Shown: in pieces, positions 1 to 64,000 of the stretch
Position numbering within the stretch: position 1 is the stretch's first letter
How the letters are laid out: each line of letters starts with the position of its first letter
NCBI GenBank assembly: GCA_025359885.1
Contig: JANYDG010000077.1
Span: 43,605-107,604, forward strand
Source: Acidobacteriota bacterium
GTDB lineage: Bacteria; Acidobacteriota; Terriglobia; Terriglobales; Acidobacteriaceae
DNA: 64,000 bases
Direction: 5' to 3'
Translations under genes and position numbers: made by a program
The notes under the pieces: generated by a model
The model's input: only the letters and a program-made list of their open reading frames with translations
Told to the model about the DNA's origin: nothing
Database searches by the model: none

Positions 1-246
1 AAGGGGCCAGCGCAGGCCGTCGACCAGGGCTTTGCGCATGCCTGGATCACGATTGTCGATACGCACGTCACCACCATCGTCTCAGCCGCCATTCTCTTCA
101 TGTTCGGCACCGGCCCTGTCAAGGGCTTTGCCGTCACGCTGGTGTTTGGTTTGTTGGCAAATCTGTTTACCGCAGTGTTTGTGTCGCGCGTGATTTTTGA
201 CTCGCATGTGAACCACAAGCTGGCAGGACAGAAGCTTTCGATTTAA
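1..246 (+). CDS. secD: Protein translocase subunit SecD, C-terminal end (partial)
   Basis: Open from the first base to a TAA at 244-246, giving 81 codons without a start, so the gene begins outside the window. The stretch FGTGPVKGFAVTL followed by a hydrophobic segment and a short basic tail matches the last two membrane helices of SecD, the Sec-translocon accessory protein that uses the proton gradient to help release exported proteins at the periplasmic face. It is followed 80 bp later by secF on the same strand, the usual secD-secF order, which supports the call. Confidence 0.9.
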   Translation, partial: KGPAQAVDQGFAHAWITIVDTHVTTIVSAAILFMFGTGPVKGFAVTLVFGLLANLFTAVFVSRVIFDSHVNHKLAGQKLSI

Positions 247-325
247 TGAGGCAGCAGCATCGCACGTTTGTCTGGAGTCAGGTCAATGGACCTGCCTCCG
301 GGCCAATAGGGAAGGTACAGAAATC

Positions 326-1288
326 GTGGAACTATTTCGCAATGTAAATGTGGACTGGCTGGGGAAAAAGTGGTACTTCCTCGGCTTCAGCTTGATCTTC
401 AGCGTGGCCGGAATTATCTCGATGGGCGTGCACTGGGCGCAGATTGGCAGCCCGGTACCGCTCGGCGTCGATTTCCGTGGTGGAACGCAGGTGCAGGTGC
501 AGTTCCAAAATGCACCGGACGTGAATGGCATTCGTCGTGCCACCGAGGCCGCCGGCATCAAGGACGCGCACATCGTGGCCTATGACCAGGCGGAAAAGCG
601 CGAAATGCTGATCAGCCTGCCGGAACAGTCAGACGAAGTGACGGTAGACGCAGGCCGCAAGCAGATCGTCGACGCGCTGCACGCGAGCTACAACAACCCC
701 TTCACTGTGCGCAATGTGCAGGCGGTCGGCCCGACGGTCGGCAAGCAGCTCGAAAAGCAGGCGGGTCTCGCGACCCTTTACTCGCTTCTCGGCATGCTTG
801 TGTACCTCTGGTTCCGATTCGAGCTTATCTATGGCGTGGCAGCTGTTGTAGCCGTCTTCCATGACACTCTGATCACCGTTGGCTTCTTTGCTTTGACCAA
901 TCAGGAGATCAGCCTCACTGTCATCGCGGCCATTCTGACCCTGGTCGGATACTCGATGAACGACACCATCGTCGTCTTTGACCGCATCCGCGAAAACCTG
1001 CGCCTGACGCGCCGCGAGGGCCTCACCGACGTGGTCAATCGCAGCATCAACCAGACGCTGAGCAGGACCGTCCTCACCTCCGGTTTGACATTCCTCACGG
1101 TACTTGCGCTATACCTGTTTGGCGGCCAGGTATTACATGGATTCTCGTTTGCATTGGTGGTGGGCATTTTGATTGGAACGTATTCGTCGATCGCTGTAGC
1201 GGCACCGATGCTGGTGGCGTATCAGGATTGGCGCGCAAGCAAGGGCAAAGCGGCTGTATTGCCGGCAGCCAAGCGTACCAAAGCCTGA
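326..1288 (+). CDS. secF: Protein translocase subunit SecF
   Basis: 320 residues, the usual SecF size. It has an N-terminal membrane helix (about residues 17-38), a periplasmic domain opening with the GVDFRGGTQ motif, and five helices in the C-terminal half. YSMNDTIVVFDRIREN is the SecD/SecF family signature. The start is GTG, with GAAGG about ten bases upstream. SecF forms a complex with SecD in the inner membrane and assists late steps of Sec export. It lies just after secD and probably shares its transcript. The next gene begins 216 bp downstream behind its own promoter candidate. Confidence 0.95.
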   Translation: MELFRNVNVDWLGKKWYFLGFSLIFSVAGIISMGVHWAQIGSPVPLGVDFRGGTQVQVQFQNAPDVNGIRRATEAAGIKDAHIVAYDQAEKREMLISLPEQSDEVTVDAGRKQIVDALHASYNNPFTVRNVQAVGPTVGKQLEKQAGLATLYSLLGMLVYLWFRFELIYGVAAVVAVFHDTLITVGFFALTNQEISLTVIAAILTLVGYSMNDTIVVFDRIRENLRLTRREGLTDVVNRSINQTLSRTVLTSGLTFLTVLALYLFGGQVLHGFSFALVVGILIGTYSSIAVAAPMLVAYQDWRASKGKAAVLPAAKRTKA

Positions 1289-1309
1289 CGAACAGGGTTT
1301 GAAGCATCG

Positions 1310-1339
1310 GCGGGGCAATTTCGAGGAACTTCGCCCCGC
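1310..1339 (+). terminator. GC-rich hairpin after secF
   Basis: GCGGGGCAA and TTCGCCCCGC form a strong stem with one bulged base, 20 bp after the secF stop. No T-run follows, so it may act as a weak terminator or as an mRNA end-protecting structure. Confidence 0.4.
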
Positions 1340-1365
1340 GCAATGCACTACAAATGCAACATGTT

Positions 1366-1394
1366 TTGCGGAGTACGGGTGGTTCTGATATAGG
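1366..1394 (+). promoter_or_regulatory. Candidate sigma-70 promoter for the ton operon
   Basis: TTGCGG and TATAGG are separated by exactly 17 bp, about 110 bp before the tonB start. Both hexamers match the consensus at four positions. It sits after the secF hairpin, where a new transcription unit is expected. Confidence 0.4.
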
Positions 1395-1504
1395 TTGTGC
1401 ACACTCTTAGAGGCCCAAAATCGGGGGCCAAAAAAGCCGGGAACATTCTTCACGCTGCCGGTGTCTAAAGTGAGAGAAATCCAAGAAAAGATTCGAGGTC
1501 GGCC

Positions 1505-2224
1505 ATGTTTGAAGATTCAACGTTTGAATCCAGTAATCGAATCAAGAAGACCAACTGGTGGATGATCGTTACTGCGATCATCAACCTTTCCATTCTTGCG
1601 GTCATGATTCTGATTCCGCTGCTGTATCCGGAAGCGCTCCCGAAGGCCGCGATGACCACGTTGCTGGTAGCTCCGCCTCCGCCGCCTCCACCGCCTCCAC
1701 CGCCACCGCCAGAGGTGCATGTGGTGCAGGTCAAGCCCCAGATGATGAACAATCAGCTGACGGCCCCTACCAAGATTCCTAAAGACATCAAGATGGTGGC
1801 TGAGAAGGAAGCACCCCCCTCGTCTGGTTTCGGCGTCTCCGGCATGGACATGGGCGGTGGAGCTTCCGGCGGAGTCATTGGCAGCGTCTTCGGTTCGGGC
1901 GCCCCCAAGCCGATCGTCAAGGCTGAAACGCCCAAGAAGATCGCAATCTCGTCCGGTGTAGCGGCAGGTAACCTGATCCAGAAGGTGCAGCCCATCTACC
2001 CGCCCATCGCCAAAGCGGCTCGCCAGCAGGGCACCGTCGTTCTGCATGCGACAATCTCCAAGTCCGGGACCATTGAGAACGTTCAGGTCATCAGTGGCAA
2101 TGCCATGCTGCAATCGGCTGCTTTGGATGCGGTCCGGAACTGGCGATACAAGCCCTACCTTTTGAACGGCGAACCGGTGGAAGTAGATACGACCATCAAC
2201 GTCGTCTTCAACCTGGGTGGTTGA
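1505..2224 (+). CDS. tonB: Energy transducer TonB
   Basis: 239 residues with classic TonB architecture: a short cytoplasmic N-terminus, one membrane helix (about 20-42), a run of about 13 consecutive prolines near residue 58, a glycine-rich spacer, and a C-terminal TonB domain (about 160-239) containing YPPIAKAARQQG and the WRYKPYLLNG signature. TonB spans the periplasm and passes proton-motive energy from ExbB/ExbD to outer-membrane receptors. A GAGG lies six bases before the ATG. It heads a tonB-exbB-exbD-exbD-TPR operon. The opposite-strand reading of the proline tract gives long glycine/arginine shadows, which are not genes. Confidence 0.93.
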   Translation: MFEDSTFESSNRIKKTNWWMIVTAIINLSILAVMILIPLLYPEALPKAAMTTLLVAPPPPPPPPPPPPPEVHVVQVKPQMMNNQLTAPTKIPKDIKMVAEKEAPPSSGFGVSGMDMGGGASGGVIGSVFGSGAPKPIVKAETPKKIAISSGVAAGNLIQKVQPIYPPIAKAARQQGTVVLHATISKSGTIENVQVISGNAMLQSAALDAVRNWRYKPYLLNGEPVEVDTTINVVFNLGG

Positions 2225-2277
2225 TGCCCATCTGGATGGTTTCTCGCATCGAGCGAAGATCGTCTACGTAAAAGTCT

Positions 2278-2303
2278 GAGTGGGTCTGGAGACAGTCCCA
2301 CTC
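2278..2303 (+). promoter_or_regulatory. Intercistronic hairpin between tonB and exbB
   Basis: GAGTGGG and CCCACTC form a seven-base perfect stem, extended by TG/CA pairs around a GAGA loop. There is no T-run, so it is unlikely to be an ordinary terminator. Partial attenuation, RNA processing or 3' protection of the tonB message are possible roles. Confidence 0.5.
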
Positions 2304-2364
2304 CCCAGCAGCAGTACAAATACTCACGTACTACAGAAAGCATCCCCTCAGGAGGAACGACTCA

Positions 2365-3105
2365 GTGATTCTCGCTCAGCTTGCACATTTCGCCTCGCAC
2401 CCGGCCAGCCTGGCCATGTTTCAGGACCAGGGTGGTACCGTTGACTTCAGCCTTTTGGGCCTTTTGAACAACATGGGATGGCCGGCACGTATCATCGCCT
2501 TCATCCTGTTTGTGATGTCGATCTGGTCTCTCGCGGTCATGATCGATCGCTACTTGTACTTCACGGCTGCCCGCAAGCAGTCCCGCGAATTTGCCCCCAA
2601 GGTTGCCGGCGCCCTCAAGGACAGCAAGCTGGAAGAGGCGATCAAGATCGCCGACCGCAGCAAGAAGTCTCACCTTGCTGAAGTCGTCACCGCTGGTCTG
2701 CAGGAGTTCCGCTCGACCGGTGGCGTGGTGAACGAAGAGACCATCGAAAGCTCCAAGCGCGCACTCGAACGGTCTGAAGCGATTGTTCATGCCAAGCTGA
2801 AGCGCGGCCTGGGCGTGTTGGCCACCATCGGTTCCACGGCACCCTTCGTCGGCCTGCTCGGCACGGTTATCGGTATTCTGAACGCCTTCCAGCAGATCGC
2901 CACCCAGAAGTCTTCGGGTATCGGTGCAGTTGCCGGTGGTATTTCAGAGGCTCTGGTTACCACGGCATTCGGTCTTCTGGTTGCCATCCCCGCAGTTATG
3001 ACCTTCAACTACTTCAGCGGTCGCGTTGAAGCCTTCGACGTCGAGATGGATAACTCCTCCAGCGAGCTGGTTGACTACTTCATCAAGCAGAGCCACAAGC
3101 GCTAG
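2365..3105 (+). CDS. exbB: Biopolymer transporter ExbB/TolQ family (MotA/TolQ/ExbB proton channel)
   Basis: 246 residues with three membrane helices: about 38-60, then two in the conserved proton-channel block (TIGSTAPFVGLLGTVIGI and ALVTTAFGLLVAIPAV). The block is typical of ExbB/TolQ, which forms the pentameric stator energising TonB or TolA. The GTG start is fixed by a perfect AGGAGG ending nine bases upstream. Its position between tonB and two exbD genes favours ExbB over TolQ. Hairpins lie on both sides of it in the transcript. Confidence 0.93.
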   Translation: MILAQLAHFASHPASLAMFQDQGGTVDFSLLGLLNNMGWPARIIAFILFVMSIWSLAVMIDRYLYFTAARKQSREFAPKVAGALKDSKLEEAIKIADRSKKSHLAEVVTAGLQEFRSTGGVVNEETIESSKRALERSEAIVHAKLKRGLGVLATIGSTAPFVGLLGTVIGILNAFQQIATQKSSGIGAVAGGISEALVTTAFGLLVAIPAVMTFNYFSGRVEAFDVEMDNSSSELVDYFIKQSHKR

Positions 3106-3159
3106 TCGCGCGCGTGCACTGCCGCAGGCGCATGGGTAACGGGCGAGTCGGCGAGTCCA

Positions 3160-3196
3160 GGATGGTTGGCAGGGGAGTAAACCCTGCCAACCATCC
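3160..3196 (+). promoter_or_regulatory. Perfect 15-bp intercistronic hairpin between exbB and exbD
   Basis: GGATGGTTGGCAGGG, a seven-base loop GAGTAAA, then the exact reverse complement. This is the strongest hairpin in the operon. It lacks a T-run, so Rho-independent termination would be incomplete at best. A role in setting the ExbB:ExbD ratio by mRNA processing or stability is my inference. Confidence 0.65.
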
Positions 3197-3302
3197 ATAG
3201 AATCAGACCCGCTTCGACACTCCTGCCAAGGCTGCCCACGGCTTGCTCGGATAAAAGCCACCAGGAAATCGATCAGCGAAGTCATACGCGCGGAGCAGAT
3301 AT

Positions 3303-3734
3303 ATGGGAATTTCAGTACGTAACGAAGGCGCCAAGGTCAACTCCAACATCAACGTCACGCCGATGGTAGACGTGATGCTGGTTCTGTTGATCATTTTCAT
3401 GGTCATCACGCCGATGCTCCAGAACAAGGTTCAGGTGGATCTGGCCAGGACCGACAACCCTACCTCCATGCCGGACGCTGACAAGGAAGATGCCATCGTG
3501 GTCGCGGTAACGCGCAGCGGTGACTTTTATCTTGGACAGGACAAAGTTGCACCATCGCAGCTTGGCGGCAAGGTTCGCGACAAGCTGACCGACAAACCGG
3601 GCAAGCAGATCTTCGTACGCGCCGATGCACGTGCACGCTATCTCGACGTTGAGAATGCCATCGATGATGTGCGCACCGCAGGCGTTGATTCGGTTGGCCT
3701 GTTGACCGAAAAGCGTCAGGGGCCTGGCGAATAA
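3303..3734 (+). CDS. exbD: Biopolymer transporter ExbD (first copy)
   Basis: 143 residues with a short cytoplasmic N-terminus, the NINVTPMVDVMLVLLIIFMV segment that forms the single membrane helix and carries the conserved proton-path aspartate, and a C-terminal periplasmic domain ending in the AGVDSVGLLTEK motif. GGAG lies upstream of the ATG. ExbD sits inside the ExbB pentamer and couples proton flow to TonB. A second exbD follows 65 bp later; paired ExbDs are common in Acidobacteriota and may assemble as a heterodimer. Confidence 0.92.
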   Translation: MGISVRNEGAKVNSNINVTPMVDVMLVLLIIFMVITPMLQNKVQVDLARTDNPTSMPDADKEDAIVVAVTRSGDFYLGQDKVAPSQLGGKVRDKLTDKPGKQIFVRADARARYLDVENAIDDVRTAGVDSVGLLTEKRQGPGE

Positions 3735-3799
3735 CTTGCAGTTCTCGACCGGCGCAGCATAACCCGCAACTCAGTCGGGACAAATCAGGAGCTGAACAT

Positions 3800-4234
3800 A
3801 TGGCAATGACAAGTAGTGGTCCCGGGGGCATTTCCTCCGACATCAACGTAACTCCGCTCATCGACGTGCTACTGGTATTGCTGATCATCTTCATGGTGAT
3901 CGTGCCCGTAGCTCCCAAGGGCCTGGATGCACTTGTACCCCAGCCGCCCAAGGAAAAAAATCAAACACCCGACGATAGCCGCACCATCGTTGTTTCGGTC
4001 ATTCATACTGCCGGGACGCAGGTGGCTTACAAGATCAACCAGGACGATGTGGCCAAGGGTGATCTGCTGGCTCGTCTGACGCAGATCTATGCAAACCGCG
4101 CCGAGCGCATCATGTTCATCAAGGGTGATGACGACGTGAACTTTGCTCAAGTTGCTGACATCATCGATCTGGGTCACTCAGCAGGCGTGGATCACGTCGG
4201 TCTGATTACACCTAAAATCGCGGCTGGACAGTAG
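3800..4234 (+). CDS. exbD: Biopolymer transporter ExbD (second copy)
   Basis: 144 residues, a paralogue of the preceding gene with the same layout: DINVTPLIDVLLVLLIIFMV membrane segment with the conserved aspartate, then a periplasmic domain ending AGVDHVGLITPK. It differs in its linker (QPPKEKNQTPDD), so the two are diverged rather than recent duplicates. AGGAG lies ten bases before the ATG. Presumed to act with ExbB and the first ExbD in the TonB motor. Confidence 0.92.
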   Translation: MAMTSSGPGGISSDINVTPLIDVLLVLLIIFMVIVPVAPKGLDALVPQPPKEKNQTPDDSRTIVVSVIHTAGTQVAYKINQDDVAKGDLLARLTQIYANRAERIMFIKGDDDVNFAQVADIIDLGHSAGVDHVGLITPKIAAGQ

Positions 4235-4438
4235 TAGCCTGACGTTTGGGACAATGCCGACTCTTGTCCCTTGCGCTACCCTGCCCGGCTGGAGTACAAA
4301 TGCGCAGGGAAGCACAATGGAACAAGCCGCATCGGTGGAATGTTTACGGCTGAGTGCGGCGACTCCTACTGCATTCAACCGCGCGGAAACACCAGGCGCG
4401 ATAACCCTGGCGACGACTCGAAGGAGAAGGATAAGAAT

Positions 4439-5278
4439 ATGAATCGACTTGTACGTCTGCCGGTGCTCACGGCTGTTTTGGTCGCCTTGTTGTTTTCGCT
4501 GACCGGCTGCAACCAACTGCGAGCCCGCGACCAGTTGAACAAGGGAGTAGCGGCATACAAGGCTGGAAAATTCGAAGAAGCCATCCGCCATTTTCAGGAC
4601 GCCAGCACGCTTGACCCCAAGCTTCCAGCAGCCAAGGAATATCTGGCTACAGCATTGGCACAGAATGTCGTTCCAGGCCTGACCACGCCCGAGAATCTCA
4701 AGACCGCACAGCAAGCCATCGACACGTTTCAGGAGGTTCTCGTCAAGCACCCTGACGACATCAACAGCCTGAAGGGTATCGCCAGCTTGTACTTCAATAC
4801 CAAGAAGCTGCCTGAAGCAAAGGAATGGCAGAAGAAGGTATTGGCAATGGATCCCAAGGATCCTGAAGCGGCCTATACAGTTGGCGTGATCAACTGGACA
4901 GAGGCCCACGAAAATCTGCTGAAGCTCATCAGCCCTCTCGGCTTGAACGATGACGGCGCGGGCAATGCAAAGATGACCAAGCCGGTATGCGCCCAGATCC
5001 AACAGCAAAATGCGGCGCTCGTCGAAGAAGGCATCAAGTATCTCTCGCAGGCTATCGACAACCGCCCCGGATACGACGATGCCATGTCCTATCTGAACCT
5101 CACGTACCGCCGCAAGGCAGACGTGGATTGCGGCAACGACGCAGCCCGCAAGGACGACGTAGCCAAGGCGAACGAGTGGAGCCAGAAGGCCATGGGTACC
5201 CGCAAGGAGAACGAGGCCAAGAAGGAAAGCAAGAACGCAGGCGGCATCGAAATGGATCAGAACGGCAACATGAAGTAA
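4439..5278 (+). CDS. TPR-repeat lipoprotein
   Basis: 279 residues from the ATG preceded by AAGGAGAAGG. The track's longer start at 4271 would bury the signal sequence and is unlikely. The N-terminus is a lipoprotein signal with lipobox LTGC (Cys24). Tetratricopeptide-like helices follow: YKAGKFEEAIRHFQDASTLDP (about 38-58) and further repeats to about residue 150, then a less regular C-terminal part. It closes the ton operon and is followed by a hairpin terminator. TPR lipoproteins usually scaffold envelope complexes; a link to the TonB system is inferred from position only. Confidence 0.85.
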   Translation: MNRLVRLPVLTAVLVALLFSLTGCNQLRARDQLNKGVAAYKAGKFEEAIRHFQDASTLDPKLPAAKEYLATALAQNVVPGLTTPENLKTAQQAIDTFQEVLVKHPDDINSLKGIASLYFNTKKLPEAKEWQKKVLAMDPKDPEAAYTVGVINWTEAHENLLKLISPLGLNDDGAGNAKMTKPVCAQIQQQNAALVEEGIKYLSQAIDNRPGYDDAMSYLNLTYRRKADVDCGNDAARKDDVAKANEWSQKAMGTRKENEAKKESKNAGGIEMDQNGNMK

Positions 5279-5295
5279 GCAATATAGATAACATC

Positions 5296-5336
5296 GCAGT
5301 AAGAAAGGCCTTCCGAAGTGGAAGGCCTTTACTGCG
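5296..5336 (+). terminator. Terminator after the ton operon
   Basis: AAGGCCTTCC-GAAGT-GGAAGGCCTT stem extended by outer CGCAGTA/TACTGCG pairs, 18 bp after the TPR gene stop. The long stem could also stop transcription from the opposite side. The remaining bases to 5600 hold nothing I can recognise. Confidence 0.7.
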
Positions 5337-5600
5337 TTTGCAGCCAAGAGGACGAGGCCTGCCGCATAGCCTCACCTCCTGGCAAAATTGCAGGTCAAAG
5401 GTGCTGATTTGTGAGTGACGACCAGAGAAACGTGCCCCCTCAATTCAGGCAGGCAAACGGCTGAAATACCACCCTGCGCACTGGGTACCACTGTGAATCT
5501 CCGATCGGGCTGCAAGCATATCTGTCATCTGGAAATGCTGATCGCAGCAAACGCCTGGCTCAACACGCCGGAAGGCCGGTGAGCAGGCATCGAAGCGTGG

Positions 5601-6659
5601 CTACGATGCGCCGTCCTTGAGTAGTTGCTCCGCGAGGTAATTGTGGATCTTCGCCTCGTTGTAGAGCATCTCCGAATAGGCATTTTGCAGCAACTGCGCG
5701 TGATTGTTCCGCAGTAACTGCCGAATGCTCTGCTGCACGCGCGGGTCGCTCATCTCGCGCTGTCCGGCAGGCCGCTTCTCAATCAGGAGATAGATTGCAT
5801 AGCCCACAGTCCTGCGGCCGGGTCCCTCACCCTGAAAGATGGGCATTGTTTCGGTAGTCTGACCCGCCTTCAGCTTGCTCACTGCCTCGAAAACGTCCGG
5901 TTCGGTGCGCAGTTGAGATTCAAAGACAAATCCAAAGTCGCCGCCGTTAGCGCTGCTGGAAGAATCCTCAGAGAATCTCTGCGCAACGGAGGAGAAATCC
6001 TCGCCGCTCTCCAGGTGATTCCTGAGCATTTGGATCTTCTTCCTGGCCTCACCGTCGTTGGCAGCTTTACTGCTTTGCAGGTTAGTCACCTGCTTGCCCG
6101 GATCGCTGGTGACGACAATGCGTGCCAGATGGTATTGCGGCTCAATCAGGTTGAACTCGCTCTTATGAGCTGCAAAGTAGGCGCTGATTTCGCCGTCGGT
6201 AATATTGATCTTTGACTCAATCTCTTTGTTGACCAGCTTGCTCTGCGTCAACTGATGGCGAATATCGTGCCGTAAGCCATCGATGGTCTGGTTCCGCTCT
6301 TTGAGTTGGCGGTCAAATTCTTCCTGGGTCGAGAGCGCCTTCATGTCTGTGAGCTTGGCGTCCACTTCTTCATCGGTCGCTACCAGATTCAGCTTGCTCG
6401 CGCGCTGCTGCAGGATTTCATCCTGGATGAGCTGGTGCAGGATGCTCAGCCGTTGAATTGCGGCCTCTTCCTTGGATGGCGGCTGCGCCGTTTCCCCCAG
6501 GCTCTGCTTGAAAAGCCGGTCTACATCCGCCTGAACAATCTGCTTCCCGTTGACTGTAGCCAACACTTCAGGAGAGGGTGCAGGGTGGCACCCGACGAGC
6601 GTACCGGTGAACAGGCCGGCAGCCAGAACGACAGCCGGGAGGGCACGGTGGAAATCCAT
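5601..6659 (-). CDS. SurA-like peptidyl-prolyl cis-trans isomerase lipoprotein
   Basis: 352 residues from the ATG at 6659; a TTG six codons upstream is the track's start. The N-terminus is a lipoprotein signal ending LVGC (Cys24). A helical SurA-type chaperone region follows (about 30-165), then a parvulin rotamase domain (about 175-295) with HLARIVV and the FSSVAQRFSEDSSSSANGGDFGF motif, and a C-terminal helix. Proteins of this kind help fold outer-membrane proteins in the periplasm. It lies 115 bp downstream of a DsbA-like gene on the same strand, giving a periplasmic folding pair. Confidence 0.88.
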   Translation of the reverse strand: MDFHRALPAVVLAAGLFTGTLVGCHPAPSPEVLATVNGKQIVQADVDRLFKQSLGETAQPPSKEEAAIQRLSILHQLIQDEILQQRASKLNLVATDEEVDAKLTDMKALSTQEEFDRQLKERNQTIDGLRHDIRHQLTQSKLVNKEIESKINITDGEISAYFAAHKSEFNLIEPQYHLARIVVTSDPGKQVTNLQSSKAANDGEARKKIQMLRNHLESGEDFSSVAQRFSEDSSSSANGGDFGFVFESQLRTEPDVFEAVSKLKAGQTTETMPIFQGEGPGRRTVGYAIYLLIEKRPAGQREMSDPRVQQSIRQLLRNNHAQLLQNAYSEMLYNEAKIHNYLAEQLLKDGAS

Positions 6660-6774
6660 TGAGCGAATTGGTGACAACCTGGCAACCCCCGGCGATCCAC
6701 CCTGAGGATGGACGCTTCACAGATAAGGATAAACCCCCACCGTGGTGATTCGAAACAGGGTGCGCCGGAAATCC

Positions 6775-7779
6775 CTATTGTCCAAGCGGTGGCGTGGAAA
6801 CCGGTTGGGTGGCCGGGGTGGGCGGCGGTGGTGGCTCCACGCCCGCAGCCCGCAAGGCGCGGTCAATCACCATCCACACCTGCTCAGACGGAACCGCACC
6901 ATAAAGGTGCTCGCCTTCGATGAAAAGGGAGGGCGTGCCATCCACGCCCAGGGACTCAGCTTCCTTCATCGAGGTGCGAACGGTGGCTTCATCCTGCTTT
7001 TGCAGGCAAGCGTCGAGCCTGGTTGCGTCCAGGTTGAATATTTTTCCCTGCTCCCGCGCGATCTTGTCGAGCACGCCAAAACTCTTCTGCAGATTTCGAT
7101 CCTCTCCGGTCACATCCTGGCCGTGGGCGTGCAGGTAGTCAACATAACCCCAATAAGCCTTCTGATTCTGGTCGCCGATGCAGTTTGAATCGACCGCCGC
7201 GTGCATCGCCCAGGGGTGAATCTCGACCAGAGGGTCATCCTTGTAAATGAAGCGGACCTTGTCCTTGTAGCGCTCCAACGTATCGGGAAACAGCGATTGG
7301 TGCATCCGCGCGCAATAAGGGCACTCGAGATCGTCGTAGTTGATGACCGTAACTTTTGCCGCAGGATTGCCACGGATGGGGCGGCTATCAACGGCAATAT
7401 TCTGAGAGGGAATCTGGGCAAGATCAAAGGTCTGCAGGCGTGCCAGCGACTTGTTGTCAGTAGAAATAAGGAAGTCGAACGAGTTCGTGCGTGCTCCGCG
7501 ACTGAGCGTCACCGACAGCGAGTCATACCCCGGCACGGCACCCGGCTTGCGTTCACCCATGGTGAAGTCATACTCAGGGGGCACACTGAACTGACTCCGC
7601 ACCAATACTTCAATGCGGCGTCGCAGGGCGGGATCATTCATCGGGTCTTTTGCGCCTGCATCCTGCGCCTTGCAACCAACGGTTGCTGCCACGATCGCTA
7701 CCACCGAAAACCAAGCCAGACGATTTGAGATGAGACGCAACGGTTCACCCCTTTCTCTAAGCGTAATTATCGCAGGCAT
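6775..7779 (-). CDS. DsbA-family thiol:disulfide oxidoreductase lipoprotein
   Basis: 334 residues. Hydrophobic signal with ATVGC (Cys36), a linker domain (about 45-130), then a thioredoxin fold with the CPYC active site at Cys153/Cys156 and the cis-proline loop GTPS near residue 283. This matches the DsbA/DsbG-like fold_4 group, which makes or rearranges disulfides outside the cytoplasm. The tail is proline-rich (VEPPPPPTPATQ). It is transcribed toward the SurA-like gene and divergent from the S9 peptidase. The exact start is uncertain because no clear ribosome site is visible. Confidence 0.85.
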   Translation of the reverse strand: MPAIITLRERGEPLRLISNRLAWFSVVAIVAATVGCKAQDAGAKDPMNDPALRRRIEVLVRSQFSVPPEYDFTMGERKPGAVPGYDSLSVTLSRGARTNSFDFLISTDNKSLARLQTFDLAQIPSQNIAVDSRPIRGNPAAKVTVINYDDLECPYCARMHQSLFPDTLERYKDKVRFIYKDDPLVEIHPWAMHAAVDSNCIGDQNQKAYWGYVDYLHAHGQDVTGEDRNLQKSFGVLDKIAREQGKIFNLDATRLDACLQKQDEATVRTSMKEAESLGVDGTPSLFIEGEHLYGAVPSEQVWMVIDRALRAAGVEPPPPPTPATQPVSTPPLGQ

Positions 7780-7867
7780 CCTCTGCGTGGCGCGAATCGC
7801 AACCGAGCTTCATTCGACGGTGCACAAGGGTGCTGAAATTTCCTACTCCCCTTGCAGGCGTCGGGGG

Positions 7868-7876
7868 TGCTAATCT
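7868..7876 (+). promoter_or_regulatory. Extended -10 element giving a leaderless S9 peptidase mRNA (candidate)
   Basis: TGC-TAATCT lies exactly six bases before the ATG at 7883, so transcription would begin at or next to the start codon. No Shine-Dalgarno is present in the short leader. Confidence 0.45.
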
Positions 7877-7882
7877 CGGCGC

Positions 7883-9994
7883 ATGCGCCCAAATTGTCTA
7901 ACCTCACCGGCCTCCGCCACCGCAGCGTTGTTCGTCGCGATGCTCTCTTTCTTCACCGTTATGCCGGCCGAAACGCCACCCGCAAAACGCGCCATCACGC
8001 TGGAAGATCTGGCGACAATTTCGCGGGTTGGCGCTCCCGTCATTTCTCCGGACGGCACCTGGATTCTGTACTCCATCTCGCACGCCGATACCAAGGAAGA
8101 CAAGAATCACGCAGACCTGTGGATGCAGCGATGGGATGGCTCCGGGGCAACGCAACTCACCTTTAGCAAAGAAGGTGCCTCGCAGCCGGAGTTCAGCCCC
8201 GATGGAAAGTACATTTCCTTCCTTTCGTCGCGACCGGGCAAGGCAAAGGGCACGCAACTCTGGGTGCTGAACCGATTGGGCGGCGAACCTGAACAGTTCA
8301 GCGAGATTGTCGGTCAGGAGATTGGCAACTACGCCTGGTCGCCCGACAGCAAGCGCATTCTGATCACCGCCCAGCCGCAATCTGAGCCCGAGGCTGAGGA
8401 TGGCAAGCCGCCCGCGCCGCCCCAGCCAGTCGTCATTGACCGATACCATTTCAAGCAGGATATTCAAGGTTATCTGCGGAACGAAGACCGCGACACACTC
8501 TACCTCTACGACATTGCAAGCAAGAAGTTTGAAAAGCTCACCACCGACAAGAATGTAGATGAATCAGACGCTGCCTGGTCACCCGACGGCGCCTCGATTG
8601 CCTATGTGAGCAACCACGATGCCGACCCTGACCGTACTGACAACAGCGATATTTTCGTTGTCCTGGCCAAGGCTGGATCAACGGCAAAGAAGCTGACCAC
8701 GTGGGCCGGGCCCGATGGAGGCAAGCTTGCCTGGTCGCCTGATTCAAAGTCAATTGCCTATGTGCAAGGGCTGATGCCCGAGCTGGGCGCGTACAGCCAG
8801 GCCAAACCGGCGCTGGTTACGATCGAGGGCAAGGTCAGCTATCCGGCCGCAAAGCTCGACCGCAGCGTGAGTCAGCCCTGCTTTCTGCCAGACGGCAAGC
8901 TCCTTTACCTGGTCAATGATGATCGGTCAGAGTACCCCGCCGAGGTGGAGCTCACCGGCGACGGGGCGCACCGCCTGCTGGCGGAGCCTGGCACCGCCTC
9001 AGCGATGAGCTGCAAGGGCGCAGAGATCGCCCTGGTTCACCAGGACGACACCCATCCCGGAGAGATCTCTGCGCTTGAGGGAGCTGCCCCCCACGCCAGC
9101 CTGCGCAAGCTCACCACGGCCAACGATGCCCTGCTGGCCCAGCTTGACCTTGTTCCCAGCGAAGACTTTACCTCCCTCAGCAAAGACGGCACTGAAGTGC
9201 ACGGGCTGCTCACCAAACCTCTGGGATACAAAGCCGGGACCAAAGTGCCGACCATTCTCTTCATTCACGGCGGCCCCAACGGGCAGGATGGCCACAGCTT
9301 TGCTTTTGAACGGCAGTGGTTTGCAGCGCATGGATATGCCGAGATCAACGTGAACTACCGCGGCAGCTCCGGCCGCGGACAGGACTACGCCAAGGCCATC
9401 TTTGCCGACTGGGGCCATCTGGAGGTCATCGACCTGCTCGGCGCCGTCGATGCCGTGGTCAAGATGGGCGTCGCCGACCCGGCAAAACTCGGCATCGGCG
9501 GCTGGAGCTACGGTGGCATCCTTACTGACTACACGACTGCCTCCGACGACCGCTTCAAAGCCGCCATCAGCGGAGCCGGTTCTGCCGCGCCGCTTTCCTT
9601 CTACGGTTCAGACGAGTACATTCTGCAATACGACAACGAGCTTGGTGTTCCGTGGAAGGCGCGGGACCTGTACCTGAAGCTGAGCTATCCGCTGCTTGAG
9701 GCCGACAAGCGAATGCACACGCCAACGCTTTACATGGGCGGCACCAATGACTTCAACGTACCCATCATCGGTGGCGAACAGATGTACCAGGCGCTGAAAT
9801 CGCTCAAGATTCCGACTGAACTGGTCGTCTATCCAGGTCAGTTCCACGGCTTCACACGGCCCAGCTTCATCAAAGACCGCTACGAGCGCTGGCTGGCCTG
9901 GTACGACCACTATGTCGCGGGTAAGGATACGCCGGCGAGCCCCGTAGCGAAAGCCCCCGAAAAGAAACCCGCTGAGCCAACCGTTCCCAAGTAG
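7883..9994 (+). CDS. S9-family serine peptidase (dipeptidyl/acylaminoacyl peptidase type)
   Basis: 703 residues: signal peptide (about 1-29), a WD40-like beta-propeller with repeated SPDG(K/T) blades (about 45-400), then an alpha/beta-hydrolase domain. The catalytic triad is visible: Ser542 in GGWSYGG, Asp623 in GGTNDFNVP, His655 in GQFHGF. Such exported enzymes clip short peptides from N-termini, with the propeller limiting substrate size. The C-terminus carries a lysine/proline tail. The gene stands alone and diverges from the DsbA-like gene. Its mRNA may be leaderless. Confidence 0.9.
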   Translation: MRPNCLTSPASATAALFVAMLSFFTVMPAETPPAKRAITLEDLATISRVGAPVISPDGTWILYSISHADTKEDKNHADLWMQRWDGSGATQLTFSKEGASQPEFSPDGKYISFLSSRPGKAKGTQLWVLNRLGGEPEQFSEIVGQEIGNYAWSPDSKRILITAQPQSEPEAEDGKPPAPPQPVVIDRYHFKQDIQGYLRNEDRDTLYLYDIASKKFEKLTTDKNVDESDAAWSPDGASIAYVSNHDADPDRTDNSDIFVVLAKAGSTAKKLTTWAGPDGGKLAWSPDSKSIAYVQGLMPELGAYSQAKPALVTIEGKVSYPAAKLDRSVSQPCFLPDGKLLYLVNDDRSEYPAEVELTGDGAHRLLAEPGTASAMSCKGAEIALVHQDDTHPGEISALEGAAPHASLRKLTTANDALLAQLDLVPSEDFTSLSKDGTEVHGLLTKPLGYKAGTKVPTILFIHGGPNGQDGHSFAFERQWFAAHGYAEINVNYRGSSGRGQDYAKAIFADWGHLEVIDLLGAVDAVVKMGVADPAKLGIGGWSYGGILTDYTTASDDRFKAAISGAGSAAPLSFYGSDEYILQYDNELGVPWKARDLYLKLSYPLLEADKRMHTPTLYMGGTNDFNVPIIGGEQMYQALKSLKIPTELVVYPGQFHGFTRPSFIKDRYERWLAWYDHYVAGKDTPASPVAKAPEKKPAEPTVPK

Positions 9995-10031
9995 TGGCAG
10001 GCTCAAGCCTCTGGCTCGTGCTCTTTACAAA

Positions 10032-10066
10032 GGTGTGCAGGTAACTAACAAAGCATCCTGCACACC
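10032..10066. terminator. Hairpin downstream of the S9 peptidase
   Basis: GGTGTGCAGG and CCTGCACACC form a perfect ten-base stem with a 15-base loop, 37 bp after the stop. No T-run. A candidate terminator or RNA end. Confidence 0.4.
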
Positions 10067-10106
10067 ACCTCAGGGTCACTGGCTAAAGTTAGCCGCATGA
10101 TAGGCT

Positions 10107-10133
10107 GAGTCATCTTCCCGGGAAAGATGGCTC
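10107..10133. terminator. Second hairpin between S9 peptidase and the flavin-reductase remnant
   Basis: GAGTCATCTT / AAGATGGCTC, ten pairs with one G-T, around CCCGGGA. It lies between two convergent genes and could serve either. Confidence 0.4.
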
Positions 10134-10249
10134 GGCATGCAACTCTGGCTCCGTAAGTTTCTGCTCGGCTTTGAATTGCTAAGGCGGGCCATGGATGAAT
10201 CGGTCGAGCCAGCCGGGTCACCAGTGCAGGCACAATTGCCGACTCTCGC

Positions 10250-10593
10250 CTAAGGCAATACCGTCGGCTTCCTCAAAGCCTTCATGAAGTTCGACTCGGC
10301 CAGGCGCGAGGGGTCCACTTCTTCTCCGGGACCGGATCTTTGCCCGTGGTCATGGCCAGGCGATCAACGTGCGAAACCTGGTGCTGCGAAGGCAGGTTGA
10401 TGACCACCTCGCGGGTGCGGATGAGGTTGTCTGAGGTCTGGCCCATCTGGCCGAGGCCAAGCATCGCACTCCAGCCCAGCCACCAGACGCTCGACATGGG
10501 CGCGATGTTGGGGCTTCCGTCAGGATTAAGCGTCGTCAGCAGCGCAACCGGCGTGCCGAAGTAGAGAATGGTGGGTTCAATCGTCTTGTGCAT
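10250..10593 (-). pseudogene. Flavin-reductase-domain protein, internally deleted and frameshifted
   Basis: The first 90 or so codons read well as a flavin-reductase-like (FMN-binding split barrel) protein: LYFGTPVALLTTLNPDGSPNIAPMSS then NLIRTREVVINLPS. The family is usually about 200 residues, but this frame stops at 103 after an atypical tail. In the next frame the text PSRLAESNFMKALRKP resembles the usual C-terminal end of such proteins and stops at 10250. The simplest reading is an internal deletion of some 70-80 codons that also broke the frame. It may still make a short protein, but not a full enzyme. Confidence 0.55.
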
Positions 10594-10658
10594 GAACCCA
10601 AACTAATTGAGCCCGCTTTCCAGCCACATCCCGGCCCTTGCTTCCAATTCCCTGTGGT

Positions 10659-10694
10659 TCGGCTCGTTCCTCGGTTCATTCCTCGGCTTGTTCC
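10659..10694. repeat. Three tandem 12-bp units before lipA
   Basis: TCGGCTCGTTCC, TCGGTTCATTCC and TCGGCTTGTTCC follow one another, then a degenerate fourth unit. They lie just upstream of the lipA -10 region. Slippage is the likely origin. Confidence 0.7.
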
Positions 10695-10744
10695 TCGGCC
10701 CAACCAGGAGTCTTCGTCGCTCAAGACAGTAGAATAAAGAAGTG

Positions 10745-11650
10745 ATGGACCTGGTTCAGATACAGACCGTTCGCCGCGCTCCGGCCCCCAAGCCGGAGTG
10801 GCTCAAGGCCCGCGCGCCCGGCGGCGAAAACTACCACGACCTCAAGCGCCTCGCCCGTTCGCTCAATCTTCACACCGTCTGTGAGAGCGCCCATTGCCCC
10901 AATATTGGCGAATGCTGGCAGCAGAAGACCGCCACCTTCATGATGCTCGGCAACCTGTGCACCCGGCGCTGCGGCTTTTGCGCGGTACCCAAGGGCCGGC
11001 CCGAGCCCATTGATTTTGATGAGCCGCGCCGCGTTGCCGAGGCGGTTTCACTGCTTGGCCTGCAACATGCCGTCATCACCAGCGTCAATCGCGACGACGA
11101 TCTGGTCGGCGGAGCGCGCGCCTTTGCCATGGTCATCGAAGAGATTCGCCTGCAGGCTCCCGGCTGCCGCGTCGAAGTGCTGATTCCCGACTTCCAGGGC
11201 GATCCTGAGGCGATTCAGATCGTCGTCGATGCCCGGCCCGAGGTGCTGAATCACAATACCGAGTCGGTTCCGCGCCTTTACCGCGTTGTTCGCTCTGGCG
11301 CGCGGTATGAGCGCACCCTGCGACTGCTCGAATACGCCAAGGAGCTGAACCCCGCAGGCATCACCAAGTCTGGCGTCATGGTCGGTCTCGGCGAAGAAAC
11401 CAGCGAGCTGTTGGAAGTCTTCCGCGATCTCGCGGCAGTGCAATGCGACATCCTCACCATCGGCCAATACCTGCGCCCCTCGCGCGACCATCTGCCGATG
11501 GCCCGGATCTACGCGCCCAGCGAATTTGCCGAACTCAAGACGGCGGCTCTCAAGATGGGCTTTCGCCACGTGGAGAGCGGGCCGCTGGTGCGCTCAAGCT
11601 ACCACGCGCACGAGCAGGCAGCTTCGACGGGGCTAAGGGTGCTGGGGTAA
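10745..11650 (+). CDS. lipA: Lipoyl synthase (radical SAM)
   Basis: 301 residues from the ATG (a GTG one codon earlier is possible). LipA inserts two sulfur atoms into protein-bound octanoyl groups to make lipoyl cofactor. Both iron-sulfur sites are visible: the auxiliary cluster in CESAHCPNIGEC (Cys46, 51, 57) and the radical-SAM cluster in CTRRCGFC (Cys72, 76, 79). The C-terminal RSSYHAHEQ, with the serine that ligates the auxiliary cluster, is present. TAGAAT lies nine bases before the ATG with no ribosome site, so the message may be leaderless. Confidence 0.97.
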   Translation: MDLVQIQTVRRAPAPKPEWLKARAPGGENYHDLKRLARSLNLHTVCESAHCPNIGECWQQKTATFMMLGNLCTRRCGFCAVPKGRPEPIDFDEPRRVAEAVSLLGLQHAVITSVNRDDDLVGGARAFAMVIEEIRLQAPGCRVEVLIPDFQGDPEAIQIVVDARPEVLNHNTESVPRLYRVVRSGARYERTLRLLEYAKELNPAGITKSGVMVGLGEETSELLEVFRDLAAVQCDILTIGQYLRPSRDHLPMARIYAPSEFAELKTAALKMGFRHVESGPLVRSSYHAHEQAASTGLRVLG

Positions 11651-11783
11651 GCCCTCTGCAGAAGGCATTCGACCTCATGTCACCTGCCTGTCACTCTCAC
11701 TCAACCCCTTCGATTCTGTAGAATAACGATGGCATTTGAACTGTTTGGCTCCCGGCAACCGGGGCACTGGGAAGAGGAACGAG

Positions 11784-12371
11784 ATGGCAGCTTCTTTTAT
11801 GGCAGGAAATGTAGTGCTGAAGGACTTGCACGCAGACCTGAAGCGGCGGATGGACAAGGCAGTTGTAGATTTTCAGGCACACCTGGTGTCGCTGCGCACC
11901 GGGCGGGCCAACGTGCAGCTTCTCGACCAGGTCCGCGTGGACTACTACGGGACGCCGACTCCGCTCGCGCAGGTGGCGCAGGTCACCACTCCCGAGGCCA
12001 GCATGATCGTCGTGCAGCCGTGGGACGTAAGCCTGCTCAAGGAGATTGAAAAGGCCCTGCGCGCGCCGGAACACGGCTTCAATCCTTCAAACGACGGCAA
12101 GCAGATTCGCGTACCGATTCCACCGATGACCGAGGAGCGCCGCCGCGATGTGGTGAAGCAGCTGAACAAACAGCTTGAAGACCACAAGACCGCCCTGCGC
12201 AACGTCCGGCGCGATGGCAACGACAATCTCAAAAAGCTGGCCAAAGACAAAAAGCTCAGCGAAGACGAAGAAAAGCGCGCGCAGGATGAAGTTCAGAGCA
12301 TGCTGAATGACGAAATTCGCCGCATCGACGAACTGGCCCGCAAGAAGGAAATCGACATCATGCAGATTTGA
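11784..12371 (+). CDS. frr: Ribosome recycling factor
   Basis: 195 residues from the ATG preceded by GAGGAACG; the track's start 16 codons earlier lacks support. Family features are clear: LKDLHADLKRRMDKAVVDFQ, SLRTGRANVQLLDQVRVDYYG, the PWD motif, and RRDGNDNLKKLAKDKKLSEDE in the long three-helix bundle. RRF works with EF-G to split ribosomes after termination. TAGAAT some 60 bp upstream may be its -10. A strong terminator follows 29 bp after the stop, so it is probably monocistronic. Confidence 0.96.
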   Translation: MAASFMAGNVVLKDLHADLKRRMDKAVVDFQAHLVSLRTGRANVQLLDQVRVDYYGTPTPLAQVAQVTTPEASMIVVQPWDVSLLKEIEKALRAPEHGFNPSNDGKQIRVPIPPMTEERRRDVVKQLNKQLEDHKTALRNVRRDGNDNLKKLAKDKKLSEDEEKRAQDEVQSMLNDEIRRIDELARKKEIDIMQI

Positions 12372-12400
12372 TTGTTAGCCAGAAATGATTGAGGCAGAGA

Positions 12401-12428
12401 GGCCATCCGCGAGGATGGCCTTTTTTTT
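12401..12428 (+). terminator. Rho-independent terminator of frr
   Basis: GGCCATCC-GCGA-GGATGGCC followed by eight T residues: a textbook intrinsic terminator. Confidence 0.95.
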
Positions 12429-12573
12429 CTGAACGCCATTGCTGCGGCTATCGACGGGATGAAGCTGAAGTGAGCCTCTTGCGCCGGAGTGCTGCGGCAG
12501 GACGGTCCCCTTCTGCTAATCTTCGAGCGAAGCGCTGTTCTGGGCAGGCCAGAGGGAAGACAGGAGGGGACGG

Positions 12574-14403
12574 ATGACGAATTCGCGAAGAGAGTTTTTG
12601 ACAGCCGGTTCGTTGGGATTGCTCGGCGTGGCGATGAGCAAATCTGCAGGGGCGCAGACTCCCGCAGCACAGGCTCCGGTAGCGCAGGCCCAGTCCCCCA
12701 CGCCGGGCGCGCCGCCCGCCTTTGGCACCGCTCCCCCGGTCGGCCCAGAGGCTACCCCAGCCACCTTTGCCGAGGCCGAAAAGCTCGTCCAGGTGGAGAT
12801 GTCTGCCGCCGACCGCGCCGTGGCCGCCAGCAACTGGCGCATGCAAATGGCTCCGCTGTACGAGCGCCGCACCGGCCCGCGCAAGCTTGCGCTCGAAGCC
12901 GGCATCGCCCCGGCCTCGCAGTGGAATCCGGCCATCCCTGGCATCGCCCTGCCAACCCCCGCCACGGCCTATGCCCGCAGCGCAGATGCCCACACGCCGC
13001 TGCCCGCCAGCGACGAGGCCATCGCCTTTGCCCCTGTCTGGCAGCTCTCCCGCTGGATCGAGAAGCGCGCGCTCACCTCGACCCGGCTCACAGAAATCTA
13101 CCTGCGCCGCCTTGAGCGCTTTGACGCGCAACTGCACTGCGTTATCACCCTCACCCGCGAACACGCCCTCGCCCAGGCCAAGGCCGCCGATGCCGAGATT
13201 GCCGCCGGCAAGTACCGCGGGCCGCTGCACGGCATTCCCTGGGGAGCAAAAGACCTCCTCGATACCGCAGGCATCCCCACAACCTGGGGCGCTGAACCCT
13301 ACCGCAACCGCATCCCCGCTGAGGATGCAACCGTGGTCCGCCGTCTCAAGGAGGCAGGTGCCGTGCTGGTCGCCAAGCTCTCGCTCGGGGCGCTGGCGCT
13401 CAACGACATCTGGTTTGGCGGCCAGACCATGAATCCCTGGCTGCTTGAAGAGGGTTCGTCCGGGTCAAGCGCCGGGCCGGGCGCAGCGGTTGCCGCCGGG
13501 CTGGTCGGCTTTGCCATTGGCAGCGAAACCGGCGGCAGCATCGTCAGCCCCACCATGCGCTGCGGCGTTACCGGCCTTCGCCCCACCTACGGCCGTGTCC
13601 CGCGCACCGGAGCGATGACCCTCTGCTGGTCCCTCGACAAGCTCGGCCCCATGACGCGCAGCGTTGAAGACACAATTCTTGTACTCCGTGCTATTCATGG
13701 TGCAGACGCAGTTGACCTGGCCTGCGCTCCCAGCCCTCACATCACTTTTGAGGCCGCCAAAAGCATCAAAGGACTGCGCGTCGGCTACTTTCCCGGCTGG
13801 ATGAAAGAGGCCCCCGCCACCGACGTTGACCGCGCCGCCCTCGAAACCGTGAAGAAACTCGGCATGGTACCCGTCGAGGTCACACTCCCCGACTGGCCCT
13901 ACGACTCGCTCAATCTCATCCTCTTTGCCGAGGCCGCCGCTGCCTTTGAAGAGCTGACCATGAGCGGCCACCTCCCCGACCTCAAAGCCCAGGTGCCCGA
14001 TGCCTGGCCCAACTGCTTCCGCCAGGCCCGCTTCCTCTCGGCGGTCGATTTCGTCCAGACCGACCGCTTCCGCCGCAAAGTTGCGCTTGAAATGGCACGC
14101 GTCATGGCCGATGTTGACCTGCTGCTCGTCCCCTCTTTGCGCGACGAAATACTGGTCATCACCAACAACACCGGCCACCCCTCGCTGACCATGCGCGCCG
14201 GCTTCGTCGAAGTCTCTGAAGCCCGCAGCGATTGGGCTCCCGACCCGGCGCACCCGCTGCCCCGGTTCTCTCCGCCCCGCCACGTCCCCCACGGCATCAC
14301 CCTCATCGGCCGCCTCTTTGACGAGGGCACGCTCGCCGAGGTCGGCCTTGCGCTCGAATCAGCCTTTGGAGTCGTAGCCGAGCGGCCGGCTGGATTTGCC
14401 TGA
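12574..14403 (+). CDS. Tat-exported amidase-signature family hydrolase
   Basis: 609 residues with AGGAGGGG before the ATG. The N-terminus has a twin-arginine signal (SRREFLTAGSLGLLG), followed by an alanine/proline/glutamine-rich linker. The amidase-signature domain shows the Ser-cisSer-Lys triad: Lys226 in IPWGAKDLLDTAG, Ser298 in GSSGSSAG, Ser322 in GSETGGSIVSP. Family members hydrolyse carboxamides, including GatA and many broad amidases. A Tat-exported single-gene version is not the tRNA amidotransferase subunit. The substrate cannot be read from sequence. The gene is isolated between the frr terminator and the phosphoesterase promoter region. Confidence 0.88.
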   Translation: MTNSRREFLTAGSLGLLGVAMSKSAGAQTPAAQAPVAQAQSPTPGAPPAFGTAPPVGPEATPATFAEAEKLVQVEMSAADRAVAASNWRMQMAPLYERRTGPRKLALEAGIAPASQWNPAIPGIALPTPATAYARSADAHTPLPASDEAIAFAPVWQLSRWIEKRALTSTRLTEIYLRRLERFDAQLHCVITLTREHALAQAKAADAEIAAGKYRGPLHGIPWGAKDLLDTAGIPTTWGAEPYRNRIPAEDATVVRRLKEAGAVLVAKLSLGALALNDIWFGGQTMNPWLLEEGSSGSSAGPGAAVAAGLVGFAIGSETGGSIVSPTMRCGVTGLRPTYGRVPRTGAMTLCWSLDKLGPMTRSVEDTILVLRAIHGADAVDLACAPSPHITFEAAKSIKGLRVGYFPGWMKEAPATDVDRAALETVKKLGMVPVEVTLPDWPYDSLNLILFAEAAAAFEELTMSGHLPDLKAQVPDAWPNCFRQARFLSAVDFVQTDRFRRKVALEMARVMADVDLLLVPSLRDEILVITNNTGHPSLTMRAGFVEVSEARSDWAPDPAHPLPRFSPPRHVPHGITLIGRLFDEGTLAEVGLALESAFGVVAERPAGFA

Positions 14404-14527
14404 TTCTGCTCGCTGGTGCATCAAAGGCTTCAGCAAAGCACCAAATCTATAAAAGCCCTTGTTGTGGCGACTGCTGTCGTCGCGACGCTGCCGCGCGTTC
14501 ATCGTATATTCAAAATCCCGTAAAGCT

Positions 14528-14572
14528 TGTTCACATTACTGTAATCCCGCATTCATTTTTCCGTCCTATAGT
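14528..14572 (+). promoter_or_regulatory. Pho-box-like triple direct repeat with -10 element
   Basis: Three seven-base blocks spaced 11 bp apart, TGTTCAC, CTGTAAT and CATTCAT, are followed after ten bases by TATAGT. This copies the geometry of PhoB boxes (CTGTCAT-like repeats every 11 bp, then a -10). It is the main feature of the 340-bp gap 14404-14743 and precedes a phosphoesterase gene, leaving a leader of about 165 nt. Confidence 0.5.
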
Positions 14573-14743
14573 CCTCCCGAGTGCCTGCATCCGGTTTGTT
14601 TCTCCCCGCAAATGAATCGCGAATCAGGCCGCAACGTTCGTCGATAACGGGTCAGAGAGCGCGTAGCTGACAAAGATTGCACCCTCTCGGTCACCCAGGT
14701 CAAGGAAACGGATTTTTCAACCCGATCTTTAAGGAACAGCCCT

Positions 14744-15904
14744 ATGAATCTGAAGAACACAGCGCTCGCCCTCTGCCTGACCGCCGCCCTCCCAGGCGCG
14801 CTTCTCGCCCAGAAGAATGCACCTCCGGCCCACCCCATCCCGCACATCGACCACGTCTTTGTGATCATGATGGAAAACCACGCCTACAGCCAGATCTTTC
14901 TCAATGCCAACGCGCCCTTCATCAATTCCTACGCAACCACCGTCAACTCCGCCAGCAACTACTACGGCGTAGGTCACCCGAGCCTGACCAACTACCTTGA
15001 GACGGTGGGCGGCTCCAACTTTGGCGTCGTCAACGACAACTCGCCTGACTGGCACAACACCACCTGCGTTTCAAACCTCTCGCTCAACGCCCCGGCCCTC
15101 GAAGGCGCACCAAACATCTGCCCCATCGCCGGCTCTGGTCTTGATGCCGCCACCCCCGCAGTCGATACCACCAACGAAGGTTCGCCCGACTCGCCGGTCT
15201 ATAACGATCCCTATGCTCCCGCACAGACCACCGGCGAAACCATCGTCGATCAGCTCGTCGCCGCCGGCCTCAGCTGGAAGTCTTACCAGGAAAATCTGCC
15301 CCCTTACGGTGCCGATTGGGTCAACAACAGCGATGGACTTGTCTCCAACACCACCGCTCCCGAGCCCGGCATGCCCAAGCTTTATGCCGTGAAGCACAAC
15401 CCCTTTGTCTACTTCAAAAACATTCAGGACGGCACCAACCCCAAGCTGAGCCTCAAGCAGATCGTCGGCTTTGACCGCCTCTGGGCCGATTTGAAGGGCA
15501 ACTCAGTCCCCAACTTCTCCTACATCGTCCCCAACCAGTGCCACGATCAGCATGGCCGCGGCGCCAGCGAAATGGGTACCGGCTGCAACGTTGACCAGAA
15601 TGACATTGCCCAGGGCGATGCCGCGCTCAAGACCATCATCTCGGCCATCAAGTCTGCCCCCGTCTGGAGCCATGGCAACAACGTGATTGTCACCGTCTGG
15701 GACGAAAACGACTACGGCACCGAGCCCAACCAGGTCGTCATGCTGGTTGATAACAACTACGGCGTGCACGGCATCAGCAGCAACATGAAGTTCAACCACT
15801 TCTCGCTGCTCAAGAGCCTCGAGGCCGGCTTCAACCTTCCCTACCTGAACCACGCAGCCGACTCGGCGACGCCAGTGATGGCCGACCTCTTCGCCCGTCA
15901 CTAG
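14744..15904 (+). CDS. Secreted phosphoesterase family protein (acid phosphatase / phospholipase C type)
   Basis: 386 residues with a cleavable signal (NTALALCLTAALPGALLAQ) and AAGGA ahead of the ATG. The FVIMMENHAYSQIF opening, YYGVGHPSLTNYLE, PNQCHDQHG and VIVTVWDEND blocks are those of the phosphoesterase family that contains AcpA-type acid phosphatases and bacterial phospholipases C. It likely releases phosphate from organic esters outside the cytoplasm. A Pho-box-like array upstream fits phosphate-starvation control. A bidirectional-looking terminator follows at once, so it is a single-gene unit. Confidence 0.88.
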   Translation: MNLKNTALALCLTAALPGALLAQKNAPPAHPIPHIDHVFVIMMENHAYSQIFLNANAPFINSYATTVNSASNYYGVGHPSLTNYLETVGGSNFGVVNDNSPDWHNTTCVSNLSLNAPALEGAPNICPIAGSGLDAATPAVDTTNEGSPDSPVYNDPYAPAQTTGETIVDQLVAAGLSWKSYQENLPPYGADWVNNSDGLVSNTTAPEPGMPKLYAVKHNPFVYFKNIQDGTNPKLSLKQIVGFDRLWADLKGNSVPNFSYIVPNQCHDQHGRGASEMGTGCNVDQNDIAQGDAALKTIISAIKSAPVWSHGNNVIVTVWDENDYGTEPNQVVMLVDNNYGVHGISSNMKFNHFSLLKSLEAGFNLPYLNHAADSATPVMADLFARH

Positions 15905-15922
15905 ACTCAACTCGCACAAAGA

Positions 15923-15962
15923 AAAAGGCCAGCCGGACCCTCTGGGTTTGGCTGGCCTTTTC
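15923..15962 (+). terminator. Terminator of the phosphoesterase gene
   Basis: AAAAGGCCAGCC and GGCTGGCCTTTT stem with a 15-base loop, 18 bp after the stop. The A-run on the left makes it usable in both directions. Confidence 0.9.
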
Positions 15963-16043
15963 ATTGTTGAATTTTCGCCAGCGGATGATTGGCACAGGAT
16001 TCCAGGACCTTGGATCACTTTCTCAAAACGCTCAAAGCTCGCC

Positions 16044-16075
16044 TTGACGGCTTGAAATGCATGATCCGATATAAA
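16044..16075 (+). promoter_or_regulatory. Promoter of the DUF5397/vapD pair
   Basis: TTGACG, then an 18-bp spacer to GATATA (20 bp to the overlapping TATAAA), followed directly by an AAGGAG ribosome site at 16084. The compact layout suits a small toxin-antitoxin operon. Confidence 0.55.
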
Positions 16076-16096
16076 CTGTTGCGAAGGAGCAGAAGC

Positions 16097-16297
16097 ATGG
16101 CCGCCGCCGCTACTTTTCCGTATGTCCCCACAAGGGCTCTCAAGACCTTTGGCGCGTTGGGACCCAAATACGAGGTCGGTCGGCCACTACGACAGCTCGC
16201 GGATGGAGACTGGATGATCGAAATCCAGCTCATCGAAACCGGTGAATCCGCTGAGTACCGGCTCTCCCATATCCTCGCTGACCCCGTGGCCCGCTGA
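16097..16297 (+). CDS. DUF5397-like small protein, probable VapD antitoxin
   Basis: 66 residues from the ATG that sits seven bases after AAGGAG; the track's 102-residue version reads through the promoter and is rejected. TFGALGPKYEVGRPLRQLADGDWMIEIQLIETGESAEYRLSHIL matches my recollection of the DUF5397 family, whose members are about this size. Its stop (TGA) overlaps the vapD ATG by one base, so the two are translationally coupled. That order, short partner first then toxin, is typical of toxin-antitoxin modules. The antitoxin role is inferred from context, not known for the family. Confidence 0.7.
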   Translation: MAAAATFPYVPTRALKTFGALGPKYEVGRPLRQLADGDWMIEIQLIETGESAEYRLSHILADPVAR

Positions 16298-16578
16298 TGT
16301 ACGCTGTGGCCTTTGATCTCGTCGTCGGTGATACGGCTCAGAACCACCCTAAAGGTGTTTCCCAGGCCTACTCCGACATCGGCGTGATTCTCAACCGCTT
16401 TGGCTTCGAACGGGTGCAGGATAGCCTGTATGTCTCAGAGAACGAAGACATGGCGAACCTTTTTCTCGCGATCCAGGCATTGCGAAACGAACCATGGTTT
16501 CCCTCATCCGTCCGTGATCGTCGCGCTTTCCGGGTTGAGCAGTGGTCCGATTTCACATTGCTCGTCAAAGGCAGTTGA
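16297..16578 (+). CDS. vapD: VapD-family endoribonuclease (putative toxin)
   Basis: 93 residues, the normal VapD length. MYAVAFDLVVGD at the start carries the conserved aspartate (Asp7), then AYSDIGVILNRFGFERVQDSLYVSEN and the VRDRRAFRVEQWSDFT C-terminal motif. VapD is a small Cas2-like RNase found in Helicobacter and Haemophilus, where it acts as a toxin paired with a small antitoxin. Here the partner is the overlapping DUF5397-like gene. Its end faces the 3' end of asnS 60 bp away. Confidence 0.85.
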   Translation: MYAVAFDLVVGDTAQNHPKGVSQAYSDIGVILNRFGFERVQDSLYVSENEDMANLFLAIQALRNEPWFPSSVRDRRAFRVEQWSDFTLLVKGS

Positions 16579-16638
16579 ACAACGCTCAAACGGCAACCTG
16601 AAATTTCATGGGCTGAAATTCTGCCACCGTCCCGGCAA

Positions 16639-17982
16639 CTACGGGAACATCCGGTTGAGCGTTCGCGCAAAGGGAATCGTCTCCCGCACGTGATCCAGCC
16701 CGCAAATCCACGCCACCGCGCGCTCAATCCCCATGCCAAACCCGGAGTGCGGCACCGAGCCATACCGCCGCAGGTCGAGGTACCACTGGAAGGCATCAAG
16801 CGGCAGCTTGTGCTCTTCAATGCGCGCCTTGAGCAGGTCATAGCTGTCCACACGCTGCGAGCCGCCGATGATTTCGCCGTAACCCTCCGGCGCAAGCACG
16901 TCAACGCACAGGGCAAATTGCGGATCGACCGGGTCCGGCTGCATGTAAAACGCCTTCACGTTCGCCGGATAGCGATGCACCATCACCGGCCGGTCAAACT
17001 GGCTGCTGAGCCACGTCTCATCCGGCGAACCAAAGTCATTGCCATATTCAAATGGATGATCGAGGGCGCCGTCCTGGTGCGCCTGGTTGAGCATCTTGAC
17101 CGCCTCGTCGTAGCGCAGGCGCGGGAAAGGTGCCTGAATCGCTTCCAGCTTCGCGATGTCCCGGCCAATCACACCCAACTCCGGCGCGCGATTCTTCACG
17201 ACCGACTGCACGATATGGCTGAGGAAGTTCTCCGCCAGTTCCAGCAGACCGTCGAGGTCGCAGAAAGCCACCTCCGGCTCGATCATCCAGAATTCCGTCA
17301 GGTGCCGCCGCGTCTTCGATTTCTCAGCCCTGAAGGTCGGCCCAAAGCTGTACACCTTGCCCAGCGCCAGCGCCGTTGACTCAATGTAGAGTTGCCCCGA
17401 CTGCGTAAGAAAAGCCTCTTCGCCAAAGTAGTCCACCGGGAAGAGCGTCGAAGTGCCCTCACACGCCGCGGGAGTCAAAATCGGCGGATCCGTGCGTGTA
17501 AACCCATTCGAATCAAAATACTCCGCCGCCGCCCGCATGATCTCTGCGCGGATGCGCAAAATCGCCGCCTGCCGCGACGACCGCACCCACAGGTGCCGCC
17601 GCTCCATCAGAAAATCAACGCCGTGCTCCTTGGGAGTAATCGGGTACGGGTCTTCCTCCGGCACGCGCTGCACGATCTGTACATGCTCAATATCCAGCTC
17701 AAAGCCGCCCTGAGCGCGCTTGTCTGCCCGCACCTTGCCGGTCACGATGACGCTTGATTCCTGGGTCAGGCTCTTCAGCGCCTCAAACACCTCGGGCGCA
17801 ACGCCAGATTTATGAGCCACTCCCTGGATCGTCCCAGTGCCGTCGCGAAAGATGGGGAAGACCAGCTTGCCGCTCTCGCGCATGTTGTACAGCCAGCCGC
17901 GCAGGGTCACCAGTTGGCCCTCATGCTGGCCAATTTCGGCAATCGTTGTCACAGGAGCAGGCGTATTTACAGATTCAGACAT
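16639..17982 (-). CDS. asnS: Asparaginyl-tRNA synthetase
   Basis: 447 residues from the ATG preceded by AAGGAAGGAAAG; the track start adds 38 spurious residues. An N-terminal OB-fold anticodon domain ([26 protein letters not shown]) is followed by a class II catalytic core with motif 2 ([23 protein letters not shown]) and motif 3 ([16 protein letters not shown]). These features and the absence of an Asp-specific insertion point to AsnRS. It charges tRNA-Asn directly. It is divergent from the S53 protease gene. Confidence 0.95.
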
Positions 17983-18218
17983 CGTCAGACCGCTTTCCTT
18001 CCTTGGCTTCCTTGAATCGTTTGACTCTTCAGCATAACGCGCAGAGCAAGGCGCATGCGCGCCGTTCGCGGTCCAATTACCAGCGTGTCTGGGCAATTTT
18101 TAATCTCATCGACGACTCAGGCCGATGACTAAGAGGAAACCAACAGTCGCCAGCGCCTTGTCTAGAGACAGACCGCGTACGGCCAGTCCAGGTTTGGTTC
18201 CAGTTTGAAGGGAAGCCC

Positions 18219-20804
18219 ATGGCTCCGCCTCGCACCCAGCGCAACTCAACAAGATGCGCATACCTCGTCGCTGCCCTCTTCGCGTTTACCTTGAACGGCA
18301 GCGCCCTGGCGCAGGCCCCGGTTCTCGCGCCAAACCGCATCATCATGCCCATCTCAGAGTCGGATGTTGTGACGCTGGCAGGCAACACACACCCCCTCGC
18401 GCAGGCGGAGTTTGACCGCGGCGAGCTGGCAGTCGATACCCGCCTGGACCGGCTGGTACTGGTCCTCACCGCTGGAACGCAAGCCCAGCAGCAACTCGAT
18501 GCGCTCACTGAGGTGCAGCAGCAGCCATCGTCGCCCGCGTTTCACCACTGGCTTACGCCGGCCCAGTTCGGAGAGCGCTTTGGTGTTTCAGCTGGCGATC
18601 TGGCGCAGGTTTCGGCTTGGCTTCACGCGCATGGGTTTACAGTCGAGCCCGCGTCCGCTGGCCGTCGTGCCCTCGTTTTTTCAGGTACCGCCGTCCAGAT
18701 TCAAGACACCTTCCACACCGCCATGCACCGGTACATGCTGAACGGTGTCGCCCATATCGCCAATGCAAACGACCCGCAAATTCCCAGGGCCCTCGTGCCC
18801 GTCGTCGCGGGCATTCTGTCGCTGCATGATTTCCGCCGAACCTCAGCCACCCGCACGGTGCGGCGCCTGCCCACTCCCGAGTACACGCAGGGGAGCGCGC
18901 ATTACCTGTTTCCCGCCGACTTTGCGACCATCTACAACCTGAAACCGCTCTATGCTGCGGGCAACAATGGCAGTCGCCAATCCATCGCCATCGTCGGCCG
19001 CAGCAACATCAGCCTCAGCGACGTCAGCAGCTTTCGCAGCGCGGCAGGCCTGGCCGCAAATGTGCCCGCAATCCTCCTCGATGGCCCAGATCCCGGCCTC
19101 ATTCCCGGCGATCAGGACGAGGCCACCCTGGATGTAGAGTGGTCAGGCGCAACAGCTCCCGGCGCAGCAATCAAATTTGTGGCCGCCGCCTCCACAACGA
19201 CCTCGGACGGCGTCGATCTCGCAGCGCTCTCCATCGTCAACAACAAGACCGCCCCCGTCATGAGCACCAGCTTTGGTAGCTGCGAAGCCAACATGGGCGC
19301 CGCCGAGCTGGCCTTTTACAACAGCCTCTGGCAGCAGGCAGCCAGCGAAGGCATCACCGCCCTGGTCTCTTCGGGCGACAGCGGCGCGGCCGGCTGCGAT
19401 GGCGGCAGAGCCATCACCGGCTCCCGTACCGGCGTCAATGGACTGTGCAGTTCGCCCTATTCCACCTGCGTCGGGGGCACGGAGTTCAACGAAGAATCAG
19501 GCGGCTCAGGTATCTGGTGGGGCACATCCAATGGTGCCGGCGGAGGTTCAGCGCTTTCGTACATCCCTGAAAAAGTCTGGAATGAGAGCGGTACTGGCGG
19601 CGGGTCGGGCCTGTGGTCCTCTGGCGGCGGCATCAGCATTGCGTATCCTCAGCCAGCCTGGCAGGCAGGTGTGCCTGGAGCCAGCAGCAACGGCATGCGT
19701 GCTGTCCCCGATCTTTCGCTCGCCGCCGCCAGCCACGACGGCTACCTGGTCTGCCTCAATGGCAACTGGTATGTTTTCGCTGGAACCTCGGCATCCTCCC
19801 CCGCCTTGGCTGGAATCATGGCCGTGGTCGAGCAGAAACTCGGCGGTGCAGCCCAGGGCAACGCCAACCCGACCCTTTACGGCCTGTTGAATGGAGCCAC
19901 CAACCCTTTCCATCCCACGCCTACGGGTAACAACACAGTCCCGGGCGTAGACGGTTTTGTCGCCAGCGGTGCAGCCTACAATCTTTCGACAGGCCTCGGC
20001 TCGGTCGACGCCAACCTGCTGGCCGCCAATTGGCCGGCCTCGGGAGGCAGTCCCGCTCCCGGCATGACCCTCACCGCCTCCATCGCGAGCCTCGCTCTGC
20101 ACACGGCCAAGACCGGCTCGTTCACTGTCACTCTCACCGGCACCGGCGGCTTCTCCGGGAAGGCCGCGCTCACCATGTCAACGCCCCCTGGCGTATCCGG
20201 TGTCTTCAACCCGAAAATCCTGCAAGCAGGAGCAAAATCAACCGTAACCCTCACCGTCGGCAGCGCTGCCGCCCCAGGCTCCTACAAGGTCACCCTCACC
20301 GCGACCAGCGGTGACCTGGTGAAAACGGCGATCGTCAGTCTCACCGTTTCCCCAGCACCCACCCTCAGTGTTTCAGTCGCAGGGGTTGTCAAAATCGCCC
20401 AGGGCAAGAGCGCCAGCGTGTCCGTAACCACCAGCACAGGAGGGAGCTTCTCTGGAGCTGTCAGCATGAGGGTGAACGGCCTGCCCAACGGTCTGACCGC
20501 GACCTGGAATCCGGCCACATTTACCGCCAGCGGCTTCACAACAACCAAGGCGACGCTGACGTTGAAAGCAGCAGCAACCGCCATACTGACCTCGACCAGC
20601 CTCAGAATTACCGCTACCGGCGGGGGTGTAACGGGTCAGGCCACGTGCACGCTTCAGGTGACGAAAGCACTCAAAAAGGTGCTCCACGCGACCACTGGCA
20701 ACAACTCGAGTGAATTTACCGTTTCGGGTCAGGTTTCAAGTCAGAATTCGAGTCAGAATTCGAGTTCAGCAGCAGCCGGAACGCGGCCTGTGCCTTCTCG
20801 GTAA
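18219..20804 (+). CDS. Secreted S53 (sedolisin/kumamolisin) peptidase with C-terminal Ig-like domains
   Basis: 861 residues: signal peptide (to about 33), pro-kumamolisin activation domain (about 45-200), S53 catalytic domain, and beta-sandwich repeats after about 610. The sedolisin residues are present: Glu301 and Asp305 (DEATLDVEW), oxyanion Asp387 (SSGDSGAAGC), nucleophile Ser524 (GTSASSP). Sedolisins are acid-active endopeptidases, common in Acidobacteriota secretomes. The C-terminal modules probably bind surfaces. The last 30 residues are a low-complexity SSQNSSQNSS tail encoded by 12-bp repeats, and the 3' end overlaps the convergent epimerase gene by 89 bp. Confidence 0.92.
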   Translation: MAPPRTQRNSTRCAYLVAALFAFTLNGSALAQAPVLAPNRIIMPISESDVVTLAGNTHPLAQAEFDRGELAVDTRLDRLVLVLTAGTQAQQQLDALTEVQQQPSSPAFHHWLTPAQFGERFGVSAGDLAQVSAWLHAHGFTVEPASAGRRALVFSGTAVQIQDTFHTAMHRYMLNGVAHIANANDPQIPRALVPVVAGILSLHDFRRTSATRTVRRLPTPEYTQGSAHYLFPADFATIYNLKPLYAAGNNGSRQSIAIVGRSNISLSDVSSFRSAAGLAANVPAILLDGPDPGLIPGDQDEATLDVEWSGATAPGAAIKFVAAASTTTSDGVDLAALSIVNNKTAPVMSTSFGSCEANMGAAELAFYNSLWQQAASEGITALVSSGDSGAAGCDGGRAITGSRTGVNGLCSSPYSTCVGGTEFNEESGGSGIWWGTSNGAGGGSALSYIPEKVWNESGTGGGSGLWSSGGGISIAYPQPAWQAGVPGASSNGMRAVPDLSLAAASHDGYLVCLNGNWYVFAGTSASSPALAGIMAVVEQKLGGAAQGNANPTLYGLLNGATNPFHPTPTGNNTVPGVDGFVASGAAYNLSTGLGSVDANLLAANWPASGGSPAPGMTLTASIASLALHTAKTGSFTVTLTGTGGFSGKAALTMSTPPGVSGVFNPKILQAGAKSTVTLTVGSAAAPGSYKVTLTATSGDLVKTAIVSLTVSPAPTLSVSVAGVVKIAQGKSASVSVTTSTGGSFSGAVSMRVNGLPNGLTATWNPATFTASGFTTTKATLTLKAAATAILTSTSLRITATGGGVTGQATCTLQVTKALKKVLHATTGNNSSEFTVSGQVSSQNSSQNSSSAAAGTRPVPSR

Positions 20805-21585
20805 CCGCCGCAGGCGTTTGCGGCTGCGCATACTGAATCTCGAGCACGCAGGCGCGCGGCCTGGGCAGCTCCAGCAGGGCCGTCATGGTCGCGTCCCAGT
20901 CAATCGTCCCCTCGCCCGGCCACAGATGTTCGTCCTTGACGGCATGGTTGTCATGCACGTGCACTGAGCCGATGCGGCTGCCCAGGGTGTTGATCGCCTC
21001 AGGGATGCCGACCGTCATATGCGCGTGGCCCAGGTCAAGGCAAACGCCGATGCGGGTCAGGTGGCCGAGCGTAAGCGTCTCCATCAGGTGCTCAGGCGTT
21101 GTCGGCTCGCTGACCAGGTTCTCGGCCAGCAGCTTTACCCCAAGAGGCCGCGCAAAGGCATCCAGGTGCTCCAGCGCCGTCAACGCATGCTCCTGCGATC
21201 GCGGCGACCAGGTGTCGGTTGCTTCACCCAGGTGCAGGATGAGGTTTTTGAAGTGGATATGCTCAGCCGACTCGAGTGCGCGCTTGATTTCATCCATCGC
21301 GTCGATGCGGCGCGACTTTTCCGGGTGGATCAGGTTCACTGCTGGCGCTCCGGCGCGGCCCATCTCGCGGTCAGGGAAAAGCGGCGCATGCATCGACCAG
21401 GGTTCCAGCGGATTCGAAGCAAACCACCCCGCCAGCTCCTGCACATGTTCGCGGCTGGTGTAGTCAAAATGCTGGCGGGCGGCAAAGATCTCCACCGCCT
21501 GCGCACCGCTGCGACTGGCCAATTCCAGTAGTCCAGGATGCAGCCGTTCCTTGAGAAACAAGTGCGTCGAAAGACATCGCAGCAT
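20716..21585 (-). CDS. Sugar phosphate isomerase/epimerase-like TIM-barrel protein
   Basis: 289 residues, with the xylose-isomerase-like/AP-endonuclease-2 barrel layout. Metal-binding strand ends are recognisable: VEIF near the start, ILHLGE, LLAEN, IGVCLDLGHAHM, IGSVHVHDNHAVKDEHLWPGEG and CVLEIQY. No signal peptide, so it is cytoplasmic, unlike the Tat-exported TIM barrels at 43-45 kb. The last 15 or so residues (NSNSDSNSDLKPDPKR) are encoded in the overlap with the S53 gene and look like run-on sequence. The substrate is unknown. It lies downstream of ggt on the same strand. Confidence 0.8.
   Translation of the reverse strand: MLRCLSTHLFLKERLHPGLLELASRSGAQAVEIFAARQHFDYTSREHVQELAGWFASNPLEPWSMHAPLFPDREMGRAGAPAVNLIHPEKSRRIDAMDEIKRALESAEHIHFKNLILHLGEATDTWSPRSQEHALTALEHLDAFARPLGVKLLAENLVSEPTTPEHLMETLTLGHLTRIGVCLDLGHAHMTVGIPEAINTLGSRIGSVHVHDNHAVKDEHLWPGEGTIDWDATMTALLELPRPRACVLEIQYAQPQTPAAVTEKAQAAFRLLLNSNSDSNSDLKPDPKR
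20739..20762. repeat. Two perfect 12-bp tandem units in the convergent gene overlap
   Basis: AGTCAGAATTCG twice, followed by a third partial unit. It is read in both overlapping genes, giving the SSQN repeat in the protease and the SNSD repeat in the epimerase. Confidence 0.85.
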
Positions 21586-21703
21586 GGTTGAGGATCCCCC
21601 GGCCCGACTTGACCAATCCGGCGCTACTCATATTGTCGCATCCGTAGGGCATTTGCCAGAAGAGCCGCCGGTATATGAGACGGATAGCCCATGGCGAGAG
21701 GTT

Positions 21704-23485
21704 TCAGTATCCGGCAGCCTTGCCGTAGTGGCTGCGGTGGTCCTGTCCCCCGAGTAGCTCGCCCGATTTTGGATCAATCGCAATGCATTCGCCGTTCGAC
21801 CAGTAGCCATCCTTGAGATCGACGACATAGCCCAGCGCCTGTAACTGCTTGATCGTCTTCCCTGAGAATCCCGGCTCCAGGTACAGCGTGTCCGGCAGGT
21901 ACTGGTGGTGAAAGCGCGGCGCATCCACCGCCTGCTGAATATTCAGGCCACCCTCCGCAGCAGAGAGGAAGATGTTTGCCACCGTAGAGATAATCCGCCC
22001 GCCACCGGGGGAACCCAGAACAAAGCGCAGTTTGCCATCCACGAGTCCGCCCTCCAGCACAAGCGTGGGCGTCATCGCCGAAAGCGGCCGCTTCAGGGGT
22101 GCGATTGCGTCTGCCGGGCCCTGGATGAGGCCGTAGAAGTTGGGAGTATTCATCTTTGCGGCAAAATCATCCATCTCGTCATTCAGCAGAAACCCAAGGC
22201 TACCCGCCGTCACGCCCGAGCCGTAGTCATTATTGAGCGTCGTCGTCATCGCCACCGCGTTGCCCTCCGCGTCCACGATGGAAAAATGTGTCGTGTCCGG
22301 AGACTCCCTCCGCTTTCCCGCCGAAGTTGGCGCAGCAGGCAAAAAACCCTCCGGCCGATGCAGCCTTGCGCTCGGCGTGGCCTGGTCTGTGATGCTCGCC
22401 CGCCAGGCGTCGGCGTACCGGGTACTGGTCATCTCGGCTGCCGGGATATGGTTGTAATCCGGATCACCCATATACTCGCTGCGATCCATGTACGCGCGCC
22501 GGTACGCCTCGGTAATCAGGTGAATCGATGCAGGTGATCTGTCGCCCAGTTTGGCCAGGTCATACGGGGCCAGGATATTCAATGTCGACAGCAGCACCAC
22601 CCCTCCAGAGCTCGGCGGCGGCGCGGAGATGACCGTGTAGTTATGAAATTTCCCGGTCAATGGCTCTCGCTCGACCACCCGGTATCGCGCCAGGTCCTCC
22701 AGCGTAATCAGCCCACCGCCCTTCTCGAGCTCTGCCACCAATTCCGCCGCAAGCTTGCCGTGGTAAAAGTCCGAGGGGTCAGCGGCAATCCGCTGCAGCG
22801 TCCGCGCCAGCTCCGGCTGCCTCAACACTTCGCCTGCAGCGTAGAACTTCCCATCCCGCTGAAATATCCGCTTGGAATCTGCAAACCGTGTCAGTCCCGG
22901 GTCGTGCAGCTCCTCAGCCTCTTCCGCCGAAAGCACAAACCCCTTCTCTGCCAGCTTGATCGCCGGAGCCATCGCCGCCGCCAGCCCCAGCTTGCCGTAT
23001 TTCTTCTCCGCGTACGTCAGCCCCGCCACTGAACCCGGCGTAGCAATGGCGCGATAGCCCGTTAGGCTTGACTGTAGATTGTCCTCTGGCAGCACCTTGC
23101 CCTGCGCATCCAGATACATGTCTGCCGTTGCAGCCAGGGGCGCCTGCTCGCGAAAATCCAGAAACGTCGCGTGCCCATCGTGCGTCCGCAGCAGCAGAAA
23201 CCCTCCGCCGCCCAGGTTCCCGGCAATCGGATGTACCACCGCCAGCGCAAATCCCGTCGCCACGGCCGCATCCACGGCATTGCCGCCGGCCTTGAGCATC
23301 TCCAGACCCGCATCCGCGGCCAGATGATGCACGCTCACCACCATCCCATGCCTGGCACGCGTGGGCTGTTCATGGCGGTAGGCAAGCGCCTTATCTTCCC
23401 AAGCATGGACCTCACTTGCGAAAACACACAGGATGCCCAGAAGGGAGCACGGAACAAAAGAGTTGAAAGGTCGAGGAAATCGCAT
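21704..23485 (-). CDS. ggt: Gamma-glutamyltransferase (glutathione hydrolase)
   Basis: 593 residues with a signal peptide (to about 28). GGNAVDAAVATGFALAVVHP and GNLGGGGFLL are family blocks of the large subunit. The autoprocessing site is DTTHFSIVD, making Thr398 the new N-terminal nucleophile of the small subunit. NNDYGSG and PLSAMTPTLV, LGSPGGGRIISTV follow. GGT cleaves gamma-glutamyl bonds such as in glutathione in the periplasm and transfers the glutamyl group to water or amino acids. TATGAT lies 12 bases before the ATG, so the leader would be very short. Confidence 0.95.
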   Translation of the reverse strand: MRFPRPFNSFVPCSLLGILCVFASEVHAWEDKALAYRHEQPTRARHGMVVSVHHLAADAGLEMLKAGGNAVDAAVATGFALAVVHPIAGNLGGGGFLLLRTHDGHATFLDFREQAPLAATADMYLDAQGKVLPEDNLQSSLTGYRAIATPGSVAGLTYAEKKYGKLGLAAAMAPAIKLAEKGFVLSAEEAEELHDPGLTRFADSKRIFQRDGKFYAAGEVLRQPELARTLQRIAADPSDFYHGKLAAELVAELEKGGGLITLEDLARYRVVEREPLTGKFHNYTVISAPPPSSGGVVLLSTLNILAPYDLAKLGDRSPASIHLITEAYRRAYMDRSEYMGDPDYNHIPAAEMTSTRYADAWRASITDQATPSARLHRPEGFLPAAPTSAGKRRESPDTTHFSIVDAEGNAVAMTTTLNNDYGSGVTAGSLGFLLNDEMDDFAAKMNTPNFYGLIQGPADAIAPLKRPLSAMTPTLVLEGGLVDGKLRFVLGSPGGGRIISTVANIFLSAAEGGLNIQQAVDAPRFHHQYLPDTLYLEPGFSGKTIKQLQALGYVVDLKDGYWSNGECIAIDPKSGELLGGQDHRSHYGKAAGY

Positions 23486-23516
23486 CGGATTCTTCAGATC
23501 ATACCGCGCAGCGCTC

Positions 23517-23696
23517 TCAGCGCCCTAGCCTTTTCAGGCCCGGCGGAGCGTAGTTCGCGTCCCGCTGCGCGACCACCTTCGGCAATTGCCGTACCGGAAC
23601 TGCCGCAGGATTCCCTGCCCCAACCACCAGCGGCAACAGCAGCGCCGCCACTCCCGGCAGCATCAACTGCCCGACCCAACGAATTCGCCGGTTCAT
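23517..23696 (-). CDS. Small putative exported protein upstream of ggt
   Basis: 59 codons starting MNRRIRWVGQLMLPGVAALLLPLVV: a basic start then a hydrophobic run, like a signal peptide or anchor, followed by a short polar tail ending GLKRLGR. It ends 31 bp before ggt on the same strand. AGGCGGAAGGG precedes the ATG, rather close. I do not recognise it and the track lists only a longer form (to 23843). Coding is plausible but unproven; the overlapping frame at 23494-23724 is less convincing. Confidence 0.35.
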   Translation of the reverse strand: MNRRIRWVGQLMLPGVAALLLPLVVGAGNPAAVPVRQLPKVVAQRDANYAPPGLKRLGR

Positions 23697-23815
23697 CCCT
23701 TCCGCCTCTTGCATGACGGGCCATTGCAGGTTTCCTGCCGCGAGGGCCGCAAACTCATACCCGACCTTCGCTGAATCGCAGAACGCCCCGTCCGGCGTAA
23801 ACTGAAACCTCTGAC

Positions 23816-24841
23816 ATGCCCACCACCGTCCGCTCGCACGCAAAGATCAATCTCGGCCTCGGCCTCGGCGCGCCCCGCCCAGACGGCTTCCATGGCCTGG
23901 TAACCGTCTATCAGACCCTTGAATCGCACGACCTCGTCACCGTGACCGCCCGCGCTGCCGCCAAAACGGAGCTCAGCCTCACCTCTAACCACCCCCGCGT
24001 TCCCACCGACCAAACCAACACCGCCTGGAGAATGGTCGATCTGGCGCTGAAATCCCTCGGCCAGACTGCCGCTGTCCACATTCACATCGAAAAGACACTG
24101 CCCGTCCAGGGCGGGCTCGGCGCAGGTTCGGCCAACGCCGTCGCCGCGCTGGTTGGCCTTGAATCGGAACTCGCCATAGCCCTCGTATCCGACCCCGCAA
24201 AGCGTCTCGCCTGGCCAGCCGAGCGCCTGCGTCTGGCCGAGCAGGTCGGCTCCGACGTGCCCCTGTTTCTCGTCGGCGGCACCGTCCTCGGCCTCGACCG
24301 CGGCCAGTCCGTCTTCCCCCTGCCCGACCTCGAATCCACCCACTGCCTCGTCGCTCTGCCTGAAAAAGGTGTCTCCACACCGCAGGCTTTTCGTGACTGG
24401 GATGCCCTCTGCGAACAGGGCGGTTTGACCGCAGACGCATCTACGGCTAAACTAAAGGAGTTGAGTCGCGCCTATGCTGCCTCCTTCACAGGAGTTGAAG
24501 CTTCGGTCGGCTCCTCCGGTGTCCTTGCCTTGGGCGAGGACCTGGCCGGACCCATGGTGTCCGCGCTTGTCCGCACCGGGATAGTGAACGACTTCGAACG
24601 TGTTGTCTTTCCGCAATATCCCCTTCTCAGCGAGATCAAGCGCGTCCTTGCGTCCTCCAGTTCCCCGGAGGCAGCCCTCCATGCCTCATTGTCCGGGTCC
24701 GGTTCAGCACTCTTTGGGCTTTACCGAGCCCAGGGGGATGCAGAAGCAGCCCGTGAACGGTTGCGGCAGATGGGCGTTGAGAGCCTCTTGACACGCACCC
24801 TTCCGCGACCAGAGTACTGGCAGAAAATGCTTCTCAAGTAA
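23816..24841 (+). CDS. ispE: 4-diphosphocytidyl-2-C-methyl-D-erythritol kinase
   Basis: 341 residues, GHMP-kinase family. HAKINLGLGLGAPRPDGFHGLVTVYQT is the IspE substrate-binding start, and PVQGGLGAGSANAVAAL is the ATP-binding glycine/serine loop. IspE phosphorylates CDP-methylerythritol in the non-mevalonate isoprenoid pathway. The protein is somewhat longer than the usual 290 or so residues because of an extended middle section. TAAACT lies 12 bases before the ATG with no ribosome site, so the mRNA may have almost no leader. Confidence 0.93.
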   Translation: MPTTVRSHAKINLGLGLGAPRPDGFHGLVTVYQTLESHDLVTVTARAAAKTELSLTSNHPRVPTDQTNTAWRMVDLALKSLGQTAAVHIHIEKTLPVQGGLGAGSANAVAALVGLESELAIALVSDPAKRLAWPAERLRLAEQVGSDVPLFLVGGTVLGLDRGQSVFPLPDLESTHCLVALPEKGVSTPQAFRDWDALCEQGGLTADASTAKLKELSRAYAASFTGVEASVGSSGVLALGEDLAGPMVSALVRTGIVNDFERVVFPQYPLLSEIKRVLASSSSPEAALHASLSGSGSALFGLYRAQGDAEAARERLRQMGVESLLTRTLPRPEYWQKMLLK

Positions 24842-24846
24842 ATGAT

Positions 24847-24876
24847 TTGACAGACGTTGCAGCGGAGAGAGACACT
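24847..24876 (+). promoter_or_regulatory. Candidate tRNA-Gln promoter
   Basis: A perfect TTGACA starts six bases after the ispE stop, followed after 18 bp by GACACT. The start point would fall about 25 bp before the tRNA. Confidence 0.4.
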
Positions 24877-24906
24877 CGCTGCCGGTTATCAGCAGGGTTT
24901 CGTTAC

Positions 24907-24980
24907 TGGGCGATCGACTAATGGTAGGTCAAGTGCCTTTGACGCACTTTGTCTAGGTTCGAATCCTAGTCGCCCAGCCA
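24907..24980 (+). tRNA. tRNA-Gln (anticodon UUG), CCA encoded
   Basis: Full cloverleaf: acceptor TGGGCGA/TCGCCCA, D arm GAC...GTC, anticodon stem AGTGC/GCACT with loop CTTTGAC giving anticodon TTG, T arm CTAGG-TTCGAAT-CCTAG, discriminator G and an encoded CCA. The U1-A72 pair with G73 fits glutamine identity. It sits between ispE and prs. Confidence 0.95.
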
Positions 24981-25082
24981 GCATCTCCGGCGCAGAATCC
25001 GGCGTCGGCAGAAGGTATCGAAAAGGGTCCACGGGGCAAGCAGCCCTATCCAATGCCAACCAGCATGGGAGGAACTTGAGCA

Positions 25083-26147
25083 ATGAAGTCAGAAGAGCAG
25101 GCAGTGGAAGAAATCGTCGCGGCAACACCCGCAGCACTCGAAACCGGCCCCAGGATGAAAGAGGTCAAACTGGCCTCTGAACGCAAACGGAGCCGGGGAT
25201 TGGCCGAGGACAAGAGCTTCAAGCTCTTCTCCGGTACGGCCAATCGTCCCCTCGCTGAGGAAATTGCAGGCTTTGTTGGCGTCAAGCTGGGTGAGAGCAA
25301 GCTACAGCGTTTTGCCGATGGCGAGGTTTACTTCCAGTTGCTCGAAAATGTGCGCGGAACCGATGTCTTTCTCGTTCAGCCCACATGCTTTCCGGTGGAT
25401 CAGCATCTGCTTGAGCTGCTGATCATGATTGATGCACTCAAGCGAGCCTCGGCCGCGCGCATTACGGCCGTCGTTCCGTACTACGGGTACGCCCGGCAAG
25501 ACCGCAAGGATCGTCCCAGGGTCGCCATCAGTGCCAAGCTGATTGCCGACCTGCTGACGACAGCGGGCGCCAACCGAGCCTTGTTTGTGGATCTGCATGC
25601 GGCGCAGATTCAAGGGTTTTTCAATATCCCGGTGGATCACCTGTTTGCCAGCCCGGTGCTGGTCAGCCACTTCCGGGAATTGAACCTGCCCAATCTGACG
25701 GTCGTTTCGCCAGACGCAGGTGGTGTCGAAAGGGCAAGATTCTTTGCCACCAAGATGGGTGCGCCCCTGGCCATTGTGGACAAGCGGCGTACGGATATGA
25801 ACGTGGCGGAAGTGATGAATGTGATCGGCGATGTGCGCGGGCGTACCTGCCTCGTTATCGACGACATCGTTGACACCGCCGGCACGCTGGTCAAGACCGT
25901 CGATGCCTTGCTGGCCAACGGAGCGGCTTCAGTACACGCCTGCGCCAGCCACGCCGTGCTTTCGGGCCCGGCCATTGACCGCATCGCCAACTCTCGCATG
26001 GAGCAGTTGGTGGTGACCAACACGATTCAACTGCGTGATGCTGCGCAGAAGTTAGGCAAGATCAAGGTGCTTTCCATCGCCGGGCTGTTAGGCGCGGCTA
26101 TCGAGAGCATTCACATGGAGACCAGCGTCAGTTCGCTGTTCAACTAA
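25083..26147 (+). CDS. prs: Ribose-phosphate pyrophosphokinase (PRPP synthetase)
   Basis: 354 residues. FADGEVYFQLLENVRGTDVFLVQ, YYGYARQDRKDRPRVAISAKL (catalytic flexible-loop region) and the PRPP loop VIDDIVDTAGTL are diagnostic. The enzyme makes PRPP from ribose 5-phosphate and ATP for nucleotide, histidine and tryptophan synthesis. Compared with the usual 310-320 residues it has about 40 extra, charged N-terminal residues before KLFSGTAN. GGGAGGAACTTGAGCA precedes this ATG, which supports the long form. rplY follows, as in many bacteria. Confidence 0.95.
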   Translation: MKSEEQAVEEIVAATPAALETGPRMKEVKLASERKRSRGLAEDKSFKLFSGTANRPLAEEIAGFVGVKLGESKLQRFADGEVYFQLLENVRGTDVFLVQPTCFPVDQHLLELLIMIDALKRASAARITAVVPYYGYARQDRKDRPRVAISAKLIADLLTTAGANRALFVDLHAAQIQGFFNIPVDHLFASPVLVSHFRELNLPNLTVVSPDAGGVERARFFATKMGAPLAIVDKRRTDMNVAEVMNVIGDVRGRTCLVIDDIVDTAGTLVKTVDALLANGAASVHACASHAVLSGPAIDRIANSRMEQLVVTNTIQLRDAAQKLGKIKVLSIAGLLGAAIESIHMETSVSSLFN

Positions 26148-26153
26148 CCAGCC

Positions 26154-26181
26154 AGGGAACAGGGATCAGGGAACAGGGATC
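26154..26181. repeat. Two perfect 14-bp tandem units after prs
   Basis: AGGGAACAGGGATC repeated twice, just after the prs stop. The core GGGAACAGGGA recurs after pth (27727) and, inverted, near 63770. Confidence 0.85.
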
Positions 26182-26305
26182 AGCCGAAAACCGAAGCACC
26201 GCAGCTGATCTCTGACCCTTGGCCCCTTACCCCTGGCCCCAACAAAGGGAGCGGCAATCCAGCACAAACTGGCCCGTGCCCGAGAAAGCAAGAAACGAGA
26301 GAGAA

Positions 26306-26971
26306 ATGCCTGAAGTAGTCGTAGCAAAGCCCCGTGTGGTTCCGGCCAATGGCAAGTTCAACAAAAATGCAGCACGGCGCGTCCGCGTAGCCGGCAAGAT
26401 TCCCGCTGTCGTCTATGGCGCTGGCCTGGAATCTGTGGCCGTCGAACTCGACCCCAAGCAGATTCTCCGCATTCTGCACTCCGAGTCGGGCCACAACACG
26501 ATTTTTGATGTCAACATCGAGGGCCACGGCGCCGTCAAAGCGATGATCGTTGACTGGCAGTACGAGCCCATTCGCGATTCGCTGCTGCACATCGACCTCA
26601 AGCGCATCGCCATGGACAAGATGATGAAGGCCAGCGTTCCCGTTCGCCTCATTGGCATTGCGACTGGCGTCAAGAACGACGGCGGCATGCTCGATCAGGT
26701 ACTCCGCGAAGTCGAAATCGAGTGCCTCCCCTCCGACATCCCCAGCCACATCGATGTCGACATCACCTCGCTCGCCATGCATGGCGTCCTTCGTGTCAGC
26801 GATCTGCCCCGGTCGGGCACGATCAAGTTCCTTGACGCGGCCGATGCTACCGTCGCCCACGTGGTTTCGATTCGTGGTGAAGCGGAGCCTGTAGCCGCCG
26901 CTGCCACCGAGCCCGAAGTCGCCAAGAAGGGCAAAGGCGATGCTGCCGCCGCTGCTCCCGCAAAGAAGTAA
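26306..26971 (+). CDS. rplY: 50S ribosomal protein bL25 (CTC form)
   Basis: 221 residues from the ATG after GAGAGAGAA; the track start 29 codons earlier is not supported. The N-terminal 5S-rRNA-binding domain shows GKIPAVVYG and the HSESGHNTIFDVNIEG region. The C-terminal CTC domain has LLHIDLKRIAMDKMMKASVPVRLIG and GVLRVSDLP. The end is alanine/lysine-rich. It sits between prs and pth, a common bacterial order that supports co-transcription. Confidence 0.95.
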   Translation: MPEVVVAKPRVVPANGKFNKNAARRVRVAGKIPAVVYGAGLESVAVELDPKQILRILHSESGHNTIFDVNIEGHGAVKAMIVDWQYEPIRDSLLHIDLKRIAMDKMMKASVPVRLIGIATGVKNDGGMLDQVLREVEIECLPSDIPSHIDVDITSLAMHGVLRVSDLPRSGTIKFLDAADATVAHVVSIRGEAEPVAAAATEPEVAKKGKGDAAAAAPAKK

Positions 26972-26979
26972 ACAAGTCA

Positions 26980-27042
26980 GTGTGGAGTGTGAAGTGTGAG
27001 TGCCCCGGAAAATGAAAATCTCTCACACTCCACACTTCACAC
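26980..27042 (+). repeat. Long stem-loop between rplY and pth
   Basis: A 21-base arm (26980-27000) of GTGTGGAGTGTGAAG type pairs with 27022-27042 over all 21 positions, two of them G-T. The loop is 21 bases. A similar purine/pyrimidine-biased text occurs near 50495. It covers the track's early pth start, which I therefore reject. Confidence 0.7.
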
Positions 27043-27055
27043 TTCCCACTCAGCA

Positions 27056-27727
27056 ATGGAAGAAGAAGCTCACAAGCCGAAAGCCGAAGCAAAACCCACT
27101 GGACCGGTCGTTGTGGTGGGCCTCGGCAACCCCGGCCTGGAATACGTTTGGACGCCGCATAACGCGGGATTTATGGCCATTGACCGCATCGCTGAACAAG
27201 AGCGCACCGCGGTCCAGAACCGAAGATGCAAGGCGCTGACCGGAACCACTGGTATCGCCAACCGGGAAGTGATTCTGGCCAAGCCGGAAACCTTCATGAA
27301 CCTGAGCGGGCTTTCCTTAGCCGCTTTATTGAAGGAATTCGACATCGGACCAGAAGACCGGCCGCAGAGACTGATTGTGCTGTACGACGATCTCGACCTG
27401 GCGCTGGGCACGGTCAAGATCAAAGAGCGGGGATCACCCGCCGGGCACAACGGCGCGCGCAGCATCAACGGGGCCTTGAATAGCGATGAGTGGTTGCGGA
27501 TCCGGATTGGCGTTGGACCGGATTTCTCACCCGAGCAAATCGCCGCCGGGGCCAGGCAAATGGGCGGGCAAAGGGGCGGGAAAGACTATCTCCTCTCCCC
27601 CATGCGCAAGGCGGATTTAGCAGTATTGGACGAGGTTCTCGATAAGGTTGCAATCGCAGTTCGCATGATTCTGACATTGGGTCCGGCGGCGGCGATGAAC
27701 GAGTTTAACCGTAAGACAAGGGACTAG
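27056..27727 (+). CDS. pth: Peptidyl-tRNA hydrolase
   Basis: 223 residues from the ATG at 27056, which removes 20 residues encoded by the hairpin. VVVGLGNPGLEYVWTPHNAGFMAID holds the catalytic histidine, KPETFMNLSG and VLYDDLDLALG hold the conserved asparagine and aspartate, and GHNGARSI is the substrate-loop motif. Pth frees tRNAs from peptidyl-tRNAs that drop off ribosomes. There is a short charged N-terminal extension (EEEAHKPKAEAKP). It lies between rplY and rpsF on one strand. Confidence 0.95.
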   Translation: MEEEAHKPKAEAKPTGPVVVVGLGNPGLEYVWTPHNAGFMAIDRIAEQERTAVQNRRCKALTGTTGIANREVILAKPETFMNLSGLSLAALLKEFDIGPEDRPQRLIVLYDDLDLALGTVKIKERGSPAGHNGARSINGALNSDEWLRIRIGVGPDFSPEQIAAGARQMGGQRGGKDYLLSPMRKADLAVLDEVLDKVAIAVRMILTLGPAAAMNEFNRKTRD

Positions 27728-27824
27728 GGAACAGGGAACAGAAACGCAAAAACCGCTATGGTCAGGTGCAAGCTGGGCCGGCGGGTAGGTCTGAAACCAA
27801 AGTTTCAGCGGAAAGAGTCAAAAG

Positions 27825-28301
27825 ATGGATCGTTTGTATGAAGTAATGTTCATTGTCCGCCCCGACGTGGTCGATGAGGAACTGGACAAGCTCGTGGCAG
27901 GCTTTGAAGGCACCGTCACCAACGGCGGCGGCGTCATCAAGGCAACCGAAAAGCTGGGTCGCCGAAAGCTGGCCTACACCGTCCGCAAATTTAACGACGG
28001 CAACTACATCCTGCTCACCATCGAGGCCAATGGCGTCGTCGTCGCTGAACTCGAGCGCCGCCTGCGCGTGACCGAGCCGGTGATCAAGTTCATCACCGTC
28101 CGCATGGACGAGGAAGAAAAGCGTCTCGCCAAGATCCGCGCCCACCGCGCTACCCACAAAAAGCGCAGCGCTGAACCCGTATTCCACGCGCCCGCTCAGG
28201 CTGCTCCTGTGCCGGTCGCCCCGGTCGCCGCTGCAGCAGTTGCTGAGCCGGTCGAAGTCGCCAGCGTTGAAGTCGCGGAACCAGCCGCCGTCAGCGCCTA
28301 G
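27825..28301 (+). CDS. rpsF: 30S ribosomal protein bS6
   Basis: 158 residues. The first 100 match bS6: YEVMFIVRPDVVDEELDKL, KLGRRKLAYTVRKFNDGNYILLTIE, VIKFITVRMDEEEK. A C-terminal tail of about 50 residues rich in alanine, valine, proline and glutamate follows; such tails are variable. bS6 binds next to bS18 on the 30S platform, and bS18 is encoded next. GGAAAG lies before the ATG. Confidence 0.96.
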   Translation: MDRLYEVMFIVRPDVVDEELDKLVAGFEGTVTNGGGVIKATEKLGRRKLAYTVRKFNDGNYILLTIEANGVVVAELERRLRVTEPVIKFITVRMDEEEKRLAKIRAHRATHKKRSAEPVFHAPAQAAPVPVAPVAAAAVAEPVEVASVEVAEPAAVSA

Positions 28302-28423
28302 TTTCCCTGGTTTTTCAAGGATCGCCACGCGACAACCCTTTTTTGGGGCGGCCAGTGGCATAGCACGTAGGGCTTCATAGGCGTTCCCGGCAAACCGGCC
28401 AACGCGAGAGGAAAAGGAAACAT

Positions 28424-28777
28424 ATGTCCGACGAAATTCAAGTCAAGGCACCCGAAAGCGGTGCATCCTCCGGTCCCGGGGGGCAATCCGGTGGCCATCA
28501 AGGCGGCGGTCGTCCAGCCGGCGCGCCCCGTCCTGCAGGTGGCCCCGGCGGCCGCGGCAAGTTCTTCCGCCGCAAAAAGGTCTGCAAGTTCTGTACCGAA
28601 AAGATCGATGCGATCCCCTACCGCGACGTCCGTCTGCTGCAAGGCTTTGTAGCGGAGCGCGGCAAGATCGTTCCCCGGCGGCTCACCGGTGTGTGCACAA
28701 CCCACCAGCGTCGCCTCACTCGCGCCATCAAGCAGGCCCGGAACATCGCCCTGTTGCCCTTCGCAGCGCGTCACTAG
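28424..28777 (+). CDS. rpsR: 30S ribosomal protein bS18
   Basis: 117 residues. The C-terminal 75 are bS18, with [40 protein letters not shown] and [20 protein letters not shown]. Three cysteines (CKFC and GVC) suggest the zinc-binding form. A glycine/proline-rich N-terminal extension of about 40 residues is unusual in length for the family. AGGAAAAGGAAACAT gives a clear ribosome site. It pairs with bS6 in the platform. Confidence 0.96.
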
Positions 28778-28861
28778 GAACCGGAGCGGTACTCTGAAGG
28801 CCCCGATTGGCAAGAAATTGCAGGTTTTTAAGAAATCTGTAACCCTGCATCTTTTGTGGAG

Positions 28862-28892
28862 TTGTCAGACTATCGTTGTATGGGCCTATAAT
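28862..28892 (+). promoter_or_regulatory. Candidate promoter for rplI
   Basis: A perfect TATAAT preceded by TTGTCA with a 19-bp spacer, about 95 bp before rplI. The 208-bp gap after rpsR fits an added promoter within the ribosomal cluster. Confidence 0.45.
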
Positions 28893-28985
28893 CCGTCGCG
28901 GCGCAACCCCTGGCCTTAACCCGTGTCTAAAAAGACAACGAGTCAGCAAGACTAAGGGACCGCCCGCAACACTGGAGAGTTTCAA

Positions 28986-29459
28986 ATGGAAGTCATTCTG
29001 AAAGAAGACGTAGCAAATCTTGGCCACCGCGGAGACGTGGTAAAGGTCGCCGAGGGCTACGGTCGCAATTTCCTGCTGCCGCGCAAGCTGGCTCTGCAGG
29101 CCACTACCTCCAACAAGGCCGTCATTGAACAGATGAAGGCCGCTGCTGTGCGCCGCTCCGCTTCGGAAAAAGTCCTCGCCGAGTCCCTCGCCGCCCAGCT
29201 CGAACCCCTCTCGCTCAGCTTCACACGCAAGTCTGGCGAAGAGGGCCACCTGTTTGGCTCGGTCACCTCGGCAGACATCGCCCACGAGCTCGAATCCCGC
29301 GGCTTCGAAGTCGACCGCCGCAAGATTCAGCTGGTTGAGCCCATCAAGTCCGTCGGCGAATTCTCCGTCGCCATCAGGCTGCACCGCGAGGTCACGGCGC
29401 ACGTCAAGGTAGCTGTCGCTGCCGAAAGCGTCGTCGAGCACGAAGCCGTCGCCGTCTAG
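28986..29459 (+). CDS. rplI: 50S ribosomal protein bL9
   Basis: 157 residues. MEVILKEDVANLGHRGDVVKVAEGYGRNFLLPRKLA is the highly conserved N-terminal rRNA-binding domain, followed by the long connecting helix and a C-terminal domain (LFGSVTSADIAHELESRGFEVDRRKIQL). GGAGAG precedes the ATG. It ends the rpsF-rpsR-rplI group. Confidence 0.97.
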   Translation: MEVILKEDVANLGHRGDVVKVAEGYGRNFLLPRKLALQATTSNKAVIEQMKAAAVRRSASEKVLAESLAAQLEPLSLSFTRKSGEEGHLFGSVTSADIAHELESRGFEVDRRKIQLVEPIKSVGEFSVAIRLHREVTAHVKVAVAAESVVEHEAVAV

Positions 29460-29561
29460 GCACAACTTCCCCTCTCGAATGGATCTGGAAATTCACACCC
29501 ATCCTGCGCTACAGCGCGGGATGGGTGATTTGCGTTCCGATGTCCCTTACCCTCGATTGAG

Positions 29562-29671
29562 AGCATTTTCAGGAATACAGTGAAGTGTCGAGCTTTCGCG
29601 AGGATGGATTTTTCTTGATGAAAAATCCAGTCAGCGGTGCGGCCTCCCTCTATACCATTCCTGAAAATGCT
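29562..29671. repeat. Dispersed palindromic element, copy 1
   Basis: Perfect 15-bp terminal inverted repeats (AGCATTTTCAGGAAT and its complement) enclose 80 bp with an inner perfect hairpin GGATTTTTC-TTGAT-GAAAAATCC. A second copy of the same length lies at 46165-46273. It has no coding capacity, so it is a MITE- or REP-like element. It fills most of the 351-bp gap between rplI and the antitoxin gene. Confidence 0.8.
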
Positions 29672-29674
29672 TTG

Positions 29675-29709
29675 GACCACCGCCAGCGGCTTCTCCCGGT
29701 CCGTCCGCA
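29675..29709. repeat. 35-bp direct repeat, left copy (fragment of the ABC gene 3' end)
   Basis: Identical over 35 bases to 30570-30604, which codes for the last residues (TDREKPLAVV) of the ABC ATPase. This copy sits three bases after the palindromic element and 101 bp before the antitoxin gene, so the toxin-antitoxin module lies between the two copies. Confidence 0.9.
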
Positions 29710-29810
29710 CTCCAATGGATGGCCACGATGCCCCAAACTCTCGATGCCAACTTTGCTCGGGTAAGATTGGCGTAAGGAATTCAGGCATACAATGTAAGGA
29801 AGGAGGTTCC

Positions 29811-30083
29811 ATGCCCTCAAACTCCACCGACACGACTGCCACCGTCGAAGCCACCGTAACCTCCAAGGGACAAGTGACGCTTCCCAGGGAATTGCGGCTT
29901 CGCCTGGGGCTCCAGAAGGGCAGCAAGATCCGGTTCCATCTCTCCGACCGCAGTCCGGTCACGGTTGAGCCGGTGCTTTTGGAATTGGATGATCTCTGGA
30001 GGCTGGCAGATCAGGACAACACATCCCAGCCCGTCCTCAGTTTTGAGGAAATGAACGCCGCCAAGTCTCGGAGGCAATGGTAA
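29811..30083 (+). CDS. AbrB/MazE-type antitoxin
   Basis: 90 residues from the ATG behind AAGGAGG; the track's longer frame runs back through the repeat and is rejected. ATVTSKGQVTLPRELRLRLGLQKGSKIRF is the swapped-hairpin AbrB/MazE/SpoVT DNA-binding domain (about 10-50). The C-terminal part would wrap the toxin. Its TAA overlaps the next gene's ATG by one base (TAATG), so translation is coupled. TACAAT about 18 bp upstream may be its -10. Confidence 0.88.
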   Translation: MPSNSTDTTATVEATVTSKGQVTLPRELRLRLGLQKGSKIRFHLSDRSPVTVEPVLLELDDLWRLADQDNTSQPVLSFEEMNAAKSRRQW

Positions 30084-30472
30084 TGCTCGCTGCCGATACC
30101 AACGTATGGGCTCGGGCCTACCTCAACGACGATGCCGCGCAGGCATCCCAGGCGCGCGCCGCCCTCGCCAGGGCAAGCTCCGAGGAAGGCGTCTTTGTGC
30201 CCTTGCTCGTCCTCGCAGAACTGTCCTGGGTGCTCCGCAGCCGCTGGGAGAGAGAAAGAGTCCTCAACACCATCGAAGGACTGCTTCAAACCCGGGGAGT
30301 CTCCGTCGAGCACCCGGCCTTGGCCCGTCGAGCCTTGGAAGCCGCTCACCAGGGGCGCGTGGGATTTGCCGATCACCTGATCGCGGAGGTTGCCTTCGAA
30401 CTCGGCGCACGCGAAATCATCACTTTCGACAAAGACTTCGCTCGCAAGCCCCACGTCCGCCGCTTGAAGTAA
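30083..30472 (+). CDS. PIN-domain toxin (VapC-like ribonuclease)
   Basis: 129 residues. Two ATGs are close together; the second (30083) has GGAGG eight bases upstream and is chosen over 30077. The four acidic PIN residues are visible: Asp5 (AADTNVW), Glu46 (LAELSW), Asp97 (GFADHLI) and Asp116 (TFDKDF). PIN toxins are Mg-dependent RNases that cut tRNA or rRNA when freed from the antitoxin. The pair lies between two copies of a 35-bp repeat. Confidence 0.9.
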   Translation: MLAADTNVWARAYLNDDAAQASQARAALARASSEEGVFVPLLVLAELSWVLRSRWERERVLNTIEGLLQTRGVSVEHPALARRALEAAHQGRVGFADHLIAEVAFELGAREIITFDKDFARKPHVRRLK

Positions 30473-30563
30473 CTGGCGAAACTAAACCTGTTCGATACAA
30501 ATGAAAGGGATCGTCGTTACCCCGGTTCCATTTCCCGTCATTCCTTTTCCCGGTATCCATGAC

Positions 30564-31412
30564 TCAAGAGACCACCGCCAGCGGCTTCTCCCGGTCCGTC
30601 CGCAGCGTCGGCACCGCCGCCAGCAGGCTCTGCGTGTAGGCGTTGCCAGGATCGGTCAGCACCTGCTCCGCCGACCCCGCCTCCACTACCTGCCCCCGCC
30701 GCATCACAGCCACACGGTCAGCCATCTGCCCCACTACTGCCAGATCATGGCTGGTAAAAATCATCGCCAACCCATGCTCCCGCTGCAAGGTCTTCAGCAA
30801 CTCCAGCACCTGCGCCTGCACCGTCACATCCAGCGCCGTCGTCGGCTCATCGGCAATCAGCAGCTGCGGCTTGTGCACCAGCGCCATCGCAATCAAAATC
30901 CGCTGCCGCTGCCCGCCTGAAAACTGGTGCGGATAGTCCCCAAACCGCCGCGCCGCCTCAGGAATCGCCACCGCCTCGAGCGCCGCAATGGCCCGTTGCT
31001 TCGCCTCTCGCCCTGACATCCGCTCATGCGCCTCAATCGCCTCAGTCATCTGCCGCCCCACCGTCATCACCGGGTTCAGCGCCGTCATCGGCTCCTGAAA
31101 CACCATCGCAATCTCCCGCCCGCGCATCGACCGCATCTCCTCATTCGAGAGCCCGATCATCTCGCGCCCCCGCCACCGGATCGAACCCTCCACCCGCGCC
31201 GCCGGCCCCAGCAGCCCCAGCACCGCCAGCGAAGTCACGCTCTTCCCCGAACCCGACTCCCCCACCAGCCCCAGCACCTCACCAGCTCGCAAAGTCAGGC
31301 TCACCCCGCGCACCACCTCCGTTGCACCGAACCAGATTCTCAAGTCACGAATCTCAAGGACGGAGTCGGTCAGGCGGCCAGATGGGTTCGGCGGTTGGGC
31401 ATCCAGTTGCAT
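30564..31412 (-). CDS. ABC transporter ATP-binding protein, oligopeptide/dipeptide type
   Basis: 282 residues with all nucleotide-binding motifs: Walker A GESGSGKS, Q-loop FQEPMTALNP, signature FSGGQRQR, Walker B LLIADEPTTAL and switch TSHD. The sequence resembles DppD/OppD, which power peptide or nickel import. No permease, binding protein or second ATPase is next to it in the window, so the partner genes are elsewhere or lost. The final 10 residues are the source of the 35-bp repeat. TAGCAT lies five bases before the ATG. Confidence 0.9.
   Translation of the reverse strand: MQLDAQPPNPSGRLTDSVLEIRDLRIWFGATEVVRGVSLTLRAGEVLGLVGESGSGKSVTSLAVLGLLGPAARVEGSIRWRGREMIGLSNEEMRSMRGREIAMVFQEPMTALNPVMTVGRQMTEAIEAHERMSGREAKQRAIAALEAVAIPEAARRFGDYPHQFSGGQRQRILIAMALVHKPQLLIADEPTTALDVTVQAQVLELLKTLQREHGLAMIFTSHDLAVVGQMADRVAVMRRGQVVEAGSAEQVLTDPGNAYTQSLLAAVPTLRTDREKPLAVVS
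30570..30604. repeat. 35-bp direct repeat, right copy (inside the ABC gene 3' end)
   Basis: Exact match to 29675-29709. The in-gene copy encodes a plausible native C-terminus, so it is probably the original and the left copy the derived one. Confidence 0.9.
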
Positions 31413-31739
31413 ACCTTATGCTAAGTCAGCGGCGCGGAGTGCTTTAAGTGAGCATCTGTACACTGACGCTCAGGACGGTGGCAGAGGGCACAATAGTTGA
31501 ATCCGGGTTGAACGGAGTCTCGTGGGAAAGGGGTTCAACTTTAAGGTTGACCCATCGGCAATCGGGTCCGAAAGGACCTTTGGCAGGGATATCGGAGATT
31601 GCCGGGACGAAGGCGGTCAAGGCGAATGGTTGGCTCGGCTGGTGTCACCACCAGGCCCTTATCGCCCCGCGATTGTCCCCGGGGGCACCCATCCGGTCGC
31701 GGGAATACCAACCCGGAGTGTGGAACATCACCCGTGAAA

Positions 31740-31757
31740 CATCACAAATTTGTGATG
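31740..31757. promoter_or_regulatory. Perfect 18-bp palindrome, operator-like
   Basis: CATCACAAATTTGTGATG is fully self-complementary. AACATCAC also occurs 16 bp upstream. It lies in the 516-bp gap 31413-31928, where I see no convincing gene. A dimeric regulator site is possible. Confidence 0.5.
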
Positions 31758-31876
31758 GGCAAAAGCCGTCAGTTGCCGATGCACAAAACCCCATATTTCC
31801 CCGCAAACCCAACACCAACGAACTGAACATCTTACAAAAAATCCACTTGACAGTTTTCAGGTCGCAGCCCCACCGC

Positions 31877-31900
31877 AAAATGTCCCACGTGTGACATTTT
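31877..31900. promoter_or_regulatory. Inverted repeat AAAATGTC-N8-GACATTTT
   Basis: Two perfect eight-base arms around CCACGTGT. A perfect TTGACA lies 24 bp to the left. Could be a regulator site; no adjacent gene on the plus strand uses it, and the tRNA runs toward it, so an RNA hairpin after the tRNA is the other reading. Confidence 0.4.
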
Positions 31901-31928
31901 CAAGCGCACACCAGTCCCAGCCAGAAAA

Positions 31929-32005
<77 letters not shown>

Positions 32006-32158
32006 TGACGAAGCCGCGCAGGAGCGCCGCCGTCTCGATTCAGTGTAGCGGAAATCCTATGGATGCGGCTCGCATTTGCGCCCCGCACCCAATGGAGTGG
32101 ATACTGACTTGCGATTCGCAATCCCCTTCGCCTGCGCTGTACCAGAAAGGTCTCTCCG

Positions 32159-33262
32159 ATGAAGCTGCGCCATTTTGTCCCCGCCACACTGTTCGCTCTG
32201 GCCCTCGCTTCGGCGCAAGCCGCCCCGCCCATTCGCGTGGTCATCGTCGGCCTGGTGCATGACCACGCGCGCGGCCTCTTTGGCCCGCTCGCGAAAAACG
32301 TCAACATGCAGCTGGTCGGCATCGCCGAGCCCGATACTGCGCTGGCCGCTCGCTACGCCGCCCAGTTCCATCTCGACAGCAAACTCTTCTTTACCGATAC
32401 CGCCGCGATGCTTGACCAGACTCATCCCGACGCGGTGCTGGTTTATACCTCGATCGCGGATCATCGGAAAGTGATTGAGGCAGCCGCCCAGCGTGACATC
32501 GCCTCCATGGTTGAAAAACCTCTTGCCACCAACATCGCCGACGCGCTCGCCATTCGCGCTGCCGCCCGTGCGCATCACATACAGGTGCTCGTGAACTACG
32601 AAACCACCTGGTACGCCAGCAACGCCGAGGCCTACCGTTTGGCATCGGGTGGCAAGCTTGGCACGCTGCGCCGCGTCGTTGTGCACGATGGCCATGAGGG
32701 GCCTAAAGAGATTGGTGTCAGCCCCGACTTTCTTGGCTGGCTTACCGATCCGGAGAAGAACGGGGCGGGGGCCATGTTTGACTTTGGCTGCTACGGCGCG
32801 GACCTGATGACCTGGCTGATGCACGGTGAGACGCCCTTGAGCGTGACGGCCGTCGCACTGACGAACAAGCCTGAGACTTATCCAAAGGTTGATGACGACG
32901 CCACGATCATCCTCCGCTACGCCGGCGCGCAGGCGGTGCTACAGCCCAGCTGGGACTGGCCTTTCTCTCGCAAGGACATGGAAGTTTACGGCGCAACTGG
33001 CTATGCGATTACTGAAGCGGCTGACCATCTGCGGGTTCGGCTAGCCGGCGAAAAGGCAGAAGCTGAAGTCGCCGCTCCCGCACTTGCCGGGCCGCAGCAG
33101 AACTCGCTCGACTATCTCGCCGCAGTTTTGCGCGGCCAGATCACGCCCAACGGCGATCTGTCGTCTCTTGAAACCAACATGGTCGCCATGCAGATACTCG
33201 ACGCTGCGCGGGAATCTGCCAAGACCGGGCGGACGATTGAGCTGAAGCCGCTGCCCCAATAA
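32159..33262 (+). CDS. Exported Gfo/Idh/MocA-family oxidoreductase
   Basis: 367 residues with a Sec-type signal (LRHFVPATLFALALASAQAA), then a Rossmann domain starting RVVIVGLVHDHARG and the EKPLATN motif that holds the catalytic lysine. A C-terminal alpha/beta domain follows. Family members oxidise or reduce sugars with NAD(P) that is often tightly bound, which allows activity outside the cytoplasm. AAAGG precedes the ATG. It is the first of three exported members in the 32-46 kb sugar region and converges on the second. Confidence 0.85.
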   Translation: MKLRHFVPATLFALALASAQAAPPIRVVIVGLVHDHARGLFGPLAKNVNMQLVGIAEPDTALAARYAAQFHLDSKLFFTDTAAMLDQTHPDAVLVYTSIADHRKVIEAAAQRDIASMVEKPLATNIADALAIRAAARAHHIQVLVNYETTWYASNAEAYRLASGGKLGTLRRVVVHDGHEGPKEIGVSPDFLGWLTDPEKNGAGAMFDFGCYGADLMTWLMHGETPLSVTAVALTNKPETYPKVDDDATIILRYAGAQAVLQPSWDWPFSRKDMEVYGATGYAITEAADHLRVRLAGEKAEAEVAAPALAGPQQNSLDYLAAVLRGQITPNGDLSSLETNMVAMQILDAARESAKTGRTIELKPLPQ

Positions 33263-33328
33263 CTACAACGCCAATGATCGCGGTGCCGATAACTCATGCA
33301 CCAATAACTGATGCGCTAACAGCCTGGA

Positions 33329-34684
33329 TTAAACGACCTTCATCGCGACCGGATCCCAGTGAACTACCGCATCCTTTTCGTAGCTCAGATTTGAGAGCAA
33401 GGCTGCGCCAGCCGCGCGGAAGCCGAAGACGGCATCTTCGACGACAGGCCTGCGGCTCCGCACGGAGCTGAAGAAGTTGTTGAAGTGGTCATAGCTATCG
33501 CTGTATCCCGGCTCGGCGACGTACTTGTCATACTGCATTGGCGGCACGCCCAATGGGTGTTCGGGCGGATATTGCTGGCTGTACTTGCTCTCCAACTGTT
33601 GCTGCATCGCTTCGGTGTAGGTACCGACCGTCTGCCCCGGACCTTTGGGATGTGGCGATCGGCTTACGCTTACGGAGTTTCCGGCAATCTCCATGGTGCC
33701 TTCTGAACCGGTGAATACAAGGCCCTCGCTCTCTTCGCCGCCGTCTACGAAGTTCACGCGCAGGGAAAGGTTAAAGCCCTCTGCGTAATCGAAGATGCCC
33801 AGCATCACGTCGGGCGCATCGCGGCCATCTTTCCAGTAGCGCAACGCTCCGGAGGCGACGGCGCGGGTTGGACCCTTGGCGCCGGTGATGAAGTGAGTTC
33901 CGCTGAAGAGATGCACGAACAAGTCGCCGGCCACGCCCGAGCCGTAGGCCTTCCATTTGCGCCACTGGAAGAAGTGTTCGGGGTTGAATGGGATTTTCGG
34001 TGCGGTGCCGAGAAAGCGGGGCCAGTCGCAGGTCTCTTCCGAGGCGTCGAGCGGCACGGTGTAGTTCCAAGCGCCCATGGACGAATTGCGGTCCCAACGC
34101 GCGTTTACCAGATTGAGCTGCCCAATCGCACCTTCTGCCAGCAGTTGCTTTGCCTTGGCGTAGACCGTCGAGCTTACGCGCTGACTGCCTACCTGAATGA
34201 TGCGCCCGGTCGCCCGCGCCGCCTCAATCATCGCTGGGCCATCGGAGTAGAGATGGATCATGGGCTTTTCGCAGTAGACGTCTTTGCCGGCCTTCATGGC
34301 ATCGACAGAGGCCTGCTTGTGCCAGTGGTCTGGTGTGGCCACGATGACGGCGTCGATATCAGGGCGCGCAAGCAATTCTTCGTAGTGCCTGGTGGTGAAG
34401 ATGTCTTTGCCCCACATCTCTTTGCTGTGATCGAGTCGGCCCTGGTAGCAGTCGGCAACCGCGACGAGCTTCACTCCGGGAACCTGCACCGCGGTCCGCG
34501 TGTCGCCCTGGCCCTGAATTCCAGCACCAATGAGCGCGAGCTGGATGTTGTCGTTGGGCCCGATCCTGCGCGGTTCGTCTGCAGCGGGCCGGGCGAGCGC
34601 ATGGATCTTTGCTGCGCCGAGGGTACCGGCTGCGGTGGTGATTGCGGCTTTCTTAAGAAAATTGCGGCGATTGAGTGTTTTCAT
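33329..34684 (-). CDS. Tat-exported Gfo/Idh/MocA-family oxidoreductase
   Basis: 451 residues from the second of two nearby ATGs, placed better relative to AAGGATGG; the first is at 34696. The twin-arginine signal is RRNFLKKAAITTAAGTLGAA. The Rossmann domain begins IQLALIGAGIQGQGDTRTA, and CEKPM is the catalytic-lysine motif. A long C-terminal domain contains SGVAGDLFVHLFSGTHF. The Tat route means it is exported folded, with cofactor bound. It shares strand and likely transcript with the upstream MFS permease gene. Confidence 0.88.
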   Translation of the reverse strand: MKTLNRRNFLKKAAITTAAGTLGAAKIHALARPAADEPRRIGPNDNIQLALIGAGIQGQGDTRTAVQVPGVKLVAVADCYQGRLDHSKEMWGKDIFTTRHYEELLARPDIDAVIVATPDHWHKQASVDAMKAGKDVYCEKPMIHLYSDGPAMIEAARATGRIIQVGSQRVSSTVYAKAKQLLAEGAIGQLNLVNARWDRNSSMGAWNYTVPLDASEETCDWPRFLGTAPKIPFNPEHFFQWRKWKAYGSGVAGDLFVHLFSGTHFITGAKGPTRAVASGALRYWKDGRDAPDVMLGIFDYAEGFNLSLRVNFVDGGEESEGLVFTGSEGTMEIAGNSVSVSRSPHPKGPGQTVGTYTEAMQQQLESKYSQQYPPEHPLGVPPMQYDKYVAEPGYSDSYDHFNNFFSSVRSRRPVVEDAVFGFRAAGAALLSNLSYEKDAVVHWDPVAMKVV

Positions 34685-34768
34685 CGGGATTTCCATCCTT
34701 TTGCGGGCCGTCTTTCGACATGACTTACAAAGCGTATCTTTACCCTGCCAGTTGCTGCGGGGAACTAG

Positions 34769-36004
34769 TCAGGAGGTAAGTGCTGCCTCGCCCGGAACGG
34801 CAGGCTTGGAGCGGTCAGAAAATGTCACCAGAAAGAGGAGCAGAATGACTACGGACATCACCGCTGGAAATAGCCAGATGGCATGCCAATCGTGGAAATT
34901 GTCACCGTAACCGAAGCGCTTGACGGTGTTGCTCTCAACAACGGCACCGGAGAGCCATGAGCCGACGAACATGCCGGCGCCGTAGGTGAGAAAAGTCATG
35001 AGCCCCTGGGCTGCGGCGCGCAGTTCAGGCCTGGCTTTGCGGTCGATGTAGATTTGCCCGGTGACAAAGAAGAAGTCATAGCAGATGCCGTGCAGGAGGA
35101 TGCCGGCCCAGAGCATCCAGACTCGCGAGTCTGGATTGCCAAAGGCAAAGAGGACGTAGCGCAGCGCCCATGCGCTCATGCCTGCGACGAGCATGTATTT
35201 CACGCCCAGTCTGCGGAAAAACCAGGGAATGAGGAGCATGCACAGCAACTCTGAAACCTGCCCGCCGGCCATCTTGCTGGCGGCATTGTCTACGCCCAGT
35301 TGATTCAAAAAGAGGTTAGTGAAGGCGTAGTAGAACTGCAGCGGAATGCAGATGAGGAAGGACGCAATGGCAAAGATGGCCATGGAGCGGGTGCCGAGGA
35401 GCTTCACGGCTTCGAGGGGGAAGATTGATGCAACGGTGACCTTGGCCGCTTTCCCAAGTGGGGGCGTGTGGGGCAGGGTGAGGCAGTAGATGGCCATGAG
35501 CAGGGAAGCGGCGGCGGCGATCTGCATGGGCATTTTTGTTGACTCAATATGCAGGTTGCCGATCAGCAATCCTGCGACGATCCAGCCCAGGGTGCCGAGT
35601 ACGCGGATAGGTCCAAACTCGGTCTGCGGCTCCTTCATTTGCCGGAAGGCGAGGGAATTGGTGAGCGCCATGGTGGGCATGTAGCAGAGCGAGTAGAGCA
35701 GAATCACGACGTAAAACGGCACAAAGTTGGCTTGCAGCGATGCGAGAAAGAGCAGCAGCGCTCCCATACCGTGCATGACCGCCAGCAGCCCCTGTGTGGC
35801 AAAGAGGCGGTCAGCGATGAGGCCCACGAAGAACGGTGAAACCATGGCTCCAATGGTCGTGACGCCGGCGGCAAGGCCAAGCTGGGTGCCAGAAAAGTGC
35901 AGTGACTGCGAGAGCCAGGTGTTGAGGGTGACGTACCACGCACCCCACATGAAGTACTCCAGAAACATCATCAGGCCGAGACGGCCCCGCATCGCAAGAT
36001 TCAT
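34769..36004 (-). CDS. MFS permease, nucleoside:H+ symporter-like
   Basis: 411 residues with about 12 membrane helices. The start RGRLGLMMFLEYFMWGAWYVTLNTWL and FGPIRVLGTLGWIVAGL resemble the NupG/XapB nucleoside:proton symporter group, whose relatives also include sugar carriers. It lies upstream of, and on the same strand as, the Tat Gfo/Idh/MocA gene with an 84-bp gap. In this setting the substrate may be a sugar derivative rather than a nucleoside; that is inference. Confidence 0.82.
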   Translation of the reverse strand: MNLAMRGRLGLMMFLEYFMWGAWYVTLNTWLSQSLHFSGTQLGLAAGVTTIGAMVSPFFVGLIADRLFATQGLLAVMHGMGALLLFLASLQANFVPFYVVILLYSLCYMPTMALTNSLAFRQMKEPQTEFGPIRVLGTLGWIVAGLLIGNLHIESTKMPMQIAAAASLLMAIYCLTLPHTPPLGKAAKVTVASIFPLEAVKLLGTRSMAIFAIASFLICIPLQFYYAFTNLFLNQLGVDNAASKMAGGQVSELLCMLLIPWFFRRLGVKYMLVAGMSAWALRYVLFAFGNPDSRVWMLWAGILLHGICYDFFFVTGQIYIDRKARPELRAAAQGLMTFLTYGAGMFVGSWLSGAVVESNTVKRFGYGDNFHDWHAIWLFPAVMSVVILLLFLVTFSDRSKPAVPGEAALTS

Positions 36005-36166
36005 TCAGCCTCACCCAGCCCCATTGAATAGCTGCAAGCCAAGATATACCAGCAGACGTGGGTTGGGTAAGTGAAGTGGTGAGGCACAGGGCTCGCGGGA
36101 TTCGCCTTGCCTCCCGGGGGCGCATGCTGCAATGATGCAAGCCAATCAGAAGGCGAGGTTTTTTCC

Positions 36167-37144
36167 ATGGCGAAGCAGTGGATTGGAACAGCAATGGTGG
36201 CCACAGCAATGGTGGCCACGGCGGTGGTCGGGGCGCTGTTTATCCAGGTAAGTTATGGGCAGGCTCCGGCGTGGGCTCCTGCTCAGGGCCATCTCACCCT
36301 GGACCTGTGGCCCTTGACGCCGCCTGATGCGACGGCAATTCCAGGGCCTGAAGTGGACACCACCGGGCCGGGGAATGACAATCTGATTGCAGGCAAGCCG
36401 CTGATTCGGTTGGGTAACGTCTCGAAACCGACGTTGACGGTCTACGAGCCGAAGGGCACTGCCACTGGCGCGGCGGTCGTCGTGTTCCCTGGCGGCGGCT
36501 ATCGTATTCTGGCAATCGATCTCGAAGGCACCGAGGTATGTGACTGGCTCAACGGCGCGGGCATTACCTGCATTCTGGTGAAGTATCGTGTTCCAGGCGC
36601 GGATCAGAAGCTGGCCAGCACCGGCCCGTATCCCAGTTCGAAAGAGGCGCTGGATGATGCGCAGCGCGCGGTCGGTATGGTTCGCGCTCACGCAGCGGAA
36701 TGGAAGATTGACCCTGCGCGCGTGGGCGTGCTTGGGTTCTCTGCGGGAGCGCATCTCGCTGCGGCGCTGAGCACTCATTACGACAAGCGGCTCTATGCGC
36801 CAGTGGACGCTGCGGACCAGCTCAGTTGCCGCCCGGACTTTGCGGTCATCGTCTACCCTGGTTACCTCGCCGACGCTGAACAGGGTTTCCTCGACAAGCT
36901 CGATCTGCACCCCACGGCGCAGACCCCGCCGAGCTTCATTGTTCAGGCCGAGGACGACCCGGTGCACATTGAGAACTCGACTGCATGGTTTCTTGCGTTG
37001 AAGCGGGCCAAGGTGCCTGCGGAGCTGCACATTTATGCCGAGGGTGGGCATGGGTTCGGGCTTCGGCGGCAGGCGAAGTGGCCGGTCACGACCTGGCCGC
37101 AGAGTGTGGAGCTATGGCTGCACACGATTCACATGTTGCCGTGA
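36167..37144 (+). CDS. Exported alpha/beta-hydrolase, acetylxylan-esterase (BD-FAE) type
   Basis: 325 residues from the ATG after AAGGCGAGG; the track start is 20 codons too early. Signal peptide contains the duplicated TAMVATAMVAT. The hydrolase core shows the oxyanion motif FPGGGYR, nucleophile GFSAG, an aspartate in EDDPVHIEN and histidine in GGHGFGL. Proteins of this type deacetylate xylan or feruloylated oligosaccharides. It is divergent from the MFS gene and fits the sugar theme of the region. Confidence 0.85.
   Translation: MAKQWIGTAMVATAMVATAVVGALFIQVSYGQAPAWAPAQGHLTLDLWPLTPPDATAIPGPEVDTTGPGNDNLIAGKPLIRLGNVSKPTLTVYEPKGTATGAAVVVFPGGGYRILAIDLEGTEVCDWLNGAGITCILVKYRVPGADQKLASTGPYPSSKEALDDAQRAVGMVRAHAAEWKIDPARVGVLGFSAGAHLAAALSTHYDKRLYAPVDAADQLSCRPDFAVIVYPGYLADAEQGFLDKLDLHPTAQTPPSFIVQAEDDPVHIENSTAWFLALKRAKVPAELHIYAEGGHGFGLRRQAKWPVTTWPQSVELWLHTIHMLP
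36188..36217. repeat. Two perfect 15-bp tandem units inside the esterase signal peptide
   Basis: ACAGCAATGGTGGCC repeated twice in frame, lengthening the hydrophobic core of the signal peptide by five residues. Confidence 0.9.
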
Positions 37145-37214
37145 AGGTGCTGAGGGGAATTCGCGATATTTTACGCAGTCTGGATGAGAGCAGTCGCGCA
37201 CGTTCTTATCCCCT

Positions 37215-39563
37215 ATGAATGAAGCCCACGTCAGGCAACTGCTGAAGCAAAACAAGGTCTTCGCCGGCCTCGCCTCTGCGATCTGCGAGGAGCTACTGGT
37301 GCGCATGAGCGTGCGGGCGCTCTCGGCTGGGGATTTTCTGGTGCAGGAAGGTGACCCAGGCGACGCGCTCTTTCTGATTGTTTCGGGGAGCTTTCAGCTT
37401 TCACGCATTCAATCCGACGCTACTACGACGGAAACGGTTCTGCTTGGAACGGCGGGTGCTGGCGAGGTTTTTGGCGCGCTGGGCCTGCTGACCGGTCATC
37501 CCGCAATCCTCAGTATGCAGGCGCTTGAAGCGGGTACCGTGGCGGGGCTGTCGTCGGCCGACTTTGACGAGCTGTGCGCCGCGTTTCCCGAGGGTATGGC
37601 CAGCGCGCTGGCGGAGATGGCTGCGAGCGTGGATGCGTACCAGATTGCGTCGGCTCTGGAAGAAAGCCCCATCATGCGCGAACTGAGCGCGGAGGCGCGC
37701 AGCGCGATTGCCGGCTCGGCGGTTCGGGTGGATCTGCGGGCCGGACAGACGCTTTTTTGTGAGGGGGAGAGTGGCGATGCCATGTACCTGGTGCTCAGCG
37801 GGCGGGTGCGTTTGTTGCGGGCACAGCTGGGCGACGGCGACGCGGCTGAGCCAGGGTCGCGGGTGCTGGCAGAGCTGGGAAAAGGAGATCTGCTCGGAGA
37901 ACTCTCGCTGCTCAGCGGCGAACCGCGTTCCTCGACCGCAATCGCTGCTCGCGACTCGCACCTTGCGCGCCTGAGCCGCGAGGACTTTGATCGCGTCGCT
38001 GCACTGTATCCGAGCGAGATGCTGCGGATTTTTGCGCGCCAGTTTGCTGGAAGGCTGCGCAAGCAGGATAGCCGCCACGGTGGCGCGGGGAAGCAGGCGC
38101 GTCCGCCTGTTGCGATTGCCGTTTTGCCGCTCACTTCGGCAGAGCAGGGCGGCGAGGCACATGAATTTGCGGCGGAGCTGGTGCGGCAGCTCTCAGCGTT
38201 TGGCCCGACGCTGCACCTTACGAGCGCCATCATTGAGCGGGTTTTTCGCCAAAACCGCGCCGGAGAATCGAAGCAATCGGGTTGGCAGAGTCGAGCGATG
38301 CAGCGAAACGAGGTGGCGGAAAGGCGGATGGTTGCGTGGCTTGAAGACCTGGAAACGCTTTATCGCCACATCGTCTACGACGCAGACTATCGGTCAGGTG
38401 CCGAGCTTTCCGCGTGGACCCAGCGCTGTTTGCGTCAGGCCGACGTGCTGCTGGTTGTCGCGGGGGATTCGGCGAAACCGGCTTACAGCGAAAACACGAT
38501 GCTGCGGCTTACGAGCAGGGCCTTGCCTACGGTCAAAACTACGCTTGTCCTGCTGCACGAGGCCGGACCGGGCCGAATCTCGCATACCCGTGCCTGGAAG
38601 CAGACTCTGGGCATCGAGGCACACGAACATATTCGCTGCCTGGCTGACCGTGGGCTGCATGCGGGGGACGTTGCGCGGCTTGCGCGTTCACTGAATCATC
38701 AGTCTGTAGGAATCGTCCTCGGGGGAGGATTTGCTCTTGGCCTTGCCCACATCGGGGTGATCGATGCGATGCGCGAGCTTGAGATTCCTATTGATTTTGT
38801 GGGTGGCACGAGCATGGGAGCCATCATCGCGGCGGCGACGGCGCAGGAGTTCACCCACGCCCAGATGATTGAGGTAATGGACAGGGGCTGCGTCAAGGCT
38901 CTCAAGGGCGATTTCACGCTGCCGCTGCTGAGCTTGCTGACGGGCAGGAAAGTCGGCATCGAGCTGGGAAATTACCTGGAGGGCGTTGACATTGAGGATC
39001 TATGGCTGCCCTACTTTGCGATCTCAGCCAGCCTGGTCAAGGCGCGGATGGTCGTGCACCGTGAAGGCAGCGCGCTGAACAGCGTGCTCGCCAGTTGCCG
39101 GGCGCCGGGGATGTTTCCGCCCCTGGGCTGGGACGGGGATGTTTTCGTGGATGGCGGGCTGGTCAACAACATCCCCGCCGACGTGATGCGCGGCTGCATC
39201 GGAGCGGGAACGGTGATTGCGGCAGACGTTTCGCCGGAGGCTGAGTTTACGGCGGGCGCAGAGTTTGGCGCGGAAGTCTCGGGCTGGCAGATTGCGCGGC
39301 GCAATTTTTCGCCTTTCCGGCGACGCCACAGAATGGGGACCCTGGGCGATGTGCTGATGCGCCTGATTCGACTGGGCGGTGTCGGGCATAACCAGCATAT
39401 TCGGGCGAGTGCCGATCTCTACATGGCAATTCCGCTGCAGCAGTTTTCCATTCGCGACTTTCAAAAGGGCGAAGAACTGGCCGCTATTGGCTACCAATGC
39501 GCCAAGCAGCAATTGCAGGCCTGGATCGTTCGAAACGGCCAGCCCTGGCGCGGCAACGGATAG
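37215..39563 (+). CDS. Patatin-like phospholipase with two cyclic-nucleotide-binding domains
   Basis: 782 residues. Two cNMP-binding domains (about 15-135 and 155-285; the second has GELSLLSGEPRSSTAIA with the phosphate-binding arginine), a linker domain (about 290-490), then a patatin domain with oxyanion loop LGGGFALGLAH, nucleophile Ser533 in GGTSMG and Asp646 in VDGGLVNNIP. This is the architecture of neuropathy-target-esterase-type lysophospholipases. Activity may be gated by cAMP, cGMP or another ligand. No membrane helix is seen. It ends 31 bp from the convergent glycine-zipper gene. Confidence 0.92.
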   Translation: MNEAHVRQLLKQNKVFAGLASAICEELLVRMSVRALSAGDFLVQEGDPGDALFLIVSGSFQLSRIQSDATTTETVLLGTAGAGEVFGALGLLTGHPAILSMQALEAGTVAGLSSADFDELCAAFPEGMASALAEMAASVDAYQIASALEESPIMRELSAEARSAIAGSAVRVDLRAGQTLFCEGESGDAMYLVLSGRVRLLRAQLGDGDAAEPGSRVLAELGKGDLLGELSLLSGEPRSSTAIAARDSHLARLSREDFDRVAALYPSEMLRIFARQFAGRLRKQDSRHGGAGKQARPPVAIAVLPLTSAEQGGEAHEFAAELVRQLSAFGPTLHLTSAIIERVFRQNRAGESKQSGWQSRAMQRNEVAERRMVAWLEDLETLYRHIVYDADYRSGAELSAWTQRCLRQADVLLVVAGDSAKPAYSENTMLRLTSRALPTVKTTLVLLHEAGPGRISHTRAWKQTLGIEAHEHIRCLADRGLHAGDVARLARSLNHQSVGIVLGGGFALGLAHIGVIDAMRELEIPIDFVGGTSMGAIIAAATAQEFTHAQMIEVMDRGCVKALKGDFTLPLLSLLTGRKVGIELGNYLEGVDIEDLWLPYFAISASLVKARMVVHREGSALNSVLASCRAPGMFPPLGWDGDVFVDGGLVNNIPADVMRGCIGAGTVIAADVSPEAEFTAGAEFGAEVSGWQIARRNFSPFRRRHRMGTLGDVLMRLIRLGGVGHNQHIRASADLYMAIPLQQFSIRDFQKGEELAAIGYQCAKQQLQAWIVRNGQPWRGNG

Positions 39564-39594
39564 CGTTACCGCGCCAATTCTGGGTGGCTCCAGT

Positions 39595-40515
39595 TTACGG
39601 CTGAATGACCAGATCGTCGGCGAGCTTGAAGTGCACGATGGATTCGGCTGGAATGACGAGGTCGCCATTGCCGGTGAGCCCGGCAACCGCTGTTCCAGCG
39701 CCTGCGCCTGCAGCGCCGCCAATGGCGACGCCCATGCCGCCCGACGCCACGCCGCCGATGAGCATTCCCAGCCCTGTGGCCCCGCCGATAAAGGCTGCCG
39801 ACCTGCGCCCCTTGCCCTTTTTGCGCTCGCGCATGTCGGCCGTTTCCAGCGGCAGCTCGCGGCCATCAAGGGTGAGGGTGGTGAGTCGCAGCTCGAGATT
39901 TGCCGCGCCCTTGAAGTGGCCGCGCCGATGAGCGAGATCGACCACGCCGCCGACGCGCGCACCCTTGGGAATGATCGTGTTTCCGTTGCCGTCCAGCACC
40001 GGCTCAACAATCTCTCCGGTGAACCGGTCACCGGCTCGATTGCCTTTGGCGCTGATGCGCTGATCGATACGGATCGTCAGCGGCGTTCCCGCCGCTACAT
40101 GCACATCGGGCGCAGGTGGTGGAAGCGTTTGAGCTACCGGCCCACTGGTGACACTGCCTGGCAGAGGAGCTGGCGCAACGGCAGCCTGTCCTGGCTGGGT
40201 CTGCCCGGCTCCGGCAGGCTGTCCGCCAGCGGCGGTCTGCGCATCGGTTCCGGCGGCCACCTTTGGCGTAACCGTGGTGGTCACCACCTGCCCGCTCTGA
40301 CCCGGCACAGGCGGCTGCACGACGGTCGTCGTGGTGTTCCCATTGCTGTCAGTCGCCACGACCTGCTGCGCCTGTCCGGTGGTTGCCGCCGTCTGCTTTG
40401 CCTGCTCAATGGCAGCATCCTGCTTTGACTTGCAGCCGCCCATTGCGGTGGTCAATAGAATCGCCAGCAGAATTGCACTCATCCCACTCAAAAAACGCAT
40501 CGTGACCGATTTCAT
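39595..40515 (-). CDS. Glycine-zipper lipoprotein
   Basis: 306 residues from the ATG after AGAGGATGAAGG. Lipoprotein signal with AMGGC (Cys28), a threonine/glutamine/proline-rich linker (about 35-150), a small beta domain (GTPLTIRIDQRISAKGNRAGDRFTGEI), and a C-terminal glycine zipper (GGATGLGMLIGGVASGGMGVAIGGAAGAGAG). Glycine zippers insert in or line membranes. Role unknown; envelope stability is a guess. The many long plus-strand ORFs over this gene are shadows. Confidence 0.78.
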   Translation of the reverse strand: MKSVTMRFLSGMSAILLAILLTTAMGGCKSKQDAAIEQAKQTAATTGQAQQVVATDSNGNTTTTVVQPPVPGQSGQVVTTTVTPKVAAGTDAQTAAGGQPAGAGQTQPGQAAVAPAPLPGSVTSGPVAQTLPPPAPDVHVAAGTPLTIRIDQRISAKGNRAGDRFTGEIVEPVLDGNGNTIIPKGARVGGVVDLAHRRGHFKGAANLELRLTTLTLDGRELPLETADMRERKKGKGRRSAAFIGGATGLGMLIGGVASGGMGVAIGGAAGAGAGTAVAGLTGNGDLVIPAESIVHFKLADDLVIQP

Positions 40516-40730
40516 CCTTCATCCTCTTTTCGAACACATCAAAATCGCGGCGCGAACCCAAATCCAGACTCGTCCGATAGCATTTTCGCTGACTTGCTGC
40601 AAAAAGTCTGTATCCAATCGCTCTTGCTGAACGACGGGCGATAGCGACTTGTCAGCTTTCCTGTGTCTCAACGCATCCTTCATCCTGTACGATGAGCCGT
40701 TGCAGAAAACCTTTTCGAGGAACACCACGT

Positions 40731-42911
40731 ATGTTGATTTCTTCACTCCGCCTGCCTGCTATCGCTGCGCTTTTTGCCTTTGTTACCCTTGCCGCAAGCG
40801 CGCAGTCCCCCGCCGCTCCCGATGCCATGCCTACGGTGCTCTACGGGGCTGCCTACTACAACGAGTACATGCCTGCCGAGGCTGACGGACAGCCCGCCCT
40901 GCGGGCAGCGCGGCTTGAAAAAGACGTTGCAATGATGAAGGCTGCTGGCATCAGCGTGGTTCGGATGGGCGAATCGACGTGGAGCCTGTGGGAGCCGGAA
41001 GACAACCACTTTGAATACGCGTGGATGGACCATGTGGTCGAAGCGATGGGCAAGGCCGGCATCAAGGTTGTGATGGGCACGCCGACCTACTCGGTACCGA
41101 CGTGGATGGCGCACGCCCACCCGGAAATTCTGGTTGTGCCTCAGGGGGGCAAAGAAAATGTCAGCTACGGTATGCGCCAGAACATGGATACGGACAACCC
41201 TGTTTACCGTTTCTACGCGCAGCGGCTTATCGCCAACATGGTGGGCCACTACAAGGACAATGCTACCGTGATTGGCTGGCAGATTGATAACGAGACGGGG
41301 TCCTACGGGGCATTCAATCCCGATGTCTTTGCCGGGTTTGTGCAGCATCTCAAGAAGAAATTTGTGACCACCGATGCGCTGAATAAAGCCTGGTTCCTCA
41401 ACTACTGGGGGCAGGACGTGAACGGCTGGGAGAATATGCCGACGCCGGACCGGGCTACCAGCACCAGCTACAAGCTGGAATGGTCGCGGTGGCAGCAGAT
41501 GCGGGTGACCGACTTCCTCAGCTGGCAAGCCGGACTGGTGCGCGCCAACCGTGGGCCAAACCAGTTTGTAACGCAGGATTACGGCTCGATGATGAAGATG
41601 GACGTGAACGAACCGGCGGTTGCACAGGCTCTCGACATTGTCGCGAATAACGTTTATCACGGCACCCAGGACCACCTGGACGGCGCATTCCAGTCTGAGC
41701 AGTCTGATTTTGCCCGCTCGCTCAAGCACACCAATTTTCTGATCACTGAGACCAATGCGCAGACGCTTGGCTGGGATTCTGCGGGCCAGTTTCCGCCTTA
41801 TGACGGGCAGATCCGGCTGGATGTTTACACCTATCTGTCGAGCGGCGCGAACATGGTCGAGTACTGGCACTGGCACTCGATCCATGCCGGGCAGGAGACC
41901 TACTGGAAGGGGGTGCTGAGCCACGATTTGGAACCGAACCGAGCCTATGCAGAGGTTTCAAAGACAGCGCATGAACTGCAGAGGATTGGCCCGAAGTTAG
42001 TAGACTTGAAAATCAAAAATCAGGTCGCCATCCTCTACAGTGTGGATGCTGCAAACGGGATTCGCATCATGCCGTACGAGCAGCATGCTCCGGGCTGGAC
42101 GCCGGGCCGCAGCGACAACAGCTATGGGGATCAGGTGTTGCAGCTTCACCGCGCACTGTATGAGGCCAATGTTGGCGTGGACTTTGTCTTTGCCAGCTCG
42201 GCAGATCTGGCGAAGGAACTGGCGCAGTACAAGCTGGTATTGGTGCCCTCGCTGTACATTGCGACAGACGAGCAATTGCGGGCGATTTCGGAATATGTGA
42301 AGGGCGGTGGCCATGTGCTGATGAACTTCAAATCAGGCTTTGCCAACGAAAACTCTGCTGTGCGCTGGCAGCGCGCGCCGGGGCCGCTGCGCGAAGCGGC
42401 TGGATTGAGCTATCAGGAGTTTTCAAACCTTGAGAAGCCTCTGGGGCTCAAGGGTGACCCCTACCACGTTGGTCCTGAAAACAAGGTCAGCGCGTGGGCC
42501 GAGTTCCTGCTGCCGGAGCATGCCGAGACAGTTGCCAGCTATGACCACCCTTTCTTTGGGCAGTGGCCTGCAATCACGCGCAATCATTTTGGCTCGGGCG
42601 AGCTGGAGTATGTGGGCACGCAGCTCTCCCCGGAGCTGGAAGCGCAGGTGGTGAGGGAGGCGCTGAAGGGGGCTGGACTTACGGGTCCGGATCAGCAGCT
42701 ACCTGCGACAGTTCGCGTGAAGCATGGGACGAATCGGGAGGGGAAGAAGCTGCACTACTACCTGAACTATTCGAGCAACCTGGCGACGTTTACCTACACT
42801 TACGGGCCTGGCCAGGATTTGCTGGGGGCCAGTGGGACGAACGGAATTCAGACTAGCCAGTCTATAACCCTGAAGCCGTGGGATCTGGTGATTGTGGAAG
42901 AGGGCAAGTAG
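40731..42911 (+). CDS. Secreted GH42 beta-galactosidase
   Basis: 726 residues from the ATG behind GAGGAACACC; the track start is 13 codons early. Signal peptide (to about 24). The catalytic barrel begins YGAAYYNEY and shows acid/base Glu188 in WQIDNETGSYG and the nucleophile Glu340 in ITETNAQTLGW. A trimerisation-type domain (about 400-620) and a C-terminal beta domain follow. GH42 enzymes release galactose from beta-galactosides of plant cell walls. Export means it acts in the periplasm or outside. It fits the surrounding sugar genes. Confidence 0.93.
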   Translation: MLISSLRLPAIAALFAFVTLAASAQSPAAPDAMPTVLYGAAYYNEYMPAEADGQPALRAARLEKDVAMMKAAGISVVRMGESTWSLWEPEDNHFEYAWMDHVVEAMGKAGIKVVMGTPTYSVPTWMAHAHPEILVVPQGGKENVSYGMRQNMDTDNPVYRFYAQRLIANMVGHYKDNATVIGWQIDNETGSYGAFNPDVFAGFVQHLKKKFVTTDALNKAWFLNYWGQDVNGWENMPTPDRATSTSYKLEWSRWQQMRVTDFLSWQAGLVRANRGPNQFVTQDYGSMMKMDVNEPAVAQALDIVANNVYHGTQDHLDGAFQSEQSDFARSLKHTNFLITETNAQTLGWDSAGQFPPYDGQIRLDVYTYLSSGANMVEYWHWHSIHAGQETYWKGVLSHDLEPNRAYAEVSKTAHELQRIGPKLVDLKIKNQVAILYSVDAANGIRIMPYEQHAPGWTPGRSDNSYGDQVLQLHRALYEANVGVDFVFASSADLAKELAQYKLVLVPSLYIATDEQLRAISEYVKGGGHVLMNFKSGFANENSAVRWQRAPGPLREAAGLSYQEFSNLEKPLGLKGDPYHVGPENKVSAWAEFLLPEHAETVASYDHPFFGQWPAITRNHFGSGELEYVGTQLSPELEAQVVREALKGAGLTGPDQQLPATVRVKHGTNREGKKLHYYLNYSSNLATFTYTYGPGQDLLGASGTNGIQTSQSITLKPWDLVIVEEGK

Positions 42912-42931
42912 TCGGCTCGAAACCTCAGATC

Positions 42932-42964
42932 ATTTGGGTGGGAGGAAGCAACGCCCACCCAAAA
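42932..42964. terminator. Bidirectional terminator between GH42 and TIM-barrel genes
   Basis: TTTGGGTGGG / CCCACCCAAA stem with a short loop, flanked by A/T runs on both sides, between two convergent genes. Confidence 0.8.
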
Positions 42965-42969
42965 CTGAA

Positions 42970-43842
42970 TCAGCCCGCCAATCCCATCCCGGCGAGCACG
43001 CCGCGCATGTAGGCGAAGCTCTTGATCATTCCGGGCAAGGGATCATCCTCGTGAATCTCGTATTCCAGATCCACAAATCCTTTATAGCCGATTGAGTTGA
43101 GGGCGGCGAAGATTGCGGGCACTGGTATCTTGCCATCGCCGACCGCTACCTGGCTTTCCTTGACTCGCGGATCTGCCAGGTCTTTGATGTGTACGTCGAG
43201 CAGGCGCGGCCCGGCGGCGTGAATGGCTGCGACAACGTCTGTGCCAGCCCGCGAAGTATGCCCTACGTCGATGCACAGGCCTATGCGCGGGTCCATTTTT
43301 TCAATGGCTTTGAGCACATCGAGGGGCGAGGGCCATTGCTTGTCTTCTGGCCCGTGGTTGTGGATGGCGAGGCGCAGGTCATACTCCTTGAGCAGACGCT
43401 CGACCATGGGCAAGGCCTCCCTGGTCGGGCTACCGGCGATGAGGCCGATGCCGGCCCGCTTGACGTAGGAGAGCCTGGCGCGAATGTCGGCTTCATCGGC
43501 CTTGGGAAAATAGATCACCCCGGCCGCGGTCAGCGTGACTCCTGCTGCCTTGTACGCATCGACGGCGGCCTGGGTTGCTTCCGGTGTGGTTGAGGGCAGG
43601 TGATCGTTTACGTCTTTGGCGTTGAGGGATGTTAGGTTCAACTGCTTGAGGAACTCGATGACATGGGCGCGATCGAACTTGTGGAAGGAATAACTCGCGA
43701 CGCCGAGCCGGATTTTTGCCGCTGAAGGCTGCGCGAGTGCAGTGGTTTGGCTGCCCAGATTCAATCCAGTGAGCGCACAGGCCGTCGCCCCTGCGACCAC
43801 GCCTGTGTGCAGGAACTTCCGCCGGTTCATTGCAGTTTGCAT
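42970..43842 (-). CDS. Tat-exported sugar phosphate isomerase/epimerase-like TIM barrel
   Basis: 290 residues from ATG 43842 (43830 is also possible). Tat signal NRRKFLHTGVVAGATACALTG. Barrel strands RLGVASYSFHKF, VTLTAAGVIYF, RLAIHNHGPEDKQWPSP, IGLCIDVGHTSRAG, LLDVHIKDL and GFVDLEYEI carry the metal ligands of the xylose-isomerase-like fold. Exported members of this superfamily occur beside Gfo/Idh/MocA genes and have been linked to keto-sugar chemistry. Divergent from a related gene with only 59 bp between starts. Confidence 0.83.
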   Translation of the reverse strand: MQTAMNRRKFLHTGVVAGATACALTGLNLGSQTTALAQPSAAKIRLGVASYSFHKFDRAHVIEFLKQLNLTSLNAKDVNDHLPSTTPEATQAAVDAYKAAGVTLTAAGVIYFPKADEADIRARLSYVKRAGIGLIAGSPTREALPMVERLLKEYDLRLAIHNHGPEDKQWPSPLDVLKAIEKMDPRIGLCIDVGHTSRAGTDVVAAIHAAGPRLLDVHIKDLADPRVKESQVAVGDGKIPVPAIFAALNSIGYKGFVDLEYEIHEDDPLPGMIKSFAYMRGVLAGMGLAG

Positions 43843-43901
43843 GGCAGCGATACTAAGATGGCTCAGCCTGGAATGTCCAATGATTCCTTGCAGGAGAAGC
43901 C

Positions 43902-44879
43902 ATGACCGCGCTAACCCGCCGCAAATTCGTCGCTGCCGGGGGAGTCGCAGCCTGTGCATTTTCGATGGACCCCAAGCTCCTGCGGGCGGCGGCAAAGATG
44001 CCCTTCAAGGTTGCGGTCATTACCGACGAAATCTCGCCGGACTTTGAGCATGCGTGCGCGGTGGCCGCCCATGACTTTGGTATGCAATGGGTTGAACTTC
44101 GCACGCTGTGGGGCAAAAACGTCACCAAGCTTGATGATGGGGAGATCGTCAAAGCCAACGCCATCCTCGACAAATACAAGTTGCGGGTCACGGACATTGC
44201 CAGCCCGTTGTTCAAAACCGACTTCCCGGGGGCTCCCCGCTCGAAGTCGAGCCCGCTTGTGGACCATGCGCAAGATGCCCACGGGGCAAGCTTTGCCTTC
44301 AAGGAGCAGGAGGAACTGCTCGAGCGGTGCATTGCGCTGGCCAGACAGTTCAAGACGAGCCGTATCCGCTGCTTCGACTTCTGGCGTTTGGACGACCAGG
44401 CTCCGTACCGCACGGCGATCAACGCGCAACTGATGCGGGCTGCTGAGACGGCCGGCAAGCACGACAAGATATTGGTTCTCGAGAATGAGTTTGAGTGCAA
44501 CACGGCTACTGCGCGGGAATCGGTGGCGACGCTGGCTGCCGTGACGAGCCCTCATCTGATGCTTAACTGGGACCCAGGCAACGCCGTTGCTCGCGGCGAA
44601 ACTGATGCTTTTCCCGAAGGATTTGCGCTTTTGCCCAAGCAGCGCATCGGCCACTGCCATGTGAAATGCGCGGTTCGCAAACCTGAAGTAAAAGCGGGCT
44701 TTGATTGGGCCGCAGTGGGGCAGGGGTTGCCGGATTGGGCGGCGCAGTTCCGCGCTCTCAAACATGCGGGCTATCGCGAAGCTGTGAGCCTTGAAACGCA
44801 CTGGACTGGCGGCGGCACTCCGGAAGCCTGTTCACGAATCAGCTGGGCGGGGATGAAGACGGCACTGGACCAAGGCTGA
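43902..44879 (+). CDS. Tat-exported TIM-barrel protein, second copy type
   Basis: 325 residues, AGGAG before the ATG. Tat signal TRRKFVAAGGVAACAF. Barrel motifs KVAVITDEISPDF, ILVLENEFECNT, LMLNWDPGNAVA, IGHCHVKCAV and AVSLETHW resemble xylose-isomerase-like enzymes, but the sequence differs clearly from its divergent neighbour, so it is not a recent duplicate. It is followed 54 bp later by a Tat Gfo/Idh/MocA gene on the same strand, probably one transcript. Confidence 0.83.
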   Translation: MTALTRRKFVAAGGVAACAFSMDPKLLRAAAKMPFKVAVITDEISPDFEHACAVAAHDFGMQWVELRTLWGKNVTKLDDGEIVKANAILDKYKLRVTDIASPLFKTDFPGAPRSKSSPLVDHAQDAHGASFAFKEQEELLERCIALARQFKTSRIRCFDFWRLDDQAPYRTAINAQLMRAAETAGKHDKILVLENEFECNTATARESVATLAAVTSPHLMLNWDPGNAVARGETDAFPEGFALLPKQRIGHCHVKCAVRKPEVKAGFDWAAVGQGLPDWAAQFRALKHAGYREAVSLETHWTGGGTPEACSRISWAGMKTALDQG

Positions 44880-44933
44880 ATTCACGCCAGTTTTTTCCGC
44901 ATTCGAGACCTATCCACACCTGAGGAATATCCA

Positions 44934-46163
44934 ATGAACCGTCGCAGCTTTCTCGCCGCCGCTACCACGACTGCCGCCGTTTCCCTGGCTCCCGCCCGGG
45001 TACTCGGGGCAAACAACCGCCTTCGCCTGGGCATCATCGGCGCGGGCAGCCGCGGCCAGGAAGACATGCGCGCAGCCCTCGCCCTGCCCGACGTCGAGTT
45101 TGTCGCTGTTGCTGATGTCTACTCCCGCCATCGCGATGAGGCCCACGCCCTCGCCCCCGGAGCCCAGCTTTACGACGATCCCCGCAAGCTGCTTGACCGG
45201 CACGACATTGACGGCGTCATTGTCGCGAGCCCACTCTTTCTGCACTCCCGTCACTTTCTCGACACAATTGCCAGCGGCAAAGATCTCTATTGCGAAAAAA
45301 CGATGACCTGGTCAATTCCCGAGGCCATCACCTGCCGCCAGGCTGCCGCCGCCTCAAAGCAGGTGATCCAGATCGGCCTGCAGCATGAGAGCGAGGGCAC
45401 GCACGCCGACGCCCAGCAGTGGGTGAGGCAGGGTCTGCCTGGCAAGATCACCATGGTCGAGGCGTGGATGAGCCGCAACAGCCCGCACGGCCAGGGGCAG
45501 TGGCTCAGGCCAATTCCGGCCGACTGCGACCCCCAGCATGTCGGCTGGGACCTCTTCCTCAATGATCGCCCTCAAGAAGCTTTCAATGGCCACCGCTTCA
45601 TCAACTGGCGGCTCTTCTGGGAGTTCTCCGGCGGCAACGTCACGGAAAACATGGTTCACCAGATTGCCTGGATCATCACTGTCCTCGGCCTGAAGGAACC
45701 CCTCGCCGCCACGATGGCCGGCGGGGTTTTCTCTGAAAAGGATGGCCGCCAGGTGCCCGACACCATCGCCGTCACGCTGGAGTTTCCCGACCTCACGGTG
45801 CTTTGGCAATCTACCTTCTCCAACAGCCGCTATGGCTTAGGCGAAAGGTTTCTGGGCTCGGATGGCACGATTGAACACATCAGCGGCTCAACGAATATGG
45901 TCACGGGCAAGTCTGAATCCTCGCTCAACTTCTATCCGGAAAAGATCAACAGTCCCAACGGCGCATTGCGGAGCGGGTCGGCGAAGGGAGTTGACCACAT
46001 GCAGAACTGGTTTGACTGCATGCGGAGCCGCAAACAGCAGACCAACGCCCCGGTCGAAACCGGCTACCTCTCTGCTGTTGCGGCGCACATGGCCAACCTT
46101 GCCTACCGCCAGCAACGCCGCATCACCTGGGAAGAAGCCAAGTCGATCCAGCCTGGGTACTGA
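44934..46163 (+). CDS. Tat-exported Gfo/Idh/MocA-family oxidoreductase
   Basis: 409 residues with GAGGAATATCCA before the ATG. Tat signal NRRSFLAAATTTAAVSLAPA. Rossmann start RLGIIGAGSRGQEDMRAAL; the usual EKP is EKTM here, keeping the lysine but not the proline. The C-terminal domain includes HVGWDLFLNDRPQEAFNGHRF and GGNVTENMVHQIAW. Probably acts with the upstream barrel protein on an exported sugar substrate. Copy 2 of the palindromic element begins two bases after its stop. Confidence 0.87.
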   Translation: MNRRSFLAAATTTAAVSLAPARVLGANNRLRLGIIGAGSRGQEDMRAALALPDVEFVAVADVYSRHRDEAHALAPGAQLYDDPRKLLDRHDIDGVIVASPLFLHSRHFLDTIASGKDLYCEKTMTWSIPEAITCRQAAAASKQVIQIGLQHESEGTHADAQQWVRQGLPGKITMVEAWMSRNSPHGQGQWLRPIPADCDPQHVGWDLFLNDRPQEAFNGHRFINWRLFWEFSGGNVTENMVHQIAWIITVLGLKEPLAATMAGGVFSEKDGRQVPDTIAVTLEFPDLTVLWQSTFSNSRYGLGERFLGSDGTIEHISGSTNMVTGKSESSLNFYPEKINSPNGALRSGSAKGVDHMQNWFDCMRSRKQQTNAPVETGYLSAVAAHMANLAYRQQRRITWEEAKSIQPGY

Positions 46164-46164
46164 G

Positions 46165-46273
46165 GCATTTTCAGGAATTCTGGGAAGTCTCTCGCTGGGG
46201 TGAGGTTGTATTTTCCTGATGAAAAATCCAGTGAACAGGCCCTAATTCGGTCTACACCAATTCTGAAAATGCT
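46165..46273. repeat. Dispersed palindromic element, copy 2
   Basis: GCATTTTCAGGAAT at the left and ATTCTGAAAATGC at the right (one base shorter than the ideal complement), with inner TGATGAAAAATCCAGT shared with copy 1. Both copies span 109-110 bp and align with only single-base gaps. Fills the gap between two convergent genes. Confidence 0.8.
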
Positions 46274-46307
46274 CTCGTTGCTGGCACTGTTGTGGCGGGA
46301 GCGATCA

Positions 46308-47471
46308 TTACCGGAAAAGATGGGGCACGAACCGGCTGATGTTGGTGGTGATGAGGCCCTCTGACTCGCGGATACCCATGCCGGCCGGTTCGCCATCCAC
46401 CAGCCAGCTGCCGATCACCGCGGTGCGGCCATCGGCCTGCGCCAGCGGGGCCAGTGCCTGGTAGACACAGGCCTCATCGGGCGTCGCAGCCGGGTTTGCC
46501 CCCTCGGCCTGCGCCCAGTTTCGAAACACCGTGATGCCCCCGCCCTCGCGCCCAAAGAACGGCTTCCGCACATAATTCTGCAGGTTGCGGGGGCCGCCCA
46601 GGTAGGTTGGCAGCAGCAGTTCGTGATTCGGATAGAGCTCCCACAAGATAGCGAGCAGCGCCTTGTTTGACCACATCATCTTCCAGATTGGCTCAATCCA
46701 CTGGGTCATTCCGGGGCGGGCCTTTTGCTGCCGGGCGTTCATCGTCCCAAGGGCATGCTCGGCAAAGGACTCTGCCAGCAGCCACTCCCAGGGGTAGAGC
46801 TTGAACAGGGTCTGAATCGCGGACTCGTGCAGGTCGACAAAGCAATGCTTCTTCTCGTCCCAGCCGATCTCGTGCATCGTCAGTTCAGTGGTCTGCAGCC
46901 CTGCCTGCTGGGCTGTGTCGCGCAGATAGGTTACGGTCATCGCGTCTTCTTCTGCCCCATCATGGGCAAAGCAGACGGGCTGCGCTACGTAGGGTGCAAG
47001 GTCCTTCCACTTGGCTACGAGCTTTTCATGCAGGGAGTTGAACTGGTCTTCGCGGGGGAAGCAGTCTTCGAGCCAGTACCATTGCGCGACGGCTGCCTCA
47101 ACGAGCGCTGTGGGAGTGTCGGCGTTGTACTCCAGCAGCTTGATCTGGCGCCCATCATAAGCGAGGTCAAGCCGGCCGTAGAGTGCTGGTGGCTCGCTTT
47201 GCCAGGTCTGCCGGATGTGCTCTGCGGCTGCGGCAGGAATCTGCATGCGGCTGAGCCAGTCGCGCTCCAGAATCACGTCTCCGGCAGCCAGCGCGAGCCG
47301 CTGAATCTCGGCAGTTGCGGCCTCCAATCGGTCTACTTCGGAAGCTGAGAACTCCCAGTAAGCTGATTCATCCCAGTAGGGGCTGCCGTTCTCGAGGGTG
47401 TGGAAGGTGAGCCCGACTTTTTCTACGTGTGACTGCCAGTTTGGGCGAGGAGCGATGCTGTGACGGCGCAT
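46308..47471 (-). CDS. Glutathionylspermidine-synthase-like ATP-grasp protein (YgiC type)
   Basis: 387 residues, the length of stand-alone YgiC/YjfC-like members of the GSP_synth family. Blocks ALYGRLDLAYDGRQIKLLEYNADTPTALVEA, EWLLAESF, NKALLAILWELYPNHELLLPTY, KPFFGREGGGI and GSWLVDGEPAGMGIRES match the ATP-grasp ligase fold. Stand-alone copies lack the amidase domain of E. coli Gss, and their substrate is unsettled. Its ATG overlaps the stop of a small lipoprotein gene by one base, mirroring ygiB-ygiC. Confidence 0.87.
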   Translation of the reverse strand: MRRHSIAPRPNWQSHVEKVGLTFHTLENGSPYWDESAYWEFSASEVDRLEAATAEIQRLALAAGDVILERDWLSRMQIPAAAAEHIRQTWQSEPPALYGRLDLAYDGRQIKLLEYNADTPTALVEAAVAQWYWLEDCFPREDQFNSLHEKLVAKWKDLAPYVAQPVCFAHDGAEEDAMTVTYLRDTAQQAGLQTTELTMHEIGWDEKKHCFVDLHESAIQTLFKLYPWEWLLAESFAEHALGTMNARQQKARPGMTQWIEPIWKMMWSNKALLAILWELYPNHELLLPTYLGGPRNLQNYVRKPFFGREGGGITVFRNWAQAEGANPAATPDEACVYQALAPLAQADGRTAVIGSWLVDGEPAGMGIRESEGLITTNISRFVPHLFR

Positions 47472-47752
47472 TACTCGCCCCCGCTGTGACTGCCGCCATG
47501 GCCAAAGCCGCCCCGGCTCACGCTGCCGCCTACGACGGTGTCGCCAAATCGGCCGCCGTTCGACCCACCATACATGTAGTGGTACCCATACCCACCGCTG
47601 CCATGCCCACCACCTGAATACGCCTCACAGTTGGAGTCGGGCGCGAGGCGGTTCTGGCCGTCCACACAGTGGCGCGGGTCATCGTGGCACCCAATGGAGG
47701 CAAGGGCTACAGCGGCCAGCAAGGTGAGCGGAACTTCACGAGATTTGCGCAT
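47471..47752 (-). CDS. Small lipoprotein, YgiB-like, coupled to the ygiC-like gene
   Basis: 93 residues. Lipoprotein signal with ASIGC (Cys22), a short cysteine motif HCVDGQNRLAPDSNC like that of DUF1190/YgiB proteins, and a long glycine/serine/histidine/tyrosine-rich tail. Its TAA shares one base with the next gene's ATG (TAATG), so they are co-translated. The tail is of the kind found in surface or adhesive proteins, but no function can be assigned. Confidence 0.72.
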   Translation of the reverse strand: MRKSREVPLTLLAAVALASIGCHDDPRHCVDGQNRLAPDSNCEAYSGGGHGSGGYGYHYMYGGSNGGRFGDTVVGGSVSRGGFGHGGSHSGGE

Positions 47753-47861
47753 AAAGGGCTAACAGCGATGCTGCCAGAGATTCACGCGTAACACAAGCGA
47801 ACCGCGGTATGTACGAACTGGAAAACAGCTGCAGCGCGGATAGCCTAAAATGGGTCCACTC

Positions 47862-48974
47862 ATGGAACCAATCACCCACCTGCTCACTGGAGCCTGCATC
47901 GGTCGGGCTGGCCTGAATCGCCGTACCGCGTATGCCACCCTTGCTGCTGTTCTCGCTGCCGAGGCCCCGGATATTGACGTGGTTTGGTCACTGCGCGGCC
48001 CGGTGGAGAGCTTTGCCCACCATCGCGGAATCACCCATACGTTGATTGCCTCCCCGGTGATCGCGCTTGCCGTTACGGGCTGCGTCTGGCTGATTCATCG
48101 ATTTGTACCGCTGCGCAAGAGCATGACCGCACCGCAGCCGATCAACTGGCTCTGGATTTTCGTTTCTGCGCTGATTTCATGCCTCAGCCACCTGTTGCTC
48201 GACTGGACGAACAACTACGGGCTGCGCCCCTTCTTCCCCTTCAATGCCCGCTGGTACTCGGGCGATCTTGTTTTTATCGCTGAACCAGTTCTCTGGGTCA
48301 TGCTGGTCGGGGCGGTTGTGCTGCCCGCTTTATTCGGCCTGGCCGACCGCGAAGTCGGTGCGCGCCGGACTCACTTCCGCGGGCGCGGCCTGGCTACCGC
48401 AGCCCTCATTGGCATGGCGCTGCTCTGGTGCTGGCGCTGGGCTGAACATGCCCAGGCCCACACCCTCGTCGAAGCGGCGCTGGTCACTCCCACACCTGCC
48501 CGCCGCATCGCCCTGATGCCCTATCCTGGCAACCCGTGGCGCTGGCACGCGCTGCTTGAAACCGACACCACCTGGCAGACTGCCGAGGTTGACACCCGCT
48601 CTGGCCTGGTCGAGAGCGATGCGCGCATCAACTCCCTCTTCAAGCCAGCCCCCACAGCAGCCTCTGAAGCGGCTCGCCGCACTCGCCTGGGGCAGGTTTA
48701 TCTTGATTGGGCCCAGTGGCCCGTGGTGCATGATCTCGGCCCGCAACCGATCCCCGGCACGGCCCCGCCGCAGCTTCCAGTGGGGCGCGCCTGGTCTGCC
48801 GTCGAATTCAGTGACCTGCGCTTTGCCTACCCGTTTCTCAGCCCTCGCATGGCCAACTCCGCCAACCAAAGCCTCGAAGACTCCCTCGCCCGGTCGGCAC
48901 TCTCGGGCGGCGTTTACATTGTCGATGGTCACGAAGACGCAGGCCAGTTTCTCAACGGCAGGGAGCAGAAGTAG
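47862..48974 (+). CDS. Membrane-bound metal-dependent hydrolase (YdjM family)
   Basis: 370 residues from ATG 47862. The track's ATG (47850) lies inside the -10-like TAAAAT and is less likely. MEPITHLLTGACIGRAGL, EAPDIDVVW and HHRGITHTL carry the His/Asp residues of the YdjM/LexA-regulated hydrolase family. Four or so membrane helices follow, then a soluble C-terminal domain of unknown fold (about 200-370). Such proteins are inner-membrane hydrolases with unknown substrates. TAAAAT ten bases upstream suggests a nearly leaderless mRNA. Confidence 0.8.
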   Translation: MEPITHLLTGACIGRAGLNRRTAYATLAAVLAAEAPDIDVVWSLRGPVESFAHHRGITHTLIASPVIALAVTGCVWLIHRFVPLRKSMTAPQPINWLWIFVSALISCLSHLLLDWTNNYGLRPFFPFNARWYSGDLVFIAEPVLWVMLVGAVVLPALFGLADREVGARRTHFRGRGLATAALIGMALLWCWRWAEHAQAHTLVEAALVTPTPARRIALMPYPGNPWRWHALLETDTTWQTAEVDTRSGLVESDARINSLFKPAPTAASEAARRTRLGQVYLDWAQWPVVHDLGPQPIPGTAPPQLPVGRAWSAVEFSDLRFAYPFLSPRMANSANQSLEDSLARSALSGGVYIVDGHEDAGQFLNGREQK

Positions 48975-49046
48975 CCGCCCGCGTTCTTAACGAACTCTTT
49001 TTGAAATCAAGTCACAAGAAAAATTGATGCCATCAACAGGTAAAAG

Positions 49047-49075
49047 TTGACCCCCGCCGGTTTGCTCCGCAAAAT
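49047..49075 (+). promoter_or_regulatory. Candidate promoter for the DUF6580-like gene
   Basis: TTGACC and CAAAAT separated by 17 bp, about 55 bp before the ATG. Confidence 0.4.
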
Positions 49076-49131
49076 GGAGAGAGCGTTCCGGCCATTTCTG
49101 AACGATCTTTCGAAAGTCCTCTGAGGTTTCA

Positions 49132-49680
49132 ATGCCCGCATACCTGCTTCTGCTCGCCGCTCTACTGAGCCGCGTCGTTCCCCACTCCGGCTGGTTCGGA
49201 TTCACGGCTGTCGGTGGCTCGCTGCTTTACTTTGGCGCGCGCCGCAGCTTCCGCGAGATGCTGCTGCCGATGGCCGCCCTCGCAGGCGTTGACTACTTCC
49301 TCACGACCCGCGTTTATGGCTATGACTTTGCCTGGCAGTCGTACATGGTCACCTGGGCGTGGTACGGCGCCGCTATCGTTCTCGGCCGTATTCTGCTCAC
49401 CGAGCGCGCCTCTACGCTGCGCGTCGCCTCGGCTGCGCTGCTTGGCCCGACCTCTTTCTTTCTTGCCTCGAACTACGCGGTCTGGCTTGAATCCAGCCAC
49501 CCTGGCGGCATGTACGCGCCGAGTATGAGCGGCCTGCTGACCTGCTTTGCCGTTGGACTGCCCTTTTATGGCCGCGACATACTCTCGACTGGTCTGGTAC
49601 TCGCTATTGCCTTCGGTGTTCCGGCCACCGTCCGCCATTTTCAAACGGGTGACGCCGGTGCATCGGTATCCATCCGGTAA
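49132..49680 (+). CDS. Conserved membrane protein, DUF6580-like
   Basis: 182 residues with four to five hydrophobic segments. MPAYLLLLAALLSRVVPH...FTAVGGSLLYFGARRS and the VTWAWYG motif are what I recall for DUF6580, a family frequent in Acidobacteriota. It resembles small ECF-transporter S components in helix pattern, but no ligand motif is visible and no ECF ATPase is nearby. GAGG precedes the ATG. Confidence 0.7.
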   Translation: MPAYLLLLAALLSRVVPHSGWFGFTAVGGSLLYFGARRSFREMLLPMAALAGVDYFLTTRVYGYDFAWQSYMVTWAWYGAAIVLGRILLTERASTLRVASAALLGPTSFFLASNYAVWLESSHPGGMYAPSMSGLLTCFAVGLPFYGRDILSTGLVLAIAFGVPATVRHFQTGDAGASVSIR

Positions 49681-49776
49681 GCCGGGTGCCCCCTGTCTTG
49701 AGTTTGAGATGGGTGATCGAGGCGAGGCAAAGACTTATTCCCCCAACCACAGCCCAATTTGCGATACTGGTACGTC

Positions 49777-50442
49777 ATGCCCATCGAAAACCTCCAACAA
49801 GCCGCCCAGCAGATCGCCAGCCTCCTGAATTCTGTCGTCAAGCTCGGCGGCCTCAAGCTCAAGTACCGCATCAGCGCCAGCGCCCCGCCTGAGGGTGCTG
49901 ACCCGGCTCTTGTCGCAAGTGGCGCGCAGATTATCAATGTCGATCTCAGCGGAGCTGACGCCCCTCTGCTTACGCAGCGCGGCGGCGAACTCCTCCGCTC
50001 GCTCGAGCACATCGCTGCGCAGATCCTTCGCCTTGACCTTCGCGAGCAGGACCTGGTCAGCTTTGACGCGCTGAACTTCAAGGCTTTGCGGCAGCAGGAG
50101 ATCCAGCTTACCGCCGATGCCGCTGCGGAGCGCGTGCGCCAATCCGGCACCCCTTACAGCTTTCCTCCGACCAACTCCCGTGAGCGGCGCATGCTGCATC
50201 TCGCGTTCAAATCGATTGAAGACGTGGAGACCGCGTCGATTGGCGAAGGCCAGGAGCGGTACCTGGTGGTCTATCCCAAAGGCCGCACCGACCTGCCGGC
50301 ACCTATCCCGGTGATGCCTCAGCGCACCGGATTTGGTGACCGCGGCGGCAGACGGGACGACCGCGGAGGCCGTGGTGACAGAGGCGACAGGGGACCTCGG
50401 CGTGACGACCGCCCACGACGCGATGGTGGATACAACCGCTAG
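49777..50442 (+). CDS. R3H-domain nucleic-acid-binding protein with RGG-like tail
   Basis: 221 residues from ATG 49777; the track's TTG start lies in the promoter. A KH-like region (about 1-110) is followed by an R3H domain (about 125-170) with RERRMLHLAFKSIEDVETAS, as in Jag/KhpB proteins that bind single-stranded RNA. The last 40 residues are RGD/RGG-rich (GDRGGRRDDRGGRGDRGDRG), typical of disordered RNA-binding tails. TGCGATACT eight bases before the ATG predicts a leaderless mRNA. Confidence 0.78.
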   Translation: MPIENLQQAAQQIASLLNSVVKLGGLKLKYRISASAPPEGADPALVASGAQIINVDLSGADAPLLTQRGGELLRSLEHIAAQILRLDLREQDLVSFDALNFKALRQQEIQLTADAAAERVRQSGTPYSFPPTNSRERRMLHLAFKSIEDVETASIGEGQERYLVVYPKGRTDLPAPIPVMPQRTGFGDRGGRRDDRGGRGDRGDRGPRRDDRPRRDGGYNR

Positions 50443-50528
50443 CAAGAAACAGAGGTTTGTCATCCTGAACGAAGGGAAGGACCTGTTTTTCAGACTCTAC
50501 ACTCGAAACTTCACACTCAAACTCGCCT

Positions 50529-50750
50529 TCACAGCCGCTTCCGCAGTCCTTCAACGACAAAGTAGCCAATGACCGCCGCAATCACGGCTATCCCAAAATT
50601 AATCCATGTGAATATATCCGCGAGCGCCCACAGCAGCCCTCGGCCCTGGGCCGCGCCGGAGTGGTCGAACTCGCCCATCAGCAGATTTGAATAAAACAAA
50701 AAAATGATGAAGCCGACCTCAGTCAGCGCCCGGCCAAGATTCTTGCTCAT
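50529..50750 (-). CDS. Small conserved-looking membrane protein
   Basis: 73 residues with two hydrophobic helices (EVGFIIFLFYSNLLMG and INFGIAVIAAVIGYFVVEGL) and a basic C-terminus. AAGGTGGGTGT precedes the ATG, a fair ribosome site. I do not recognise the family. It is convergent with the R3H gene and divergent from the M50 protease. Confidence 0.65.
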   Translation of the reverse strand: MSKNLGRALTEVGFIIFLFYSNLLMGEFDHSGAAQGRGLLWALADIFTWINFGIAVIAAVIGYFVVEGLRKRL

Positions 50751-50872
50751 ACACCCACCTTATCCCGCACTGAGCGCCGGGGCCAAACACTTTCCGCAGC
50801 AGCTTCAGTGTGCCCCGCCATGCTAACCTGAGCCAAACCCCGTGCAGGGCTCGCGCCTCAGGAGAAACGTCT

Positions 50873-51598
50873 TTGCAAGCATCCGGCATCCAGCTCGTCG
50901 TCGCGCTTTACCAGTTCGTCATTCTCATTTTTTCCCTCTCCTGTCACGAGTGCGCCCACGCCTGGATGGCCTCTCGCCTGGGCGATCAGACGGCGCGCAT
51001 GCAGGGCCGCGTGACGCTGAACCCGATCAAGCATATTGACCCCATAGGAACCCTGCTTTTTCCGGCGCTGATGATTTTTGGCCCCGTGATGGGCATAGGC
51101 GGAGCCGGCATGATGATTGGCTGGGCCAAGCCGACCCCGGTGCTCACGCGCAATTTCAAGCACATTCGCCGTGACGACAATCTGACGACGCTGGCCGGGC
51201 CGGCCTCGAACCTGCTGCTCGTTTTCGCCTCTTTTGCCCTTCTCGTCCTGCTGATCGTTGCCATCCCCGGCGGCCACGACGCGGTGATTAACGCGACCAA
51301 CATGGAAATCGACCTCAGCTCGCAGACCGCTCCCCAGGCGCTGGCCCTGCTGGGGTGGCTGATGATTGAGGTCAACATCGCGCTGATGGTCTTTAATCTG
51401 CTGCCCATTCCACCGCTGGATGGCAGCCACGTGCTGCGCAACATGCTGCCTTATAACGCACTGGCCACCTACGACCAGTTTGCCCGCTATGGATTCTTTC
51501 TCATCCTCATCCTGGGCCGCTACGTTGTCGGTTTCTTTATGGAGCCAATTCTCCACGTCGTCATCAGCGCCCTTATCCTGTTCCTCCGCATCCGGTAA
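50873..51598 (+). CDS. Site-2-protease-family (M50) intramembrane metalloprotease
   Basis: 241 residues from a TTG placed after AGGAGAAACGTC; the track's upstream start lacks support. Six or so membrane helices. The zinc site HECAHAW (HExxH) lies in the first helix and NLLPIPPLDGSH (the NPDG-type motif) in the later one, with NPIKHIDPIGTLLFP typical of the short rhomboid-like S2P group. Such proteases cut membrane proteins, often anti-sigma factors. No obvious substrate lies beside it. Confidence 0.88.
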   Translation: MQASGIQLVVALYQFVILIFSLSCHECAHAWMASRLGDQTARMQGRVTLNPIKHIDPIGTLLFPALMIFGPVMGIGGAGMMIGWAKPTPVLTRNFKHIRRDDNLTTLAGPASNLLLVFASFALLVLLIVAIPGGHDAVINATNMEIDLSSQTAPQALALLGWLMIEVNIALMVFNLLPIPPLDGSHVLRNMLPYNALATYDQFARYGFFLILILGRYVVGFFMEPILHVVISALILFLRIR

Positions 51599-51668
51599 GG
51601 CTGCGTATCACGGGCGCAGTCTCGACTTGCAAACCACGCCGGCGATGCGCGACTCTTGCAGGGACGCC

Positions 51669-52652
51669 ATGCTGACCTCGCCTCGACAATCCGAGCCATG
51701 CAAATCCGGGTCTGGCGAATCCGGGCGCGGCGAGTCACGGCACATGCGCGCCAGCCAGGCCACACGCCAACTCCGCATCGCGCTCTTTCGTGCCCTGCAC
51801 CAGGCGCTGCAAAACGAAGTGCTGGACCGTGCCAAGGCGACCGCGTACTCGGGTATGTTGATGCTGTTCCCAGCGTTCCTCGTGCTCACGACTCTGCTTG
51901 CCCTTGTTCCGGCTGGCTACACGCTGCTCGACGCGCTGCGCAATGCCAGCGAACAGTTCCTGCCAGCGGACACGATGTCGCTGTTGCTCTCCTACTTTCA
52001 GACGCAGCGCGCGTATTCTCTCCAGGTGACCCTCTCCGCCGGCACGCTTTCACTTTTCGCTGCACTTGGCGTGATGCTCTCGCTGATGGGCGGATTTCAA
52101 CATGCGTACCAGCTTCCACCTGGCGGCAGCACGGGCGCATGGACTTTCTGGGAAACGCGCATCCGCGCCCTGCTGCTGGTGCCGATTGCGCTGGTGCCGC
52201 TTTCGCTGGCTACGGCCATCCTGATCTTTGGCCAGCCCATTGAACAGTGGATGATTGACAATTCCCAGCACGAGTTGCACGTCATTGTGCTCATTCTCTG
52301 GAGGCTTGCCCGCTGGTCGCTGGCCCTGCTCACCAGCACCGCTGTTCTTGGCGCGCTTTACCACTACGGCACCCATAGCCGCGAGGGCTGGACCCGCGTG
52401 CTGCCCGGCGCCATTACCGCGACGCTGCTCTGGTTTCCGGCAACGCTTACCTTTGGCTGGTATGTTACCCGGGTCGCGGACTACACCATCATTTATGGCT
52501 CTCTCGGTACGGCGATTGCGACCCTGGTCTGGCTCTACCTCACCTCCTTCAGTGTGCTGCTTGGTGCCCACCTCAATGGTGTGCTGTACTGCCAAAGAAA
52601 CCAGGCCAACCCGGAAATTCCCGCAATGGCAGCCTCAGTCAAATCCTCGTGA
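51669..52652 (+). CDS. YihY/BrkB-family inner-membrane protein
   Basis: 327 residues from the ATG after AGGGA; the track's frame begins inside the M50 gene. AYSGMLMLFPAFLVL, the six-helix pattern, WTRVLPGAITATLLWFPATLTFGWYV, YGSLGTAIATLVWLYLTSFSVLLGAHLNG are hallmarks of the family once misnamed RNase BN. Function is uncertain; transport is suspected. It lies 70 bp after the M50 gene on the same strand. The N-terminal 30 residues are low-complexity (SGSGESGRGES). Confidence 0.88.
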   Translation: MLTSPRQSEPCKSGSGESGRGESRHMRASQATRQLRIALFRALHQALQNEVLDRAKATAYSGMLMLFPAFLVLTTLLALVPAGYTLLDALRNASEQFLPADTMSLLLSYFQTQRAYSLQVTLSAGTLSLFAALGVMLSLMGGFQHAYQLPPGGSTGAWTFWETRIRALLLVPIALVPLSLATAILIFGQPIEQWMIDNSQHELHVIVLILWRLARWSLALLTSTAVLGALYHYGTHSREGWTRVLPGAITATLLWFPATLTFGWYVTRVADYTIIYGSLGTAIATLVWLYLTSFSVLLGAHLNGVLYCQRNQANPEIPAMAASVKSS

Positions 52653-52810
52653 ATTCACGCCCGGACGCGACTCCCCTGCGCATTTCCCCGGCATGCTCTC
52701 TCGGCTACATTGCTACTGCTCTTGTACAATTGGACGGAATGGACCTCATCGCATGATTGCAGCGAACCGGCGTCAGGGACTCCGGTATGAACTCATTCGC
52801 GCTTGCCCAG

Positions 52811-52855
52811 GTCTTGATTGCTCAGGTCTTGATTGCTCAGGTCTTAATTGCTCAG
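52811..52855. repeat. Three tandem 15-bp units before pyk
   Basis: GTCTTGATTGCTCAG twice, then GTCTTAATTGCTCAG and a decayed fourth unit. It lies in the 261-bp gap between yihY and pyk and would be part of the pyk leader or promoter region. Confidence 0.9.
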
Positions 52856-52913
52856 TCCTGATTGCTTCTTTCGTTCTGAACGCATTTTTTCAGCACCACC
52901 CGGAGTGTCTCTG

Positions 52914-54419
52914 ATGTCCACCGCTGACCTGACTTTTTCCGATGCAATCCTCAAGCGACGCGCGAAGATTGTCGCTACCCTCGGTCCTGCATCGAATACC
53001 GAGCCCGTTTTTCGTCAACTGGTCCGCGCCGGACTCGACGTTGTCCGCCTTAATTTTTCCCATGGCACCCACGCCGAAAAGCTCGCCCTCATCCAGATGA
53101 TCCGCAAGGTGAGCCGCGAAGAGCACAAGCCGCTCTGCATCCTGGGCGACCTGCAGGGCCCCAAGATCCGCACCTCTAAACTCGTGGACCACAAGGCAGT
53201 GATGCTGGTGGCCGGTGAAAAGATCACCATCACGCCCCGCGAAGTCGAAGGCACGGCCGCGCTGGTTGGCACTACCTTCAAGACTCTCGCTGAAAATGTG
53301 GAGCAGGGCTCACGCATTCTGCTCTCGGACGGCTTGATCGAACTCCGCGTGCATGAGGTGGATGGCGACGATGTGATCTGCGAAATCGTCAATGGCGGCA
53401 AGCTCGGCGAAAACAAGGGCATCAACCTGCCTGGCATCCCGGTGCGCGTGCCATCTCTGACTGAAAAAGACGACATTGATCTGGAATTTGCCCTGAAAAA
53501 TGGTGTGGATGCCGTTGCTGTCTCGTTTGTGCGCACGGCGGAGGACATCAACCTCGTCCGCAACCGCGTCGCTGCCTACGGCGGAGCGACCTGGATTATC
53601 GCCAAGCTCGAAAAGCCCCAGGCGATTGAACACCTGGACGCAATCCTCACGGTCGCGGACGGCATCATGGTGGCCCGGGGAGACCTTGGCGTTGAAGTGC
53701 CGCCGGAAAAAGTTCCTGCCCTGCAGAAGCTGATTATCCGTCGCGCAGCGGACCATCGCAAGCCGGTCATCACCGCGACCCAGATGCTTGAGTCAATGAT
53801 CGACAACCCGCGCCCGACACGGGCTGAGGTTTCTGACGTGGCCAACGCAATCTATGACGGAACTGACGCTGTGATGCTCTCGGGCGAATCTGCCATGGGC
53901 GCCTACCCCGTCGAAGCGGTCAAGATGATGGCGCGCATCGTTGGCGAGGCAGAAGACACCATTGCCGCAGCCAAGACCGAGGGCTCCTACCTGGTCGGTC
54001 CGCGCAAAAAGACCCTCTCCGTCGCCGAAACCATTTGCGAAGCCACGGCGCACGCAGCCGAAGACCTTGACCTGCGCGGCATTGCTATCTTTACCGAGTC
54101 GGGTGCGACTGCCATCAAGCTGTCAAAATACCAGCCCGCAGCTCCCATCTACGCTTTCAGCTCCATTGAAGTGACCATCAACCGCCTCAATCTGCTCTGG
54201 GGTGTGACGCCGGTGCATTGCGCCAAGGTGCAAACCACCGAAGCCATGGTGGAGCTCGCGGAAACGCTCCTGGAGCAGCATCATTACGCGCACAAAGGCG
54301 AGATTATCGCACTTATCGCCGGAACCGGCACCAAGTCCGGCTCGACCAACTTCCTCCGCCTCCACAAACTCGGCGATCGCATCACGCGCACCTTCTTTAA
54401 CCCGGCCCACTCCGCCTGA
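52914..54419 (+). CDS. pyk: Pyruvate kinase
   Basis: 501 residues from the ATG after GGAGTGTCTCTG; the track start is 22 codons early. RRAKIVATLGPAS, RLNFSHGTHAEK, LQGPKIRTSKL, IIAKLEKPQAIEH (catalytic lysine and glutamate region), MVARGDLGVEVPPEKVP and TATQMLESMIDNPRPTRAEVSDVANAIYDGTDAVMLSGE are all family signatures. The C-terminal regulatory domain is present. It makes pyruvate and ATP from PEP in glycolysis. A strong terminator follows. Confidence 0.97.
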   Translation: MSTADLTFSDAILKRRAKIVATLGPASNTEPVFRQLVRAGLDVVRLNFSHGTHAEKLALIQMIRKVSREEHKPLCILGDLQGPKIRTSKLVDHKAVMLVAGEKITITPREVEGTAALVGTTFKTLAENVEQGSRILLSDGLIELRVHEVDGDDVICEIVNGGKLGENKGINLPGIPVRVPSLTEKDDIDLEFALKNGVDAVAVSFVRTAEDINLVRNRVAAYGGATWIIAKLEKPQAIEHLDAILTVADGIMVARGDLGVEVPPEKVPALQKLIIRRAADHRKPVITATQMLESMIDNPRPTRAEVSDVANAIYDGTDAVMLSGESAMGAYPVEAVKMMARIVGEAEDTIAAAKTEGSYLVGPRKKTLSVAETICEATAHAAEDLDLRGIAIFTESGATAIKLSKYQPAAPIYAFSSIEVTINRLNLLWGVTPVHCAKVQTTEAMVELAETLLEQHHYAHKGEIIALIAGTGTKSGSTNFLRLHKLGDRITRTFFNPAHSA

Positions 54420-54451
54420 CCGGAAACGCTACCGCACCCGAGAAGCACACG

Positions 54452-54497
54452 AACCCAGGTCTCTCCCCGGCAATCGCGGCCAGAGACCTGGGTTTTT
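54452..54497 (+). terminator. Rho-independent terminator of pyk
   Basis: AACCCAGGTCTCT and AGAGACCTGGGTT pair over 13 bases around a GC-rich loop, then a T-run. Confidence 0.95.
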
Positions 54498-54531
54498 CAT
54501 TTTTCCCGACACTGGCGTATGCTTGGCCCCA

Positions 54532-55581
54532 ATGCCGTTCTCACTCAAGCCGGTCTCGCCCAAACCGGTCTCGCAAAAGCCGGTCTCGCAAAAGCCAAGG
54601 CGCTGGCCCCGCTCTTTAACCCGCACCCTCCTCATCACTTTTGCGCTTGCCGCGGCCACCGGGTTCGCGACCTACCTCGTGCGCCACGAGCAACCGACGC
54701 GCATCGGCTGCCCAATCGCCGACGAACGCTCCTCAGGCAAAACTTTCACCTTCCTGGCACTCACGTTCAAGGAATTTCACCCTGCTGGCAACCAGTTCTC
54801 GGGCACGCTCAGCGTTGAAGTCGCACCCAACACCGACCGGATGCAGCCCGAGGCAATCCAGAAATGGTCAGCCGACCTGAAAAAGGTCGTGCTCCGCATC
54901 AACCACTACGACGGCCATACCCTCTCCTATCAGGGAGGGACGGACTCGCCCGTGGCCCTCGCATTTCCGCCCGCCTGGGGGTCACTTATGGGCAAAGGGA
55001 CCTTCATCTGGAATGCAGAAGCCGCCTCCGGACCCTTTTTCTATCCTTTTGACCGCTACACCCTCCACCTCAACCCATCCCTGATGGAGGTGACTGACCC
55101 CGCCGTCTACCCCAATGTGCTGATCGATACTTTCGAAACTGACTTTGCCAACTCCAATTTCATTCCCCACCTGAACAATATCCGCACCCAGTACCCCAAC
55201 GACCCCTACGAAATCCTGCTGGACCGCCCGCTCATGCTCCGCTCCCTGGCTATCATCGTCGGCGTGCTGCTCATTTTCTGGCTCTTCTATCTCATCCGGT
55301 TTGCCAAGCCCGGCGAACAGGCTGGCCAGCTTGTCTCGCTCTTTGTCGGCGTCTTCTCGATTCGCAGCTCGCTGCTCTCGGGCGCGCCGCTGTTCCCCAG
55401 CCTGATCGACTTCTGCGCAATTGGCGTTTACCTCGCGGCCGTGCTGATCGTGCTTGTTCGCTGGACCCTGCCCGACCACGGCACCACTGAATGCCCTTAC
55501 TGCAAATCTCAGATCCCCCTTGGTGCCAACGTGTGCTGCCAATGTACGCGTCCCGTCAACACGGTACCGCTGCCCGACTGA
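54532..55581 (+). CDS. DUF4436-like membrane protein with C-terminal zinc ribbon
   Basis: 349 residues. A basic N-terminus holds a five-residue repeat (KPVSQ), followed by a membrane helix (about 32-50), a beta-rich outer domain (about 60-230) with YPFDRYTLHLNPSLMEV, three more helices (about 240-320), and a CPYC...CCQC zinc ribbon at the end. The layout resembles DUF4436 proteins of actinobacteria, function unknown. TATGCT eight bases before the ATG and no ribosome site suggest a leaderless mRNA. The repeat comes from three 15-bp units at 54547-54591. Confidence 0.65.
   Translation: MPFSLKPVSPKPVSQKPVSQKPRRWPRSLTRTLLITFALAAATGFATYLVRHEQPTRIGCPIADERSSGKTFTFLALTFKEFHPAGNQFSGTLSVEVAPNTDRMQPEAIQKWSADLKKVVLRINHYDGHTLSYQGGTDSPVALAFPPAWGSLMGKGTFIWNAEAASGPFFYPFDRYTLHLNPSLMEVTDPAVYPNVLIDTFETDFANSNFIPHLNNIRTQYPNDPYEILLDRPLMLRSLAIIVGVLLIFWLFYLIRFAKPGEQAGQLVSLFVGVFSIRSSLLSGAPLFPSLIDFCAIGVYLAAVLIVLVRWTLPDHGTTECPYCKSQIPLGANVCCQCTRPVNTVPLPD
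54547..54591. repeat. Three in-frame 15-bp units at the DUF4436-like gene start
   Basis: AAGCCGGTCTCGCCC, AAACCGGTCTCGCAA and AAGCCGGTCTCGCAA follow in frame and code for the KPVSP/KPVSQ repeat in the cytoplasmic N-terminus. Confidence 0.9.
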
Positions 55582-55626
55582 CGTGTTTGCACTCAGAACA
55601 GGGCACAATTTACCTACCTACGACTT

Positions 55627-55738
55627 TAGTACCCTCATTTTTACGCCGAAGTACTATCGAGGTTTCCCTCCCGATGGTTTCAAGTTAAGTGCGATAGCCG
55701 AAAGAGCTGCGGCCTGCCCTGAAAAGCCTGCAGCGATT
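55627..55738 (+). promoter_or_regulatory. Structured leader of the SBBP gene
   Basis: TAGTAC and GTACTA are inverted and 18 bp apart (55627-55656); further on GCTGCGGC pairs with GCCTGCAGC around a 12-base loop (about 55708-55738), just before the start codon. This could be an operator plus an RNA hairpin. I could not match it to a known riboswitch class. Confidence 0.3.
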
Positions 55739-55755
55739 GGCCCCTGGGAGACTCC

Positions 55756-58700
55756 ATGATCGCGCGTACGAATTTGAAGGCCCTGCTGCTTGCTGCACTG
55801 GTTGGGTTCACATTCACCTCTGGTCCCTTTTCAACCTTTGCCCAGACCTCATCCCCTGCCAGCCAGGCCCATGCGGCGGCCAGTTATGGCAAGCTCCCGC
55901 TCAGCTTTGAGGCTTACTCAGGCCAGGCGGGGGCAGGCGTGCAGTTCCTTTCGCGCGGCAATGGATACTCCCTCTTTCTTACCGGTCAGGATGCCGTGCT
56001 GTCACTGAACAGCGATGGATGCGCTCAAGCCAGCGCAACCCGGGCTCAGAAAGCAACCGGGGCTCAGAAAGGGACCGGGGACGCGCTCCGCCACTCTGCT
56101 TGCCCACAGCCTGCGGCCACATTCCGCATGAGCCTTGCCGGGCAGCCAAACACAGCCGCGATCGCCACGGGGCAGGAGCCTCTTCCAGGCAAAGCCAACT
56201 ACTTCATTGGAGACGACCCGGCGCGCTGGCAGACGGGATTGGCCACCTATGCTCAAGTCCGTTACGCCGAGGTTTACCCCGGCATTGACCTGCTCTACCA
56301 CGGCAACCAGCGTCAGCTTGAATACGATTTCGTCGTCGGGCCGCGAGCCAATCCGAGGCAGATTCAGCTGCACTTTGAGGGGATTGAAAAGCTCAGAGTG
56401 GACGCGCACGGTAACCTTGTACTTTTTGGAAAGCGCGGCCAGATAGCCTTCCACAAGCCTTCGATTTACCAGCAGATCGACGGGCGCCGCCACGCGGTCG
56501 CGGGCAGCTTCCTCGTGCAGAACCACCATACCGTCGGTTTTGCCCTTGGCCGCTATCGACTGGCACAGCCGCTCATCATCGATCCAGTTCTGGCCTACTC
56601 GACCTTCCTTGGTGGCACTTCGACTGGCGGAGACTCCGCAACGGCCATCGCAGTCGATGCGTCTGGCAATGCCTACGTAACGGGTCAGGCCAGTTCGGCC
56701 AACTTCCCAGTGACTGCGGGCGCGTTGCAGCAGACCAATGCCGCGGCAGCGAACAGCACCTTTAACGCCTTCATCTCGAAGCTCAATCCGGGCGGCACCG
56801 CACTGGTGTACTCCACTTATATCGGCGGCAGCCTCAACACGCGCGCCAACTCGATTGCGCTCGATAGCGCGGGCAATGCCTACATTACCGGCTCTACCTT
56901 TGCCAGCAACTTTCCTACGACGGCGGGCGCTTTTCAGACGGCGAGCAAGGCTAACGCCAGCGGATTCAACGCGTTCGTTGCCAAGCTCAACGCCCAAGGC
57001 AGTGCGCTGATTTACTCGACCTACCTTGGCGGCAGCGGGAGTGGCAGTGGAACGGGCGACATGGGCAATGCAATCGCTGTGGATGGCTCAGGTGACGCCT
57101 ATGTGGCGGGGACTGCCTACTCGGCAAACTTCCCGACCACGGCTGGCGCCTTTCAGACGACCAACCATGCCGCTGCCAACAACTCCTACGACGCCTTTGT
57201 GACCCGTCTCAACTCGACCGGGACCGCGCTCGCATACTCCACGCTTCTCGGCGGCAGCGGAACCGGCCTCAATGGTGAGGGCGATGCGGCCTATGCGCTG
57301 GCGCTCGACGGCGCTGGCAACGTATACGTAGCAGGTGCAACGGCTTCCGCCAACTTTCCTACGACTGCCGGAGCTTACCAGGTAACCAGCCTCTCAACGC
57401 CACTCACGCAGACTTCGGTCTTTGTGACCAAACTGAACCCTGCTGGCAGCGCGCCTGTCTACTCCACCCTGATTGGAGGCACGAGCAACTCTGGCGGCTA
57501 CGCGCTGGCTCTTGACGTCTCGGGTGACGCGTACGTCGCCGGAGCGGCCAGTTCCAGCGACTTTCCTACTACGCCTGGAGTCTTCCAATCGGTGAATAAC
57601 GCGGCAGCCATCTCCGCCTCAAACGCCTTTGTGGCCAAGCTCGATCCGACCGGGTCCAGGCTCGTGTACTCAACGTGGCTCGGCGGCAGTGGCCTGCAAA
57701 AGACCTTTTTCATCAAATCCGGCGACACCGCCGATGCGCTGGCAGTGGATGCAGCTGGCAATGCCTACGTCGCGGGTACGGCCTTCTCAACAAACTTTCC
57801 CGTCACCGCGGGCACCTTCCAGGCGACCAACTACGCTGCCGCAGATAAGACATCAAACGCGTTTTTCGCTGAATTGAACCCGACAGCAAGCGCCCTGGTC
57901 TACTCCACCTATATCGGTGGGGCGGGAGCCCCGGTGGGTACCTCGGGCAACTTCGCTGGCGACAATGCTGCGGGCATCGCGCTCGACGCCACTGGCGGCG
58001 TCTACATCGCCGGCCTTGCCGAATCGACCAACTACCCGGTCACGGTCGGAGCCTTTCAGATCTCAAACCACGGCGCTGGCACCGCTGCGGCCAACGCCTT
58101 TATTACAAAATTCTCATCTGCGGCGACCACCATCACTTCACTGGCGTCTAGTGCTAACCCGCAGAATGCAGGCTCCCCAGTCACTTTTACTGCTACCGTT
58201 TCGCCGACCTCCGGCACCGCCGTGCCAACCGGAAACGTGGTGTTTCTGGTGGATAGTTCCAATGTGGCCACGGTCAGCCTGAACGCCTCTGCGCAGGCGA
58301 GCTATTCAACCTCTGCGCTGGCTGCAGGCACGCACTCGGTTGTCGCCCTCTACGGCGGCAGTTTGAGCTTTGGCGGCAGCACGAGCACGACCCTGACAGA
58401 GAGCATCAAGTCCGCGATAACCCAGGCTGCTGTTCCGACGTTTACGCCCGCAGCCGGCATCTACACCTCTTCCCGCTCAGTCACTCTGGCGGACACAACG
58501 GCGGGAGCGACCATCTACTACACCACCGGCGGCGCAACCCCAACGACCTCTTCACCGAAATACACAGGGCCAATCGCGGTGAGTAAGACCACTACGGTGA
58601 GAGCGATCGCGGTCGCAATGGGATACACCAACAGTGCGGTCGCGAGCGCCACCTACACGATTGCGGTTGCGCCCACCGTAGCGTCGAAGGCTGCAACCGG

Positions 58701-58962
58701 CCTGACCACCTCAGGAGCAACCCTCAACGGAACTGTGACGGCGAACAACTCTGCCACTCAATACTGGTTTGCCTACGGAACCAGCCAGACATCGCTGACC
58801 AGCACCACAACCAAGACGGGCTCTCTCACCGGCACCACCCCAAGCTCGGTCACGGCAACGCTGACCGGCCTCAAAACCAAGACGAAGTACTACTTCAAGG
58901 CGGTCGCTTCGAACGTCGTCGGCACCAAGACAGGCTCGGTGCTGAGCTTCACAACGAACTAG
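55756..58962 (+). CDS. Giant secreted SBBP-repeat protein with CHB and Fn3-like domains
   Basis: 1068 residues. Signal peptide (to about 30), an N-terminal beta domain ending in LIIDPVLAYSTFLGG as in DUF7948-type proteins (about 40-280), seven beta-propeller SBBP repeats (about 280-790, each with YSTxxGG, ALAVDxxGNAYVAG and NFPTTAGAFQ), an Ig-like domain, a chitobiase C-terminal-like domain (TPAAGIYTSSRSVTL...TIYYTTGGATPT) and a fibronectin-III-like domain. Secreted proteins of this kind are expanded in Acidobacteriota and probably bind surfaces or polysaccharides; no enzyme motif is seen. An 18-bp duplication near 56037-56072 adds RAQKATGAQKG. Confidence 0.88.
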   Translation: MIARTNLKALLLAALVGFTFTSGPFSTFAQTSSPASQAHAAASYGKLPLSFEAYSGQAGAGVQFLSRGNGYSLFLTGQDAVLSLNSDGCAQASATRAQKATGAQKGTGDALRHSACPQPAATFRMSLAGQPNTAAIATGQEPLPGKANYFIGDDPARWQTGLATYAQVRYAEVYPGIDLLYHGNQRQLEYDFVVGPRANPRQIQLHFEGIEKLRVDAHGNLVLFGKRGQIAFHKPSIYQQIDGRRHAVAGSFLVQNHHTVGFALGRYRLAQPLIIDPVLAYSTFLGGTSTGGDSATAIAVDASGNAYVTGQASSANFPVTAGALQQTNAAAANSTFNAFISKLNPGGTALVYSTYIGGSLNTRANSIALDSAGNAYITGSTFASNFPTTAGAFQTASKANASGFNAFVAKLNAQGSALIYSTYLGGSGSGSGTGDMGNAIAVDGSGDAYVAGTAYSANFPTTAGAFQTTNHAAANNSYDAFVTRLNSTGTALAYSTLLGGSGTGLNGEGDAAYALALDGAGNVYVAGATASANFPTTAGAYQVTSLSTPLTQTSVFVTKLNPAGSAPVYSTLIGGTSNSGGYALALDVSGDAYVAGAASSSDFPTTPGVFQSVNNAAAISASNAFVAKLDPTGSRLVYSTWLGGSGLQKTFFIKSGDTADALAVDAAGNAYVAGTAFSTNFPVTAGTFQATNYAAADKTSNAFFAELNPTASALVYSTYIGGAGAPVGTSGNFAGDNAAGIALDATGGVYIAGLAESTNYPVTVGAFQISNHGAGTAAANAFITKFSSAATTITSLASSANPQNAGSPVTFTATVSPTSGTAVPTGNVVFLVDSSNVATVSLNASAQASYSTSALAAGTHSVVALYGGSLSFGGSTSTTLTESIKSAITQAAVPTFTPAAGIYTSSRSVTLADTTAGATIYYTTGGATPTTSSPKYTGPIAVSKTTTVRAIAVAMGYTNSAVASATYTIAVAPTVASKAATGLTTSGATLNGTVTANNSATQYWFAYGTSQTSLTSTTTKTGSLTGTTPSSVTATLTGLKTKTKYYFKAVASNVVGTKTGSVLSFTTN
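56037..56072. repeat. Two near-identical 18-bp in-frame units in the SBBP gene
   Basis: AACCCGGGCTCAGAAAGC and AACCGGGGCTCAGAAAGG, followed by the start of a third. They encode the TRAQKA/TGAQKG insertion. Confidence 0.85.
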
Positions 58963-58964
58963 GA

Positions 58965-58996
58965 CGTTTTTGCCTTGGAGCGTTTTTGCCTTGGAA
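58965..58996. repeat. Two 16-bp tandem units between the SBBP gene and mutL
   Basis: CGTTTTTGCCTTGGAG and CGTTTTTGCCTTGGAA directly follow the SBBP stop codon. Confidence 0.9.
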
Positions 58997-59061
58997 GACA
59001 CGATCGATGTTGCATGCAGTTGCCTGCACGGCCCGCGCCAACCCTGCGATACTGTGAATTC

Positions 59062-61152
59062 ATGGGTCGCATACGCATTCTGCCCGATCACGTAGCCAAC
59101 CAGATCGCCGCTGGCGAGGTCGTCGATCGGCCCGCTTCGGTTGTTAAAGAGTTGCTGGAGAACGCTTTAGACGCCGGCGGCACGCGGATCAAGGTGGAAA
59201 TCGAAGCTGGCGGTCGGAAGCTGATTCGCATCACCGACAATGGCCACGGCATGAACTCCGACGATGCCCTGCTGGCCTTTGAGCGCCATGCTACCTCGAA
59301 GCTCCGCACTGCCGATGACCTGTTGAGCATCGCAACGCTTGGATTTCGCGGCGAAGCGCTGCCCTCCATTGCCTCGGTATCTCGTTTGCTTCTCGAGACT
59401 TGTGAACCAAACGGCGGGGTTGGCACCCGCCTTGAAATCGCGGGCGGAAAGATTCTCAGAGTCGAAGAAGCAGCCCTGCCCCAGGGTACGGCCATCACGA
59501 TTCAGGATCTTTTTTTCAACACTCCGGCCCGCCGCAAGTTCCTGCGTGCCGAATCGACTGAACTCTCCCACGTCGTAGCCCTGGTGACGCACTACGCCCT
59601 TGCTCACCCGGAAAAGCACTTTGAGCTGCTCTCAGCGACCCACACACTGCTGCTCGCGCCGCCTGTAAACCGTTCAGCAGAAAGAATTTACCAGATATTC
59701 GGTGCGGACACCCTGGCCCAGTTGCTGCCCCTGGCTGCCGAGGCACCACTCGACCGCCCTGGTCTGCCCGAGCCTCCACCGTGGAAAAAGGACCCCAACG
59801 AGCCTCTCCGCGCGCCCGGCTACCTGCGCCTTACCGGTTTCTACTCCAAACCAGAGCTACAAAAGCTCAACCGCAACTCCATCTATGTATTTGTCAACAA
59901 GAGGCTTATCCGCGACCGCCAGGTGCTGCACGCGGTCAGTGAAGCCTATCGCAACATCATTCCGCCGACCAGCTTTCCTGTCGTTCTGCTTTTCCTTGAA
60001 ATGCCGCCCGAGGAAGTTGACGTGAACGTGCATCCGGCCAAGACTGAAGTTCGATTTCGCCAGCAGAGCGTCATCCATGACTTTGTCCGCGACAGTTTGC
60101 GGGCGGCTCTGGTCAAAGCTCGGCCCGCAGCCGGCTTCCTCACCGCGCTCGACAGCGCACCTGTCGCCTCGCCCTCCCTGCTGCCACCGGTCGCCCCTCA
60201 CGTTCCCGACCTGCAGGAGGGCATACCCGCTCACGGCACGCCTCCCTTGCAAGTGAATGATTCTGAGGACATTTATCCCGCTGAATCGGCCTTCCAGCTC
60301 ACGCCGAAGATTCCGACACCGATACCGGGGAACCTGCCTTTTCTGCCGCACGAAAGTCCGGGGCGCTTTGATCCGGTGCAGCAGAACTGGCAAGCTGCCG
60401 CGGCGGCTCTTTTCCAGGCGACGGACCAGACCGCCATCCCCTCGTGCGGTGAGGAGGGCGACAAGGCGGCCGCTTTCGTGAGCACGGCACAAGCCACGGC
60501 GAGCGTTGAGAACCAGCGCGAGCAAACCAACCTCAACGGCCTCGCCACGCTGAAACCGCTCGGCCAGCTTCGCGACTCGTTCATTCTTGCCGTGAACGAT
60601 GAGGGCCTCTGGATTATTGATCAGCATGTGGCCCACGAGCGCGTGCTGTTTGAAAAGCTGCTGGCGAGCCGCGATGTGGAGGCGGTACAACGCCAGCGCC
60701 TGCTTATGCCGTTGCTTGTCGAACTCCAGCCCTGGCAGATGGCCGTCTTTGCAGATTTAGCCGACGAACTTGACCGCAACGGGTTTGAAGCCGAACCGTT
60801 TGGCCCTCGCACGCTGGCAGTCAAGGCTGCCCCGATCGGCCTCGAAGGGCGCGAGCTGGAGCGGATGCTGGCCGAAGTGATCGAACAGGCCACGGTTACG
60901 GAGGGCGTCGGCGTGGACACGGGTCAGGCCTCAACCCGGCGAAACGACCTTCGGACTCTCAGAGGACGCATTGCTGCATCGATCGCCTGCCACTCTGCGA
61001 TCAAGGTTAATACGCCTTTAGAATCCCAAAAAATGGAGTGGTTACTAAAAGAATTATCAAAAACTGAATTTCCTACCAGTTGTCCCCATGGACGACCAAT
61101 CGCTTTGAGGTATTCTTGGAGAGAGATCCAGCGGGCCTTCCAACGAATCTGA
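59062..61152 (+). CDS. mutL: DNA mismatch repair protein MutL
   Basis: 696 residues from ATG 59062; the track start adds 29 residues from the promoter and repeat. The GHKL ATPase domain has ELLENALDAGG, DNGHGM and TLGFRGEALPSIASV. After a proline-rich linker (about 370-480) comes the C-terminal dimerisation/endonuclease domain with DQHVAHERVLFEK (the DQHA-x2-E-x4-E metal motif), ACHSAIK and CPHGRP. So this is the nicking type, found in bacteria without MutH. TGCGATACT eight bases before the ATG predicts a leaderless mRNA. The last 45 codons are unusually AT-rich. Confidence 0.96.
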   Translation: MGRIRILPDHVANQIAAGEVVDRPASVVKELLENALDAGGTRIKVEIEAGGRKLIRITDNGHGMNSDDALLAFERHATSKLRTADDLLSIATLGFRGEALPSIASVSRLLLETCEPNGGVGTRLEIAGGKILRVEEAALPQGTAITIQDLFFNTPARRKFLRAESTELSHVVALVTHYALAHPEKHFELLSATHTLLLAPPVNRSAERIYQIFGADTLAQLLPLAAEAPLDRPGLPEPPPWKKDPNEPLRAPGYLRLTGFYSKPELQKLNRNSIYVFVNKRLIRDRQVLHAVSEAYRNIIPPTSFPVVLLFLEMPPEEVDVNVHPAKTEVRFRQQSVIHDFVRDSLRAALVKARPAAGFLTALDSAPVASPSLLPPVAPHVPDLQEGIPAHGTPPLQVNDSEDIYPAESAFQLTPKIPTPIPGNLPFLPHESPGRFDPVQQNWQAAAAALFQATDQTAIPSCGEEGDKAAAFVSTAQATASVENQREQTNLNGLATLKPLGQLRDSFILAVNDEGLWIIDQHVAHERVLFEKLLASRDVEAVQRQRLLMPLLVELQPWQMAVFADLADELDRNGFEAEPFGPRTLAVKAAPIGLEGRELERMLAEVIEQATVTEGVGVDTGQASTRRNDLRTLRGRIAASIACHSAIKVNTPLESQKMEWLLKELSKTEFPTSCPHGRPIALRYSWREIQRAFQRI

Positions 61153-61262
61153 GATCACAAAGTCTAAGATTTGGTGCGAGGTGGCGCTCCTGCTCCCGAG
61201 GGAGAGGGGTTGCCCGGCAAGTACGCCAGACCGCTCGTGTTGTCTGCCTCACCCATCTCCGG

Positions 61263-61291
61263 CAGTTCTCCGGCCCCTCTCCAGAGAACTG
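61263..61291 (+). terminator. Hairpin after mutL
   Basis: CAGTTCTC and GAGAACTG, a perfect eight-base stem with a 13-base loop, in the 205-bp gap before the next gene. No T-run. Confidence 0.35.
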
Positions 61292-61357
61292 ATTTAACCG
61301 GGCACGGGGTCAGGCTGTTTACAGCGCGCGCGTTTCAGCCTGGAAGTGAGGTTTTCT

Positions 61358-62959
61358 TTGACAGCAGAGCAGTTGGAAGCAGCGCGCGCCGAAAGGATGC
61401 GCCAAAACGGACACGGGGCCATCACGATTGAGGATGTCCGCACCTGGATCGAGGAAACGGGACTTTGCATTTTCCTTCCTCGTTCTGCGCAAGCAGGATT
61501 TACTGCTCCTACCTTTGTTGAAGCCGTAGCTGGCGAGCGGACGACCGAGCCTACCCTGGAGCTGATTGCTTCGGCGGAAGAGCTTTTGGTGCGTCTGGAA
61601 GCCGAGGGAGTGGCGGTCCGCCTCAATCTGTCGGGTCAGCCTGGCGACCAGCCCGATTACGTCGTTGCCGGCTGGGTTCTCCCCTACATCTATGCTCTTC
61701 GCGGTGACCGTGACTGGCGGCGTTCGCCCCAATTGACGGGCTCGCGCCAGGTTTCGCAGCTTGCCGTATTGGCGGCCAAGCAAATTGACTCAGCCAACAT
61801 GACGGCCGCGCAAATCCGCGACGCATTAGGCCGTGAAGTGACCGAGACGGCCGTTCTGCGTGCACTTCACGAGCTGTGGAAGCAGCTGCGGATTATTCCC
61901 GTGGTTCCCGAGGTCGGCGTTCCGGCTCTCTGGCAGCCGCTGCGTCAGCGATTTCAGAAGGCCATTGCCGAGGGTGCCTCCACCTCTCAGGTCACCGCGA
62001 TCTCGGTGCTGGCCTCAATCTACCTGCAGGCCGTCATCGCCGCTTCGATGGAAGATGTGGAGATGTTCCTCTCGCCATTGACCGCACGCAGCAAGATCCG
62101 CGAGGTGGTGCGCGGACTGGCCGCGACCCGCCAGGTGCACAGCACGACGATGGGCACTTCGCCCATGTTTTACGTCGCAGGCACGCTGCCGGAGTTCCCC
62201 GCAGTCCCGACATTCCAAATCAGCGCGGCGTATCCGCCCTATCGCAATTCCAATTACCGCAGCTCTGGCAACCGCAGCACCAACCATCGCGGTTCTGCGT
62301 ACCCGGCCTCTTACCTGGACGAGACTCATGATGAAGAGCTTCCGGTGTCGCTGGCAGCCAATTCTGACGAGGTTCATGTGGAGTTGACAGCCACAGCCAT
62401 GATTTCGGCTGAACCTGACAGCTTTGAACTGGCGGACCCGTCGGCGCCGCGGAAGATTTTTGCACGCCCCGCGGTCGCTGCTGGTGCCGTTGCCAACGGG
62501 CGTCCTGCGGCCAAGTCTGCTGCACCGCCCCGGCCCAGACCGACGCGCAGTGGAAGCAGCGTTCACCCTCGCGATCCGAGAGATCGCAACCGAAATGGTT
62601 CCAGTTCAGCTGAGTCGCGCCCGACTGCAGGCGGCGATCGGCGGCGGGCACCTCAGCCGCGCACTGGCCAGGCTCGGCCGTCGCAGCCACGCAATGGCAG
62701 CAACGGCGCTCGAAGTGAAATCGGCACCACTGCCGGCTCTGGCAATGGGTCAGCCCGCCCCGTACGTCGCCCACGCAGTGCTGCCGACGGCCCCGGCCGT
62801 GAGCCAGCAGCGACCAGCGCCAGCAAACGCTTCAGCTTCTCTGGACAGGGCAAGTCTGCACCGAAAAATGGCTCAAATGGCTCAAATGGCGCGGCTCCTG
62901 GCGCACCCCAGCGCAGCTCAAACGGATCACGTCCCTCTGACGCCAATCGACGCGGATGA
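61358..62959 (+). CDS. Unknown protein with helical N-terminal domain and long basic disordered tail, coupled to cmk
   Basis: 533 residues from a TTG (61358) that follows GTGAGG at good spacing; the track's GTG at 61346 is the alternative. I do not recognise it. Residues 1-280 are helix-rich and look folded, with a winged-helix-like stretch (MTAAQIRDALGREVTETAVLRALHELWKQLRIIPV). Residues 290-533 are low-complexity and basic (PRPRPTRSGSS, RRRAPQPRTGQARPSQPRNG, NGSNGSNG), as in nucleic-acid-binding tails. Its TGA overlaps the cmk ATG (ATGA), so the two are co-translated. A DNA- or RNA-related role is a guess. Confidence 0.75.
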   Translation: MTAEQLEAARAERMRQNGHGAITIEDVRTWIEETGLCIFLPRSAQAGFTAPTFVEAVAGERTTEPTLELIASAEELLVRLEAEGVAVRLNLSGQPGDQPDYVVAGWVLPYIYALRGDRDWRRSPQLTGSRQVSQLAVLAAKQIDSANMTAAQIRDALGREVTETAVLRALHELWKQLRIIPVVPEVGVPALWQPLRQRFQKAIAEGASTSQVTAISVLASIYLQAVIAASMEDVEMFLSPLTARSKIREVVRGLAATRQVHSTTMGTSPMFYVAGTLPEFPAVPTFQISAAYPPYRNSNYRSSGNRSTNHRGSAYPASYLDETHDEELPVSLAANSDEVHVELTATAMISAEPDSFELADPSAPRKIFARPAVAAGAVANGRPAAKSAAPPRPRPTRSGSSVHPRDPRDRNRNGSSSAESRPTAGGDRRRAPQPRTGQARPSQPRNGSNGARSEIGTTAGSGNGSARPVRRPRSAADGPGREPAATSASKRFSFSGQGKSAPKNGSNGSNGAAPGAPQRSSNGSRPSDANRRG

Positions 62960-63693
62960 TTGCTGAACAAATGAATTCAGCCATGCCCGCAATCGCTCCC
63001 TGCCATGCAATCTCAGCCTGCCGAGCCATCATCGCCATCGATGGTCCGGCGGGTGCGGGAAAAAGCACCATCGCACGCCATCTTGCCCGCTCATTCAACT
63101 TGCTCAATCTCGAATCGGGAGCCATGTACCGCGCCTTTGCCTTGAAGGCTCTTGCATCTGGCATTGGATTTGAAGATGTCGCCGCACTGCAGGCTCTTTC
63201 GCTCGAGACAGGCATCCACCTGGAACCAACCGCAACCGGCAATCGCGTGATCCTCGATGGTGCTGACGTCACCACCCAGCTTCGCGAGCTGGCTGTGACC
63301 GATGGCGCGTCGCGGGTGAGTGTGCATCCGCAGATTCGGGCTTGGATGGTTGACCTGCAGCAGAAGCTTGGCGCGCAGGGCGGTGTGGTGATGGAAGGCC
63401 GCGACATCGGCACGGTCGTCTTCCCCCATGCGGACGTAAAGATCTTTCTGGATGCGGCACCGGAAGTTCGAGGCCTGCGACGGTACGAGCAGTTAGACCC
63501 GGCGGTGGCGGTGGAAATCCAACCTGAAGAGGTAGTGGATGAGTTGCGTGCCCGCGACGAGCGGGACCGCAACCGTGCTGATTCGCCCCTCAAACCAGCT
63601 GCAGACGCAGTCCTCCTTGACTCCACCCACATGACCCTGGACGAAGTGGTGGCTCGCGCGGAAGCCATTGTGGTCGAAAAACTCAACCTCTGA
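62956..63693 (+). CDS. cmk: Cytidylate kinase
   Basis: 245 residues. AIDGPAGAGKSTIARHLA is the P-loop, followed by LESGAMYRAFAL, VMEGRDIGTVVFPHADVKIFLDA and ARDERDRNRADSPLKPA, the Cmk signatures. It phosphorylates CMP and dCMP. The first 25 residues (to ACRA) are extra relative to E. coli and could reflect a later start, but the ATGA overlap with the upstream gene supports this one. A terminator follows 33 bp after the stop. Confidence 0.95.
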   Translation: MIAEQMNSAMPAIAPCHAISACRAIIAIDGPAGAGKSTIARHLARSFNLLNLESGAMYRAFALKALASGIGFEDVAALQALSLETGIHLEPTATGNRVILDGADVTTQLRELAVTDGASRVSVHPQIRAWMVDLQQKLGAQGGVVMEGRDIGTVVFPHADVKIFLDAAPEVRGLRRYEQLDPAVAVEIQPEEVVDELRARDERDRNRADSPLKPAADAVLLDSTHMTLDEVVARAEAIVVEKLNL

Positions 63694-63725
63694 CCTGAGC
63701 AACCAACGCTATTTCTGAACAACAG

Positions 63726-63766
63726 AAAAGGCCGGCTCCTCGTACAGAGGTTGACCGGCCTTTTTT
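63726..63766. terminator. Bidirectional terminator after cmk
   Basis: AAAAGGCCGG / CCGGCCTTTT stem with a 19-base loop and T-runs on both strands, between cmk and the convergent small gene. Confidence 0.92.
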
Positions 63767-63782
63767 ATTCCCTGTTCCCGGT

Positions 63783-63939
63783 TTACTGCGCGACTGGTTT
63801 GGGCGTCTCGGCTTTTGAAGGCTTCAAATGCGGCACGCCTGGAGCAACGGGTGCTCCCTGGAGGGCGGGTGCAGCCGCTCCCAAACAGGGCCATTCCAGC
63901 AAGCGCGGCTGCGGCATGAATGAAGGTCGGCGTCTTCAT
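63783..63939 (-). pseudogene. Small secreted protein gene with a one-base frameshift
   Basis: The frame starts MKTPTFIHAAAALAGMALFG, a good signal peptide. The track's frame then continues into poor text and runs through the terminator to 63709. In the next frame GAAAPALQGAPVAPGVPHLKPSKAETPKPVAQ ends at 63783, just before the terminator. Removing one G from GGG near codon 20 joins the two into a 51-residue exported protein. Either a real frameshift, or an error in the sequence. Function unknown. Confidence 0.55.
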
Positions 63940-64000
63940 GGTGAGCGAGTGTTTGCCTGAGTTTTTTGTTTTGAGCGGGCGTGAGCGCCAACCCCGAAAA

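Follow-up and report, generated by a model that had tools for sequence, protein, structure and literature searches.

The window, i.e. the whole 64,000 nucleotide stretch of DNA analysed here, carries a gene for a putative secreted phosphoesterase, preceded by three short direct repeats and a TATAGT hexamer (Table 1). The 386 amino acid product of this gene matches the Pfam profile PF04185 with an E value of 1.2e-21 and 77.8 bits, as compared to a curated cut-off of 23, while its matches to the NCBIfam models PC_PLC and acid_phos_Burk remained below their cut-offs, for which reason no substrate was assigned to the protein; a sequence-based search for a relative with a solved structure found none. 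According to the original prediction TGTTCAC, CTGTAAT and CATTCAT are spaced at exactly 11 bp and end ten bases before TATAGT, and both the coordinates and the 10 bp gap were confirmed in the sequence. The usual -35 region is occupied by the three-unit array (14528-14556), and a promoter scan found no conventional sigma-70 -35/-10 pair, which fits an activator-dependent promoter. The predicted 5′ leader is approximately 165 nt long, and an Rfam search of this leader matched no RNA element. A pair TTCAA-N6-TTAAA found in a same-genus relative (L006) resembles the possible extra pair that is located upstream of the array in the window (14509-14524).

Table 1. Features of the putative phosphoesterase promoter and gene (positions within the window).
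Feature	Sequence	Position	Strand	Basis and remarks
Possible extra pair	TTCAA-N6-GTAAA	14509..14524	+	Weak; upstream, 10 bp out of register; putative function
Pho-box unit 1	TGTTCAC	14528..14534	+	Read from sequence; conserved across homologues
Pho-box unit 2	CTGTAAT	14539..14545	+	Sequence; 11 bp after unit 1
Pho-box unit 3	CATTCAT	14550..14556	+	Sequence; 11 bp after unit 2
-10 element	TATAGT	14567..14572	+	10 bp after array; same gap in most homologues (to TANNNT) and in E. coli phoA and pstS
Ribosome-binding site (predicted)	AAGGAA	14731..14736	+	Sequence; 7 nt before ATG
Secreted phosphoesterase gene		14744..15904	+	386 aa; signal-peptide-like N-terminus; Pfam PF04185

The Pho box has been described as two 11 nt direct repeats with a species-dependent consensus (PMC4415409), and its spacing to the core promoter elements is strict (PMC10294691). 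Such an element has at least two direct-repeat units at a pitch of 11 bp and replaces the -35 element at about 10 bp from the -10 element; the window array comprises three units, with a gap of 10 bp to TATAGT. The phoA promoter of E. coli reads GTCAT-N6-GTCAC-N10-TATAGT, its -10 element being identical to that of the window, and the E. coli pstS promoter carries four units followed by 10 bp and TATTTT, so that these PhoB-dependent Pho boxes share with the window array the 11 bp pitch, the head-to-tail units and the distance to the -10 element. The units themselves are spelled differently, as E. coli employs CTGTCAT, whereas TTCAY, GTAAY and TTAAY are found here, with three copies at this site and four at others; a three-unit acidobacterial matrix fails to score the phoA promoter of E. 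coli, as is expected because this promoter has two units of the CTGTCAT type. The Pho boxes of the cyanobacterial regulator SphR, CTTAACCT, consist of at least three tandem 8 bp repeats with a 3 bp linker (PMC1906773), and resemble the window array in their 11 bp pitch, three tandem units and TTAAC-like core, but differ in consensus mix, phylum and regulator. Similarly, the PHO box of Streptomyces PhoP is made up of GTTCACC direct repeats (PMC4415409), and thus has a GTTCAC-like unit at 11 bp pitch, although PhoP is an actinobacterial regulator and the window array mixes in GTAAY and TTAAY units.

For statistical purposes the unit was defined as [GT]T[AC]A[CT], a definition chosen after the window had been seen; the pitch tests and the tests in relatives are independent of this choice, and because the definition derives from the window site it is the relatives that provide the stronger test. 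On both strands of the 64 kb window three such units at pitch 11 occur once, at 14530, while triples at pitches of 7-10 or 12-16 are absent; none of 100 dinucleotide-shuffled versions of the window contained the triple, and of 3000 shuffles of the 340 bp intergenic stretch just one did. Pattern searches of the 4.2 Mb genome returned the exact triple at the array site and in one GTCATAGGCTG tandem repeat, with no matches for the reversed-pattern control. A tandem GTCATAGG(CTG/GAG) 11 bp repeat at G000:C65:1616-1664 (L048-L050) is probably a simple tandem repeat rather than an operator. With a weight matrix built from other genera only, the window's genus having been left out, the array site ranked first of approximately 128,000 window positions, scoring 21.5 bits as compared to 8.9 bits for the next position.

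Ahead of 18 phosphoesterase homologues of the same family, the 250 bp upstream regions contained 27 unit pairs at pitch 11, as against 0-1 at any other pitch between 7 and 16, and shuffled controls of these regions contained a mean of 0.18 pairs and a maximum of 2. A second collection of 46 Acidobacteria-labelled upstream regions, which shares part of its genomes with the former set, yielded 49 pairs at pitch 11 versus 0-2 at other pitches, and the distance from a pair to a following TANNNT was 10 bp in thirteen cases, no other distance being seen more than twice; the 10 bp gap to TANNNT recurs in most homologue upstream regions. The strict unit pair was absent from 14 of these 46 regions. The three-repeat array in the window is not a product of chance.

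Instead of CTGTCAT, the acidobacterial promoters use units that vary between TTCAY, GTAAY and TTAAY. The original prediction had regarded the match of the individual repeats to CTGTCAT as moderate: the matches are indeed partial only, yet this does not count as a weakness because the lineage uses TTCAY, GTAAY and TTAAY units, and the CTGTCAT consensus defines the E. coli version of the box alone. Upstream of phosphoesterase homologues in proteobacteria-labelled genomes (L101, L102, L111, L126, L133, L148, L155, L163, L172 and L173) GTCAY units at 11 bp pitch prevail. GTCAY accounted for 16 of 24 units in these proteobacteria-labelled homologues versus 10 of 81 in the Acidobacteria-labelled ones, a comparison in which some metagenome bins may be mislabelled and for which the P value of a Fisher test is only indicative, as related species are treated as independent. 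The operator thus seems to follow the lineage, fitting the PhoB of the host, which we regard as a lead and not as proof.

The association of the array with phosphate genes was assessed in the genome itself and in its family. The same array precedes pstC in the window's own genome, scoring 18.5 bits with the other-genera matrix, which also detects a box before pstC in the same-genus genome G044 (15.8 bits), and a degenerate two-unit form precedes pstS in the own genome and in same-genus relatives. A search of 150 related genomes of the family for three units followed by 10 bp and TANNNT gave 75 matches, as compared to 2 for the reversed control. Among the 30 of these 75 matches that were examined for the downstream gene, three preceded pstS and others pstC, phoU and one PHO4 phosphate transporter gene; a PF01663 phosphodiesterase gene, two genes for SixA-like phosphatases and four for PF04185 phosphoesterases, one of which is the window gene, were also present, while some boxes of the family scan precede genes without a known phosphate link. 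The check proposed with the original prediction, i.e. a search for the same pattern before phosphate genes, was therefore positive, and the array is shared with core phosphate genes in the own genome and in the lineage.

Six boxes of the family scan (L069, L070, L071, L073, L082 and L088) precede genes for related proteins of approximately 470 amino acids, coiled-coil at the N-terminus and porin-like in the rest of the chain, which matched no Pfam family above cut-off (nor, for the four that were also compared to NCBIfam, any model above cut-off), and which represent a candidate Pho-controlled outer-membrane channel. Genes for SixA-like phosphohistidine phosphatases are located behind strong boxes in two genomes (L090 and L091), and a link of SixA to phosphate control is possible. 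Four further boxes (L078, L083, L084 and L085) precede genes for outer-membrane proteins with TonB-receptor or carboxypeptidase-regulatory domains, which suggests that the uptake of some unknown phosphorus source is under Pho control.

The genome encodes a PhoB-like regulator, a split PhoR and pstSCAB-phoU. The PhoB homologue adjoins the first part of phoR at the end of contig C42, and the rest of phoR lies together with pstSCAB-phoU on contig C90, phoR being split between these two contigs, while G044 displays the intact order phoB-phoR-pstSCAB-phoU. The PhoB homologue is 42% identical to E. coli PhoB and shares with it R193, R200, R201 and R203 of the recognition helix and T217 and R219 of the wing, residues which we take to contact DNA; the DNA-binding helix is thus conserved, though the best PhoB match of the genome scored below the strict cut-off of the PhoB equivalog model TIGR02154 (238.5 versus 296.2 bits).

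Taken as observed, the sequence and spacing of the array, its conservation, its association with phosphate genes and the presence of PhoB, PhoR and Pst make it very probable that the array is a Pho box, that is, a putative PhoB operator which replaces the -35 element and would activate the PF04185 phosphoesterase gene under phosphate shortage. The claim that the 11 bp spacing is the signature of such boxes gained support from the pitch, the 10 bp gap, the relatives and the E. coli promoters, as did the proposed agreement between geometry and downstream gene from the recurrence of the array before most acidobacterial phosphoesterase homologues. Under phosphate scarcity PhoR would phosphorylate the acidobacterial PhoB, monomers of which would bind the 11 bp repeats head-to-tail, and PhoB on the promoter-proximal unit would hold sigma-70 RNA polymerase on TATAGT, with transcription predicted to start at about 14579. 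The product would be a secreted PF04185 phosphoesterase, presumably freeing phosphate from organic esters.

Binding of adjacent 11 bp repeats is not unique to PhoB, and the genome encodes several other OmpR-type regulators, so the array could be the operator of another member of that family which uses 11 bp direct repeats; this is improbable, since the array recurs ahead of pstC in the own genome and ahead of pstS, pstC, phoU and PHO4 genes in relatives, and since proteobacteria-labelled homologues have GTCAY, the classic unit of PhoB, in the corresponding position. It is slightly less probable still that PhoB binds the array but represses the gene, or that the box acts chiefly together with further regulators: the PhoB of E. 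coli has a dual regulatory role (PMC10294691) and the out-of-register upstream pair hints at complexity, but the array is situated 10 bp before the -10 element, the position of activating Pho boxes such as those of E. coli phoA and pstS, and genes for secreted phosphoesterases are typically induced. Chance repeats of no regulatory role in an AT-richer intergenic stretch, a reading favoured by the shortness and degeneracy of single units, are strongly disfavoured by the marked preference for pitch 11 in both homologue sets (18 and 46 members), the family-wide excess over the control and the rarity of the triple in intergenic shuffles, and are scarcely credible.

An activating Pho box therefore remains the preferred reading, and judged by sequence comparison the array provides a sound instance of a known, standard bacterial switch in a little-studied phylum, its acidobacterial spelling being conserved across related genomes. 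Literature searches turned up no account of a Pho box in Acidobacteria, and in the papers found the co-mention of 'Pho box' and 'Acidobacteria' was limited to one passing reference to the Pho box in work on leaderless genes. More tentatively, and with a probability that we would place a little short of even, a lineage-specific acidobacterial Pho box (mixed TTCAY, GTAAY and TTAAY, usually three to four units, 10 bp before TANNNT) may define an undescribed Pho regulon, with the operator of one secreted phosphoesterase family respelled to the PhoB of each host. If true, this family, present in Acidobacteria and in proteobacteria-labelled genomes, would constitute a natural experiment in the co-evolution of PhoB and its operator. 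Soils poor in phosphate are enriched in Acidobacteria (PMC7593963), most of which are uncultured, and a usable operator definition would allow their Pho regulon to be read from sequence alone.
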